Source: Lentisphaerota bacterium
GTDB taxonomy: Bacteria > Verrucomicrobiota > Kiritimatiellia > RFP12 > JAAYNR01
Direction of reading: 5' to 3'
NCBI GenBank assembly: GCA_016873675.1
Contig: VGWG01000014.1
Coordinates: forward strand, 1-44,167
Length of the DNA stretch: 44,167 nt
Both the position numbers and the translations under genes were made by a program. The notes under the pieces are model-generated. The model searched no databases and was not told where the DNA came from. It saw nothing but the letters and a program-made list of their open reading frames with translations. How positions within the stretch are numbered: the stretch's first letter is position 1; every line of letters begins with the position of its first letter. Positions 1-44,167 of this stretch are shown here, piece after piece.

Positions 1-594
1 GCCGTCGGCTACCCGCCAGAGGTAGAGAGCGGCGAGGGATCGGTGCGGCGCCCAGCGCTCGCCCGCGAGGGCCAGAGCCTTGGGCGCGGGCATTTCCGGC
101 AGGGAGTAGGCAATCGAGTAGCCCCGGCGCACGCCGAAGTCGCCCGAGGGGAGAACATCGGGTCGGCCGAGGGTGAAGATGAGAAACATATCGACGGTCC
201 AGGGGCCGATGCCGCGGATGTCGGTGAGTCGTGCGATCAACTCCGCATCGCTGAGATCGCGGCAGGCGGCGAGCGTGGGCAGGCGGCCATCGCGGGCGTG
301 TGTGGCGATATCCCGCAGCGCGGCGATCTTGTTGCGGGAGAGGCCCGCCGCTCGCAGGGCCTCATCCGGCGCGTCGAGCATCCCCTCCGGATCCGGCAGG
401 ACGCCGTTCCCGATCTGGGCGACGAGGCGGCCCATGATGGTGGCCGCCGCCTTCGCATGGAGCTGCTGGTAGACCACCGCCTCGCTCAGCGCCTCATACG
501 GTTCGCGCCGATCAGCCATCACCCGCAGCTTGCCGAAGCGCGCAATCAGCCCGGCCATGACGGGATCTCGGGCGAGATGGAGATGCTGGTTCAT
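1..594 (-). CDS. DNA-3-methyladenine glycosylase (AlkA/MAG family), 3' end beyond window
   Basis: Reading the minus strand from the ATG at 592-594 gives 198 codons in frame to the window edge, so the C-terminus is missing. The product is a base-excision repair glycosylase removing alkylated purines. A helix-hairpin-helix segment (LTDIRGIGPWTVDMF, residues about 123-137) is followed by LPSGDFGVRRG. D152 is the expected catalytic aspartate of the HhH-GPD fold. The early segment SEAVVYQQLHAKAAATI (about 37-53) matches the usual family start of the glycosylase core. An AAAGG stretch lies about 8 bases before the ATG. It is divergent from the exonuclease gene. The short N-terminus, without the AlkA N-terminal beta domain, resembles the compact yeast MAG1-like subfamily. 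Confidence 0.9.
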   Translation of the reverse strand, partial: MNQHLHLARDPVMAGLIARFGKLRVMADRREPYEALSEAVVYQQLHAKAAATIMGRLVAQIGNGVLPDPEGMLDAPDEALRAAGLSRNKIAALRDIATHARDGRLPTLAACRDLSDAELIARLTDIRGIGPWTVDMFLIFTLGRPDVLPSGDFGVRRGYSIAYSLPEMPAPKALALAGERWAPHRSLAALYLWRVADG

Positions 595-719
595 AGGAGG
601 TGCCTTTCGTACGACGCGCAGTCGGCGCTGATTCGAATGATACCCCGATACCGGCACACCGTGCAATCGTGATTTCGGGGTCACGGGTCAGGTCCGTTCA
701 AGTCGTATCCATGAACGGA

Positions 720-748
720 TTGCCAGAGCAGCCAGATCATGTTATAAA
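720..748 (+). promoter_or_regulatory. sigma-70-type promoter for the exonuclease-fabI pair
   Basis: TTGCCA (720-725) and TATAAA (743-748) are separated by exactly 17 bases. Transcription would start near 755, about 25 bases before the ATG at 780. This argues against the longer reading that begins at a GTG at 600. Confidence 0.6.
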
Positions 749-779
749 TTGGACCGAACCAACACGGAAAAAACGACGC

Positions 780-1442
780 ATGACAGAAATCAAAAACGCA
801 TCGCGACAACCGGCGGATGAGCCGGTGTCAGCGGCACCCGGGCGCAAGGTCCGCACGCCGCGGTCGCCGGTTCCGAAACCCGCGTTGACCGGGCGCTACG
901 CCGCGCTTGATTTTGAAACCGCTGATTATGGCCGCGACAGCGCCTGCGCGTTATCCGTCGTCCTGCTTGAGGACGAGCGGATTATTGATCGCTGGACCAG
1001 CCTGATCCGTCCGCCCAGACGGGAGTTCGTCTTCACCTATCTGCATGGTATTTCCTGGCAGGATGTGAAAGACAAGCCGGCCTTTGGAGAGCTCTGGCCG
1101 GCAGTTTCACACTGGATGGGCCCGGTTGACTTTCTGGCGGCGCATAATGCGTCGTTCGACCGTTCTGTCCTCCGGGCCTGCTGCGACATGTCGGGCCACG
1201 AACCGGTGAGCGTCCCCTTTCTCTGTACCGTGAAACTGGCGCGGGCTACCTGGGGTATTTTTCCAACCAAACTGTCGGATGTGGCGCGTCATTTGCAGAT
1301 CCCGCTGCAACACCATGATGCCGCGTCGGATGCTCTTGCGTGTGCGCAGATTCTGGTCAAGGCGCGCGAAAAAGGGCATCAGTATGAGGAATTGCTTCAG
1401 AAACATGGGCTGAAGCCGGTCAAAAAGGAACAAGGATTATGA
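780..1442 (+). CDS. DnaQ-like DEDDh 3'-5' exonuclease
   Basis: 220 residues. The DEDDh exonuclease motifs are all present: ExoI ALDFET (D44, E46), ExoII AAHNASFDRSVL (D127) and ExoIII HHDAASDA (H179, D184). The protein therefore should remove nucleotides from 3' ends with two-metal catalysis, as DNA polymerase III epsilon, RNase T and related enzymes do. It is small and has no polymerase or BRCT domain, so a stand-alone repair or proofreading-like exonuclease is likely; the exact substrate cannot be told. The ATG at 780 was chosen because a good promoter sits just upstream and the first 35 residues are already a basic, proline-rich lead-in. Its TGA overlaps the ATG of the next gene (ATGA), suggesting coupled translation. 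Confidence 0.85.
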   Translation: MTEIKNASRQPADEPVSAAPGRKVRTPRSPVPKPALTGRYAALDFETADYGRDSACALSVVLLEDERIIDRWTSLIRPPRREFVFTYLHGISWQDVKDKPAFGELWPAVSHWMGPVDFLAAHNASFDRSVLRACCDMSGHEPVSVPFLCTVKLARATWGIFPTKLSDVARHLQIPLQHHDAASDALACAQILVKAREKGHQYEELLQKHGLKPVKKEQGL

Positions 1443-2308
1443 TCAAAAAAGGCGGAACGTACGTCGTGATGGGTCTTTTGAACACCGATTCCATCGCTTA
1501 TTCCACGGGTAAAATGATTGAGGAACTGGGCGGGAAGGTCATCTATACGGCGCAGAATGACCGCATGAAGAAGATCTTCTTTGACCGCGGCTGCCCCGAG
1601 CTGTCGCAGGCGGAGAAAGAGGCGATGTGCATCAAGTATTGCGACGTCACGATTGAAGACGAAGTGCGCAATCTGTTTGTGGATCTGGGCGAGGTCGATG
1701 GCGTTGTCCATTCCATTGCGTATGCCAATCCGAAAACCTGCCTCGGCCACCACATCTACACGAATTCATTCGATGACATCAAGCAGGGGTTTGGCATCAG
1801 TTGCGCGTCGCTGGCGACCGTTTCGCAGTTTGCCCAGGAGCACATGCCCAAGGGCGGCTCCATTGTCACGTTGTCGTTTTCATCGCAAGTGGCGTTTCCC
1901 TATTACAATTGGATGGGGGTGAACAAGGCGGCCCTGGAGGCGCTGGTCCGCGCATTGGCCCGTGAATACGGCCGCGAACATGTTCGTGTCAATGCGGTTT
2001 CCGCTGGGCCGCTGACCACGAAGGCGGCAAAATCGATTCCGCATTTCGCCGCCCTGACCCATACGTGGAAGAAAATGAGTCCCCTGCCGTGGGATCCGTT
2101 GAAGGACAAGCAGGCAGTCGCTCATGCGGTGGTTTTTCTGTTGGGAGACTATTCCCGGAAGATTACGGGGCAGACGTTGTATGTGGATGGCGGCGCTTCC
2201 GTTGTGGGCGGTGAACTCCTGCGGCACGAAAAGCCGATCAAGAGCATGCCGGCCAAGAAACGCTTGATCCGGAAGGTGGCGGCGGATTCGGAGCAGCCTA
2301 TCACCTAG
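1439..2308 (+). CDS. fabI: enoyl-[acyl-carrier-protein] reductase, FabI type
   Basis: 289 residues, a short-chain dehydrogenase that performs the last reduction of type II fatty acid elongation with NAD(P)H. FabI hallmarks are the nucleotide loop MGLLNTDSIAYSTGK (about 11-25), TAQND after strand 2, VVHSIAYA (about 89-96) and the active pair Y156 and K163 in YNWMGVNK, the same numbering as E. coli FabI. The C-terminal ITGQTLYVDGGAS closes the fold; about 25 basic residues extend beyond the usual end. The second active-site tyrosine of E. coli FabI (Y146 in LSYLG) appears as Phe in LSFSS. The gene overlaps the exonuclease by four bases, with AAGGA just upstream of the ATG. An SDR with another enoyl substrate is a less likely alternative. 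Confidence 0.85.
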   Translation: MIKKGGTYVVMGLLNTDSIAYSTGKMIEELGGKVIYTAQNDRMKKIFFDRGCPELSQAEKEAMCIKYCDVTIEDEVRNLFVDLGEVDGVVHSIAYANPKTCLGHHIYTNSFDDIKQGFGISCASLATVSQFAQEHMPKGGSIVTLSFSSQVAFPYYNWMGVNKAALEALVRALAREYGREHVRVNAVSAGPLTTKAAKSIPHFAALTHTWKKMSPLPWDPLKDKQAVAHAVVFLLGDYSRKITGQTLYVDGGASVVGGELLRHEKPIKSMPAKKRLIRKVAADSEQPIT

Positions 2309-2404
2309 AGATTCTCGCTTATTGGCGCCTGAAGCGTGCCGGTTTTCGAGGGTCATTCAGGGGCAGCCGTTTTAACGAAGGGCCTGTTATTGAGCGAAGT
2401 CGTT

Positions 2405-2413
2405 TGCTATAAT
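2405..2413 (+). promoter_or_regulatory. extended -10 promoter for hydG-like gene
   Basis: TGC immediately followed by a perfect TATAAT (2408-2413). No good -35 lies 17 bases upstream, which fits an extended -10 promoter. The start codon at 2474 is about 55 bases from the expected start point, with a strong AAGGAAGGGGAA Shine-Dalgarno in between. Confidence 0.6.
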
Positions 2414-2473
2414 GACGCTGTTTTCTGAAGACAAGGAGTGCGTGTGCGCTCTGAATCCAAGGAAGGGGAACGC

Positions 2474-4009
2474 ATGAACGAATCGGCTATCGGTGATATT
2501 CGTAAGTTTTCCGGCGCCGCGGATTATACGCGCCGGATGATCCGCCCGGAGCAAATCGGGCCCTATCTGAGCGGCGGCACGCACTTCATCGACACTGCGG
2601 CGATCGGATACGCGTTGGCGGCCGCCGCTGCACATCGGAATGACCGCGGACGCGTGCGTGACATTCTGGCCAAGTCGTCGGCCATCGAGACCCTGCTTCC
2701 GGAAGAAACCGCCGTGCTGCTGCATGTGACCGATCCGGATCTGCGGGCCGAGATGGAGGAGACCGCCTTCCGCGTGAAGACCGCGGTTTACGACAACCGG
2801 ATCGTGACCTTCGCGCCGCTCTACATGAGCAACCTCTGCGTCAACCGCTGCGCCTACTGCGGCTTCCAGGCGGGCAACCTCAGCCAGATGCGGCGGACGC
2901 TGAGCATGGACGAGGTGCGCCAGGAGATCGACGTGCTCGCCGGACGCCTCGGACATAAGCGGCTGATCGCGGTCTATGGCGAGCATCCGAACACCTCCAC
3001 CGCGTACATCGCCGAAACCATCCGCACCGTCTATGCGCGGGAGATCAAATCCCGGACCGGGGCCACGCTCGGCATTCGGCGCGTGAACGTGAACGCGGCG
3101 CCGCTGCCGGTTGAGGATCTGCGGGTCCTGAAAGGTGTGGGCATCGGCACCTATCAGGTCTTTCAGGAGACCTACCACCGGCCGACGTATGAGCGGTTGC
3201 ATCCTGCGGGAACGGTGAAGGGGAACTACGACTGGCGCACGACCTGCATGCACCGGGCACTGGAGGCGGGGGTTGACGATGTCGGCCTGGGCGCATTGTT
3301 CGGCCTGTACGACTGGCGCTTCGAGGTTCTGGCACTGGTCTGCCATGCCCGCGATCTGGAGCGGCGGTTCAATATCGGCCCTCACACCATCTCGTTCCCG
3401 CGCCTCGAACCCGCCAGCGGAACCGATGTGCCGACCGAATCGCCGTACCTCGTGAACGACGACGATTTCCAGAAGATTGTCACCGTCACCCGACTGTCGG
3501 TGCCGTACACCGGAATGATCGTGACCTGTCGCGAGTGCAAGACGGTGCGCGACCGCGCCGTGCTCCGAGGGGGAGCCACGCAGATGGATGCCAGCAGCAA
3601 CATTGCAATCGGCGGCTACAGCGAGTTTGCGAGCGAGACTCAGCAGGTGATCGACCGGCAGCAGTTTGTCTTGGCCGACATCCGGACGCTCGACGAGCTG
3701 ATTCGCGACCTGGCGGGGATGGGCATCATCACCTCGTTCTGCACGGCGGGCTACCGGTGCGGCCGCACGGGCGGCTGCATCATGGACGCGCTCAAGACGG
3801 GCAAGGAGGGCAAGTTTTGCAAGATCAACGCCGTGCTCACGTTCCGCGAGTGGTTGGAGGATTTCGCCTCGCCCGAGACGCGCGCGATCTGCGAACCGGT
3901 GCTGCAGCGCGAGCTGCGCGAGGTCGAAACGAACCTGCCCAAGTTCTATCCGTCGTTCAAGGACGCCTACGACCGGATTGTGGCCGGCGAACGCGATCTG
4001 TTTTTCTGA
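2474..4009 (+). CDS. hydG: HydG-like radical SAM protein ([FeFe]-hydrogenase maturase family)
   Basis: 511 residues from the ATG that follows AAGGAAGGGGAA. HydG cleaves tyrosine to make the CO and CN ligands of the [FeFe]-hydrogenase H-cluster. The radical SAM motif is CVNRCAYC (C122, C126, C129) after YMSNL. The body GEHPNTSTAYIAETI and the C-terminal CTAGYRCGRTGG ... GKFC ... LTFREWLEDFAS follow HydG. The C-terminal auxiliary cluster normally uses C-x2-C-x22-C. Here C423 and C449 keep the exact spacing, but the middle position (426) is Gly, with extra cysteines at 429 and 435. No hydE, hydF or hydrogenase gene lies nearby. A ThiH-like role is less likely given the C-terminal region. It converges with the permease gene, leaving only 7 bases between stops. 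Confidence 0.8.
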   Translation: MNESAIGDIRKFSGAADYTRRMIRPEQIGPYLSGGTHFIDTAAIGYALAAAAAHRNDRGRVRDILAKSSAIETLLPEETAVLLHVTDPDLRAEMEETAFRVKTAVYDNRIVTFAPLYMSNLCVNRCAYCGFQAGNLSQMRRTLSMDEVRQEIDVLAGRLGHKRLIAVYGEHPNTSTAYIAETIRTVYAREIKSRTGATLGIRRVNVNAAPLPVEDLRVLKGVGIGTYQVFQETYHRPTYERLHPAGTVKGNYDWRTTCMHRALEAGVDDVGLGALFGLYDWRFEVLALVCHARDLERRFNIGPHTISFPRLEPASGTDVPTESPYLVNDDDFQKIVTVTRLSVPYTGMIVTCRECKTVRDRAVLRGGATQMDASSNIAIGGYSEFASETQQVIDRQQFVLADIRTLDELIRDLAGMGIITSFCTAGYRCGRTGGCIMDALKTGKEGKFCKINAVLTFREWLEDFASPETRAICEPVLQRELREVETNLPKFYPSFKDAYDRIVAGERDLFF

Positions 4010-4016
4010 ACGCCGG

Positions 4017-5726
4017 CTACGCCCGGAACAGCGCTCCCATTTTGCGTCCGAGCAGAAGGCTGCTGCCGATGATCGCCACGCCCAGAAAGCCCATCGCCCA
4101 CACCCCGAGGGCGGCGGCCAGGTAGCGCCCGATGCCGATGAGCTGGAATAGCTCGAAGATTGTCTTGGTGATGGGATAATAGTCGATCTTCTGAGCCAAA
4201 ATCAGGCTGTCGCTCACCTCCAGCATGCTGAAGGCAAAGGCCAGCAGCGCGCCGGCGATCAGGTTGGCGGCGATCAGCGGCACCGTGATCCGCCGCAGGA
4301 CTTTTAGCGGCGGCGCGCCAAGGTTGGCCGCCGCCTCTTCCAACGTCACAGACGTCTGTTGCAGCCCCGCCACGGCCGCGCGCACCATGAAGGGGAGCCG
4401 CCGGACCGCGTAAGCGATCACCAGAAACAGCGTGGGATTCTCCCGCACGTCCACCAGCGCCGCCCATGCGGGCCGCGCGTGGAACCACGGCAGATTGCAC
4501 AGGCGGGTGCTCAACGCCAGAAAGCCGAACGCCATCACCAGGCCGGGCACGGCCAGGGGGATCATCGCCGCTGCGTCGAGCAGACCCCGGACCGGCAGGG
4601 TGGAGCGGACGACCACCCACGCGACCGCGACGCCCAGAATCACGTTGAGCACGACGGCCAGCGAGGAGAAAGCCAGGCTGTTGCGGATCGCGTCCAGGGT
4701 CATGCCGTGCCCCAGCGCCTCGGTGTAATGAGCGGCCGTCAGCGCCTCGGGAATGACCTGCCGGTACCACGCACCCGGCGCGCTGAAGCTGGTCAATACC
4801 ACGCCGGCATGGGGCAGCAACGCCACCAGCGCCACCGCCAGAAAGGGCAGGGCTGTCATCAAACCGCGTCCGCCCGCCCGCCTGATCTGCGTGCGCGAGA
4901 CGGACGACTTGGCGGTCATGGCGTACGCCTGGCGTCCGAAGAGGGCGCGGCTTGCGGCATAGAGTAGCACGCTGGTCGTGAGCACCACCGTCACCAGCGC
5001 AAAGGGGAACGGACTTGAACTCACCTCTTTCAGCGCGTCATACACCTGGACCGCCGAGCAGCGGGTGTAGTTGAGCATCAGGGGTGTTCCCAGCTCGGTG
5101 AAGCTGGCGATAAACACCAGCGTGGCACCGGCGAACAGGCCTGGCAGTATCAGCGGCAGCGTGATGCGCCGGAAGGCTCGGAATCCGTGGCATCCGAGGT
5201 TTGCGGCGGCCTCCTCCATCGCCGGGTCGACATTGGCCAGCGCGGCCGAGGCGTTCAGAAAAAGGATCGGATAGAGCGCCAGCGCCTGCAGGAGGACCAC
5301 ACCGGCGTATCGGGACTGTCCGAGCCAGTCCACCGGCCCAAGCCCCAGCAGCGCGTTCAGCGCGCCGTAGGGGCCGAGGATCTGGGTTAGACCGATCGCG
5401 CCGACGAACGGGGGGAGGATCAACGGCACCAGGATTAGCGCGCCCAACAGCCCTTTGCCTGGAAAGTCAAAGCGGTTCGCGAGCCAGGCCAGCGGCAGAG
5501 CGATACCGAACGCCAGGAGTGTTGTGCCGACGGCGATTCCAAAGCTGTTCAGCAAGCCCTCGGCGTAGATCGGATTGCGGAAGACGTCGGCGACATAGCG
5601 CCCCGTCCATCCATCCTCCGTCTGAAAGCCGCCCACCACCACGATTCCGACCGGCAGTACCAAGGTCACCAGAAAGATCGCAGCCAGGACGCCAAACAGA
5701 ATCCAAGCCGTTTGATTTCGCATCAT
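4017..5726 (-). CDS. two-domain ABC transporter permease, ferric-iron/AfuB-FbpB type
   Basis: 569 residues carrying two tandem BPD permease domains. Each has an EAA loop that contacts the ATPase: EEAAANLGCHGFRAFRRITLP near 171 and EEAAANLGAPPLKVLRRITVP near 463. About 12 hydrophobic membrane segments are visible. Such fused permeases import Fe3+, thiamine, phosphonates or related small solutes. No periplasmic binding protein or ATPase gene is adjacent, so the partners must be elsewhere and the substrate cannot be named. A promoter-like element lies at 5778-5806, about 50 bases upstream. The start is the first of two consecutive ATG codons; the ribosome-binding site is weak. It lies downstream of pckG on the same strand but beyond that gene's hairpin. 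Confidence 0.85.
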   Translation of the reverse strand: MMRNQTAWILFGVLAAIFLVTLVLPVGIVVVGGFQTEDGWTGRYVADVFRNPIYAEGLLNSFGIAVGTTLLAFGIALPLAWLANRFDFPGKGLLGALILVPLILPPFVGAIGLTQILGPYGALNALLGLGPVDWLGQSRYAGVVLLQALALYPILFLNASAALANVDPAMEEAAANLGCHGFRAFRRITLPLILPGLFAGATLVFIASFTELGTPLMLNYTRCSAVQVYDALKEVSSSPFPFALVTVVLTTSVLLYAASRALFGRQAYAMTAKSSVSRTQIRRAGGRGLMTALPFLAVALVALLPHAGVVLTSFSAPGAWYRQVIPEALTAAHYTEALGHGMTLDAIRNSLAFSSLAVVLNVILGVAVAWVVVRSTLPVRGLLDAAAMIPLAVPGLVMAFGFLALSTRLCNLPWFHARPAWAALVDVRENPTLFLVIAYAVRRLPFMVRAAVAGLQQTSVTLEEAAANLGAPPLKVLRRITVPLIAANLIAGALLAFAFSMLEVSDSLILAQKIDYYPITKTIFELFQLIGIGRYLAAALGVWAMGFLGVAIIGSSLLLGRKMGALFRA

Positions 5727-5777
5727 GTCTGGGTACCCGTTTCTCTTTTTCGCAGTGAGTGCGCGCGACCGGGATAA

Positions 5778-5806
5778 AGCGTAGTCAGATTTACGCGCTG
5801 CGGCAA
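5778..5806 (-). promoter_or_regulatory. promoter-like element upstream of the permease (copy A)
   Basis: On the minus strand, TTGCCG (5806-5801) and TACGCT (5783-5778) are 17 bases apart, predicting a start about 45 bases before the permease ATG. The surrounding 30 bases (5782-5811) match 23 of 30 with the region upstream of the rhamnosidase operon (37,720-37,749), where TTGCCG-17-TACCCT occurs. The conserved placement supports a real control element, though the -10 match to consensus is poor. Confidence 0.45.
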
Positions 5807-5908
5807 GCCGGAAAGAGAAGACGTGAAGAGAAGGGATGTGATGCGACGGGCCACCGGATGACCGGAGAGGAATGGGTGACGTCTGTGTACGTCAACGGCG
5901 TCGAAATG

Positions 5909-5941
5909 CCCGAGGGGAAGGACGACGTCCTTCCCCTCGGG
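5909..5941 (-). terminator. strong hairpin downstream of pckG
   Basis: A perfect inverted repeat with 16-base arms (left arm CCCGAGGGGAAGGACG) around a single central base begins 22 bases after the pckG stop. On the minus strand it is followed by CATTTCGA, which gives only a short T run. It is best read as a terminator or 3'-end-protecting hairpin. Confidence 0.6.
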
Positions 5942-5962
5942 GGATCGGCTTCGCGCCGTTTA

Positions 5963-7768
5963 TCACAGACCGATGCGTTTTTTCAAACCGGCGAGCTGTG
6001 TCTTCATCCGGGCTGGCAGCCTGGCTCCGGCCGAGTTGAGATAGTCCTCGATCTCCGGCACCTCGCCCTTCCAGCCGTCCACGTCGATACGCAGCAGCTC
6101 GGCGACCTCGGCCTGGCTGATCTTCAGCCCGCCGACGTCCAGGTCGGCCGCTTTCGGCACATAGCCGATGGGCGTTTCCACTGCACCGACCTTGCCTTCG
6201 ATGCGCTCGCACATCCATTTCAGGACGCGGATGTTCTCGCCGAAGCCCGGCCATAGCCACTTGCCGTCGGCTGACTTGCGGAACCAGTTCGCATAGAAAA
6301 TCTTCGGCGCTTTGGCTCCGAGTTTTTCGCCCATGTTGAACCAGTGCTGCCAGTAGTCGCCGATGTTGTAGCCGCAGAAGGGGAGCATGGCCATCGGATC
6401 GCGACGGATGGCCTTCTTGGCATCCAGCGCCGCTGCCGTGGCTTCAGAGGCGGACGTGGCACCCATGTAGACGCCGTGGTCCCAGTCGAAGGCTTGGCTG
6501 ACCAGGGGCACCAGCTTGGAGCGCCGGCCGCCGAAGATGAAGATGTCGATCGGCACGCCGTTGGGGTCTTCCCAGTCGGGGCAGATGACCGGGCACTGCT
6601 TCGCCGGGGCGGTGAAACGGGCGTTGGGATGGGCGCCCAATACAGGCTTGCCATCGGCGTCCTTCTTGTCCGGCGTCCAGTCGTTGCCCTTCCAGTCGAT
6701 GCCGTGCTTGCACTCCTTCGCCATGCCCTCCCACCAGATGTCGCCGTCATCGGTCAGCACGCAGTTGGTGAAGATGGAGTTGGTCTTGATGCTCTCCATG
6801 GCCATCGGGTTGGAGTCGTAGCTCGTACCCGGACACACGCCGAAGAACCCCGATTCGGGATTGATGGCGTGCAGGCGGCCGTCGGGCCGGATCTTCATCC
6901 AGGCGATGTCGTCGCCGATGCACTCGCATTTCCAGCCGGGGATGGAGGGCTGGAGCATGGCGAGGTTGGTCTTGCCGCAGGCGCTGGGGAAGGCGGCGGC
7001 GATGTGGAAGCGCTTCCCCTGCGGGTTGGTCAGGCGCAGGATGAGCATGTGCTCGGCCATCCACCCCTCGCGGCGGGCCATGGTGGAGGCGATGCGCAGG
7101 GCCAGGCATTTCTTGCCGAGAAGGGCATTGCCGCCGTAACCGGAGCCGAAGGACCAGATCAGGTTCTCTTCGGGGAAGTGGGCGATGTATTTCTTCTCGA
7201 TGGGGGCGCAGGGCCACGTGACGTCCTTCTGGCCGGGTTCGAGCGGCGCGCCGACGGAGTGCAGGCAAGGGATAAACTCGCCCTTTTCGCCAAGCGCTTC
7301 GATGACCTTGTCGCCCACGCGCGTCATGATGTGCATGTTCACCACGACATAGGGCGACTCTGTGAGTTCGATGCCGATCTTCGAGATGGGCGAACCAATG
7401 GGGCCCATGCTGAAGGGGATCACGTACATCGTCCGGCCCTTCATGCAGCCTTTATAGAGTTTGCGCATGGTCTCTTTCAGTCCGACCGGATCGATCCAGT
7501 TGTTGGTCGGACCGGCTTCGTCCTGAGTCACGGACGCGATGTAAGTCCGATCCTCAACGCGCGCCACGTCACTGGGGTGGCTGCGGAACAGATAGCTGTT
7601 CGGCCTTTTCTTCAGCGGGGTTGCCGCGCCTGCGTCCACCATGATCTTGATCATGGCGTCGTATTCCGCCTGCGAGCCGTCGCACCAGACGACCTTGTCC
7701 GGCGTGACCATTTCCTGAACTTCTTTGACCCATTTGACCAGCTTCTCGTTCTTACATGTGAGTGCCAT
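5963..7768 (-). CDS. pckG: phosphoenolpyruvate carboxykinase (GTP)
   Basis: 601 residues, close to the usual GTP-PEPCK length. It interconverts oxaloacetate plus GTP with PEP, CO2 and GDP in gluconeogenesis or anaplerosis, in the cytoplasm. Family signatures: [10 protein letters not shown] (about 118-127, PEP/oxaloacetate region), [15 protein letters not shown] (about 207-221), and the P-loop [11 protein letters not shown] (260-270) containing the hyper-reactive cysteine C264 typical of GTP rather than ATP enzymes. The metal and guanine-binding regions (GDDIAW, FGGRR) follow. GGGAGGAA precedes the ATG at good distance. The long leader contains a terminator-like hairpin and a second palindrome next to the ribosome-binding site, so leader-based control is possible. 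A perfect-stem hairpin follows the stop. Confidence 0.97.
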
Positions 7769-7790
7769 CTGTGTTCCTCCCTTTCGTTTT

Positions 7791-7802
7791 ACCGACCGGT
7801 CG
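7791..7802 (-). promoter_or_regulatory. 12-bp palindrome just before the pckG ribosome-binding site
   Basis: CCGACCGGTCGG is a perfect palindrome ending about 10 bases before the GGGAGGAA Shine-Dalgarno of pckG. It could be an operator half-site pair or a hairpin affecting ribosome access. Which of these it is cannot be decided from sequence. Confidence 0.35.
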
Positions 7803-7814
7803 GCCCAATAGTGG

Positions 7815-7862
7815 AAAACAAAAAGACCGGCACGGAGTCCAATTGGTTACCCCATACCGGCC
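7815..7862 (-). terminator. attenuator-like hairpin with T tract in the pckG leader
   Basis: On the minus strand GGCCGGTATGG (7862-7852) pairs with CCGTGCCGGTC (7835-7825) through 11 pairs, three of them G-U. It is followed at once by TTTTTGTTTT (7824-7815). The loop holds the palindrome CCAATTGG. This is the form of an intrinsic terminator, placed about 50-100 bases after the predicted pckG start point and about 50 bases before the ATG. It may attenuate pckG or end a short leader RNA. Confidence 0.5.
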
Positions 7863-7920
7863 TGTTTGCACCTGACGGGCCGTCCCGCCTTGAGCTCTCC
7901 TGCCTCTGTTGTCGGGTGAC

Positions 7921-7950
7921 CTTATAGCACAAGATCCCCCACACAGGCAA
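7921..7950 (-). promoter_or_regulatory. promoter for pckG
   Basis: On the minus strand TTGCCT (7950-7945), an 18-base spacer ending in TGC, then TATAAG (7926-7921): a -35/-10 pair with an extended -10. Transcription would begin near 7914, giving a leader of about 145 bases before the ATG. Confidence 0.6.
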
Positions 7951-8098
7951 GCATGAATTTTTGGCATGGGTCATGGCCATGCATCCCTACGGGCGGCTTG
8001 ACGGGCAACCCGTTACCTGAAATAATGGCTTCCACCTTCACCGACTGCCCGCACACCGCACAGGCCGCAAGGTGGGGGTGTGTCCGAAGTGTAACCAA
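7922..8098 (-). CDS. possible 58-residue Cys-rich small protein
   Basis: An open frame fills the gap between tRNA-Arg and the pckG promoter. Read from a TTG at 8096-8098 it contains AACAVCGQSVKVE, then KPPVGMHGHDPCQKFMLAC; four cysteines in a CxxC ... C ... C arrangement could bind zinc. There is no convincing Shine-Dalgarno or ATG start near the front. The stop codon coincides with the -10 box of pckG. It resembles protein more than random frames usually do, but homology is unknown and it may not be translated. The rest of this 370-base gene-free stretch (7769-8138) holds the pckG promoter, leader hairpin and palindrome. Confidence 0.2.
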   Translation of the reverse strand: MVTLRTHPHLAACAVCGQSVKVEAIISGNGLPVKPPVGMHGHDPCQKFMLACVGDLVL

Positions 8099-8138
8099 AA
8101 AGTGGCGAGAATCCCAATAAAAACGGGTTTTTTTGAGG

Positions 8139-8215
8139 TGGCGCCCCTGGGGTGACTCGAACACCCGACCCGCGGATTAGAAATCCGCTGCTCTGTCCAG
8201 CTGAGCTACAGGGGC
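8139..8215 (-). tRNA. tRNA-Arg (anticodon TCT)
   Basis: The minus strand folds into a full cloverleaf: acceptor GCCCCTG pairing with CAGGGGC, D arm GCTCAGCTGGACAGAGC, anticodon stem GCGGA/TCCGC around TTTCTAA, and a T arm containing GTTCGAGTC. The anticodon TCT reads AGA and AGG. The 3' CCA is encoded (8141-8139). A weak AAAAAC/GTTTTT hairpin follows and may end transcription. Confidence 0.97.
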
Positions 8216-8228
8216 ATGACGAGAAGAC

Positions 8229-8234
8229 AGAATA
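8229..8234 (-). promoter_or_regulatory. -10 box of the tRNA-Arg promoter
   Basis: TATTCT on the minus strand lies 14 bases before the first tRNA base, the distance expected for a stable-RNA promoter. The -35 region (around 8252-8258, CTTCCA or TTCCAC) is weak. Confidence 0.4.
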
Positions 8235-8351
8235 GCCAAAAACGGCGTGGTGTGGAAGTCCTGTTTCAGAAGAGTCAGCCGTTCAGTGTGTGCAAATGAA
8301 TCTGTAGCGGGATTCAATCGGGGTGACCAGAACACGGGGAGTGTGTCGCGT

Positions 8352-9239
8352 ATGGGAGTTGTGAGCATGACCGGCTTTGGCCGGGGGGAATCCGCCGCCA
8401 ACGGGCTCCGGGCGGTTGTCGAGATGAGTTCGGTCAATCGCAAGCAGTTCGATTGCCAGACCACGCTGCCACGGTCGCTTGCCGGGTTCGATGCGCGTGT
8501 GCAGACTGCGGTCAAGACCGCAGTCTGTCGCGGCCATGTCAAGACCGTGATCACGCTGGTTGCTGAAGCGGCTTCTGCGGACGCCGCATGCATCGACCTA
8601 GCCAAATGGGGGGCGCGGGTCGCCGCCGTGCGTGCGGCCGCCATGGCGTTGGGACTCCCCGACGATCTCTCCGCCTCCAGCCTCCTGAACAGCTCTGATT
8701 GTGTGGCTGCGACGGAGCGGACGATCAGCGCCGATGAAGCGTGGGCGGTCATCGAGCCTGCCTTGGGCCGGGCGCTGGATCAACTGGTTGAGATGCGCCG
8801 CCGCGAGGGCGATGCGATTCGAGCCGACATCTGCGCCCGCTTTGCCGGCCTCAGGGGCGTCGCTGCGGAGATCGCCGCGCGCGCGCCCGAGATTCCCAGA
8901 CAGTACCGCGACACGCTGCGCATACGGATCAATGACCTCCTCGCAATACAGGGGCAGCTGATCGACGAACAGATCCTCGCCCGCGAGGTCGCGCTCTTCG
9001 CCGACCGGTGCGACATTAGCGAGGAACTGAACCGGCTCGCCAGCCATTTTGACCAGGCCGACGGCTTCCTGGCCGGCAGCGAACCCTGCGGCCGGACGCT
9101 CGACTTTCTGTGTCAGGAGATTTTCCGAGAGATCAACACGGTCGGTTCCAAGGCCAACGATGCAGCCATTACCCGGGCCGTCATTGCCTTTAAAACAAGT
9201 CTTGAAGCCGTGCGCGAGCAGGTTCAAAACATCGAATGA
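8352..9239 (+). CDS. yicC: YicC family protein (putative endoribonuclease)
   Basis: 295 residues. The opening SMTGFGRGE is the YicC signature and defines the N-terminal domain. The C-terminal DUF1732 part runs from about 205, with RIRINDLL, DEQILAREVALFADRCDISEEL and GRTLDFLCQEIFREINTVGSKAND, which is nearly family consensus. E. coli YicC has been reported as an endoribonuclease acting on small RNAs; here only the family is certain. The ATG at 8352 gives the usual short lead (MGVVSMTGFG) and follows GGGGAG. An ATG at 8367 is the alternative. The stop overlaps an upstream ATG of hisH, so yicC-hisH-hisF are probably one transcript. Confidence 0.93.
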   Translation: MGVVSMTGFGRGESAANGLRAVVEMSSVNRKQFDCQTTLPRSLAGFDARVQTAVKTAVCRGHVKTVITLVAEAASADAACIDLAKWGARVAAVRAAAMALGLPDDLSASSLLNSSDCVAATERTISADEAWAVIEPALGRALDQLVEMRRREGDAIRADICARFAGLRGVAAEIAARAPEIPRQYRDTLRIRINDLLAIQGQLIDEQILAREVALFADRCDISEELNRLASHFDQADGFLAGSEPCGRTLDFLCQEIFREINTVGSKANDAAITRAVIAFKTSLEAVREQVQNIE

Positions 9240-9247
9240 GAGCGAGC

Positions 9248-9874
9248 ATGATAGCCATCATTGATTACCGGGCCGGCAACCTCACCAGCGTCAAGCTGGC
9301 CTTTGATGCCTTGGGCACGGAGTCGGTTGTGACTTCCGATCCCGCAGTTATCCGCTCGTGCGCGCGGGTCGTTTTTCCGGGCGTCGGTGCTGCGGGTTCG
9401 GCGATGCGCAACCTTGCCGACCTCAACCTGATCACCGTTCTGCGCGAGGTCATCGCCGCCGGGACGCCCTTCCTGGGGATCTGCGTCGGCACGCAGGTCC
9501 TGTTTGATTTTTCGGAGGAAGACGGCGGCACGGACGCGCTTGGGCTTCTGCCCGGCCGCGTGCGGCTTTTCAAGCCCGCCGACAGCCGTGACAAGGTTCC
9601 GCACATGGGCTGGAACCAGGTGCGAATCGTCCGCCCCCACCCGCTGCTCGCGGGTGTCGCCGACAACACCGACTTCTATTTTGTTCACAGCTACTATCCC
9701 GATCCATCCGATCCGGCCGTGACCATCGGGGTCACCGACTATGCGGGCGTTGCCTTTGCCGCCATGGTCGGCCGCGGCAATCTGGTGGCGACGCAGTTCC
9801 ACGTTGAAAAGTCGGGGCGTCCCGGCCTGCGCATGCTGAAAAATTTCTCAACGTGGAATGGAACCGACCGCTGA
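9248..9874 (+). CDS. hisH: imidazole glycerol phosphate synthase, glutamine amidotransferase subunit
   Basis: 208 residues. HisH hydrolyses glutamine and passes ammonia to HisF in histidine biosynthesis. The class I amidotransferase triad is visible: C79 in GICVGTQ, then H185 and E187 in TQFHVEKSG. The oxyanion region PGVGAAGSAM and the FVHSYY segment (about 145-150) are HisH-typical. Cys is followed by VGTQ rather than the usual LGMQ, and HVEKS replaces HPEKS; both are tolerated in the family. The start at 9248 gives the canonical MIAIIDY. An ATG at 9236 that overlaps the yicC stop would add four residues. hisF follows 29 bases later; no other his gene is in the window. Confidence 0.95.
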   Translation: MIAIIDYRAGNLTSVKLAFDALGTESVVTSDPAVIRSCARVVFPGVGAAGSAMRNLADLNLITVLREVIAAGTPFLGICVGTQVLFDFSEEDGGTDALGLLPGRVRLFKPADSRDKVPHMGWNQVRIVRPHPLLAGVADNTDFYFVHSYYPDPSDPAVTIGVTDYAGVAFAAMVGRGNLVATQFHVEKSGRPGLRMLKNFSTWNGTDR

Positions 9875-9903
9875 ACACGGCACACCCGTAATCGAGGCCA
9901 CCC

Positions 9904-10683
9904 ATGCTCACTCGCCGCATTATTCCCTGTCTGGACGTAATCCGCCGCCGCGTCACCAAGGGCGTGAAGTTTCAGAACAATGTCGACCTTGGCGACCCGG
10001 TCGAACTCGCCGCCCGTTATTACGAGGAGGGGTGCGATGAGTTGGTGGTGTACGACATAACCGCATCGGCTGAACGTCGGCCCATCGACATTGACATGGT
10101 GCGCGAAGTGGCCCGCGCCGTGCGGATACCCTTCGCGGTGGGCGGCGGAATTTCGAGTCTGGAGGACATGTCGCGGGTGTTGCTCGCGGGTGCGGAAAAG
10201 GTGTCGGTCAACTCGCTCGCCGTCCACAACCCGGCGGTGATCGCCGAGGGTGCCCGGGCGTTTGGCGCGCAGTGCGTGGTGCTGGGCATGGACCCCGTAG
10301 CCAATTTCGACGCCTCCCGCTTTCCCAGCGGCTACGAGGTAACGGTGAGGGGCTTTCGCGAGCGGACCGGCCTGGATGCAGTGGAGTGGGCCCGGCGGGC
10401 CGAGGGGCTGGGCGCGGGGGAGATCGTGGTCAACTCGGTTGACGCCGACGGCACCCGGCGGGGGTTCGAGCTGGCGATCACGCGGCGCATCGCCGAGGCG
10501 GTGCGCATCCCGGTCATCGCATCCGGAGGCGCGGGGACGCCCGAGCACATCCGCGACGCCTTCCTCATTGCCCGGGCCGACGCCGCGATCATCGCGGGGA
10601 TGATCCATACCGGCGACACCACCATCGCGGCGATCAAGCGCGCGCTGGCCGGCTACGGCGTGCCGATCCGGCGAACGTTCTGA
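9904..10683 (+). CDS. hisF: imidazole glycerol phosphate synthase, cyclase subunit
   Basis: 259 residues, full length for this (beta/alpha)8 barrel. HisF closes the imidazole ring using ammonia from HisH, yielding IGP and AICAR. D11 in PCLDV is one catalytic aspartate; the second lies in NSVDADGTRRGF near the middle. Phosphate-binding signatures VGGGIS and ASGGAGTPEHI are present, as is VSVNSLAV. RRRVTKGVKF replaces the more usual DGRVVKGVKF, and VVYDITASAE replaces FLDITASHE. CLDV separates it from the HisF homologues in some O-antigen clusters. It forms a pair with hisH. Confidence 0.96.
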   Translation: MLTRRIIPCLDVIRRRVTKGVKFQNNVDLGDPVELAARYYEEGCDELVVYDITASAERRPIDIDMVREVARAVRIPFAVGGGISSLEDMSRVLLAGAEKVSVNSLAVHNPAVIAEGARAFGAQCVVLGMDPVANFDASRFPSGYEVTVRGFRERTGLDAVEWARRAEGLGAGEIVVNSVDADGTRRGFELAITRRIAEAVRIPVIASGGAGTPEHIRDAFLIARADAAIIAGMIHTGDTTIAAIKRALAGYGVPIRRTF

Positions 10684-10690
10684 GCGGCCG

Positions 10691-11200
10691 CTACAGGTGT
10701 CCCGTGCCCCCGAGCAGCTCGACGACCTGTCGTTGCACGTCGCCGATCTGGTCCAGGCGCAGGCGTGGGTCGAGCACCACGAACGAATCGCCCGAGGCGC
10801 GATGTTCATAGACACGGAGGATGGTGCTGTCCGCCTGCGGTTTCGCATCGCGCTCGATGAGCTGCTTGCCGCGTTCGAGCATCACCGCCAGCACGTAGAT
10901 CACGTTCTGCATGGCGGGGTCGCCCATCGTCACCAGCCGGCGCAACAGTGTCTCGGCCGACTCCTTCGTGACCGGCTCTTTCTTCGGCGCCGCCGGGGGC
11001 TTCTCGTAGACGCCCTCCCACTCGCTGAACGGCTTCCAGTCGCGACCGCCGGCCTTCCAGCAGCCGGCGCACGCATCCACGCGGTCATACCCCGCTTCCG
11101 ACTCGCGCAGGGCCGAGATGCAGGGTTGTTTGGCCGCAAACGGCGCGCCGCACAGCAGGCAGGCATGCCCGCGTGATTTGATGTTCCACTCTTGCGCCAT
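10691..11200 (-). CDS. conserved-looking hypothetical protein with N-terminal cysteine motifs
   Basis: 169 residues; I do not recognise a named family. The first 50 residues hold CLLCG ... CISAL ... CAGCW, a zinc-ribbon-like set, beginning MAQEWNIKSRGHACLLCG. A proline- and lysine-rich linker (EKPPAAPKKEPVTKES) follows. The C-terminal half is predicted mostly helical: ETLLRRLVTMGDPAMQNVIYVLAVMLERGKQLI, then RVYEHRASGDSFVVLDP and a final QIGDVQRQVVELL. The ATG lies 10 bases after the stop of the EF-G-like gene on the same strand, so the two are very likely cotranscribed. That suggests, without proving, a link to translation. Confidence 0.75.
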   Translation of the reverse strand: MAQEWNIKSRGHACLLCGAPFAAKQPCISALRESEAGYDRVDACAGCWKAGGRDWKPFSEWEGVYEKPPAAPKKEPVTKESAETLLRRLVTMGDPAMQNVIYVLAVMLERGKQLIERDAKPQADSTILRVYEHRASGDSFVVLDPRLRLDQIGDVQRQVVELLGGTGHL

Positions 11201-11210
11201 GCGTGTCTGC

Positions 11211-13235
11211 CTATTCGTCCGTATCCGCAGTGGCGTGTTTGGCCGCCTCGGCGATGACCTTCTGGGTGATGTTCGACGGGACGACGTCGTAACGGGTGAA
11301 AGCCATCTCAAACGAGCCCTGGCCGCCGGTGATCGATCGGAGCTCTGCGGCGTACTTAAAGATTTCGGCCAGAGGCGCTTCGGCGGTGATGACGTGCATT
11401 CCCTTGACCGAGTCGATTCCGAGGACGCGGCCGCGCTTGTGGGTGAGGTCGCCGTTGATCGTGCCGAGGAAGATCTCGGGGATAGTGATGGTGAGGGTCA
11501 TGATCGGCTCGAGCAGCACGGGGCGCGCCTTGCTCATGGCATCTCGGAAGGCCCGCGATCCGGCAATCTTGAACGCCACTTCGGAGGAGTCCACGTCATG
11601 ATAGGATCCGTCATAGACGCTGACCTTGACATTCACCACGGTGCAATGCGCCAGAACGCCCGATAGCATCGCATCGATGAGACCCTTTTGGATGGCGGGG
11701 AGGAAGTTGCCGGGAATGGTGCCGCCGACGATATCGTCGATGAACCACTCCTCCTCGTCGGGCCGCTTCGGGCTGACCCGCAGGTAGACCTCGCCATACT
11801 GGCCGCGGCCGCCGCTCTGTTTCTTGTGTTTGTAGTGCCCCTCGCCGGTTCCGGCGACCGTTTCGCGGTAGGGGACTTTGGGCATGGAAAGCTCGACTGT
11901 GACGTTGGATTGCGATTTCATCAGGCTCACGGCCACATCGATATGGACGTCGCCGAGGCCCTTGACCAGCATCTGTTTGGTTTCGGCGTTTTTTTCGACG
12001 AGCAGCGTCGGATCCTGTTCGCACAACCGATGGACTGCGGTGCCCAGTTTATCCTCGTCGGCCTGAGTTTTGGCCTGAATAGCCATGTAGTAGACAGGCG
12101 AGGGGAACAGGATCGGAGGGAAGACGCATTTGATGGTCGGCGCGCACAGCGTATGACCGGTCTTGGTCGCCTTAAGCTTAGTCAGGGCGACGATTTCACC
12201 GGGCCCGGCCTTTTCGAGAGGGATCTGCTTCTTGCCGACAATGGTGATGAGCGCGCCGACCGATTCCTTGGCGCCGGTGGAGGCGTTAAGCAACTCCATG
12301 CGCGGGGTCAGCGTTCCTGAGACAATGCGCACATAACTGAGATGCCCCAGAAAAGGGTCGATCACGGTGCGCCAGACGAGGCCGGTGAACGGCCCGTTGG
12401 GATCGGGATCGATGGTGCGGCCCTCGTGGTCCGCAAAGCTGCGGGCGACAGGCGAGGGGAGGAGGCGACAGATGCCGTCCAGCAGTTCCTTCACGCCGAC
12501 GTCGGTCAGCGCGGAGAGGGCGAAAATCGGATGAAACCCCCCCGAGAGGATGGCATGGTCCAGACCATTGGCGACCTCTTCGGGGCAGAGATCCTGGCCG
12601 TCGAGATATTTCTCGAGGAGCGTCTCGTCGGTTTCGGCCGCCTCTTCGATCAGCGCGGTCTTGATGGTTTTAAGTGCGGCGGGGAGTTCCTGCGTGGCGA
12701 GGATATCGGTCACGCGCGTCTTGCCATCGGGAACGACCACGGGGATGCAATGGGTTCCGAACGCAGCCTGAATCGAGGAGACCGCCTTTTCAAAGTCGGC
12801 ATTTTCCTTGTCGATCCCCGTGATCACAAAGCTGCGGGCCATGAGGCCGACCGCTTCGCAGGCCTCCCAGGCGCGGCGGGTGCCGACCTGAACGCCCGCC
12901 GTCGCATCGACGGCGATGAGGACGTTGCCGACGGCGCGCACGGCGCCGACGACCTGACCGTGAAAATCGGCAAATCCCGGGCAATCGGTAAACACGAGGC
13001 AGAACGTGCCGGTGGGGTTGGTGTAGACACCTTCAAAGTTCGCCGCAAAAATCGAAATCTTCCGGGCTTTCTCCTCATCTGTGAAATCCGACACGCTGGT
13101 GCCGTTGGAGACGGATCCGAAGCGATCATTAAGCCCCAGTTTGAAGGCGATGGCGTCGGTGAGCGTGGTTTTACCACTGCCTGAGTGGCCCACGATTGCA
13201 AAGTTCCGAATGTTTGCGACGGCAATGTCTTTCAT
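11211..13235 (-). CDS. elongation factor G-like GTPase (EF-G2/FusA2 type)
   Basis: 674 residues with the EF-G domain order: GTPase, beta-barrel domain II, domains III, IV and V. The P-loop is GHSGSGKT (16-23), characteristic of the EF-G2 branch rather than AHIDAGKT of true EF-G. Switch II reads DCPGFADF (84-91): the catalytic histidine of PGH is Phe. The guanine-specificity motif NKxD is TGID (139-142). Domain IV shows GEGHYKHKKQSGGRGQYGEV. Paralogues of this kind do not replace EF-G in translocation; ribosome-linked regulation is a guess. The start at 13,235 was chosen over an upstream in-frame start because family homology begins at MKDIAVANIRN and GGGGAA precedes it. Confidence 0.9.
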   Translation of the reverse strand: MKDIAVANIRNFAIVGHSGSGKTTLTDAIAFKLGLNDRFGSVSNGTSVSDFTDEEKARKISIFAANFEGVYTNPTGTFCLVFTDCPGFADFHGQVVGAVRAVGNVLIAVDATAGVQVGTRRAWEACEAVGLMARSFVITGIDKENADFEKAVSSIQAAFGTHCIPVVVPDGKTRVTDILATQELPAALKTIKTALIEEAAETDETLLEKYLDGQDLCPEEVANGLDHAILSGGFHPIFALSALTDVGVKELLDGICRLLPSPVARSFADHEGRTIDPDPNGPFTGLVWRTVIDPFLGHLSYVRIVSGTLTPRMELLNASTGAKESVGALITIVGKKQIPLEKAGPGEIVALTKLKATKTGHTLCAPTIKCVFPPILFPSPVYYMAIQAKTQADEDKLGTAVHRLCEQDPTLLVEKNAETKQMLVKGLGDVHIDVAVSLMKSQSNVTVELSMPKVPYRETVAGTGEGHYKHKKQSGGRGQYGEVYLRVSPKRPDEEEWFIDDIVGGTIPGNFLPAIQKGLIDAMLSGVLAHCTVVNVKVSVYDGSYHDVDSSEVAFKIAGSRAFRDAMSKARPVLLEPIMTLTITIPEIFLGTINGDLTHKRGRVLGIDSVKGMHVITAEAPLAEIFKYAAELRSITGGQGSFEMAFTRYDVVPSNITQKVIAEAAKHATADTDE

Positions 13236-13521
13236 ACGAGACGGTTCCCCCTGTCTGTTAAAAGGTTCAGCCTTGACTGTGTCTGGTCCTTCTCCCCAAC
13301 CACGAGTGGCCGGAGAGACCGGACATCGCTGTCCACACGCCAGCGTGTGTTTTGCGCACAGAACCAACGTGGGTGGTATAATACACGGATCGGGCGATTC
13401 GTACACGGAAAAACGAGCCCGACCGTGCCGGGGGTCATGGGAGGTGTTGCCGATCAAGTGAAAGCAGAAAGAATCTGTTGGGGGCAGTGAACGTGTCTAC
13501 GTCCTCCGCCCGGCGGGAAAA

Positions 13522-14937
13522 CTAACGGAGTATCCCGGCCTGCGGATCGGCCCTGTGCGTGCGCGGCACACCGACACCCCTGCCGCCGCAGAGGGGATGC
13601 ACGCGCTGTTGAATCGCCTTCCGGTAAAACCGGTTGCCCATGCCGGTGTAGATGACCGGCGTCACCGGGTGCTTCAGGGGCCAGCGCACCACATTCGAAA
13701 AGCGCCGGGCGATATTGCCAACCGAATAAAAGCGGGCGAACGATTCCCAGTAAAGGGCTTCCAATTCAGCGGCATCCATGTTCCGCGGTCTGAAGACGGC
13801 GTGTGTGCCGTCGTAGAAGGAGTAGTCCCGGTGCAGGATGCGCCCCTCCTGATCAAGCTGTGCGTGAAGCTGGGTGCCTGGGATTGGTGTCAGAATAAAC
13901 AGGGTCATCAGATGCACCTTCAGCGCGATGGCGATATCCGTGGTCTCCCGGATGGTCTGTGGCGTGTCGGTATCAAAGCCCACGATCAGGCTGACGTTCA
14001 GGTCGATCCCGGCGGAACGAAAGGCGGCCAGCATCTTGCCGAAATCCTTGCCGACATTGTGCCGCTTGCCCACCGAGTTGAGGCTGTTGGCGTGAAAACT
14101 CTCCACTCCCACGAAGGCGTTGATGCACCCCGACTGCCGGGCGAGATCGAGCAGCTCAGGGTCGGCTGCAGCGAGCGAGCTGAACTGGCCAATCCAGCGG
14201 TTCTTCAGCGGGATCATCGCCCGGAACAGCTCCTTGGCGCGCGTCCGATCGGCGGCGATGTTGTCATCGACCAGAAAGAAATAGGCGCCGGGATAGTGGC
14301 GCATCTCGGCGATCACGTGTTCGATCGGCCGGAAGCGCATCGTGCGGCCGAAATACCGGGTCACGGAACAAAAGGCGCACCCGTGCGGACATCCGCGCGA
14401 GGTCTCGATGGGGATGCGAGGCAGGGCGCTTGTTGAAATGGCGCGACCGGGGCGGACAAACGACGAGGTTCTGAGCAGATCGAAGCGCGGAACGGGAAGG
14501 TGATCCATGGAGCAGAATGCGGGCGCCTGATAGCGGTGCTGCAGGCGGCCTGCGGCGAAGTCGTCCAGGACGCCGCCCCAGACGGTCTCGGCTTCGCCGA
14601 TGACGAGGCTGTCCACATGCGGCAGCACGAGCTCCGGCACAGCGCTCGCGCCGACGCCGCCCATGATCACCTTCACCCCGCGTGACCGGAAGCAATCGGC
14701 GATCTGGATCGCCCGTGGCACCTGCGAAATGAGCGTTGTGATGCCAACGAGATCCACCTGCGCATCGTAGTCGATCGCATCGATGCTGTCATCCGTGATG
14801 ACGGTGTCGAAGTTTTCCGGCGTCAAGGCGGCCAGGTAGGGGAGGGCACGCGTCGGGGTGAGTGCTTTTTCAAGTTTACGGGGCTCGCCGTTCACCAGTT
14901 CGGCGGGCTTGATCAACTGCAGTCTGTAGGATTTCAT
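13522..14937 (-). CDS. B12-binding-domain radical SAM protein, substrate unknown
   Basis: 471 residues. An N-terminal Rossmann-like cobalamin-type domain (about 40-135: VGITTLISQVPRAIQIAD, VIMGGVGASAVPELV, VIGEAETVW) precedes a radical SAM core with SRGCPHGCAFCSV (C183, C187, C190). The core continues with FLVDDNI, FVGVESF and LIVGFDTDTPQTI, as in the large methylthiotransferase/methylase class (HpnJ, BchE, oxygen-independent cyclases). No DxHxxG cobalamin-ligand motif is visible in the N-terminal domain, so cobalamin binding may be base-on-free or lost. The C-terminus is basic and cysteine-poor. It stands alone between the EF-G-like gene upstream region and a divergent methyltransferase gene; GGGAGA lies 10 bases before the ATG. 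Confidence 0.85.
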   Translation of the reverse strand: MKSYRLQLIKPAELVNGEPRKLEKALTPTRALPYLAALTPENFDTVITDDSIDAIDYDAQVDLVGITTLISQVPRAIQIADCFRSRGVKVIMGGVGASAVPELVLPHVDSLVIGEAETVWGGVLDDFAAGRLQHRYQAPAFCSMDHLPVPRFDLLRTSSFVRPGRAISTSALPRIPIETSRGCPHGCAFCSVTRYFGRTMRFRPIEHVIAEMRHYPGAYFFLVDDNIAADRTRAKELFRAMIPLKNRWIGQFSSLAAADPELLDLARQSGCINAFVGVESFHANSLNSVGKRHNVGKDFGKMLAAFRSAGIDLNVSLIVGFDTDTPQTIRETTDIAIALKVHLMTLFILTPIPGTQLHAQLDQEGRILHRDYSFYDGTHAVFRPRNMDAAELEALYWESFARFYSVGNIARRFSNVVRWPLKHPVTPVIYTGMGNRFYRKAIQQRVHPLCGGRGVGVPRTHRADPQAGILR

Positions 14938-15066
14938 CGGCTTTGATTCTCCCGAGCGCGCGTCCAGTGGGTCGCCTCAGAATAGACCATGTGTTTCAAA
15001 CCTTAGCAGAAGGGGTTGGATGCGTCAAGATGCGGATACCCGTGATCCATCCTGACAGAAGATCGT

Positions 15067-15095
15067 TTGACAGTGGCGATAGAATAAGCGATGAT
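15067..15095 (+). promoter_or_regulatory. candidate promoter for the ICMT-like gene
   Basis: A perfect TTGACA (15,067-15,072), 17 bases, then GATGAT (4 of 6 to TATAAT). Expected start near 15,102, about 105 bases before the ATG. A second TTGACA at 15,141 has no partner -10. Confidence 0.4.
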
Positions 15096-15208
15096 CTAAA
15101 AACAGTCGCTTCCGAGCACAGGGAACGGTCCTGTGTACTGTTGACAGCTTCCGGAACGGTCTGCGCGAACGCGGCGGCGACGGGACGACACGCACGAAAG
15201 AGACGAGG

Positions 15209-15934
15209 ATGAGTGACACAGAAACAAATTCGGCGGGTGAGAAAGCGGGCCGGCCGTCCCGGTATGTTGTGCTCCTGTTCCACGGCGTGACGATGCTGGT
15301 CGCCCTCGTGGTGCTGCTCCCGGTGGCTCTGTTTCCGGTCACACCCGGGTTTCCGGGAAAGGTTGCGGGCGTGATCCTTTTCGTCGCGGTGTGCGCGGAG
15401 CGCATCTGGGCCATGTACGTGAGGCAGGGGCTTGCGCGCGTCCGGGATGGAGCGGGGCGGGACTGGACGGCGATTGCCGTAGGCTATGCGTACCCGCTGA
15501 CGCTGGGCGGCGCGATTGCCGAGTTTCTGCTGCGGCAGCATGCGCCGCCTTCCGGTCTCTTCGCGACCGGCCTGGCGGTTTACGCGACGGGTGTGGCGTG
15601 GCGGTATTGGGCATTCCGAGTGTTGCGGCATCAGTGGCATGTGGATGTCTCGGATACCGACGGCGAACGACATCTGGTGCGCGAGGGCCCCTACCGGCTC
15701 ATGCGGCATCCGCTCTATTTCGGCGCCTGTCTGGAGATCGTCGGGATACCGCTGTTCCTGGGCGCGTGGGGCGCCCTGCTGTTCGGCGTGCTGGTCTTCA
15801 TGCCGCTGGAGGTGGCGCGCGGATATTACGAGGAACGCTTCCTGCGCGAACTGTTCGGCGCGGACTACCGGCGGTATGCGGACGACGTCTGGGCATTCTT
15901 CCCGTGGCCCGTCAGGCGGCGCCGTCGGCCTTGA
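15209..15934 (+). CDS. isoprenylcysteine carboxyl methyltransferase-like membrane protein
   Basis: 241 residues with about five hydrophobic membrane segments (about 18-43, 50-66, 86-106, 116-134, 170-195). The signature EGPYRLMRHPLYFGACLE (about 154-171) is the cofactor-binding region of the ICMT/PEMT (isoprenylcysteine or phospholipid N-methyltransferase) family, and the C-terminal YYEERFLRELFGADYRRYADDV matches too. A SAM-dependent methylation at the membrane is likely; the bacterial substrate is unknown. GACGAGG precedes the ATG. Its last 23 bases overlap, antisense, the end of the receiver-kinase gene. Confidence 0.85.
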   Translation: MSDTETNSAGEKAGRPSRYVVLLFHGVTMLVALVVLLPVALFPVTPGFPGKVAGVILFVAVCAERIWAMYVRQGLARVRDGAGRDWTAIAVGYAYPLTLGGAIAEFLLRQHAPPSGLFATGLAVYATGVAWRYWAFRVLRHQWHVDVSDTDGERHLVREGPYRLMRHPLYFGACLEIVGIPLFLGAWGALLFGVLVFMPLEVARGYYEERFLRELFGADYRRYADDVWAFFPWPVRRRRRP

Positions 15935-17099
15935 CCGGCGCGGATCGGGGGAGCGTCAAGGTGAACGTCGATCCTTGGTTGACGGCGCTTTCCACCGTCA
16001 GCGTGCCGTTGTGCGCCTGGGCGACTTTCTGCGCGATGAACAACCCCAGCCCCATGCCGCCCAGGGCGTGGCGGGTGGTGAAGTTCGCCGTGAAGATGTG
16101 CTTCAGGTTCTGCTCGGAAATGCCGCATCCGTTGTCCGCCACGCTGACGCGGACGGAGGTGTCGAGGATTTCCGATCGGACGCGGATCAGCCTGTTGTCG
16201 GGCCGCAGAGCGTGGATCGCATTGGTGATGAGATTGGCCAGCACGCGTGCGAGTTGCACGCGGTCGCCGGTGATTGGGATGTCGGCGCCCGAGGTCTCGC
16301 ACGCAATCTGGGCGTGGGCGGCGTCCGCAGCGGGCCGCACGTTTTCGACGCAGGTGCCGACGAACTCGTGGAAAAGGAACGAAGCCTGCTGGGGGGGGGT
16401 CTGGCGGATCAGGCGCTGCCAGGAGTCGAGCATGTCGACGCACTGCTGCATCGCGTTTTCGAGCATGTCCAGATAGCGTCCGGTTTCCGGCTGAGCGTCG
16501 GGCTGCCCTTGCTGCAACCCTTCGAACTCCAGCCGCAGCAGGCTTGAGGATCCGCTGGCCACGGTGAGGGTGTTGCGCAAGTCATGGACAAACTCTGCGG
16601 AGGCCTGCCCCAATTCGGCCAGCCAGCCCTTGTCCTGGAGTTCGCGGATGCGCCGCTCCAAGGCGTCCGCATCACCCAGAAGCTTGCCGCGTTTACGGCG
16701 CAGCCGGGTCTGTTCGACATGGCGCTGAACGGTGAGACGCATTTCCGGCGCGTCAAAAGGTTTCTCCATGTAGTCGCTGGCTTCGTGGCGGATTGCTTCC
16801 TGCGCTGTGCCGAGGGCGGCGAAGCCGGTGAGCAGGATCACGGCCAGATCCGAATCCAGCTTGCGGATTTCGCGAAGCCCTTCGATCCCGTTGCAGCCAG
16901 GCATGCGGATGTCCATGATCACGGTATCCGGCGTATGTTCGCGCAGGAGAGCCAGACCGCGTTCGACCGAGTCCGCGCACAACACGCGGTAGTCGTTCTT
17001 AAGCAGGAAGCGGAGGCTTTCGCGCGGTCCGAGCTCGTCATCAATCACAAGGATGGTCGGCCGCGCGTCATTATTCTGGACAGGTTCGCCGTGCTTCAT
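15912..17099 (-). CDS. receiver-histidine kinase hybrid (REC-HisKA-HATPase)
   Basis: 395 residues, soluble. A receiver domain (about 14-130: DDE at 20-22, phospho-acceptor D63 in MDIRMPG, K113 in MEKPF) is followed by a coiled helical linker, a HisKA segment with H172 in EFVHDLRNTLTV, and an ATPase with NLITNAIHAL, DNGCGIS and GGMGLGLFIA. The receiver-first order suggests a kinase whose activity is set by phosphorylation from another kinase, i.e. a phosphorelay connector. It lies 81 bases downstream of the fadL-type gene on the same strand and its receiver resembles that of the sigma-54 regulator nearby (DDELGPRESL against [10 protein letters not shown]). AGAGG precedes the ATG. Its end overlaps the convergent methyltransferase gene. 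Confidence 0.92.
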   Translation of the reverse strand: MKHGEPVQNNDARPTILVIDDELGPRESLRFLLKNDYRVLCADSVERGLALLREHTPDTVIMDIRMPGCNGIEGLREIRKLDSDLAVILLTGFAALGTAQEAIRHEASDYMEKPFDAPEMRLTVQRHVEQTRLRRKRGKLLGDADALERRIRELQDKGWLAELGQASAEFVHDLRNTLTVASGSSSLLRLEFEGLQQGQPDAQPETGRYLDMLENAMQQCVDMLDSWQRLIRQTPPQQASFLFHEFVGTCVENVRPAADAAHAQIACETSGADIPITGDRVQLARVLANLITNAIHALRPDNRLIRVRSEILDTSVRVSVADNGCGISEQNLKHIFTANFTTRHALGGMGLGLFIAQKVAQAHNGTLTVESAVNQGSTFTLTLPRSAPVKADGAA

Positions 17100-17180
17100 G
17101 TGGGCCTCTTAGTTTACATCCACCCAAAAGTACGCAACAGAAACGGTCAGCGTCAAGCATACCAGTTTCCGGATGGGAGG

Positions 17181-18413
17181 TCAAAAGGCATACGTGTAGG
17201 TCAATGCGGCCAGATGGCCTTCAAAGTCATAGGTGCCCTGCCGATAAAGCGGATTCTGATTGTCACCGACCCGGCGCGTATTGAAAAGGCCGATGGCGTA
17301 GGCGATGTCAATGGCATGGCGGCCGGTCTGGTAGCCGAGGCCGACGCTGACGACCGACTGATCGACGTCCAGGGCCATCGGCGCGAATGTCCGGTTCGGT
17401 ATCGGGCTTTGGAGGTGGAGGTAGCCCGCCCGCAGCGTCCAGTCGGGAACGAAGCGCCAGTCGGCGCCCACGCCGAACGTCCAGGTGTCGTTCCAGTTTT
17501 GCGGGGTGTTGGCGAGGCCCAGCATGCCCGCCAGAGGATTATTGCCGCTGGCGTCGATCACCATCGTCTTGAAACGCGAGAACTGCAGCCACTCGGCGTT
17601 CGCCTCGACACGCAGGGTGTCTGTGAGGCGCACGCCATAACCGAGTGCCACGATGGTCGGGTATTTGAACGTGGTTTCGATATCGCTCGTGGGAACCGAC
17701 GGTAGAGGGAAGGGGATGCCGGCTGTCTTCATTTCGCCGCTGAATTTCAGGTCGAACGGCGAGCGGCAGGTCAGGGCGAGGCGCTGGCCGGGCGTGATGC
17801 GCCAGGTGATGCCCGCATTGGCGCCTGCGGCGAGGCCGTCCGCCTCGGCGGTGATGCGGCTGCCGGGGCTGAACGGGAGCAACTGGCGCAATTGGAGGCG
17901 CCCGTAGTACACGTCGAGCCCGGCGCCGATCGAGACCGATTCGGAGACGCGCCAGGCGAGGGCGGGCGAGATGTCCATCACGGACATTCTGCTGAATACG
18001 GGCGCCGCGTAACGGAACACGCCGTCGGTGTCCCACCGGGTCTGACGTCCGAAGGGGACGTGGACGCCGAACCCCAGCGTCAGATCGCTGCCTTCGGGCA
18101 GCGGCCAGGCGATGGCGAAGGCGGGCAGGAGGCTCCATGGCGACCCCGTGTCGGTTCGTCCGAGTTGACCCACGTAGTCGGCGTGGCTGTAGCCGAGCAG
18201 GGACGATATCTGGACCTGGCGTGACGCGACCTCGGTCAGATTGGCCGGGTTGAGAAAGACCGCCGAGGCATCGTCAACCCAGACGATGTGTTTTCCCGAT
18301 TTGCCGAGCGCCGCCGCCGTGTCGGGCGGATTCCTGAAACCATCCGCCAGAATATTCAGAACCCCAAGCCCCATCAGGGCCAGCGCCAAATGAAAAACAG
18401 AATGCCGTTTCAT
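17181..18413 (-). CDS. FadL/OmpP1/TodX family outer membrane transport protein
   Basis: 410 residues. A signal peptide (about 1-23: basic start MKRHS, hydrophobic LALALMGLGVLNILA) precedes the FadL-like N-terminal hatch GFRNPPDTAAALGKSG and DDASAVFLNPANL. The rest is alternating beta strands ending ALTYTYAF with the terminal aromatic typical of outer-membrane barrels. FadL proteins pass long-chain fatty acids or other hydrophobic molecules across the outer membrane. The ATG at 18,411-18,413 is preferred because GGAGG lies 9 bases upstream; an ATG three codons earlier abuts GGAGG. A near-consensus sigma-54 promoter (18,484-18,499) faces this gene, about 60 bases of leader away, so control by the nearby NtrC-type regulator is likely. 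Confidence 0.9.
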   Translation of the reverse strand: MKRHSVFHLALALMGLGVLNILADGFRNPPDTAAALGKSGKHIVWVDDASAVFLNPANLTEVASRQVQISSLLGYSHADYVGQLGRTDTGSPWSLLPAFAIAWPLPEGSDLTLGFGVHVPFGRQTRWDTDGVFRYAAPVFSRMSVMDISPALAWRVSESVSIGAGLDVYYGRLQLRQLLPFSPGSRITAEADGLAAGANAGITWRITPGQRLALTCRSPFDLKFSGEMKTAGIPFPLPSVPTSDIETTFKYPTIVALGYGVRLTDTLRVEANAEWLQFSRFKTMVIDASGNNPLAGMLGLANTPQNWNDTWTFGVGADWRFVPDWTLRAGYLHLQSPIPNRTFAPMALDVDQSVVSVGLGYQTGRHAIDIAYAIGLFNTRRVGDNQNPLYRQGTYDFEGHLAALTYTYAF

Positions 18414-18483
18414 CAAGACCATCCTCCAGTCGCTTTGCGTGTTAGGAACATTTCTGCACGGGATCACTAAGGAACATGTCTAC

Positions 18484-18499
18484 AGCACCATTCGTGCCA
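18484..18499 (-). promoter_or_regulatory. sigma-54 promoter for the fadL-type gene
   Basis: The minus strand reads TGGCACGAATGGTGCT. Against the sigma-54 consensus TGGCACRNNNNTTGCW only one defined position differs, and the GG-N10-GC spacing is exact. The start point would be near 18,473, about 60 bases before the ATG at 18,413. Confidence 0.75.
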
Positions 18500-18594
18500 C
18501 CGCCATCAGCAGGCCGGGTGGCCCGGGAAAACGCATCTCAATGATGCCAATACGCCATCAGAAGGACCTCTTCGTTGGTTCTGTAAGCGCCGTA

Positions 18595-18622
18595 TTCAGA
18601 AGCCAATCTTCAGAATTCAGAA
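18595..18622 (+). repeat. three copies of TTCAGAA
   Basis: TTCAGAA occurs at 18,595, 18,609 and 18,616, i.e. with spacings of 14 and 7 bases, directly beside the 26-bp palindrome. Such phased short repeats can be activator sites, but may be simple local duplication. Confidence 0.4.
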
Positions 18623-18629
18623 TGCGTCA

Positions 18630-18655
18630 TTATCACACTTCGCGAAGTGTGATAA
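18630..18655. promoter_or_regulatory. perfect 26-bp palindrome, likely enhancer/operator
   Basis: TTATCACACTTCG (18,630-18,642) is followed immediately by its exact reverse complement (18,643-18,655). No T tract follows on either strand, so a terminator is unlikely. It lies about 157-182 bases upstream of the predicted sigma-54 start of the fadL-type gene, the classic position for an NtrC-family activator site, and about 120 bases before the ketosynthase start codon. Confidence 0.65.
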
Positions 18656-18671
18656 AGGCGCACGCTGTGTT

Positions 18672-18729
18672 CAATAATGTACGCGATGGGTCTTGTCACT
18701 AGAACAAACATCAATCGCGTACAATATTG
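18672..18729. promoter_or_regulatory. 16-bp inverted repeat enclosing a 26-base loop, upstream of the ketosynthase gene
   Basis: CAATAATGTACGCGAT (18,672-18,687) and ATCGCGTACAATATTG (18,714-18,729) are inverted repeats with one mismatch. The right arm overlaps a perfect 14-bp palindrome, GTACAATATTGTAC (18,719-18,732), which contains a possible -10 box TACAAT (18,720-18,725) about 50 bases before the ATG at 18,777. TTGTCA at 18,693 is too far upstream to be a normal -35. This is best read as an operator over the operon promoter. The whole 18,414-18,776 gap is more AT-rich than the genes around it. Confidence 0.5.
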
Positions 18730-18776
18730 TACTGGACATTCCACTCGGTTTGGTGCGAAACTACGGGCATCAATAC

Positions 18777-20033
18777 ATGAGGAATGTCTATTCCAATGAT
18801 GATCGGCGTGCTGTTGTCACCGGAATCGGAGTGGTGGCGGCCAATGGCATCGGCGTCGACGCATTCTGGCAAACACTCATCGATGGACAATCAGGGGTCG
18901 GCCCCATCACATTGTTCGATGCCTCTGCCTTGCCCATTCGTATCGCGGCTGAGGTGAAGGGGTTTGACCCTGACATCCATTTACCGACGGGTATTAAGTG
19001 GAAGCGTATTCCACGACAAGCGCATTTTGCTTTGGCGGCTTTGGACATGGCGTTGGCAGACGCCGGACTAAGTGCTGGAAGTCTGACGAAGTCCAGGCGT
19101 CAGGTGAACGTGTTCATTGGGGTCAGCACAAGTGCAATCGAGGTGGTCGAAGGGGCGGCGCACAATGTGTACAAGGGAAGTCCGAACCACGTGCGCCCCT
19201 GGGTGGTTTGGGCCACACAACCCCATTGCGTCGCCACGACATTGGCGGAATATATTGGCACACAAGTTTCGTACCAGACCGTGGCGGCAGCGTGCAAAGC
19301 CGGATCGGATGCGGTCTTGGACGCAGCCGAGGCGATTCGCACGGGGCGAACAGACATTGCGATCGCCGGCGGCACGGATGCGTCGATTTGCGCGACCACC
19401 TGTGCCGCGTTCTGCACGAGCAAGATGCTCTCCTGTCGCAACGGGGATCCCCAGCGCGCCAGCCGGCCTTTTGATCGTGATCGTGACGGGGGTGTGTTAG
19501 GGGAGGGGTCAGGCATCCTGGTGCTGGAGAGTTTGGCCCACGCACGTGCCCGTGGCGCACGGATGAGGCTGGAGATCTGCGGCGGGGCATCGTATGCCGA
19601 CGCGTTCGGCACGCCAGCGGCTGAAGGTCTGGGGGTGTGCATGTCTCTGGCCATGGCCAATGCGCGGATCGATAGCGGGGCGATTGATTACGTCTGTGCG
19701 CACGGGCCGAGCGATATCGGGATTGATCGCGTGGAAACAGCCATGATCCGCAACGTGCTGGGATCCCGCGCCTATCGCATTCCGGTTTCATCCATCAAGG
19801 GCGTCACCGGCAACCCGCTGGCGTCGGCCGGTCCGCTGGAGATCATTGCCTGCGCGCTGGCGATGCGCGACAATCGGGTCCCGCCGACGGCGAATTACAC
19901 GACGCCCGACCCGGCCTGCGATCTCGACTACGTGCCCCAGGCGCGGCGGATGCGGATTGAACACGCGCTGATCAACGTCCACGGCATGGGCGGTGGCAAC
20001 ACCACGCTCGTGGTGCGGAGGCCGCCGCCATGA
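18777..20033 (+). CDS. beta-ketoacyl synthase (FabF/KAS II-like) with altered catalytic triad
   Basis: 418 residues with the thiolase fold of KAS I/II. The nucleophile C173 sits in TVAAACKAGSDA and H309 in CAHGPSDIGID. K341 lies in SSIKGVTGNPLASAG. The second catalytic histidine of FabF (MTGH, five residues after the Lys) is Asn346, and the C-terminal loop GFGGHN is GMGGGN. A Cys-His-Asn set is typical of KAS III, not of FabF. The enzyme may condense or transfer an acyl group, but ordinary malonyl-ACP chemistry is uncertain. The ATG at 18,777 gives the usual MxxRRAVVTGIGVV opening, though its ribosome-binding site is weak. The stop overlaps the kinase ATG (ATGA), so the enzyme is part of a signalling operon. 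Confidence 0.88.
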   Translation: MRNVYSNDDRRAVVTGIGVVAANGIGVDAFWQTLIDGQSGVGPITLFDASALPIRIAAEVKGFDPDIHLPTGIKWKRIPRQAHFALAALDMALADAGLSAGSLTKSRRQVNVFIGVSTSAIEVVEGAAHNVYKGSPNHVRPWVVWATQPHCVATTLAEYIGTQVSYQTVAAACKAGSDAVLDAAEAIRTGRTDIAIAGGTDASICATTCAAFCTSKMLSCRNGDPQRASRPFDRDRDGGVLGEGSGILVLESLAHARARGARMRLEICGGASYADAFGTPAAEGLGVCMSLAMANARIDSGAIDYVCAHGPSDIGIDRVETAMIRNVLGSRAYRIPVSSIKGVTGNPLASAGPLEIIACALAMRDNRVPPTANYTTPDPACDLDYVPQARRMRIEHALINVHGMGGGNTTLVVRRPPP

Positions 20034-22561
20034 CGAACCTGTTCATCATCGGGCTCCCTGTTGTGATCACGATCAACCTGCTGCTCGGCATGATCGTGTT
20101 TCTGACGAATATGGGCCGGCTGGCCAACCGCGTTTTCGTCCTTCTCTCTTTGGTGTTCGCCCTCTGGCTGGCCTGTCAGTACTTTGGGTCGATAGCAGTG
20201 AGCGAGGCGTGGCTGGAGTTTTGGATCCGCCAGGCCTGCGCCACCAGCGTGTTGATCCCCTTGTTATTCCATCTGCTGCGGGCTGCCGCTGTGCAGCCCT
20301 CGACGACGCTCGCCAGCCTGCTGCGCCGTGCGTGGCCGTGGGCGGCGGCGGTGGTTGGCGCCGCCGTTCTGTCTCAGACCCGCTTCTTCCTGGTTGGCGC
20401 CCGTTTGTCGATCGGAGGGAACGCGATCGGAGAGCCGCTCTACGGGCCGGGGTTCACCCTGTTTGTCGCCTTCTGGCTGGTCGCCGTGGTGGCTTTGGTC
20501 TGGAGTTTCTTCCGGGCGCTGGCTCGGGCGGAAGGCGTCTACCGGATGGAAATGCAGATCATGGCGTATGGATCGCTGTTCTCGTTTGTTCCTGGCGTCG
20601 TCCTGGTGCTGCTGATCCCCCTGTTCACCGAATCGTCGCAAAGTGCGCGATTCACGCCCATCACGGTGGTTATCTGGCACAGCGCGATGGCCTACGGAAT
20701 CGCCACCCGCCACATCATGGGCGTGGGCGAATTCTTGCGGCGCGGGATTATCTGGTCGCTGGTGGCGTGTGCCTTGGCGATCATGTATTACGCGGTGTTC
20801 CGCCTGGTCATGCGACTTCCCTCTTATGGAGCCGATGAGTTGCAGCATCACATGGCCCATGTGTGCGCCGGCATCGTCATCGCGCTGAGTCTCGCGCCGG
20901 CGAATGCGTTTCTTCGGAGCCGGGCCGATTATCTGTTCGAGAAAGACCACGATGCGTTGTCCCAACTGGTTCGCAGGGGGGGCGATCTGGCCCGCTCCAT
21001 TACCACGGTTGACGCGCTGTGCACCGATTTCAGCCGGTTGCTGCAGCACGCGCTCGGCGTCTCCCGGATGCAGGTGTACCTCCAGGACGGTTCGCGCTTC
21101 GTGCCGCATCCGGTCCCGGGAGAGGAAGCGGCGGAGCCTGTCGGGGAGGCCGATCCGCTGGTGCAGGCCTTGCGGGCGGAGCGTTACCCCTTGATCCGCG
21201 ACGTGTTACGGCGCGGCGGCAACACGCCACTGGAGGTGCGGGCCGAACGCGTGCTGGCCCGGCTGGACGTCGAGGTGGCGGTCGCGCTCAAATCCAAGAA
21301 CGGCCTGGCGGGCTTTCTTCTCCTTGGCCGTCGTGCGAACGGCCGGGTTTTCGGCCAGCGCGAAGAGGATGCGCTGGCGTTTCTCGGGGATCAGTTGGGT
21401 TTTGCGATCGAGAACGCCACGCTCTATACGCGGCTCCAGGACGCGCGCCTCTACAACGAGGTGCTGCTCGACAATCTGGTGACCGGCGTCGTCGCCGTCG
21501 GCGCCGACGGGCATGTCACCGTCTGCAACCGCGAGGCGCAACGCATCCTGCGCCTAGCCCCGGACGGGGAGGTCATCGGCAGATCCGCCGCTGACGTTCT
21601 GCCCGAGCCGGTCTGGAACGATTTGCGCGCCTGCCTTTTTTTGGGCCGGGGTGTGCGCGATCAGGATATGCGGCTGTATCCGCAGTCGCCCCGCGAGCAG
21701 GCGGTTCGTCTCTCCACCGCCGTTTTCGGCGGCAACGCCGGAGCCTCGACGGGCGCGCTGCTGGTCATTCAGGACACCTCCGCCATTCGGAAGCTGGAGG
21801 AGCAGATCCGGCGCAGCGACCGGCTGGCGAGCATCGGAACGATGGCGGCCGGCATGGCTCACGAGATCAAAAATCCGCTCGTCGGCCTCAAGACGTTCAT
21901 CCAACTCCTGCCTGACCATTACGAGGATCCGGATTTCCGCAACACCTTCGTGCCGCTGCTCGGCAACGAGGTCGAACGAATCAACGCGATCGTCTCGCAG
22001 CTCCTCAATTTCTCCCGGCCGGTCAAGCCGACGTTGAATCCGCTCGCACTCCACGCCACGCTCGATGCCGCACGCACGCTGGTCGCGCAGCAGATCAAGG
22101 CGCGCGGACTGGTCTTCGAACGCCACTATGAAGCGGAGAACGACCGTCTGCTGGGCGATCAGGGGCTGCTGAGTCAGTTGTTCATCAATTTGTTCTTAAA
22201 TGGCATGGACGCGATGGAGCCCGGCGGCACGCTGACGGTGACCACACAGGCCGTCAGAAGGCCCGATCCGCGTTGGGCTCACGCCGGGACACCGGCGGAA
22301 GCGTGGATCGAGGTGCGGGTGCAGGACACCGGCCGCGGCATTTCGCCGGAGGACAAGCCGCAGATTTTTGATCCGTTCTTCACGACCAAGGCCACCGGTA
22401 CCGGTCTGGGTCTGTCGGTCGCCCACGGAATCGTGATCGAACACCGGGGCATGATCGACGTGGAGAGCATTCCTGGTGCGGGCGCCTGCTTCCGCGTGCT
22501 GCTGCCCCTGCTTGCCGGTGGAGACCCCATCGGCGATACTGAATCGAAAGGAGAGGCATGA
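20030..22561 (+). CDS. membrane sensor histidine kinase (multi-TM, GAF, PAS, HisKA, HATPase)
   Basis: 843 residues. About eight hydrophobic segments fill residues 1-300, then a GAF-like domain (about 325-475), a PAS-like domain (about 480-595), HisKA with H611 in MAAGMAHEIKNPL, and an NtrB-like ATPase with NLFLNGMDAM, DTGRGIS and TGTGLGLS. The multi-pass N-terminus, with no large periplasmic domain, suggests sensing of a membrane-soluble signal, as in CqsS- or PrsK-like kinases; the resemblance is architectural only. Both ends overlap neighbouring genes by ATGA. The HisKA segment closely resembles that of the next kinase (LVGLKTFIQLLPDHY against LVAISTFAQLLPDRY), pointing to duplication. The likely partner is the sigma-54 regulator two genes on. 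Confidence 0.92.
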   Translation: MTNLFIIGLPVVITINLLLGMIVFLTNMGRLANRVFVLLSLVFALWLACQYFGSIAVSEAWLEFWIRQACATSVLIPLLFHLLRAAAVQPSTTLASLLRRAWPWAAAVVGAAVLSQTRFFLVGARLSIGGNAIGEPLYGPGFTLFVAFWLVAVVALVWSFFRALARAEGVYRMEMQIMAYGSLFSFVPGVVLVLLIPLFTESSQSARFTPITVVIWHSAMAYGIATRHIMGVGEFLRRGIIWSLVACALAIMYYAVFRLVMRLPSYGADELQHHMAHVCAGIVIALSLAPANAFLRSRADYLFEKDHDALSQLVRRGGDLARSITTVDALCTDFSRLLQHALGVSRMQVYLQDGSRFVPHPVPGEEAAEPVGEADPLVQALRAERYPLIRDVLRRGGNTPLEVRAERVLARLDVEVAVALKSKNGLAGFLLLGRRANGRVFGQREEDALAFLGDQLGFAIENATLYTRLQDARLYNEVLLDNLVTGVVAVGADGHVTVCNREAQRILRLAPDGEVIGRSAADVLPEPVWNDLRACLFLGRGVRDQDMRLYPQSPREQAVRLSTAVFGGNAGASTGALLVIQDTSAIRKLEEQIRRSDRLASIGTMAAGMAHEIKNPLVGLKTFIQLLPDHYEDPDFRNTFVPLLGNEVERINAIVSQLLNFSRPVKPTLNPLALHATLDAARTLVAQQIKARGLVFERHYEAENDRLLGDQGLLSQLFINLFLNGMDAMEPGGTLTVTTQAVRRPDPRWAHAGTPAEAWIEVRVQDTGRGISPEDKPQIFDPFFTTKATGTGLGLSVAHGIVIEHRGMIDVESIPGAGACFRVLLPLLAGGDPIGDTESKGEA

Positions 22562-24564
22562 CAACACCCGCCCCCGTGTGCTTGCTGCTCACGCTCGCCC
22601 CGGATCTGGCCGATCGCCTCGCTCGATCCGCCGGCGGATTGGCCGATATTCTCGCCGTGTCGGACCGTTCCGAGCTGGCGCGCGCGGAACAGCGGCTCGG
22701 TCCGACGGTGCGGGTGCTCGATCTGAGGCACCCCGATACTGAGGCGGTGCTTGCTGCCGCCTCTGCGGAATCACGCGGATGCATGATCGCCATCGGCCTG
22801 CCCGAGTCCGAGGCTTTCCTGGCCGGTCGCGATGCCGACCTCTTTGCCGTGGAGCCGCTCGACGTCCCCGCAGCCCAGTTCCGGAGAACCGTGCGCCACG
22901 CCATCCTCCTGCATCAGGCCCGCGAGGATCTGGCCCTGGAGCGGCGCCCGCGCGCCGCCCGTGCGCCGGATCCGCATCCGGCCGCCGCCGAACCGACGAT
23001 CAACCTCGCGCCGCTCCATGAATTGTGGCGCGCCTCGCGCCATTTCCGCGATCCTCAGAAGCTGCTGGAACAATTGGCCGAAGGCATTGCCGCCGTCGGC
23101 CGATTCGCCCGGGTGGGCGTTGTGGTCCGGCTCGACGAAGACTCGTCCTATCGGCTGCGGGCGGGCATCCGCTGCCCGGATGGATCCGACACGCTTGTGT
23201 TGGATCCCGCAGATCCGCTGGTGCGATGGCTGGATCGTCAGGCGCATCTGGTCTGCCGTGCCAACCTCGACCATGTCGCCGACCTGCGCGACCAGCAGAT
23301 GCTGCGGCGAGCGCTGGACAGCGCCGGCGCGGAGGTGATTGTGCCGCTGATCGGCAAGCGGGGGCTGCTGGGCTGGATCGCGGTCGGCCACCGCGCCACC
23401 GGCATCCCGTTTGCGTCACACGATCTCTCAGATCTGGCCGTCATCGGCGAGCAGGTCGCCACCCTGCTTGAAAACGCGTTGCTGGTCGAGGAACTGGCCG
23501 TCCAGAAAACGCTGGCCGAAAACCTGCTGGAAGCTCTTCCCGTGGGCATTCTGGCCGTTGCCGGGGACGGAACGGTGCGCTGGTTCAACCGTGAGGCGGA
23601 GCACCTGCTGGGCGTGACCGCTGCGGAAACGGTCAACCGCCCCGTGGAGCAATCGGGCAGCCGCATCGCGGATCTGGCCCTGCGGACGATCCGGAACGGC
23701 TCAGACGTTGCCCCCGCTATTTGGACGGATACCGCAAGCCGGCGCACCCTGCGGGCCGTCGTCCAGCGCATCGGGGCGAATGACGCGTGCTGGGGCGCCA
23801 TGCTACTGCTGACGGACATCACCCGCGAGCGTCTGCTGCGCGAGAAGCAGGAGGAGATGGAGCGTCATGCCTTCTGGAACGACCTCGCTGCGGCCATGTC
23901 GCATGAGGTCCGCAACCCGCTCGTGGCCATCAGCACCTTCGCGCAGCTCCTCCCGGACCGCTACGCCGACCCCGAATTCCGCCAGCAGTTCTTCAGCATC
24001 GTGACCGGTGAAGTCGGCCGGCTGAATGCCATCATCACCCAGATCAACACATTCGCCCATCCGCCGCAGCCGGTCTTCCGCAAAATCGCGCCAGGCGAGA
24101 TTGCGACGCGCGCCTGCGCGCTTGCCGCGCAGCGAGCCGCTCCCGGAACATTCGACGGAGTCCGGGAGATTGAGGCGGGACTGCCGTTGATAGACGCCGA
24201 CGCCGAGGCGCTGATCGACGGCCTCGCCCACGTGCTGGTCAATGCGCACGAGGCGGTCGTCGGACTCGCCTCGCCCCGCATCGTCCTGCAGGTCCGCTGC
24301 AGCGGCGTCGGCCCGGCCCAGACCTTAATCTTCGCCGTGTCCGACAACGGACCTGGCGTCGCTGTGGAGGTTCGGGACAAGCTCTTCTCCCCGTTCTGCA
24401 CGACCAAGCCGCGCGGGCTGGGGCTGGGTCTGCCGCTCGCGCGGCGGACGGTCGTCGACCACGGTGGACGGATCGACGTGGATACCAACGAGAACGGAAC
24501 CACTGTGACGATTACCCTGCCGCTGGAGGGACGCATCAGCTATGCTGAAACTTCTGATCGTTGA
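22558..24564 (+). CDS. soluble histidine kinase with degenerate receiver, GAF and PAS domains
   Basis: 668 residues, no membrane segment. Residues 1-120 look like a receiver fold (VCLLLTLAP, VRVLDLRHP, CMIAIGLPES, LFAVEPLDV) that has lost the acidic pair and the conserved Lys-Pro (here Glu-Pro), so it probably cannot be phosphorylated normally. A GAF-like domain (about 150-310), a PAS-like domain (about 320-430), HisKA with H449 in AAAMSHEVRNPLV, and an ATPase with LAHVLVNAHEA, DNGPGV and GLGLGLPLARR follow. It overlaps the membrane kinase gene by four bases and the regulator gene by 23. It is a paralogue of the membrane kinase and probably acts on the same regulator. Confidence 0.92.
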   Translation: MTTPAPVCLLLTLAPDLADRLARSAGGLADILAVSDRSELARAEQRLGPTVRVLDLRHPDTEAVLAAASAESRGCMIAIGLPESEAFLAGRDADLFAVEPLDVPAAQFRRTVRHAILLHQAREDLALERRPRAARAPDPHPAAAEPTINLAPLHELWRASRHFRDPQKLLEQLAEGIAAVGRFARVGVVVRLDEDSSYRLRAGIRCPDGSDTLVLDPADPLVRWLDRQAHLVCRANLDHVADLRDQQMLRRALDSAGAEVIVPLIGKRGLLGWIAVGHRATGIPFASHDLSDLAVIGEQVATLLENALLVEELAVQKTLAENLLEALPVGILAVAGDGTVRWFNREAEHLLGVTAAETVNRPVEQSGSRIADLALRTIRNGSDVAPAIWTDTASRRTLRAVVQRIGANDACWGAMLLLTDITRERLLREKQEEMERHAFWNDLAAAMSHEVRNPLVAISTFAQLLPDRYADPEFRQQFFSIVTGEVGRLNAIITQINTFAHPPQPVFRKIAPGEIATRACALAAQRAAPGTFDGVREIEAGLPLIDADAEALIDGLAHVLVNAHEAVVGLASPRIVLQVRCSGVGPAQTLIFAVSDNGPGVAVEVRDKLFSPFCTTKPRGLGLGLPLARRTVVDHGGRIDVDTNENGTTVTITLPLEGRISYAETSDR

Positions 24565-25936
24565 CGACGAACGGGGAAGCCGCGAAGCGCTTCGGCTGAT
24601 CTTTGCGCGCGACTATGCCGTGTTGTCGGCCTCCACGGCGGAAGAGGCGCAGGCGGTCTTGTCGGGCGAACACGTCGATCTGGTGCTGCTGGATGTCGTG
24701 ATGCCCGGACGTTCCGGGCTCGATTTCTTGCGCCAGATACTCGCCGACCATCCCGAGATGCCGGTCATCATGGTCAGCGCCTCGACCGCCATCCCGCCCG
24801 TCGTCGAGGCCATCCGCCAGGGAGCCGTTGACTTCGTCGGCAAGCCCTTCGACGTGGCGAACATCCGCCATGTGGTGCGGCGGGCGATCGAAACCAAACG
24901 GCTGCACCGCCGGGTCGCCGTATTGGAGACCGAACTGTCGGCCGCCTTTCCGACCCAGGAGATCATCGGCCGAAGCCCCGCCTTCGCCGCGGCCATTGAG
25001 CATGTGCGGCAGGCGGCTGTCACCGACGCCACAGTGCTGATCCAGGGGGAGAGCGGGACGGGCAAGGAACTCGCCGCCCGCCTGCTGCACGCGCAGAGCC
25101 CCCGCCGGGACGAACCGTTCGTTGCCGTCCATTGCGCGGCCCTTCCCGAAAACCTCCTGGAGAGCGAGCTATTCGGACACGAGAAGGGGGCGTTCACCGG
25201 CGCAGACCGTCAGAAGCAGGGCCGGTTCGACCTGGCCGGTTCAGGGACGCTGTTTTTTGACGAGATCGGTGAGATGACGATCGCCACGCAGGTGAAGCTG
25301 CTTCGCGTGCTGCAGGAACGGGAATTCATGCGTGTCGGCGGAACCCGGCTGCTCCGCACCAACGCCCGCATCGTGGCGGCCTCGGCACGCGACTTGAGGC
25401 GGGAGACCGCTGCGGGACGTTTTCGGGAAGACCTCTTCTACCGCTTCAACGTGGTTCAGGTGCGACTGCCGCCGCTTCGCGAGCGGCGCGATGACATTCC
25501 GCTGCTGCTCGCGCATTTTATGGCCCGGCTTGGCCCCGCCCTGCATGCCGAAACCCGCGGGTTCGATGCGGAGGCCCTGAGCCGGCTGTGCGCCTATGAC
25601 TGGCCCGGAAATGTGCGCGAGTTGCGCAACGTCGTCGAACGGGTATTGGTCCTCCACAGCCGCGAGCCGGAGATCGCCGTGCGGCATCTGCCTGAGGAGT
25701 TCCACGCCGGATGGCCGCAATCGGCGCCCGCTGCGGACACGGCCGCCGTCCCCGGTGCCGCGCCGCCGGACGCTGGCGGGCTGAAACTCGAAGAGGCTGT
25801 CAGCGCCTGCGAGCGCCGGATCATCTCAGAGGCCCTGCGTCGGGCCGACGGCGTTCAAACGCGCGCCGCCGAAAGCCTCGGCACCACCCGCCGCATCCTC
25901 CGCTATAAAATGGCCAAACTTGGCCTCGCCGGATAG
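24542..25936 (+). CDS. sigma-54-dependent response regulator, NtrC family
   Basis: 464 residues. The receiver has D8/D9, phospho-acceptor D51 in LLDVVMPG and K101. A linker leads to an AAA+ domain with Walker A GESGTGKE (169-176), the sigma-54 contact loop GAFTGA (216-221) and Walker B GTLFFDE (about 235-241), plus the arginine-finger region [13 protein letters not shown] Fis-type helix-turn-helix ends the protein (about 425-464: [31 protein letters not shown]). It should bind enhancer sites and activate sigma-54 RNA polymerase when phosphorylated by the kinases encoded just upstream. A sigma-54 promoter and a distal palindrome upstream of the divergent fadL-type gene are its obvious candidate targets. 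Confidence 0.95.
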
Positions 25937-25941
25937 AGGGC

Positions 25942-26703
25942 CTATTCTGCGTCAAGCGCGTCGGAGATCGCGTCCGGAACGTCCATGTTGGTGAACACGT
26001 CTTGGATATCGTCGAGATCTTCGAGGGCGGCAATGAACTTGTTGACGGATCGGGCGATAGCGATGTCGTTGACCGCAGTCAGCGCCACGGGGACGAGTCC
26101 GACGCGCGAATTTTCCTGATCAAACGCGATGCCCGCCTTTTCCAGCGCTTCGCACACGGCGGAGTAGGAGGACGGCTGGCAGGTGACGGTGTACCCGCCC
26201 TCTTCGGTGACCATGTCATCGGCACCCGCGCCGAGGGCGACCTCCATGACCTGATCCTCCGAGACCCCTTGGGAGGGAATCATGATCGTGCCTTTGCGCT
26301 CGAAGTTGCGCGAGACCGAACCGAGGGTGGCAAAGTCGGAGTTGTTCTTCTTGAAGACGTTGCGCACTTCCGCGGCAGCGCGGTTCTTGTTGTCGGTGAG
26401 CACCTTGACGACGAGTCCGACGCCGCCGCCGGCGTACCCTTCGTAGGTGATCTCTTCGAGAACGTCGGCCGCAAGCTCGCCAGTGCCCTTCTTGATCGCC
26501 CGCTCAATGTTGTCATTGGGCATGTTGACAGACTTGCCTTTGGCGATCAGCGTGCGGAGGGTCGGATTATTGCCGGGGTCGCCGCCGCCCTGCTTGGCGA
26601 CAACCGTCATTTCCTTGGCGAGCTTGCTGAAGATCTTGCCGCGCTTGGCATCCGCCGCGCCCTTTTTGTGCTTGATGGTTGCCCATTTACTATGACCGCT
26701 CAT
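25942..26703 (-). CDS. yebC: YebC/TACO1 family protein
   Basis: 253 residues, full length. The start MSGHSKWATIKHKKGAADA and the segment MPNDNIERAIKKGTGE are near-consensus for the YebC/PmpR family, which has been described both as DNA-binding regulators and as ribosome-associated factors helping translation of difficult (proline-rich) sequences. Three domains are expected: the N-terminal helical part, TYEGYAGGGVGLVVKVLTDNKNR, and the C-terminal ferredoxin-like part. GGGGAGA precedes the ATG. It converges with the regulator gene, with five bases between stops, and is unlikely to belong to the signalling module. Confidence 0.95.
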   Translation of the reverse strand: MSGHSKWATIKHKKGAADAKRGKIFSKLAKEMTVVAKQGGGDPGNNPTLRTLIAKGKSVNMPNDNIERAIKKGTGELAADVLEEITYEGYAGGGVGLVVKVLTDNKNRAAAEVRNVFKKNNSDFATLGSVSRNFERKGTIMIPSQGVSEDQVMEVALGAGADDMVTEEGGYTVTCQPSSYSAVCEALEKAGIAFDQENSRVGLVPVALTAVNDIAIARSVNKFIAALEDLDDIQDVFTNMDVPDAISDALDAE

Positions 26704-26775
26704 GGTGTCTCCCCGTTTCGTTAACGCTCCCGCGCCTCAGCGCGTGCTGTGTCAGTTGAAAGCCGTCTCTCTTAC

Positions 26776-27798
26776 TCACCGTCCCACCGCCCCTGCGCCG
26801 GCAGGCATGTCGCATCCCAGCAGATCGGCAGGAGCCTCGGCCCCGTACTCCTGCACCCATCCATTCTCAAAGCCCAGTTTCTCAAACGCATCGGTCACGC
26901 GCCCGTATTCTCTGGCGGTGACCGTTCGGTCCCATCCGAGTCGACCGAGCGCGTGATGCGTCGGCGTGTACTGCGACATCACGCTGATGTGGATGTCCAC
27001 ACCCACATGCGCCGCCAGCCAGTGCAAATTGTCAACCGCCTCGTCGGCGCGCCCAGGTAGCACCAACAAGCGGCAAATGACGCCTCGTCGCGCTGTGCCC
27101 GCCGCATCCACCTCCAGCGGCCCGAGATGGTCCCAAAACCACTGGACACACGCCCGCGCGACCTCGACATACGTGTCGCATGCGGAAGCCTCTCGGGCCG
27201 TCTCGTTGCGCGCATAGCGCAAGTCGACCAGCGCGATATCGAGGAGGTCGGCATAGGCCGACAACGTCTCCGGCAGCTCAAAACCGGATGTATTATAGAC
27301 AAACGGCAGACGAATGCCAGCCTGAATTAACGGACGTGCCGCCTCGCGTATCCACGGGAGCCAGGGCGTAGGCGAGACGAGGTTCCAGTTGTGGCACCCC
27401 TGCTCGGCGATCGAGCGCATCCGGGCGGTCAAGCCGGCCACCTCCAGGTCCTCTCCAAGCCCCCCCTGGCTCCAGGGGTGGTTCTGGCAGTAGATGCAGC
27501 GCAGGGTGCAATGCGAGAAGAAGAGTGTGCCCGAGCCTCGCGTGCCGGAAATCGGCGGCTCCTCGCCAAAATGCGGCCCGTAACGGAACAGCCTGGGCAC
27601 GGCACCCGCCCGGCAGAAGCCCGTCTCCCCGGCGAGCCGGTTCACCCCGCACCGGCGCGGACAGAGTGCGCACGCCGCCGCTGCGGCGTCAGGTGCGGAT
27701 TCCCCGTGAGCGGTCGAACCCCCAGAGTCATGAATGGTTGTCATTCTGTTCATCGCGGCGCACGCTTTGTCTGATTCGTCGAAAGGGGTGTGATTCAT
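26776..27798 (-). CDS. radical SAM protein, PflX/pyruvate formate-lyase activase-like
   Basis: 340 residues. CTLRCIYCQN (C97, C101, C104) is the radical SAM cluster site. An N-terminal CALCPRRCGVNR ... GFC (C43, C46, C50, C62) matches the extra Cys set of COG1313 (PflX) proteins, and DIALVDLRYA with HISVMSQYTP lies in the core. The substrate is not known for this family; activation of a glycyl-radical enzyme or another modification is possible. The ATG overlaps the stop of the upstream hydrolase gene (ATGA), so this gene ends the rhamnosidase/sugar-transporter operon. In-frame ATGs at 27,753 and 27,744 are alternatives, as none has a clear Shine-Dalgarno. Confidence 0.85.
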   Translation of the reverse strand: MNHTPFDESDKACAAMNRMTTIHDSGGSTAHGESAPDAAAAACALCPRRCGVNRLAGETGFCRAGAVPRLFRYGPHFGEEPPISGTRGSGTLFFSHCTLRCIYCQNHPWSQGGLGEDLEVAGLTARMRSIAEQGCHNWNLVSPTPWLPWIREAARPLIQAGIRLPFVYNTSGFELPETLSAYADLLDIALVDLRYARNETAREASACDTYVEVARACVQWFWDHLGPLEVDAAGTARRGVICRLLVLPGRADEAVDNLHWLAAHVGVDIHISVMSQYTPTHHALGRLGWDRTVTAREYGRVTDAFEKLGFENGWVQEYGAEAPADLLGCDMPAGAGAVGR

Positions 27799-30782
27799 TT
27801 TGGGTTCATCACGCTCACGCTCATCAAACCAATGACGACTTCCTGGGAGAGCGTTTCCAGCGTGACGTCTTTCACGTCCACATCGGGGCGCAGCTTGTGG
27901 CCATAGACCATGGCCCGGCAGTTCTCGCCGAGTTGGACGTGCGGGGGCGGCGTCTTGGGCAAGGCGAAGCCGTCCCGCTTGTAATCATAATCTACGCGGC
28001 CGAACCCGCAGAGCGACCAGAAATTCAGCGGCGGCACGAGTTCGAGTGTCTCTTCCTGGCCGTCGGTGTACCGGAAGCGCAGCACGGCGTTGACAATCCT
28101 GCCCTGCATCGGATTGGTCGAACCACAGACGAGCAGCCACAATGCGTCGCCGCGCGCATTCACCGGTACCATCACGGATTTTGGCCAGTTGTCCCAGAGC
28201 GACGTGAAGGCGATGTTCTTCTCCGCGCCGATCGTGCCGAACGGTACGCCTTGCGGCGTCGTGACCGGCTCGCCGGGCTTGGCGAGTTTGACTTTCGGTG
28301 TCGCAATCTTCCACGGCGTGAACGTCCACGCCCGCCAGCCGTCGTACCCGATCCGCATCGAACAGGTGTTCGGGCGCGGCGACCGGTATTCCTGCTGGAA
28401 GATCGTCCGCACATCGCCGTTAAAGCACCCGGAGATGTCGAGCGTCTTCCACGTCGCGCCAGCCGGGACGATCATGGGTTCGATCACGGGCGCGACGGCG
28501 CGGACTTTGGTGACGTGATAACGCGGCACGTCGCCAGCGACGGTCTCAAGCACCAAACCGGGCGTACTTCCGGTCTTCTCGGCGACCGGGAGCGAAACCA
28601 TCGGGCCGTCTGTTTCGATGACGACATCGGCTGTGCTGCACGCCGGCACGTCCACGAACAACGCGCCGTAACCGGCCCACGGTTCGAGGCGATACGTGGC
28701 GGACTGTCCGTTGACGAGCACCTGTTTCACTTTCGCCGCGCGCACGGGCAACCGAAACTTCATCGCGGCCGGTTTGGTGAGCGTGACCTGATACCGGTTT
28801 TGCCGGTAGGACAACGTAAAATCGGGGGTGCGGATCGAGGCGTGATCCCATGCGGACGGAAACGCCGGCTCGATGCGGACAATGGCGTTCGGGTAGTCGG
28901 GCCGGTAACCGAACAGACCCTCGACCACGGCGCGGGCGAACTGTGTGGTGATATCGTTGAAATCAATGCCGCAGTTCGGGTGGCTCAGTCCGCCGGGCGA
29001 ACGGATATTGATCCGGCCGCTGACACCAGCCTCGTTGCTGAAGCCGCTGCGCGGCGACGGGTCGCCGTACATCGATTGCAGCATCGTGCCGCGCAGGAGG
29101 TCCCAGCCGGTGTCACCGATGCCGCCGAGAAAATAGCCGAGGGCCATCGCGAAGTTGTCGCCGTGGTACAACTCGCGGATGGACCACTGGCCGGGCACGA
29201 AGTTGGATGTTTGCCGCATCTCGCCGCCGAACGGGAACAGAAACCGCTCCATCGCCCACTCGGTGTAGTCCATCGCGCGCCACGCCTGTTCGGGCGTCGT
29301 CATCCCGGCTTCGATGGGGACGTGCTGGGCGTAGATCCAGGCGTCCTCGTGGACGCGCTGGTGCCCGCCCTGTTCGATGTGCGAGGCAAAATGACCTTTG
29401 TCCTTCAACCAGAGCACCCGGTTCAGCGCGGTGTGAATCGTGTCCGCCTGGGCGGTGTATTTTTTCGCAGCGGTGTTGTTGCCGGCGCGTTGCTGCATCT
29501 CGGCGGCGGCCCGGAAGCCATAATACATATAGGCCGACTGGTCGCTCGTGCCGCCGCCATTGAACCAGATCGAGTCATTCGGCCAGGTGTTGTTGTAGCT
29601 CTCGTAGAGGCCGTCGCCGTCCGGATCGTAGCATTCGCGGCAGCGTTGCAGATGGAGTTCGAGCATCGGCAGCAGCCGTTTTTCGAACGCCGGGTCCGCC
29701 GTCGCGCGCCAGGCGCGGACGGCTTCGTCAAAGAACTGCGTCTGAAACTCGTAATGAGGCACCATCGGGTAATTGAGAAAGCCCGTCCCGAAGAACCGCG
29801 AATTGCCCGACTGCTGGCAGCCGTTGGCGGAATACTCCGGCTGGGTCTTCTTGTCGTCGCGTTTGACCTGTTTCGAATCCCAGTGCGCCAGCGCCGTGGC
29901 CACGAGATCGTGCCAGCCGTAGTTGATCGCGCCGCCCATGGTCCGCCAGCCGGGAATCGGGTAGCGCCACATGGAGCCGCCATGCACGAAACACGGCTCG
30001 ACAAACAAGCCCAGCACCGCCGCACTCGACGCCGCGACACCCGCATCGAAATACGGGTCGGGCGTTTCGACCACGACGCGTCTGCCGACCGCCACGACGC
30101 GCGCCAAGCCGTCGGCGAATTCCGTGGCTGGCTCGCCCAGCTTCTCGCCGTCCGCCACGACCGCGATGAATTGCGGCTTGTCCGACAACGCCGTCCAGAA
30201 AACGATCCCATTGCCGGCGCCGGTCCTGGTCAAGTGATTGCGGTTCTCGAACGCGAGGCGTTCCTGGTTCTGGACCGGATCGGAGAGTCGGATTCCTTTG
30301 ACCGGTTCACCCTTGCCATCCCGCCCGAACACGCACCACGCCGCCCCGTCACCGGGTTGTGATCCTTCGACAATGAGGCGGGCCGTGAATCCGTTTGCAT
30401 CGGCGAGCGTCGTGCCGGTGAGCCGCACCGTCATTCCGGGGAACCGGGAATCCGACAACTCCCACTCCATCCGCCCCGCCCGGTACCGCGCGACCCGCTC
30501 GGCGAAATGATGAAGCCACACGCGCGTCTCACCGCGTTGGATTCCGAAGAACGCCATCCCCATCGGCCCGTTGAGCGACGGCATCTCGCCAGCCAGCACG
30601 ACCGCCATCCGGCGGTTGCAGTACAGCGGACGGTTATTCCAGACATCGCCGTTGCGCACGACGATAGCGTCCCCCTCGGGGTGATAGACAAGCCCCGGCA
30701 ACGGCTCGACAGCGCCACCCGGGCTCTTCGTCGCCAGCAACAACGCCGTCACGGCGACCAGCGGGAGATGACGATTCGTCAT
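27795..30782 (-). CDS. secreted (alpha/alpha)6-barrel glycoside hydrolase-like protein (DUF4450 type)
   Basis: 995 residues. A short signal peptide (about 1-24, LPLVAVTALLLATKSPGGA) precedes an N-terminal beta-sandwich resembling DUF4450 (about 30-260: VRNGDVWNNRPLYCNRRMAVVLAGEMPSLNGPMG). A central helical-barrel region follows (about 280-650), rich in aromatic and acidic motifs (YDPDGDGLYESYNNTWPNDS, HEDAWIYAQHVPIEAGM), then C-terminal beta domains. The barrel suggests cleavage of a plant- or algal-type oligosaccharide, possibly rhamnose-containing given the operon; the exact linkage is unknown. The ATG comes two bases after the stop of the binding-protein gene and GGAGG lies 13 bases upstream. 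Its stop overlaps the radical SAM gene. Confidence 0.75.
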   Translation of the reverse strand: MTNRHLPLVAVTALLLATKSPGGAVEPLPGLVYHPEGDAIVVRNGDVWNNRPLYCNRRMAVVLAGEMPSLNGPMGMAFFGIQRGETRVWLHHFAERVARYRAGRMEWELSDSRFPGMTVRLTGTTLADANGFTARLIVEGSQPGDGAAWCVFGRDGKGEPVKGIRLSDPVQNQERLAFENRNHLTRTGAGNGIVFWTALSDKPQFIAVVADGEKLGEPATEFADGLARVVAVGRRVVVETPDPYFDAGVAASSAAVLGLFVEPCFVHGGSMWRYPIPGWRTMGGAINYGWHDLVATALAHWDSKQVKRDDKKTQPEYSANGCQQSGNSRFFGTGFLNYPMVPHYEFQTQFFDEAVRAWRATADPAFEKRLLPMLELHLQRCRECYDPDGDGLYESYNNTWPNDSIWFNGGGTSDQSAYMYYGFRAAAEMQQRAGNNTAAKKYTAQADTIHTALNRVLWLKDKGHFASHIEQGGHQRVHEDAWIYAQHVPIEAGMTTPEQAWRAMDYTEWAMERFLFPFGGEMRQTSNFVPGQWSIRELYHGDNFAMALGYFLGGIGDTGWDLLRGTMLQSMYGDPSPRSGFSNEAGVSGRINIRSPGGLSHPNCGIDFNDITTQFARAVVEGLFGYRPDYPNAIVRIEPAFPSAWDHASIRTPDFTLSYRQNRYQVTLTKPAAMKFRLPVRAAKVKQVLVNGQSATYRLEPWAGYGALFVDVPACSTADVVIETDGPMVSLPVAEKTGSTPGLVLETVAGDVPRYHVTKVRAVAPVIEPMIVPAGATWKTLDISGCFNGDVRTIFQQEYRSPRPNTCSMRIGYDGWRAWTFTPWKIATPKVKLAKPGEPVTTPQGVPFGTIGAEKNIAFTSLWDNWPKSVMVPVNARGDALWLLVCGSTNPMQGRIVNAVLRFRYTDGQEETLELVPPLNFWSLCGFGRVDYDYKRDGFALPKTPPPHVQLGENCRAMVYGHKLRPDVDVKDVTLETLSQEVVIGLMSVSVMNPK

Positions 30783-30784
30783 TG

Positions 30785-31732
30785 CTATTTTGACGCCTCC
30801 GAAAGATTTTCTTGGGTAATCAGTTTGACCGGAGCGAAGATTTCGCGCTGGCTGACGTCGTCGAACTGCAGGGGCTGTTTCTTCAGCAACTTATCGGTCA
30901 ATTCGGCGCTGATGCGCCCCATCTGTTCGGGAAACTGAGCCACGGTGGCGGCCATCGTGCCGGCGCGAATCGATTCAATCGCCACGCCATCGGCGTTGAA
31001 ACCAATCACCAGCACCTGAGCGGTCTTACCTGCTTCAGCCACGGCTTGGGCCGCGCCGACCGCCATGGGATCGTTTTCGCAAAACACGGCCACCAGGTCG
31101 GGCGTTCCGGCGAGGACGTTCTTCATCTTCGCATAGCCCTCTTCGGTCTTGCTGTGGGCCGACAGTTCGGCCACCACGGTATAGCCGTTGCTGGTCATCA
31201 ACGCCTTGAACCCTTCGCCGCGCCGGATCGCGTAGATGGCCGAGGGCTCGCACTTGAGGATCGCCACGTTACGGCCGTTGCCAACTCCGAGTTTGTCGAC
31301 CACATATTGACCGGCGAGCTTGCCGCCGCCAAAGTTGTCGGAGATGATGATTGCATGATAGGGCGTGCCACCGCCGCCGATATCGTTAATCACGACGGGA
31401 ATTTCCGCCTTCTGCGCCGCGTCCACCACGGCGCCGAGTGCGTCGGGCTTGATCGGGCTGACAATCAGCGCGGCCGCACCCTGATTGATCAGGCTCTTGC
31501 AACCGGAGACCATCTGCAACTCATCGCTTTTCTGGTCATGCAACTGGTAGCCATAGCCGAGTTCCTTCGCCCGCTCGCGCGTCCCTTTTTCCATCATCTG
31601 GAAAAACTCATACTTCATATCGTAAACTGAAAATCCGATGATCTGCTGTTGGGAGGACGATTTGGAATCGCCACATCCTGCGGTCGCCAGAACCAGAGCC
31701 ACAATCGCCAGTGCGCCTGTCGTTTTCATCAT
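30785..31732 (-). CDS. sugar ABC transporter substrate-binding lipoprotein (RbsB-like)
   Basis: 315 residues. A lipoprotein signal ends in LATAGC, with C20 the expected lipidated cysteine. A type I periplasmic-binding fold follows: IIGFSVYDMKYEFFQMMEKG, ALIVSPIKPDALGAVVDAAQKAEIPVVINDIGGGG, VFCENDPMAVGAAQAV and VIGFNADGVAIESI, all typical of the ribose/galactose/rhamnose binding family. It would capture a monosaccharide or small glycoside in the periplasm for the two permeases and ATPase upstream. The start overlaps the permease stop (ATGATG); AAAGGAAG lies upstream. The first Met of two is taken as the start. Confidence 0.92.
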   Translation of the reverse strand: MMKTTGALAIVALVLATAGCGDSKSSSQQQIIGFSVYDMKYEFFQMMEKGTRERAKELGYGYQLHDQKSDELQMVSGCKSLINQGAAALIVSPIKPDALGAVVDAAQKAEIPVVINDIGGGGTPYHAIIISDNFGGGKLAGQYVVDKLGVGNGRNVAILKCEPSAIYAIRRGEGFKALMTSNGYTVVAELSAHSKTEEGYAKMKNVLAGTPDLVAVFCENDPMAVGAAQAVAEAGKTAQVLVIGFNADGVAIESIRAGTMAATVAQFPEQMGRISAELTDKLLKKQPLQFDDVSQREIFAPVKLITQENLSEASK

Positions 31733-32748
31733 ACGCTCGCTTCCTTTCGTTGTTGTTGCCGCCTTTTTCGCCAGTCTTCGACCTGTCCGCGCAGGTAGTT
31801 CATCGAGAATGCAGCCACGAGTACACCACCCACAATAATCTTTTGCACGTACGGATTAACCGCCAGAAATGAGAAAGAACACTGCAACGTTGCCAGCAGC
31901 ACTGCGGCTGCGGCCGTGTTGATCACGCTGCCCTTGCCGCCGTCCAGCGACGTGCCCCCGAGCACGACCGTGGCGATCACGTAGAGTTCAAACTCCACGC
32001 CGCGCCCTGGCTGCGCCCCGCGCAACAGCGAGGCCTGCAAGACGCCTGCAATCGCGGTGAACACGCCCACGAGCGCGAAAACCGCCAGGGTGGTACGCGA
32101 CACCGAAATGCCGGCCGCACGTGCCGCTTTGGGCGAATTGCCGACGGCCTGGATGCGTCGCCCCAGGGGGTGCCGGTTCAAGAGCAGCGTCCCGAGCACG
32201 GTCAGACCGACGAACACTAAGAAGACGACCGGCACACCCGCCAGATCGCCGTTGGCCAGCGACAAAAACCACGCGGAGTCAAGACGCTGATCTTGTCCGC
32301 CCGACAACATAAAGGCCGCGCCGCGATAGACGTACATCATCCCCAGCGTGGCAATGAACGCCGGAATCCGCAACCCGGCCACTAAGGCGCCGTTGAGCAG
32401 CCCGCACCCGGCGCCCGCCAGCGCCACGATGATCACGAACCCAGCCGTGCCAACGACCGGCTGCAGGTGCGGCGCCCAGGTCACGGACGCGACGCTTAAC
32501 AGCGCCAGCAGCGCGCCAATAGAGAGATCGAAGGCGCCGAAGATGATGCACAAGGTCATGCCGATCGCCGCGATTCCGATGTAGGCCGAATCGCCCAAAA
32601 TGCTCAGCACGTTGGACAGTGCGGCAAAGCGCGGATTGGCCGCCGATACGGCGAGAAAGAGGAGCGCCAGCGCGGCGAACACCGAGCGCTCGCGCCAGTC
32701 CAGAGCGGCCGACACCCGCCGTCCGAAGGCTGTTCGGGGTTCGTTCAT
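31729..32748 (-). CDS. sugar ABC transporter permease (RbsC-like) 1
   Basis: 339 residues with about nine membrane helices. Family signatures are AAIGMTLCIIFGAFDLSIGALLAL (about 80-103) and NPYVQKIIVGGVLVAAFSMN near the C-terminus, with VVLGGTSLDGGKGSV. It forms a membrane channel half; the second permease is the adjacent gene. The ATG overlaps the stop of that gene (ATGA). The transported sugar is not shown by the permease, but the operon context suggests rhamnose or rhamnosides. Confidence 0.92.
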   Translation of the reverse strand: MNEPRTAFGRRVSAALDWRERSVFAALALLFLAVSAANPRFAALSNVLSILGDSAYIGIAAIGMTLCIIFGAFDLSIGALLALLSVASVTWAPHLQPVVGTAGFVIIVALAGAGCGLLNGALVAGLRIPAFIATLGMMYVYRGAAFMLSGGQDQRLDSAWFLSLANGDLAGVPVVFLVFVGLTVLGTLLLNRHPLGRRIQAVGNSPKAARAAGISVSRTTLAVFALVGVFTAIAGVLQASLLRGAQPGRGVEFELYVIATVVLGGTSLDGGKGSVINTAAAAVLLATLQCSFSFLAVNPYVQKIIVGGVLVAAFSMNYLRGQVEDWRKRRQQQRKEASV

Positions 32749-33680
32749 GCCGCCTCCTTCCGTGCGCGGCGCACCCCATCGAGTGCCAGCGCGGTGAGGA
32801 GCAGCAGCCCGATCGCGAGGCGCTGGTATTCGTCCTTCACGTTGGCCAGATCGAGGCCGATCCGCATCACGCCCAACAGCGCCGTGGCCAGCAGCGTCCC
32901 GCCGAGATTACCAAGCCCGCCCCGCAGCGCTGTCCCGCCCAGCAAAACCACCGTGATCGCTTCCAGTTCGAAGGAGACACCCAGATTGCATCCGCCAATG
33001 GCCAGTTGGGAGGTGGTGATCGCCGCCGCCACTGAAGCCGTCAGCGCCACATACGCAAACACGAACAGCGTCATCGCATTGACGTTCACGCCCGAGGCCC
33101 AGGCCGACGTGGCGCTCGATCCCACTGCACGGAGACGCAGCCCCAGCGGCAGCCGGTAGTAGATCAGTGCGCTCAATCCGTAGGTTCCGGCAACCAGCAG
33201 CGCCAGCCAGCCCCAGTGTGCCAACACCTTCACCGCAGGCACGTGCACCAGATTGGCATCCTTGCCGCCACTGATCCAGAGCGCCAATCCGCGCCACAGC
33301 AGCATGGTTCCCAGTGTGGCTATGAACGCTTGGATCTTCAACCGTGTCACGATCAGACCGTTAACCAAGCCCGCCGCGCCCCCCATGGCCAGTCCCGCCA
33401 CCATGGCGCCGGTCAGACCGAGATGCGGCACCAGCACGCCGATCGTCACACTCACCAGCGCCAGCAACGCGCCGATCGAGAGGTCGAACACGCCACAGGT
33501 GATGGCCAGCGTCATGCCGGCGCCCGCAATGGCGACGGGCGCGCTGGTCGAAAGCAGATTCAGCGCCGTGTACCACGACCGAAACCGGGGCTGCCCTGCC
33601 GCCAGCGCCACGACGGTCACACCCAGAATGGCCAGCAGTCCATAGCGGTCCCACCACCGCCAGAAGCGCGCCTCGTTCAT
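32745..33680 (-). CDS. sugar ABC transporter permease (RbsC-like) 2
   Basis: 311 residues from the ATG that overlaps the ATPase stop (ATGA). About nine membrane helices are visible. GAGMTLAITCGVFDLSIGALLA (about 53-74) and VVLLGGTALRGGLGNL are the RbsC-family signatures. It probably pairs with permease 1 as a heterodimer, the arrangement known for rhamnose (RhaPQ), xylose-like and autoinducer-2 importers. A longer in-frame start at 33,710 would lie inside the ATPase gene and is not needed. Confidence 0.92.
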   Translation of the reverse strand: MNEARFWRWWDRYGLLAILGVTVVALAAGQPRFRSWYTALNLLSTSAPVAIAGAGMTLAITCGVFDLSIGALLALVSVTIGVLVPHLGLTGAMVAGLAMGGAAGLVNGLIVTRLKIQAFIATLGTMLLWRGLALWISGGKDANLVHVPAVKVLAHWGWLALLVAGTYGLSALIYYRLPLGLRLRAVGSSATSAWASGVNVNAMTLFVFAYVALTASVAAAITTSQLAIGGCNLGVSFELEAITVVLLGGTALRGGLGNLGGTLLATALLGVMRIGLDLANVKDEYQRLAIGLLLLTALALDGVRRARKEAA

Positions 33681-35203
33681 GCCGCACCTCCCATTAGTCC
33701 GGTGGCGCATTGCATGATGCCTTCCTCGCTCATCGCGTCACGCGACAGGTTGCCGGTGAGCCGTCCCTGATACATCACCAGGGTCCGATGACAGACCTCC
33801 AGCACTTCCGGCAGATCGCTGGAAATCAGGAGCACGGCGACGCCCTGCCGGTTCAACTCGCGCAGCAAGGCGTAGATCTCCGCTTTCGCGCCGATATCCA
33901 CGCCGCGTGTCGGCTCGCACAGGATCAACACCCGGCAGCCGGTTGCCAATACACGCGCGAGCAAGACCTTCTGCTGGTTGCCGCCCGACAGCAAGCGTAC
34001 GTCTTGGTTCGGCCCTGCGTAGCGGATCTGCATCGAGGCGGTGTGCCGCGTCAACTCCGCCTGCTCGGCTGCGGCTGGCAACCACCCCACGAGGCGCCAC
34101 GCCAGCCGCCGCAGGATCATGATCGTCGCATTCGCGCGTACGCTCATCTGCGCAAAGATACCCTCGCTACGCCGGTCCTCCGACAGAAATCCGAGTTTTC
34201 GGCGGATTGCCGCCTGTGGCCCATCCGCGGGCAACGGTTGCCCCAGCAGGTCCACCGAGCCGCAGCCGTAAGAACACAGTCCAAACACGGCGCGCGCCAG
34301 TTCCTCCCGTCCGCACCCGGCCAACCCGCACACCCCGAGTGTTTCGCCGGCATGCAGATCGAACGACACGTCTGCGAACACACCCGGCAAGCCCAGTCCC
34401 TGCACCCGCAGCACCACCTCGGTGCCAGCCTGATCGGTACGTCGGGTGTTTTCCTGCACGTCGCGCCCCACCATGAGCCGCACGATCGCCTTGCGGTCGA
34501 AGTCGCACAGGGGGCCGCCGCCGACGACGCGGCCATCGCGCATGACGGTGATCTCGTCGGCCAGATCGAAAATCTCCTTCAGGCGGTGTGAGATATAGAC
34601 GATTGCGCGCCCTTGTTCCCGGAGGCGGCGAATGATCCGGTACAACACCGCGACTTCGTGCTCGGTCAGGGACGACGTCGGCTCGTCCATGACGATGACC
34701 TGCGATTGGCGCGAGATCGCCTTGGCGATTTCGACCATCTGCCGGTCTGCCAGCGCCAATTGCTCCACCGGCACATCCACCGGTATGCGCATGCCCATGT
34801 CTTCGAAAAGTGCCGCCGTGGCCCGCGCCATGGAGGCGCGATCCGTCCACACGCCATACCGGCGTGGCTCCCGGCCAAGGTGAATGTTCTCGGCGGCCGT
34901 CAGGTGCGGCGCGAGATCGAGTTCCTGGTAAATGACGCTAATGCCGGCCAGGATGGCCTCATGCGGGGAACGGAATTGCGCCGGTTTCCCGGAAACTCGC
35001 ACCGTTCCGGCATCCGGCTGATACACGCCTCCGAGCACCTTCATGAGCGTGGACTTGCCGGCCCCGTTCTCGCCCACCACGGCATGCACCCGGCCCGCGC
35101 GAACCGCAAAATCCACCCCGTCCAGCGCCAGAACGCCTGGGAATGATTTGCGAATGCCATGTGCCGCCACCAGCAGCGATTCATCTGTCGTTGTTCGGGT
35201 CAT
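33677..35203 (-). CDS. sugar ABC transporter ATPase, two nucleotide-binding domains (RbsA/MglA type)
   Basis: 508 residues. The first domain has Walker A GENGAGKS (44-51), a Q-loop in VIYQELDLAPHL and Walker B VIVMDEPTSSLT with ISHRL. The second domain has the degenerate Walker A GLAGCGREEL usual in this family, signature LLSGGNQQKVLLARVL and LILCEPTRGVDIGAKAEIY; there Cys replaces the Asp of the usual LDEPT. It powers uptake through the two RbsC-type permeases. Its first 23 bases overlap the end of the upstream rhamnosidase-like gene, and its stop overlaps permease 2, so translation is tightly coupled. Confidence 0.94.
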   Translation of the reverse strand: MTRTTTDESLLVAAHGIRKSFPGVLALDGVDFAVRAGRVHAVVGENGAGKSTLMKVLGGVYQPDAGTVRVSGKPAQFRSPHEAILAGISVIYQELDLAPHLTAAENIHLGREPRRYGVWTDRASMARATAALFEDMGMRIPVDVPVEQLALADRQMVEIAKAISRQSQVIVMDEPTSSLTEHEVAVLYRIIRRLREQGRAIVYISHRLKEIFDLADEITVMRDGRVVGGGPLCDFDRKAIVRLMVGRDVQENTRRTDQAGTEVVLRVQGLGLPGVFADVSFDLHAGETLGVCGLAGCGREELARAVFGLCSYGCGSVDLLGQPLPADGPQAAIRRKLGFLSEDRRSEGIFAQMSVRANATIMILRRLAWRLVGWLPAAAEQAELTRHTASMQIRYAGPNQDVRLLSGGNQQKVLLARVLATGCRVLILCEPTRGVDIGAKAEIYALLRELNRQGVAVLLISSDLPEVLEVCHRTLVMYQGRLTGNLSRDAMSEEGIMQCATGLMGGAA

Positions 35204-37658
35204 AAAAAACCGTCATCTTAACGATCCCCGTTTCAACAGTAAAGAGAATATAGCGCGCGTCCTCGGACGTAAAGGTGACCCCGGGGACGGGCTCCCTCGC
35301 TTTGTCGCCAGCCCAAACGATCCTGTCGTTCGCCTCGATGCGCGCAACCGTCCGCCCCTCTTTGGGTATGCCGACGAGGGCCGTTGTCTTCGGGGGAGAG
35401 ACCAGCTTGATCGTAAACGTTTCCCCGTCGCGCGCCAGGTCCAGCAGGATGTTCCCCTTGACGGTGGGGATCACCGTCCGGATGGTCGTGAGTGTTCCCA
35501 TCTGCGGAAGGACGTGAAAAACCTCGTAGGCCGGCTTGACCGGCGCCACGCCTGCCGCGTATTGCGAAAGCATCGTCAGCGGCCCGCCGCTCCACGCATG
35601 GTTGTAGGTTCCGCCGCCAAAGCCCTTCTTGCCGATCCCCCAGCCCTCCCAGAGCGTGGTGTATGGGCTGTCCACCATCTCCTGGTACCGCTTCTTCATC
35701 CGCTCCAGCCCGGCCGTCGCATCGTTCATGAGGTAGAGGGCCTCGAGAACGTACTTCTCCATGTAGGGGCTCGCGTTGTGGTGATTGGTCAGGACGGCGC
35801 GGATCGCCTCGAACTGATCGGGCCCGGCCAGCCCCGCCACCACGGCCAGCGCGTTCCCGCGGTCGTCGGTTTCTTTTTTATACGCGGGCGACCGGTATTC
35901 CTTTCCGTTCCAGAAGGTCGCGTTGAAACCCTTCTTGATCGCCGCCATCCGCGTCTGCCACTCGGGGATGTCTTCGGGCCGTCCGACGAGCGTGGCCATC
36001 TCCGCCGCCCCTTGCAGAGCCAGATGGTACCACGCGCTGTCCAGCAGCCGCACGTCGATGTTATTTCCCCAATCGCCCCAGTCCCAGCCGCCAGCGCGGT
36101 GGATGACCAGCCCGTCGGCATCGAGCTTCCAGATGTTGAGGTAGTCCTTCACGCGCGGATAGACCTCGCGTATCGTCTCCGCGTCACCGGAATACAAATA
36201 GTAGGTCCAGAAACCGTACCGCCCGACGCTGGCGAGCATCTGGAGCGGCAGTTCCTTATTCGCGGAGCCGGAGGGGACGGGAGAGTAGATCGTCTTGTCC
36301 GGGCGCTGCCAGTTCATGAGTTCAAGGATAGCCTTGCGGGTGAGCGTGTAGGCTGAGGGATCGAAAACATAGAAGACCTCGCCGAGCTCGTTGACGACAT
36401 CGCCCCACCACTGGGCCCGTTCGCGGTCGGGACAGTCCATGTAGGTGTCGCGCATGGTGATGTAAAGGGTGCGGCGCGCTTTCTCCCAGAGCGTGTTATA
36501 GAAGGGATCATCGCACCAGAAGGAGCCGATGGACTCGGCGTCGAAACCCGTCTCGCGGTATTTCAGGGCGAGAATCTTCACGCCCGCCGGGATCGTATAG
36601 CGGACCGAGTGGCCGTTCATCCAGCCGAGGGACTCGTATTCCTGGACACCCTCGCGGGTCACATACTCGGCGCGGACGTTCGGTTCAGAGCCACCCTTGT
36701 AGTTATCCGTGCGGATGTCGATCGTCACGCCGGCGGGTGCATCGATCTGGAGCATCGGCGTGACTTGCGCGTTGTAGGGCAGCTTTCCCGTCACGACCCC
36801 GCCCTTCGCGACCGCAGGGATCGCTGCGGCGTTGGTGTAGTGCTTCAAGCCATAGTCCTTCCAGAACGGGATGGGACGTCGGACCAGCCGGCCCCAAGGC
36901 GCGGACGGGGGCGGACCGAACTCAACCGGCGCCTCCCACATCTCGTCGTCGTAACTCGGTGCCGTCCAGCCGGCGATGTCGTTCCGGGCGTCGAAGCGAA
37001 TGTTGGGCTCGGAGAGGCGATAGTTGGGCTTCTCTCCGGCGACAGGCTCGTACGCGGGATGCGCCCGCGCCTTCCACGTGCGGTCGGTCCTGAGGGTCGT
37101 GCCGCCGAGAGCCGCCTCGAAGACGAAGCCGGGCTTCCCGCTGCTCTGGTGGGAGAAGCCGTGCTTTCCCCAGTACCACGCGAGAACGGCGATCGTGTTC
37201 GGGCCCGGCGCGAGGTGCGGGGCGAGGTCGATTTGGTCGTAGTAGCCCTCGCCCGGCGCGGGGCCGCGCTTGAGCCCCCCTTCAAACACGACGAGGGTGC
37301 CGTTGACCCAAAGCCAGTATTTCGAGTCCACGGCGATGCGCGTCACGGCGGAGGGGGGGACCGCCTCTAATGCAAAGGTCTTGCGATAACAGGTCCACCC
37401 AGCGGCTGACGGCGCGGGCGGAGAGATCCAAAGCGCCGTCCACGGTTTCTCGGGGACAGGTTCCGACCCTTGGGCGCTCAACGCCCCGCGCGCTACGATC
37501 AACGATCCCAGACAGATGCCGAGCACCCATCGCCTGACGGCAGGCACAGGCTGGAGCCATCCGCTTGAGAAAAAATCGCCAGTCGGCTGCCCTGGCTCCA
37601 CACGAGCCGAAACCATTCGAGAACCCGTCTCCCTTCGCAAGGTGAAGATCAAGAACAT
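35181..37658 (-). CDS. alpha-L-rhamnosidase-like hydrolase (GH78 type), exported
   Basis: About 825 residues. An N-terminal hydrophobic stretch (VRRWVLGICLGSLIVARGALSAQG) is the likely export signal. Beta-sandwich domains contain YRKTFALE, VNGTLVVFEGGLKRGP and YDDEMWEAPVEFG. The GH78 barrel motif MDCPDRERAQWWGDV contains the acidic residues used in catalysis. TTLWEGWG and YNHAWSGGP near the C-terminus complete the family pattern. It should release rhamnose from glycosides outside the cytoplasm. The ATG at 37,658 was chosen for its AAGGAA box and its position 51 bases after the predicted promoter start. ATGs at 37,709 and 37,616 are alternatives; the signal begins unusually late with any of them. 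First gene of the operon. Confidence 0.85.
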   Translation of the reverse strand: MFLIFTLRRETGSRMVSARVEPGQPTGDFFSSGWLQPVPAVRRWVLGICLGSLIVARGALSAQGSEPVPEKPWTALWISPPAPSAAGWTCYRKTFALEAVPPSAVTRIAVDSKYWLWVNGTLVVFEGGLKRGPAPGEGYYDQIDLAPHLAPGPNTIAVLAWYWGKHGFSHQSSGKPGFVFEAALGGTTLRTDRTWKARAHPAYEPVAGEKPNYRLSEPNIRFDARNDIAGWTAPSYDDEMWEAPVEFGPPPSAPWGRLVRRPIPFWKDYGLKHYTNAAAIPAVAKGGVVTGKLPYNAQVTPMLQIDAPAGVTIDIRTDNYKGGSEPNVRAEYVTREGVQEYESLGWMNGHSVRYTIPAGVKILALKYRETGFDAESIGSFWCDDPFYNTLWEKARRTLYITMRDTYMDCPDRERAQWWGDVVNELGEVFYVFDPSAYTLTRKAILELMNWQRPDKTIYSPVPSGSANKELPLQMLASVGRYGFWTYYLYSGDAETIREVYPRVKDYLNIWKLDADGLVIHRAGGWDWGDWGNNIDVRLLDSAWYHLALQGAAEMATLVGRPEDIPEWQTRMAAIKKGFNATFWNGKEYRSPAYKKETDDRGNALAVVAGLAGPDQFEAIRAVLTNHHNASPYMEKYVLEALYLMNDATAGLERMKKRYQEMVDSPYTTLWEGWGIGKKGFGGGTYNHAWSGGPLTMLSQYAAGVAPVKPAYEVFHVLPQMGTLTTIRTVIPTVKGNILLDLARDGETFTIKLVSPPKTTALVGIPKEGRTVARIEANDRIVWAGDKAREPVPGVTFTSEDARYILFTVETGIVKMTVFYDPNNDR

Positions 37659-37715
37659 GGATTTCCTTATCGTCAGGGTAAATGACCGAAAAACGCGCGC
37701 GTAACTCAAATAATA

Positions 37716-37744
37716 AGGGTAGCCAAATTTACGTGCGTCGGCAA
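37716..37744 (-). promoter_or_regulatory. promoter-like element upstream of the rhamnosidase operon (copy B)
   Basis: On the minus strand TTGCCG (37,744-37,739), 17 bases, TACCCT (37,721-37,716). The surrounding 30 bases (37,720-37,749) share 23 identical positions with the element upstream of the permease at 5782-5811, and the spacing is identical. The expected start is near 37,709. Confidence 0.45.
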
Positions 37745-37780
37745 GTCAGCAATTCAAATTTTGATCGCATCCGGCCATTC

Positions 37781-37856
37781 GAAATCGCTATCGGTATCGG
37801 GGTCGCATTTCCATCTATTCCGTTCACCCCGATTTCGATTTGGATCCCGATAGCGA
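37781..37856. repeat. nested inverted repeats of ATCG-rich words
   Basis: In the 350-base gap between the divergent carbohydrate operons, TCGCTATCGG (37,785) is mirrored by CCGATAGCGA (37,847). ATCGGGGT (37,796) is mirrored by ACCCCGAT (37,826), and GAAATCG (37,781) by CGATTTC (37,830). All are exact. The segment is built from repeats of GAT/ATC words and could fold into a long hairpin or be a dispersed genomic repeat. No gene is seen in it. Confidence 0.55.
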
Positions 37857-37896
37857 CGCCCATCATTGGCGTTGCTGGGATTTGGGTGCAACAATC

Positions 37897-37925
37897 TTGA
37901 CGTTTATCCCAGCTTCTGCCATGAT
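37897..37925 (+). promoter_or_regulatory. candidate promoter for the FAD oxidoreductase gene
   Basis: TTGACG, 17 bases, CATGAT. Expected start near 37,932, about 78 bases before the ATG at 38,010, which is itself preceded by GGGGGATGAGAG. Confidence 0.3.
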
Positions 37926-38009
37926 TTCTCCTTTGCTATTGTTGCGTGCGCGGTAAACCACGCCGCTCCATATCGTCGGTCTCAATTGGGAATCGAAGGG
38001 GGATGAGAG

Positions 38010-39296
38010 ATGAAAGACAGTCACATGGGTAGACGAGACTTTATGAAGTTCACGGCGGCGAGTGTTGTCCTGGCCGCCTCATCCACGGCAACTGCGGGTG
38101 CCGAAACGCTGCTCTTGCCCCGACCCAGGGATAGCAGGGAGAATCAGGACGAAATGATCTCGGACTCGGTTGACGTGCTCGTGGTCGGCGGCGGAACGGC
38201 GGGAACCATCGCGGCCATTCAGTCTGCCCGAGCGGGAGCGAAAACGCTCATCGTTGAGCGAGGCTCCCAACTGGGCGGGACCATGACCACAGGCGGCGTG
38301 GCTTTTCCCGGCCTTTTCGATGCTTGGGGTAAACAGGTGATTGCGGGCATCGGCTGGGAATTGGTCAAGGAGAGCGTGGCACTGGATGGCGGAACGTTGC
38401 CCGATTTTTCGAAGGTGCCGCAGAGTCACTCGATGAATCAGGTGAAAGTGAATCAGTTTCTCTACACGATACTCGCAGAAGAAAAGTGCGAGCAGGCAGG
38501 CGTGCAACACGCCTATTACGAATTTCCTCAAGCCATCACCCGAACCGCTGCGGGCTGGCAGGTCGATTGTGCGGGGTTCGGCACCCGGCGGCGGGTTCTG
38601 TGCAAGCAGGTCATCGATTGCACGGGTGGCGCCGAGGTGGTCGGCCTGCTGAATTTGCCGCGGCTTCGTGAAGAGGAGACCCAACCCGGATCGTTGCTCT
38701 TCTGTCTGGGCAGCGCTTATCAAGTCGGCCGCGCCGGCGTAATTGACAAACTGTATGTCCATGGGGCAGATTCTACGAACTCCCGCACGGTGACGGCGGC
38801 CAATCTGAAAGGGCGCAAGGATCTGCTTGCCAAAGTCCGCTCATCCAAAAAACGATTGATGCATCTGCAACCAGAGGCCAGCTTCCGTGAAAGCTACCGC
38901 ATTCAGGGCGAAACGCTGATCACCGTCGATGATTACACCTCAGGGCGCGTGTTTGAGGACGCCGTGTGTTACGCCTTTTACCCGGTGGACTTACATACGA
39001 AAAGCGGTGTCAAACCCAAACCGTTGGCCCGTGGCAAGGTGCCGACGGTCCCTCTGGGCGCGCTGGTGCCGAAAGGAAGTTCCAATATCCTCGTGGCCGG
39101 CCGGTGTGTCTCCAGTGATCGCCTTGCCAATTCAGGACTGCGTGTCCAAGCCTCCTGCATGGCGATGGGACAGGCCGCAGGCGCAACCGCCGCATTGGCC
39201 GCGCAGCAGAATACCACGCCGATCAAGGTCGCGCTGAAAGATATTCGGGACATGCTCGACAAACATGGCGCGATTGTTCCTGTTGTGTCCACATAG
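38010..39296 (+). CDS. FAD-dependent oxidoreductase with Tat signal
   Basis: 428 residues. The N-terminus MKDSHMGRRDFMKFTAASVV is a twin-arginine signal (R8, R9), so a folded flavoprotein is exported. The dinucleotide fold VDVLVVGGGTAGTIAA (GGGTAG at 60-65) with E83 at the end of strand 2, TTGGVAFPG and a C-terminal NILVAGRCVSSD ... LRVQASCMAMGQAAG define the FAD-dependent oxidoreductase family found beside polysaccharide lyases and rhamnosidases in many environmental bacteria, sometimes named xanthan-lyase associated. The substrate is unknown; oxidation of a sugar is a plausible inference. It is divergent from the rhamnosidase operon and first in a run of three carbohydrate genes. Confidence 0.88.
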   Translation: MKDSHMGRRDFMKFTAASVVLAASSTATAGAETLLLPRPRDSRENQDEMISDSVDVLVVGGGTAGTIAAIQSARAGAKTLIVERGSQLGGTMTTGGVAFPGLFDAWGKQVIAGIGWELVKESVALDGGTLPDFSKVPQSHSMNQVKVNQFLYTILAEEKCEQAGVQHAYYEFPQAITRTAAGWQVDCAGFGTRRRVLCKQVIDCTGGAEVVGLLNLPRLREEETQPGSLLFCLGSAYQVGRAGVIDKLYVHGADSTNSRTVTAANLKGRKDLLAKVRSSKKRLMHLQPEASFRESYRIQGETLITVDDYTSGRVFEDAVCYAFYPVDLHTKSGVKPKPLARGKVPTVPLGALVPKGSSNILVAGRCVSSDRLANSGLRVQASCMAMGQAAGATAALAAQQNTTPIKVALKDIRDMLDKHGAIVPVVST

Positions 39297-39317
39297 TAGG
39301 GTTTTGGGAAAGAAGAA

Positions 39318-40619
39318 ATGACAACCGAAACCACACGGTACGAGCGCATGGTGCGCGAATGGGTGCTGGGAAAACTGGGCAGGACCTTCAAGGAAGGAGC
39401 CGGGAGACTGAAGTTTCCCTTCATCGATCCGGGTGGCGGCTATGAGGGCAACCTCTGGGACTGGGATTCTTTCTGGGCGGTCTATGCCACCCTGAACTTA
39501 CTCGATAAGGACGGATGCCTGGCTGGCAAGGCCAGGGCGGATACCGGACGCCCCTGGCTCGATTATGCCGAGGGGAACATTGCCAACTTCTTTGACCGCC
39601 AGGAAAAGGATGGCTATCTGCCTCCCTCCTTCGTGACGTGGATGCAAGAGGAGTCTTATGAGATTGTGAAACATCGCGAAGGCGAGATTCACAACATGCA
39701 CAAGCCGTTTCTCGCCCGGCAGATGGCGCTCGTTTCCGGATGGAAGAACGACAAGGGGTGGGCCGCCCAATACAAGGATGGCCTGGCAGCCTACTTCACG
39801 CGCTACGAGGCGGACTATTTCAACACCCGCTGCGGACTGTATGTCTGGGCCGACGATGTGATGATCGGCATGGACAACGATCCGGCCACGTTCGGCCGTC
39901 CGCGCTTTTCCACGGCCAACCTGTTTCTGAACTGCTTCATGGTTCCCGAGTTGCGCGCCGGGGCGTCGCTCTTTGCCGCCTGGGGGGACGCGGCGCATGC
40001 CGCAGCTTTGCGGGAGAAGGCCGACAGACTGTCCGCCGCCATCCGGGCGGAGTGCTGGGATCGCCGGGACCGGTTTTTCTATTCCGCGGACGTGGATATC
40101 AAGACCCGCTCGTATCACTGGTACCACAAGGGGCTTGGCGTTTTCTGGAAAACCCTGCCGATCAAGATTCGCGTCTGGAGCGGTTTCCTTCCGATGTGGG
40201 CGGGCATCGCCTCGGCGGAGGAAGCGGCCGCGCTGGTGGATCTGCACGTGCGGGATGAGAAGACGTTTATGGCTCCTTACGGAATCTGCTCGCTGGCGAT
40301 GGACGAGAAGATGTTCGATCTGCGGGAGACCAACAACCCGTCCAACTGGCTCGGGCCGATCTGGTTGGTCGCGCAGTATTGCGTCTTTCGCGGCCTGATG
40401 CGCTACGGGTATCGTGAGCAGGCGACGGATCTTTGTGCACGGACGCTGCGCCTGCTCGGGCGTGACCTGGAGAAAACCGGTACGCTCCACGAATACTACA
40501 ATCCGTTCACCGGCGAACCGGTGATGAACGGCGATTTCGTCAACTGGAACGTGCTGGCCCTTAACATGGCGGATGAACTGCGCGGAAAGCCATCCATGGA
40601 GGATCTGATTTGCAACTAA
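39318..40619 (+). CDS. (alpha/alpha)6-barrel glycoside hydrolase, GH63/GH37-like
   Basis: 433 residues, no signal peptide, so probably cytoplasmic. YEGNLWDWDSFWAVYATL (about 36-53) and NNPSNWLGPIWLVAQY (about 338-353) with FNTRCGLYVWADDV are the signature blocks of the trehalase/GH63 superfamily, which hydrolyses alpha-linked disaccharides or oligosaccharides. Acidic residues in the WDWD and DDVMIGMD segments are candidates for catalysis, but the pair cannot be fixed without alignment. AAGAAG lies just before the ATG and the gene follows the FAD oxidoreductase after 21 bases, suggesting one transcript. The specific sugar is not determined. Confidence 0.82.
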   Translation: MTTETTRYERMVREWVLGKLGRTFKEGAGRLKFPFIDPGGGYEGNLWDWDSFWAVYATLNLLDKDGCLAGKARADTGRPWLDYAEGNIANFFDRQEKDGYLPPSFVTWMQEESYEIVKHREGEIHNMHKPFLARQMALVSGWKNDKGWAAQYKDGLAAYFTRYEADYFNTRCGLYVWADDVMIGMDNDPATFGRPRFSTANLFLNCFMVPELRAGASLFAAWGDAAHAAALREKADRLSAAIRAECWDRRDRFFYSADVDIKTRSYHWYHKGLGVFWKTLPIKIRVWSGFLPMWAGIASAEEAAALVDLHVRDEKTFMAPYGICSLAMDEKMFDLRETNNPSNWLGPIWLVAQYCVFRGLMRYGYREQATDLCARTLRLLGRDLEKTGTLHEYYNPFTGEPVMNGDFVNWNVLALNMADELRGKPSMEDLICN

Positions 40620-40626
40620 TCCCTGA

Positions 40627-40720
40627 GCACTGGCAGAGGAAACAGAGCATGGCGATCGCTTCATGTTTGATGTGCCCAAGGACGCCCAGGCCGCGACTGT
40701 CATCATTCAGGAGATAAACC
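40627..40720 (+). other. possible coding remnant before the GH2 gene
   Basis: Between the GH63-like stop and the GH2 start, a frame opening after a TGA at 40,624 reads ALAEETEHGDRFMFDV, then PKDAQAATVIIQE. It looks like genuine protein sequence and continues into the GH2 gene in another frame. It may be a fragment of a lost gene or the old C-terminus of a neighbour after a frameshift. GGAG for the GH2 start also lies here. Confidence 0.3.
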
Positions 40721-42433
40721 ATGCTGAGAATCTTTTCTCCCCATCCGGCGCGGTGCTGGCAGTGCCTCGACGGCACTTGGTCTCATTTCTTTCCACAGAG
40801 CGGCACGACGCTCTCGGCTGACGGATGGCGCGATGGATGTCGCGTCGATCTGGAAGTGCCCGGCTGCTGGGATCCGGACGTGGGGCGGCTTGTGGAGTGG
40901 CGGGGACAGGGGGTTGCACGCCGCTCGTTTGTGATGGACCGGCCTGGACCGGCGATTCTGCGGTTTGGCGGAGTCGGCCATACCGCTACCGTGTTCGTGG
41001 ATGGCCGACCTGTCGCTGCCCATCATGACGGGCATACTGCGTTCGAAGCCGTGGTAGCGCATCTGACTGCGGGCGAGCATGACGTGCTGGTGCATGTGGA
41101 CAGCGGGTTCGGTCCGGCATCCGGCCTCAATATCCCGAACGATTACTTTGTCTATGGCGGGCTGATCCGCCCGGTGGAACTGCATCAGCCGCGCCGCGTC
41201 CCCTGGCTTCGGCGGGTGGACGTCACGGTGACCCCGCGCGCTGGCGGCGGTTGGCGCGTGGATGCGATTGCGCGTTTGGCCAACCCGGAGGATGCCGCCG
41301 TGAGCGTCGATCTCTCGGTCCGACTTTGCGGTGTCGAGGCGCGCGCGGCCGTCCGCGTGGCGCCGGGCGGAAGTGACGAGCGGCTAAGTCTTGAGTTGCC
41401 GGCCACGGCGGCGTCATGGTCGCCAGCCGCGCCGGTGCTGTACTGGCTCGACGCCACCCTGGCCGATGCTGGCGGGGTGTATGATGGCTGGCGTGATCGG
41501 ATCGGCCTGCGCGAGATCCGGTGCGAGGGAGACCGCCTGCTGCTCAACGGCGAACCGATTTTTCTCTGCGGGGTCAACCGTCATGAGGACCACGGCGAAC
41601 ACGGCGGCGCGCTGCCGGTGCGCGCGATGCGGCGCGATATCGAACTCATCCGGCAACTCAACGCGAATGCCGTGCGCACGAGCCATTACCCCAACGACGA
41701 GCGCTTTCTTGACCTGTGCGACGAGGCCGGGCTGCTCGTCTGGGAAGAGAACCACGCCCGCGGGCAGGGGCTGGATCAGATGCGCCATCCGGCCTTCCGG
41801 CGGCAGGCGCTGGATAGCGCGCAGGAGATGGTCGAGCAACATCGCAATCACCCCTCTATCATCCTCTGGGGCGTCATGAACGAGTGCGCCAGCGAGGCGC
41901 CCGAAGGCCGCGACATGTACGCCGAACAGTTTACGGCCATCCGCGCGCGCGATCTGACGCGCCCCACGACCTACGCGAGTTGTCGCCATGGGAATGACAT
42001 CTGCCAGGATCTGCCCGACGTGTGCGGATGGAACATTTACCCGCAGTGGTACCACGACGGCGATCCGGTGGCCGAACTCAACGGGCTGCTCGACCGGTAT
42101 CGCGCGCCCATGGGACGGAAACCCGTGATCGTGAGCGAAGTGGGTGCTGGCGGGATACCCGGGCTGCGCGATCCGTTGCGACGCTCGAAGTGGTCGGAAG
42201 ACGGCCAGGCCGAAATTCTCGGGCGTCAGCTCGACGGCCTGCTGTTTCACCCGCGGATCTGTGGCGTGTTCATCTGGCAATTCTGCGATGTCCGTGTTGA
42301 CCTCGCATGGAACGCCATCGGGCGTCCCGGCGGGATCAATGACAAGGGGCTCGTGGACCGGTGGCGACGGCCTAAACTGGCGTTTTCGACTGTCGCTGAG
42401 CGCTTCGCCCGTCACCGGGACGAAGCCAGGTAG
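40721..42433 (+). CDS. glycoside hydrolase family 2 (beta-galactosidase/glucuronidase-like)
   Basis: 570 residues, without an evident signal peptide. A sugar-binding jelly-roll domain (about 30-160: VPGCWDP, RRSFVM, GPAILRFGGVGHTATVFVDG) is followed by an immunoglobulin-like domain (about 165-265) and a TIM barrel beginning at LLLNGEPIFLCGVNRHED. The acid/base Glu is E388 in WGVMNEC and the nucleophile E473 in VIVSEVGAGG, the standard GH2 arrangement. Beta-glucuronidase or beta-galactosidase are the nearest activities; sequence alone does not decide. GGAG lies seven bases before the ATG. Likely last intact gene of the plus-strand carbohydrate run. Confidence 0.93.
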   Translation: MLRIFSPHPARCWQCLDGTWSHFFPQSGTTLSADGWRDGCRVDLEVPGCWDPDVGRLVEWRGQGVARRSFVMDRPGPAILRFGGVGHTATVFVDGRPVAAHHDGHTAFEAVVAHLTAGEHDVLVHVDSGFGPASGLNIPNDYFVYGGLIRPVELHQPRRVPWLRRVDVTVTPRAGGGWRVDAIARLANPEDAAVSVDLSVRLCGVEARAAVRVAPGGSDERLSLELPATAASWSPAAPVLYWLDATLADAGGVYDGWRDRIGLREIRCEGDRLLLNGEPIFLCGVNRHEDHGEHGGALPVRAMRRDIELIRQLNANAVRTSHYPNDERFLDLCDEAGLLVWEENHARGQGLDQMRHPAFRRQALDSAQEMVEQHRNHPSIILWGVMNECASEAPEGRDMYAEQFTAIRARDLTRPTTYASCRHGNDICQDLPDVCGWNIYPQWYHDGDPVAELNGLLDRYRAPMGRKPVIVSEVGAGGIPGLRDPLRRSKWSEDGQAEILGRQLDGLLFHPRICGVFIWQFCDVRVDLAWNAIGRPGGINDKGLVDRWRRPKLAFSTVAERFARHRDEAR

Positions 42434-42458
42434 CCGCCTCGAAATCTCCGGTTTCTGA

Positions 42459-43013
42459 GTGACGCCGAACTTGACAGCGCCAGTCCGATTCCGCTACAGT
42501 CGCGCGGTGATCAAAGTTTACCGGGTGAGGGCTCGCAACTCATCAGGCGTCTCCGGGCCTTCCAACCGTGCAGGCCCCGTGCAGGTCAGGCGACTCTGCA
42601 GGGTGGACGAACTTCAGGATTTATCGCGCACGGATGCGAAATCCGCCGGTTTGGAATTGAACAACGACTATAATGCGCTCTATGCCGAATATCTTTTCCG
42701 CGTGAAGGGCAATACCAACGAATGGCTAACCTACAAAACCGCCGTTCCCATGGACTCGGTGAAAATGACCGCTTTCTTTGCGGCCTCGGTCACCGATCTG
42801 GTCTTGCAGGTTTCAGGTGATGGGATCATATTTACTGATCTTGTGCCTGTGAAAAAGGTGCGCGTTCTGCCCAAGCTCACCATGGGCGCCGCCGCTGGCA
42901 AGAACCGGACGATGGTTGAATATCAATGTGCAGTACCGGTGGACAACCGTTACCTGAAGGTGCTGTGGAAAGGGCCGGCGGAACTTGACCGCGTGGAAAT
43001 TTACCATCGTTGA
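42459..43013 (+). pseudogene. N-terminally truncated remnant of an fn3-containing secreted protein
   Basis: The frame encodes the end of a fibronectin type III domain (YRVRARNSSGVSGPSN) and then a complete-looking C-terminal beta domain (VDELQDLSRTDAKSAGLE through DNRYLKVLWKGPAELDRVEIYH). There is no proper start: the only early start is a GTG at 42,459 without a Shine-Dalgarno, and no signal peptide although fn3 domains belong to exported proteins. The most economical reading is the 3' end of a larger hydrolase or adhesin gene whose front was lost when it was joined next to the GH2 gene. A functional short protein is possible but less likely. Confidence 0.6.
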
Positions 43014-43053
43014 ATGACGGCCGAAGGCCCATCCCTTGTCTGATGGCCCGATT

Positions 43054-44167
43054 TCAGAACCCCCTGTCGGTGCTCCAGTCCTTGCACAACACCTCGGCTT
43101 GTTCGAGAACCAGTTCCGTCGCTCGCGCCTGCATGTCCGGTGGATAGCCGTACTTGCGCAGCACCCGTTTGACGAGGACACGAATGTGAGCCCGGGCATT
43201 CTCCCGCACTTGCCAATCAATGGTAACGCTCTGCTTCACCCGGTCGACCAGTTCCTGGGCAAGGAAGCGGAGCTTTTCATCGCCGATGACCTGCTTGGCG
43301 CTCGCGTTCTCGGCCAGCGCGTCGTAGAAGGCTACTTCATCATCCGACAGCCCCATCTTTTGCCCGCGAGACTCGGCCAACCGCATCTCCTTGGCGATGC
43401 GGATCAGTTCGTCAATGACCTGAGCGGCCTCCAAGGCACGGTTCTGGTACTTACGGACCGCCTGTTCCAGCATCTCCGCAAACGAACGGGCCTGCACCAC
43501 ATTCTTGCGCATCCGCGTCTTGATCTCGTCGTTGATCAGCTTCTTCAACAGTTCGAGAGCAAGGTTGCGCTGCGGCAATCGCCGGACGTCCGCCAGGAAC
43601 TCGTCTGACAGAATGGAAATGTCCGGCTTCTCCAGCCCGGCGGCCGCAAAGATGTCCACCACCTCGGTCGAGTAGACGGCCCGCGAAACAAGCTGCCGGA
43701 TGGCCGACTCCATGTCGTCCGGCGATTTCTCGCTCTCGGACATCGTCACCTTGATCAGTGCCGAGCGAATCTCCTGAAACAGACCGATCTCGTCTCGGAC
43801 AGCCATCGCTCGCGGATTCGGCACCGCCAGTGCGAATGCCCTGGAAAGGTCGCCGACAGCGTGGACAAAGCGCGTCTTACCCTCATCCATGCTGAGCACG
43901 AACTCCATCGCCTGTGCCACGCCGCTCATGCGTTGCGCGGGGGCAGCCTTCAGGATGGCCGTGTAGTCGAAGCCGTGCAGCAGATCGCACACGACCTCGT
44001 ACTTCTCAGCCATGACTGCCGCCGCCTGTTCCTGGTCAACGGTAGCCTGCCCCTTGCCGCCGCTGGCGGTGTAGGTGTGCAGCGCGTGCTTGAGGGCGTC
44101 GGCGATCCCGAGGTAGTCCACCACAAGGCCGCCCGGCTTGTCTTTGAACACGCGGTTCACCCGCGCG
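43054..44167 (-). CDS. hsdR: type I restriction enzyme R subunit (HsdR), C-terminal part, 5' end beyond window
   Basis: The open frame continues to the right edge, so only the last 371 or so residues are seen. It opens within helicase motif VI (ARVNRVFKDKPGGLVVDYLGIA), the exact context of type I restriction motors. It then continues into the all-helical DUF3387/EcoEI-like C-terminal domain (LTLE-rich helices, RMRKNVVQARSFAEMLEQAV, LSDDEVAFYDALAEN, WQVRENARAHIRVLVKRVLRKYGYPP), which docks HsdR on the methyltransferase. The nuclease and helicase cores and hsdM/hsdS would lie beyond the window. It converges on the fn3 remnant. Confidence 0.92.
   Translation of the reverse strand, partial: ARVNRVFKDKPGGLVVDYLGIADALKHALHTYTASGGKGQATVDQEQAAAVMAEKYEVVCDLLHGFDYTAILKAAPAQRMSGVAQAMEFVLSMDEGKTRFVHAVGDLSRAFALAVPNPRAMAVRDEIGLFQEIRSALIKVTMSESEKSPDDMESAIRQLVSRAVYSTEVVDIFAAAGLEKPDISILSDEFLADVRRLPQRNLALELLKKLINDEIKTRMRKNVVQARSFAEMLEQAVRKYQNRALEAAQVIDELIRIAKEMRLAESRGQKMGLSDDEVAFYDALAENASAKQVIGDEKLRFLAQELVDRVKQSVTIDWQVRENARAHIRVLVKRVLRKYGYPPDMQARATELVLEQAEVLCKDWSTDRGF

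Follow-up and report, generated by a model that had tools for sequence, protein, structure and literature searches.

The window, by which we mean the whole 44,167-nucleotide stretch of DNA analysed, carries a hydG gene that probably encodes a working HydG, a tyrosine lyase with a part in assembling the metal centre of [FeFe] hydrogenases, in which the second ligand of the auxiliary cluster has moved from position 426 to position 429. In such an enzyme, C423, C429, and C449 would bind the cluster. We infer both the ligation by C429 and an unchanged product. The ligand shift appears to be widely conserved and to belong to an ordinary maturation enzyme, rather than to mark a loss of function. The relevant features of the gene are as follows.

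2474–4009, plus strand: hydG, with a C-x5-C-x19-C variant in the C-terminal cluster domain; 511 residues (TIGR03955, AlphaFold, 4wcx_A).
2837–2860, plus strand: radical SAM cluster motif C122-x3-C126-x2-C129 (codons; invariant in 79 aligned HydGs).
3383–3385, plus strand: H304, an invariant histidine (codon; invariant in 79 aligned HydGs).
3740–3742, plus strand: C423 (TGC), first of the auxiliary-cluster cysteines (conserved in all 79 aligned HydGs).
3749–3751, plus strand: G426 (GGC), at the position of the second cysteine of canonical HydG (codon and 4WCX alignment).
3758–3760, plus strand: C429 (TGC), proposed replacement ligand (in 140 of 145 HydGs without C426, in 0 of 77 with C426).
3776–3778, plus strand: C435 (TGC), a lineage-specific cysteine and an unlikely general ligand (Cys in 90 of 140 shifted HydGs).
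3818–3820, plus strand: C449 (TGC), final cysteine of the motif, at the canonical +26 from C423 (all 278 loci have a cysteine there).

By alignment numbering, H304 corresponds to His265 of Thermoanaerobacter italicus HydG, which we take to be the protein ligand of the dangler iron. Like C423 and C449, it is invariant across the 79 aligned sequences.

The reading frame at 2474–4009 (+) translates into 511 residues with zero internal stops. The HydG profile TIGR03955 matches the protein with 434.1 bits (cut-off 312.15), aligning residues 36–510 with profile positions 9–469 of 470. The ThiH profile TIGR02351 gives 228.3 bits, under its cut-off of 380, and the protein therefore falls outside the ThiH family. 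The AlphaFold model (79 sequences) has a pLDDT of 94.5 and superimposes on 4wcx_A with a Z score of 53.8 and an rmsd of 1.2 Å over 453 aligned residues (chain length 454). The superposition covers model residues 32–511, the C-terminal domain included, indicating that the C-terminal cluster domain of the HydG fold is present in the predicted model.

The auxiliary-cluster stretch of the window protein is SFCTAGYRCGRTGGCIMDALKTGKEGKFCKINA, with cysteines at 423, 429, 435, and 449 and glycine at 426. The sequence-only reading had assigned these residues correctly, down to the codon. In the aligned stretch of T. italicus HydG (4WCX), CTACYRMGRTGDRF, G426 is opposite a cysteine, C429 opposite a methionine, and C435 opposite an arginine. 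The window protein does not match the canonical C-x2-C-x22-C pattern because of the glycine at 426; it matches C-x5-C-x19-C through C423, C429, and C449. The predicted model has a short helix at 425–428, so residues 426 and 429 would be about one turn apart and may face the same way. By this geometry, C429 could plausibly reach the same cluster.

One argument for the shift is that C426 and C429 exclude each other. We collected 278 HydG loci, fragments and repeat fetches included; among the matches listed, 188 are shifted, 80 are canonical, 10 have neither cysteine (five genes, each fetched twice), and 0 have both. Removal of 28 loci that are not full length and of 28 identical copies leaves 222 distinct full-length HydGs. 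Among these matches, C426 is present in 77, mostly from the phylum search (its best-scoring 30 loci plus 40 hand-picked from lower scores), and C429 is present in 0 of the 77. C426 is absent in the other 145 of the 222, and 140 of these have C429. With one or few origins of the shift, as considered below, such counts reflect long conservation and not many independent events. The last cysteine is at +26 in 278 of 278 loci among the matches listed. With C429 nearly always replacing C426 and C449 at +26, the motif is therefore C-x5-C-x19-C instead of C-x2-C-x22-C. A search for CT[ASGC]CYRCGRTG, which would have both cysteines together, finds none in 288 genomes of the phylum, indicating that there are no intermediates among them.

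Shifted loci in named genomes were obtained by a scan for CT[AS]-not Cys-YR-any-GRTG with position 429 left free. The scan yields at least 118 loci, of which 117 have a HydG frame and one (L203) does not. Position 426 of the 140 shifted HydGs is Gly in 135, Asp in 4, and Ala in 1 among the matches listed, the scan having required a 426 codon that does not start with T, which excludes Cys, Ser (TCN), Phe, Tyr, Trp, and some Leu.

In known HydG, the radical SAM cluster is the site of tyrosine cleavage, and the dangler iron receives CO and cyanide (PMC6212873 and PMC11736057). The window enzyme would follow the same course. Tyrosine would be cleaved at the radical SAM cluster bound by C122, C126, and C129, and CO and cyanide would pass to the dangler iron of the auxiliary cluster. 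The auxiliary [4Fe-4S] cluster would be held by C423, C429, and C449, with one iron left free as usual. The Fe(CO)2(CN)(Cys) unit would then be built on the labile dangler iron, for HydE and HydF.

A different arrangement, which we consider unlikely, is that the cluster is oriented otherwise in the shifted clade. C429, together with C435 in the window's lineage, would leave a different iron free, the dangler or the release of Fe(CO)2CN to HydE would differ, and the side branch lacking both cysteines would maybe serve another cofactor. If true, this arrangement would be a second natural route to the H-cluster synthon, across many phyla.

The sequence-only reading had left two explanations side by side: a shifted cysteine serves as ligand, or the enzyme cannot build the dangler-iron cluster and makes a different product. 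The exchange described above fits the first best. The second, under which a tyrosine lyase would set free CO and cyanide as such or make some other product, seems highly improbable. G426 does take away a ligand of the most cited motif, and the C-terminal cluster of HydG is reported as essential by mutation in PMC9431212. However, the gene is the genome's sole HydG above cut-off, alongside two [FeFe] hydrogenases; shifted genes have hyd neighbourhoods in many phyla; and C429 is near-invariant. With hyd neighbours in many phyla, and with hydrogenases and maturases in the window's own genome, the proposed loss of the cluster finds no support.

The genome-scale evidence is as follows. The sequence-only reading had noted that no hydE, hydF, or hydrogenase gene is near. 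This holds for the 44-kb window, in which HydE queries match HydG alone. It does not hold for the genome, in which HydE, HydF, and two hydrogenases are present on other contigs, and an absence of hydrogenase is thus rejected. HydE scores 358 bits (cut-off 255). HydF (L082, G000:C12, 547–2046) scores 316.7 bits on TIGR03918, just under the cut-off of 325.55, and its C-x-H...HC-x2-C motif is intact. The two [FeFe] hydrogenases belong to group A6, score 869 and 790 bits (cut-off 765), and have the H-cluster motifs. One HydG is above the family cut-off; the second HydG-like match is a ThiH with 409 bits (cut-off 380).

Some further observations concern the same genome. The HydF of many relatives scores 450–590 bits, and that of the window's genome is ~65% identical to the HydF of Syntrophales (L126) and Auribacterota (L127); replacement of this HydF by transfer is possible, judging from the sequences. 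Within the window, 13525–14976 (−) encodes a radical SAM protein that includes a B12-binding domain and weakly matches DUF4070, and 26779–27984 (−) encodes a further radical SAM protein with a match under Pfam's cut-off. An HsdR-like type I restriction protein, of which the contig end leaves the C-terminal part, is encoded at 43057–44166 (−).

Shifted hydG genes also lie beside hydrogenase genes. In a genome of the same order (G008), hydE (19133–20182), shifted hydG (20194–21666), hydF (21786–22970), and hydA (25120–25974) are on one strand within 7 kb. In the 117 named loci among the matches listed, each of 8 kb or less, at least one of hydE, hydF, and hydA is near in 61 (hydE in 44, hydF in 40, hydA in 22, all three in 8). 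Zero hyd genes are found within 8 kb or less in 53 of 112 shifted loci among the matches listed. In the order, a shifted HydG is verified in 47 genomes; of these, the hydrogenase domain PF02906 is present in 45, HydE over cut-off in 38, HydF over cut-off in 40, and all three in 30; missing partners may partly come from gaps in draft genomes. Elsewhere, 24 genomes were hand-chosen from the scan loci, among them the five holding a gene that lacks both cysteines; PF02906 is present in 23, the miss being a Thermodesulfobacterium geofontis MAG. Homologues that share the glycine are therefore found in hydrogenase-positive organisms at the genome level, as the gene content indicates.

In addition to C429, the window protein has C435, and two explanations invoke it. 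The first, that C429 and C435 are both ligands in a four-cysteine site of the window's lineage, giving a tighter cluster or a free iron that is capped in some states, is in our judgement quite unlikely. Both cysteines are present in 29 of 29 close relatives, and among the matches listed residue 435 is Cys in 90 of the 140 distinct shifted HydGs. However, it is K, T, H, Y, R, S, or N in the other 50, some of them inside hyd clusters (for example, L183), and all-cysteine ligation would leave no iron for the dangler. The second, that C435 rather than C429 is the replacement ligand, is very improbable. C435 is present in the window protein and its order, but those 50 of the 140 shifted HydGs lack it; of the 145 HydGs without C426, 140 have C429. 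Therefore, C435 is a lineage feature and is rejected as a general ligand. Finally, a sequencing or assembly error at 3749–3751, for which one may point to the window being one contig of a 218-contig draft genome and which the sequence-only reading had allowed for, can hardly be the explanation, as the same glycine, in a 13-residue stretch CTAGYRCGRTGGC that is identical letter for letter, occurs in 29 of 29 relatives' loci inspected first (L006–L034), and the glycine also occurs in the cultured Desulfosarcina widdelii, Sphaerochaeta halotolerans, and Peptoclostridium litorale.

The shift of the cysteine from 426 to 429 is widely distributed. The shifted motif is verified in 47 genomes of the window's order and the canonical motif in 14. 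In other genomes of the order, CTAGYRCGRTG is separated from the next C by a single G, K, or S. The canonical 14 comprise ten genomes of family f4 (CTSCYRLGRTGEHFM) and G031, G036, G048, and G053 (CTACYRAGRTGDRFM). Listed holders of the shifted motif include members of Kiritimatiellae, Lentisphaerae, Omnitrophota, Elusimicrobia, Planctomycetota, Spirochaetes, and Bacteroidia, as well as D. widdelii, S. halotolerans, P. litorale, T. geofontis, and an Archaeoglobaceae MAG. The shifted HydG is the sole HydG above cut-off in D. widdelii and S. halotolerans; P. litorale has one shifted and one canonical HydG.

Two canonical cases of the order deserve a remark. The loci L070 and L071 (G036 and G053, genus g6) have a canonical HydG together with a HydE of 533–536 bits; other members of the genus have a shifted HydG and a HydE of ~315–325 bits. 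In G036 and G053, it looks like both maturases were replaced together.

The history of the shift was approached with an 83-row tree, composed of 79 of 83 representatives below 72% identity (L107, L179, L190, and L205 omitted by hand), to which three extra rows and a ThiH outgroup were added. The window protein clusters with HydG from a Kiritimatiellae record, which makes an uncultured member of Kiritimatiellae the most likely source of the window. When the motif columns are left out and the 61 C426-less rows are held as one clade, the likelihood is 12.5 units above that of the free search, with a p-AU of 0.694. One clade is thus not rejected, and the shift is compatible with a single origin as far as these alignments tell. 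Several independent origins, suggested by the two sequence backgrounds IM..KLNAVLTFREWL and FM..MPNAILTFKEYL, were considered and rejected, as the tree unites both backgrounds in one clade, with a tentative place for L211 (Halanaerobiales). With the ThiH outgroup, the canonical rows fall outside the C426-less clade, which points to the canonical motif as the older state, although the root is unsure because the ThiH branch is very long.

A few HydGs have neither C426 nor C429. L162 (3688–5166, +, in G111) has CTAGYRIGRTG and adjoins hydE; L171 (5488–7095, +, in G102) has CTAGYRAGRTG and adjoins hydA and hydE. No second HydG was found in either genome. With hyd genes beside them, these two copies indicate that C429 is not strictly needed everywhere, unless they are inactive. 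If L162 and L171 are active, two cysteines together with some other ligand would be enough.

The remaining three, L112 (4602–6098, −), L123 (2601–4352, +), and L148 (4285–5778, −), are paralogs without C426 and C429 that have CTAGYR(E/Q)GRTG. They are second copies in Planctomycetes and Lentisphaerae MAGs that also hold a canonical HydG, and their loci of 8 kb or less hold no hyd neighbour. L112 and L123 lie near genes for Nitro_FeMo-Co (NifX-like) proteins and for MinD-type ATPases that carry ferredoxin inserts, whereas the vicinity of L148 has DUF5320, a sigma-54 regulator, and C_GCAxxG_C_C. The motif lacking both cysteines is rare: of 77 genomes in the order of G108, G108 alone has it. Proteins of the L112, L123, and L148 type are possibly HydGs turned to another cofactor. 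A further second copy, the divergent HydG-like L305 (G124:C2:222414–224127), has CTSCYRHGRNG and a short stretch before the motif; its host, G124, also has a high-scoring canonical HydG.

C-x2-C-x22-C is the HydG signature in use, and searches by motif alone would miss a large and widespread group of HydGs. PMC9431212 reports HydG by known motifs in just three of eight acetogens. Such annotations would be corrected if C-x5-C-x19-C were recognised as the same site. Moreover, a putative natural ligand swap on the dangler-iron cluster offers a clean test of how the cluster is held and of what the chemistry requires of the site. In open-licence literature, we found no report of the wide distribution, of the mutually exclusive exchange of C426 and C429, or of the one-clade result, and an earlier mention of the motif elsewhere is possible.

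The C-x5-C-x19-C motif itself is already in print. In PMC9431212 (2022), the C-x(5)-C-x(19)-C motif of Clostridium autoethanogenum HydG (CLAU_RS03260) is ‘supposed to coordinate the C-terminal Fe-S cluster’, and HydG motifs are said to vary, with reference to Duffus 2012. The motif came from a motif search in acetogen genomes, and the passages on it give neither a tree, nor a distribution, nor a test of it. By the reported motif, its spacing is identical to that of the window protein. The window gene thus adds a member to a variant that has hardly been described.

The window protein resembles the HydGs of T. italicus (4WCX) and Carboxydothermus hydrogenoformans (4RTB) in the whole fold (Z scores of 53.8 and 42.0, respectively), the radical SAM motif, the first and last auxiliary cysteines, and the conserved histidine. 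It differs from them in the auxiliary-cluster motif: both carry CTACYR (C-x2-C-x22-C), and neither has a cysteine at 429 or 435. The canonical HydGs of the same order (family f4, genus g5; G031, G036, G048, and G053) are full-length, are 45–51% identical to the window protein, and carry the canonical stretches CTSCYRLGRTGEHFM or CTACYRAGRTGDRFM. ThiH (2-iminoacetate synthase) shares the radical SAM tyrosine lyase core (Z score of 41.7) but lacks the long C-terminal domain, and its alignment extends just to model residue 436.
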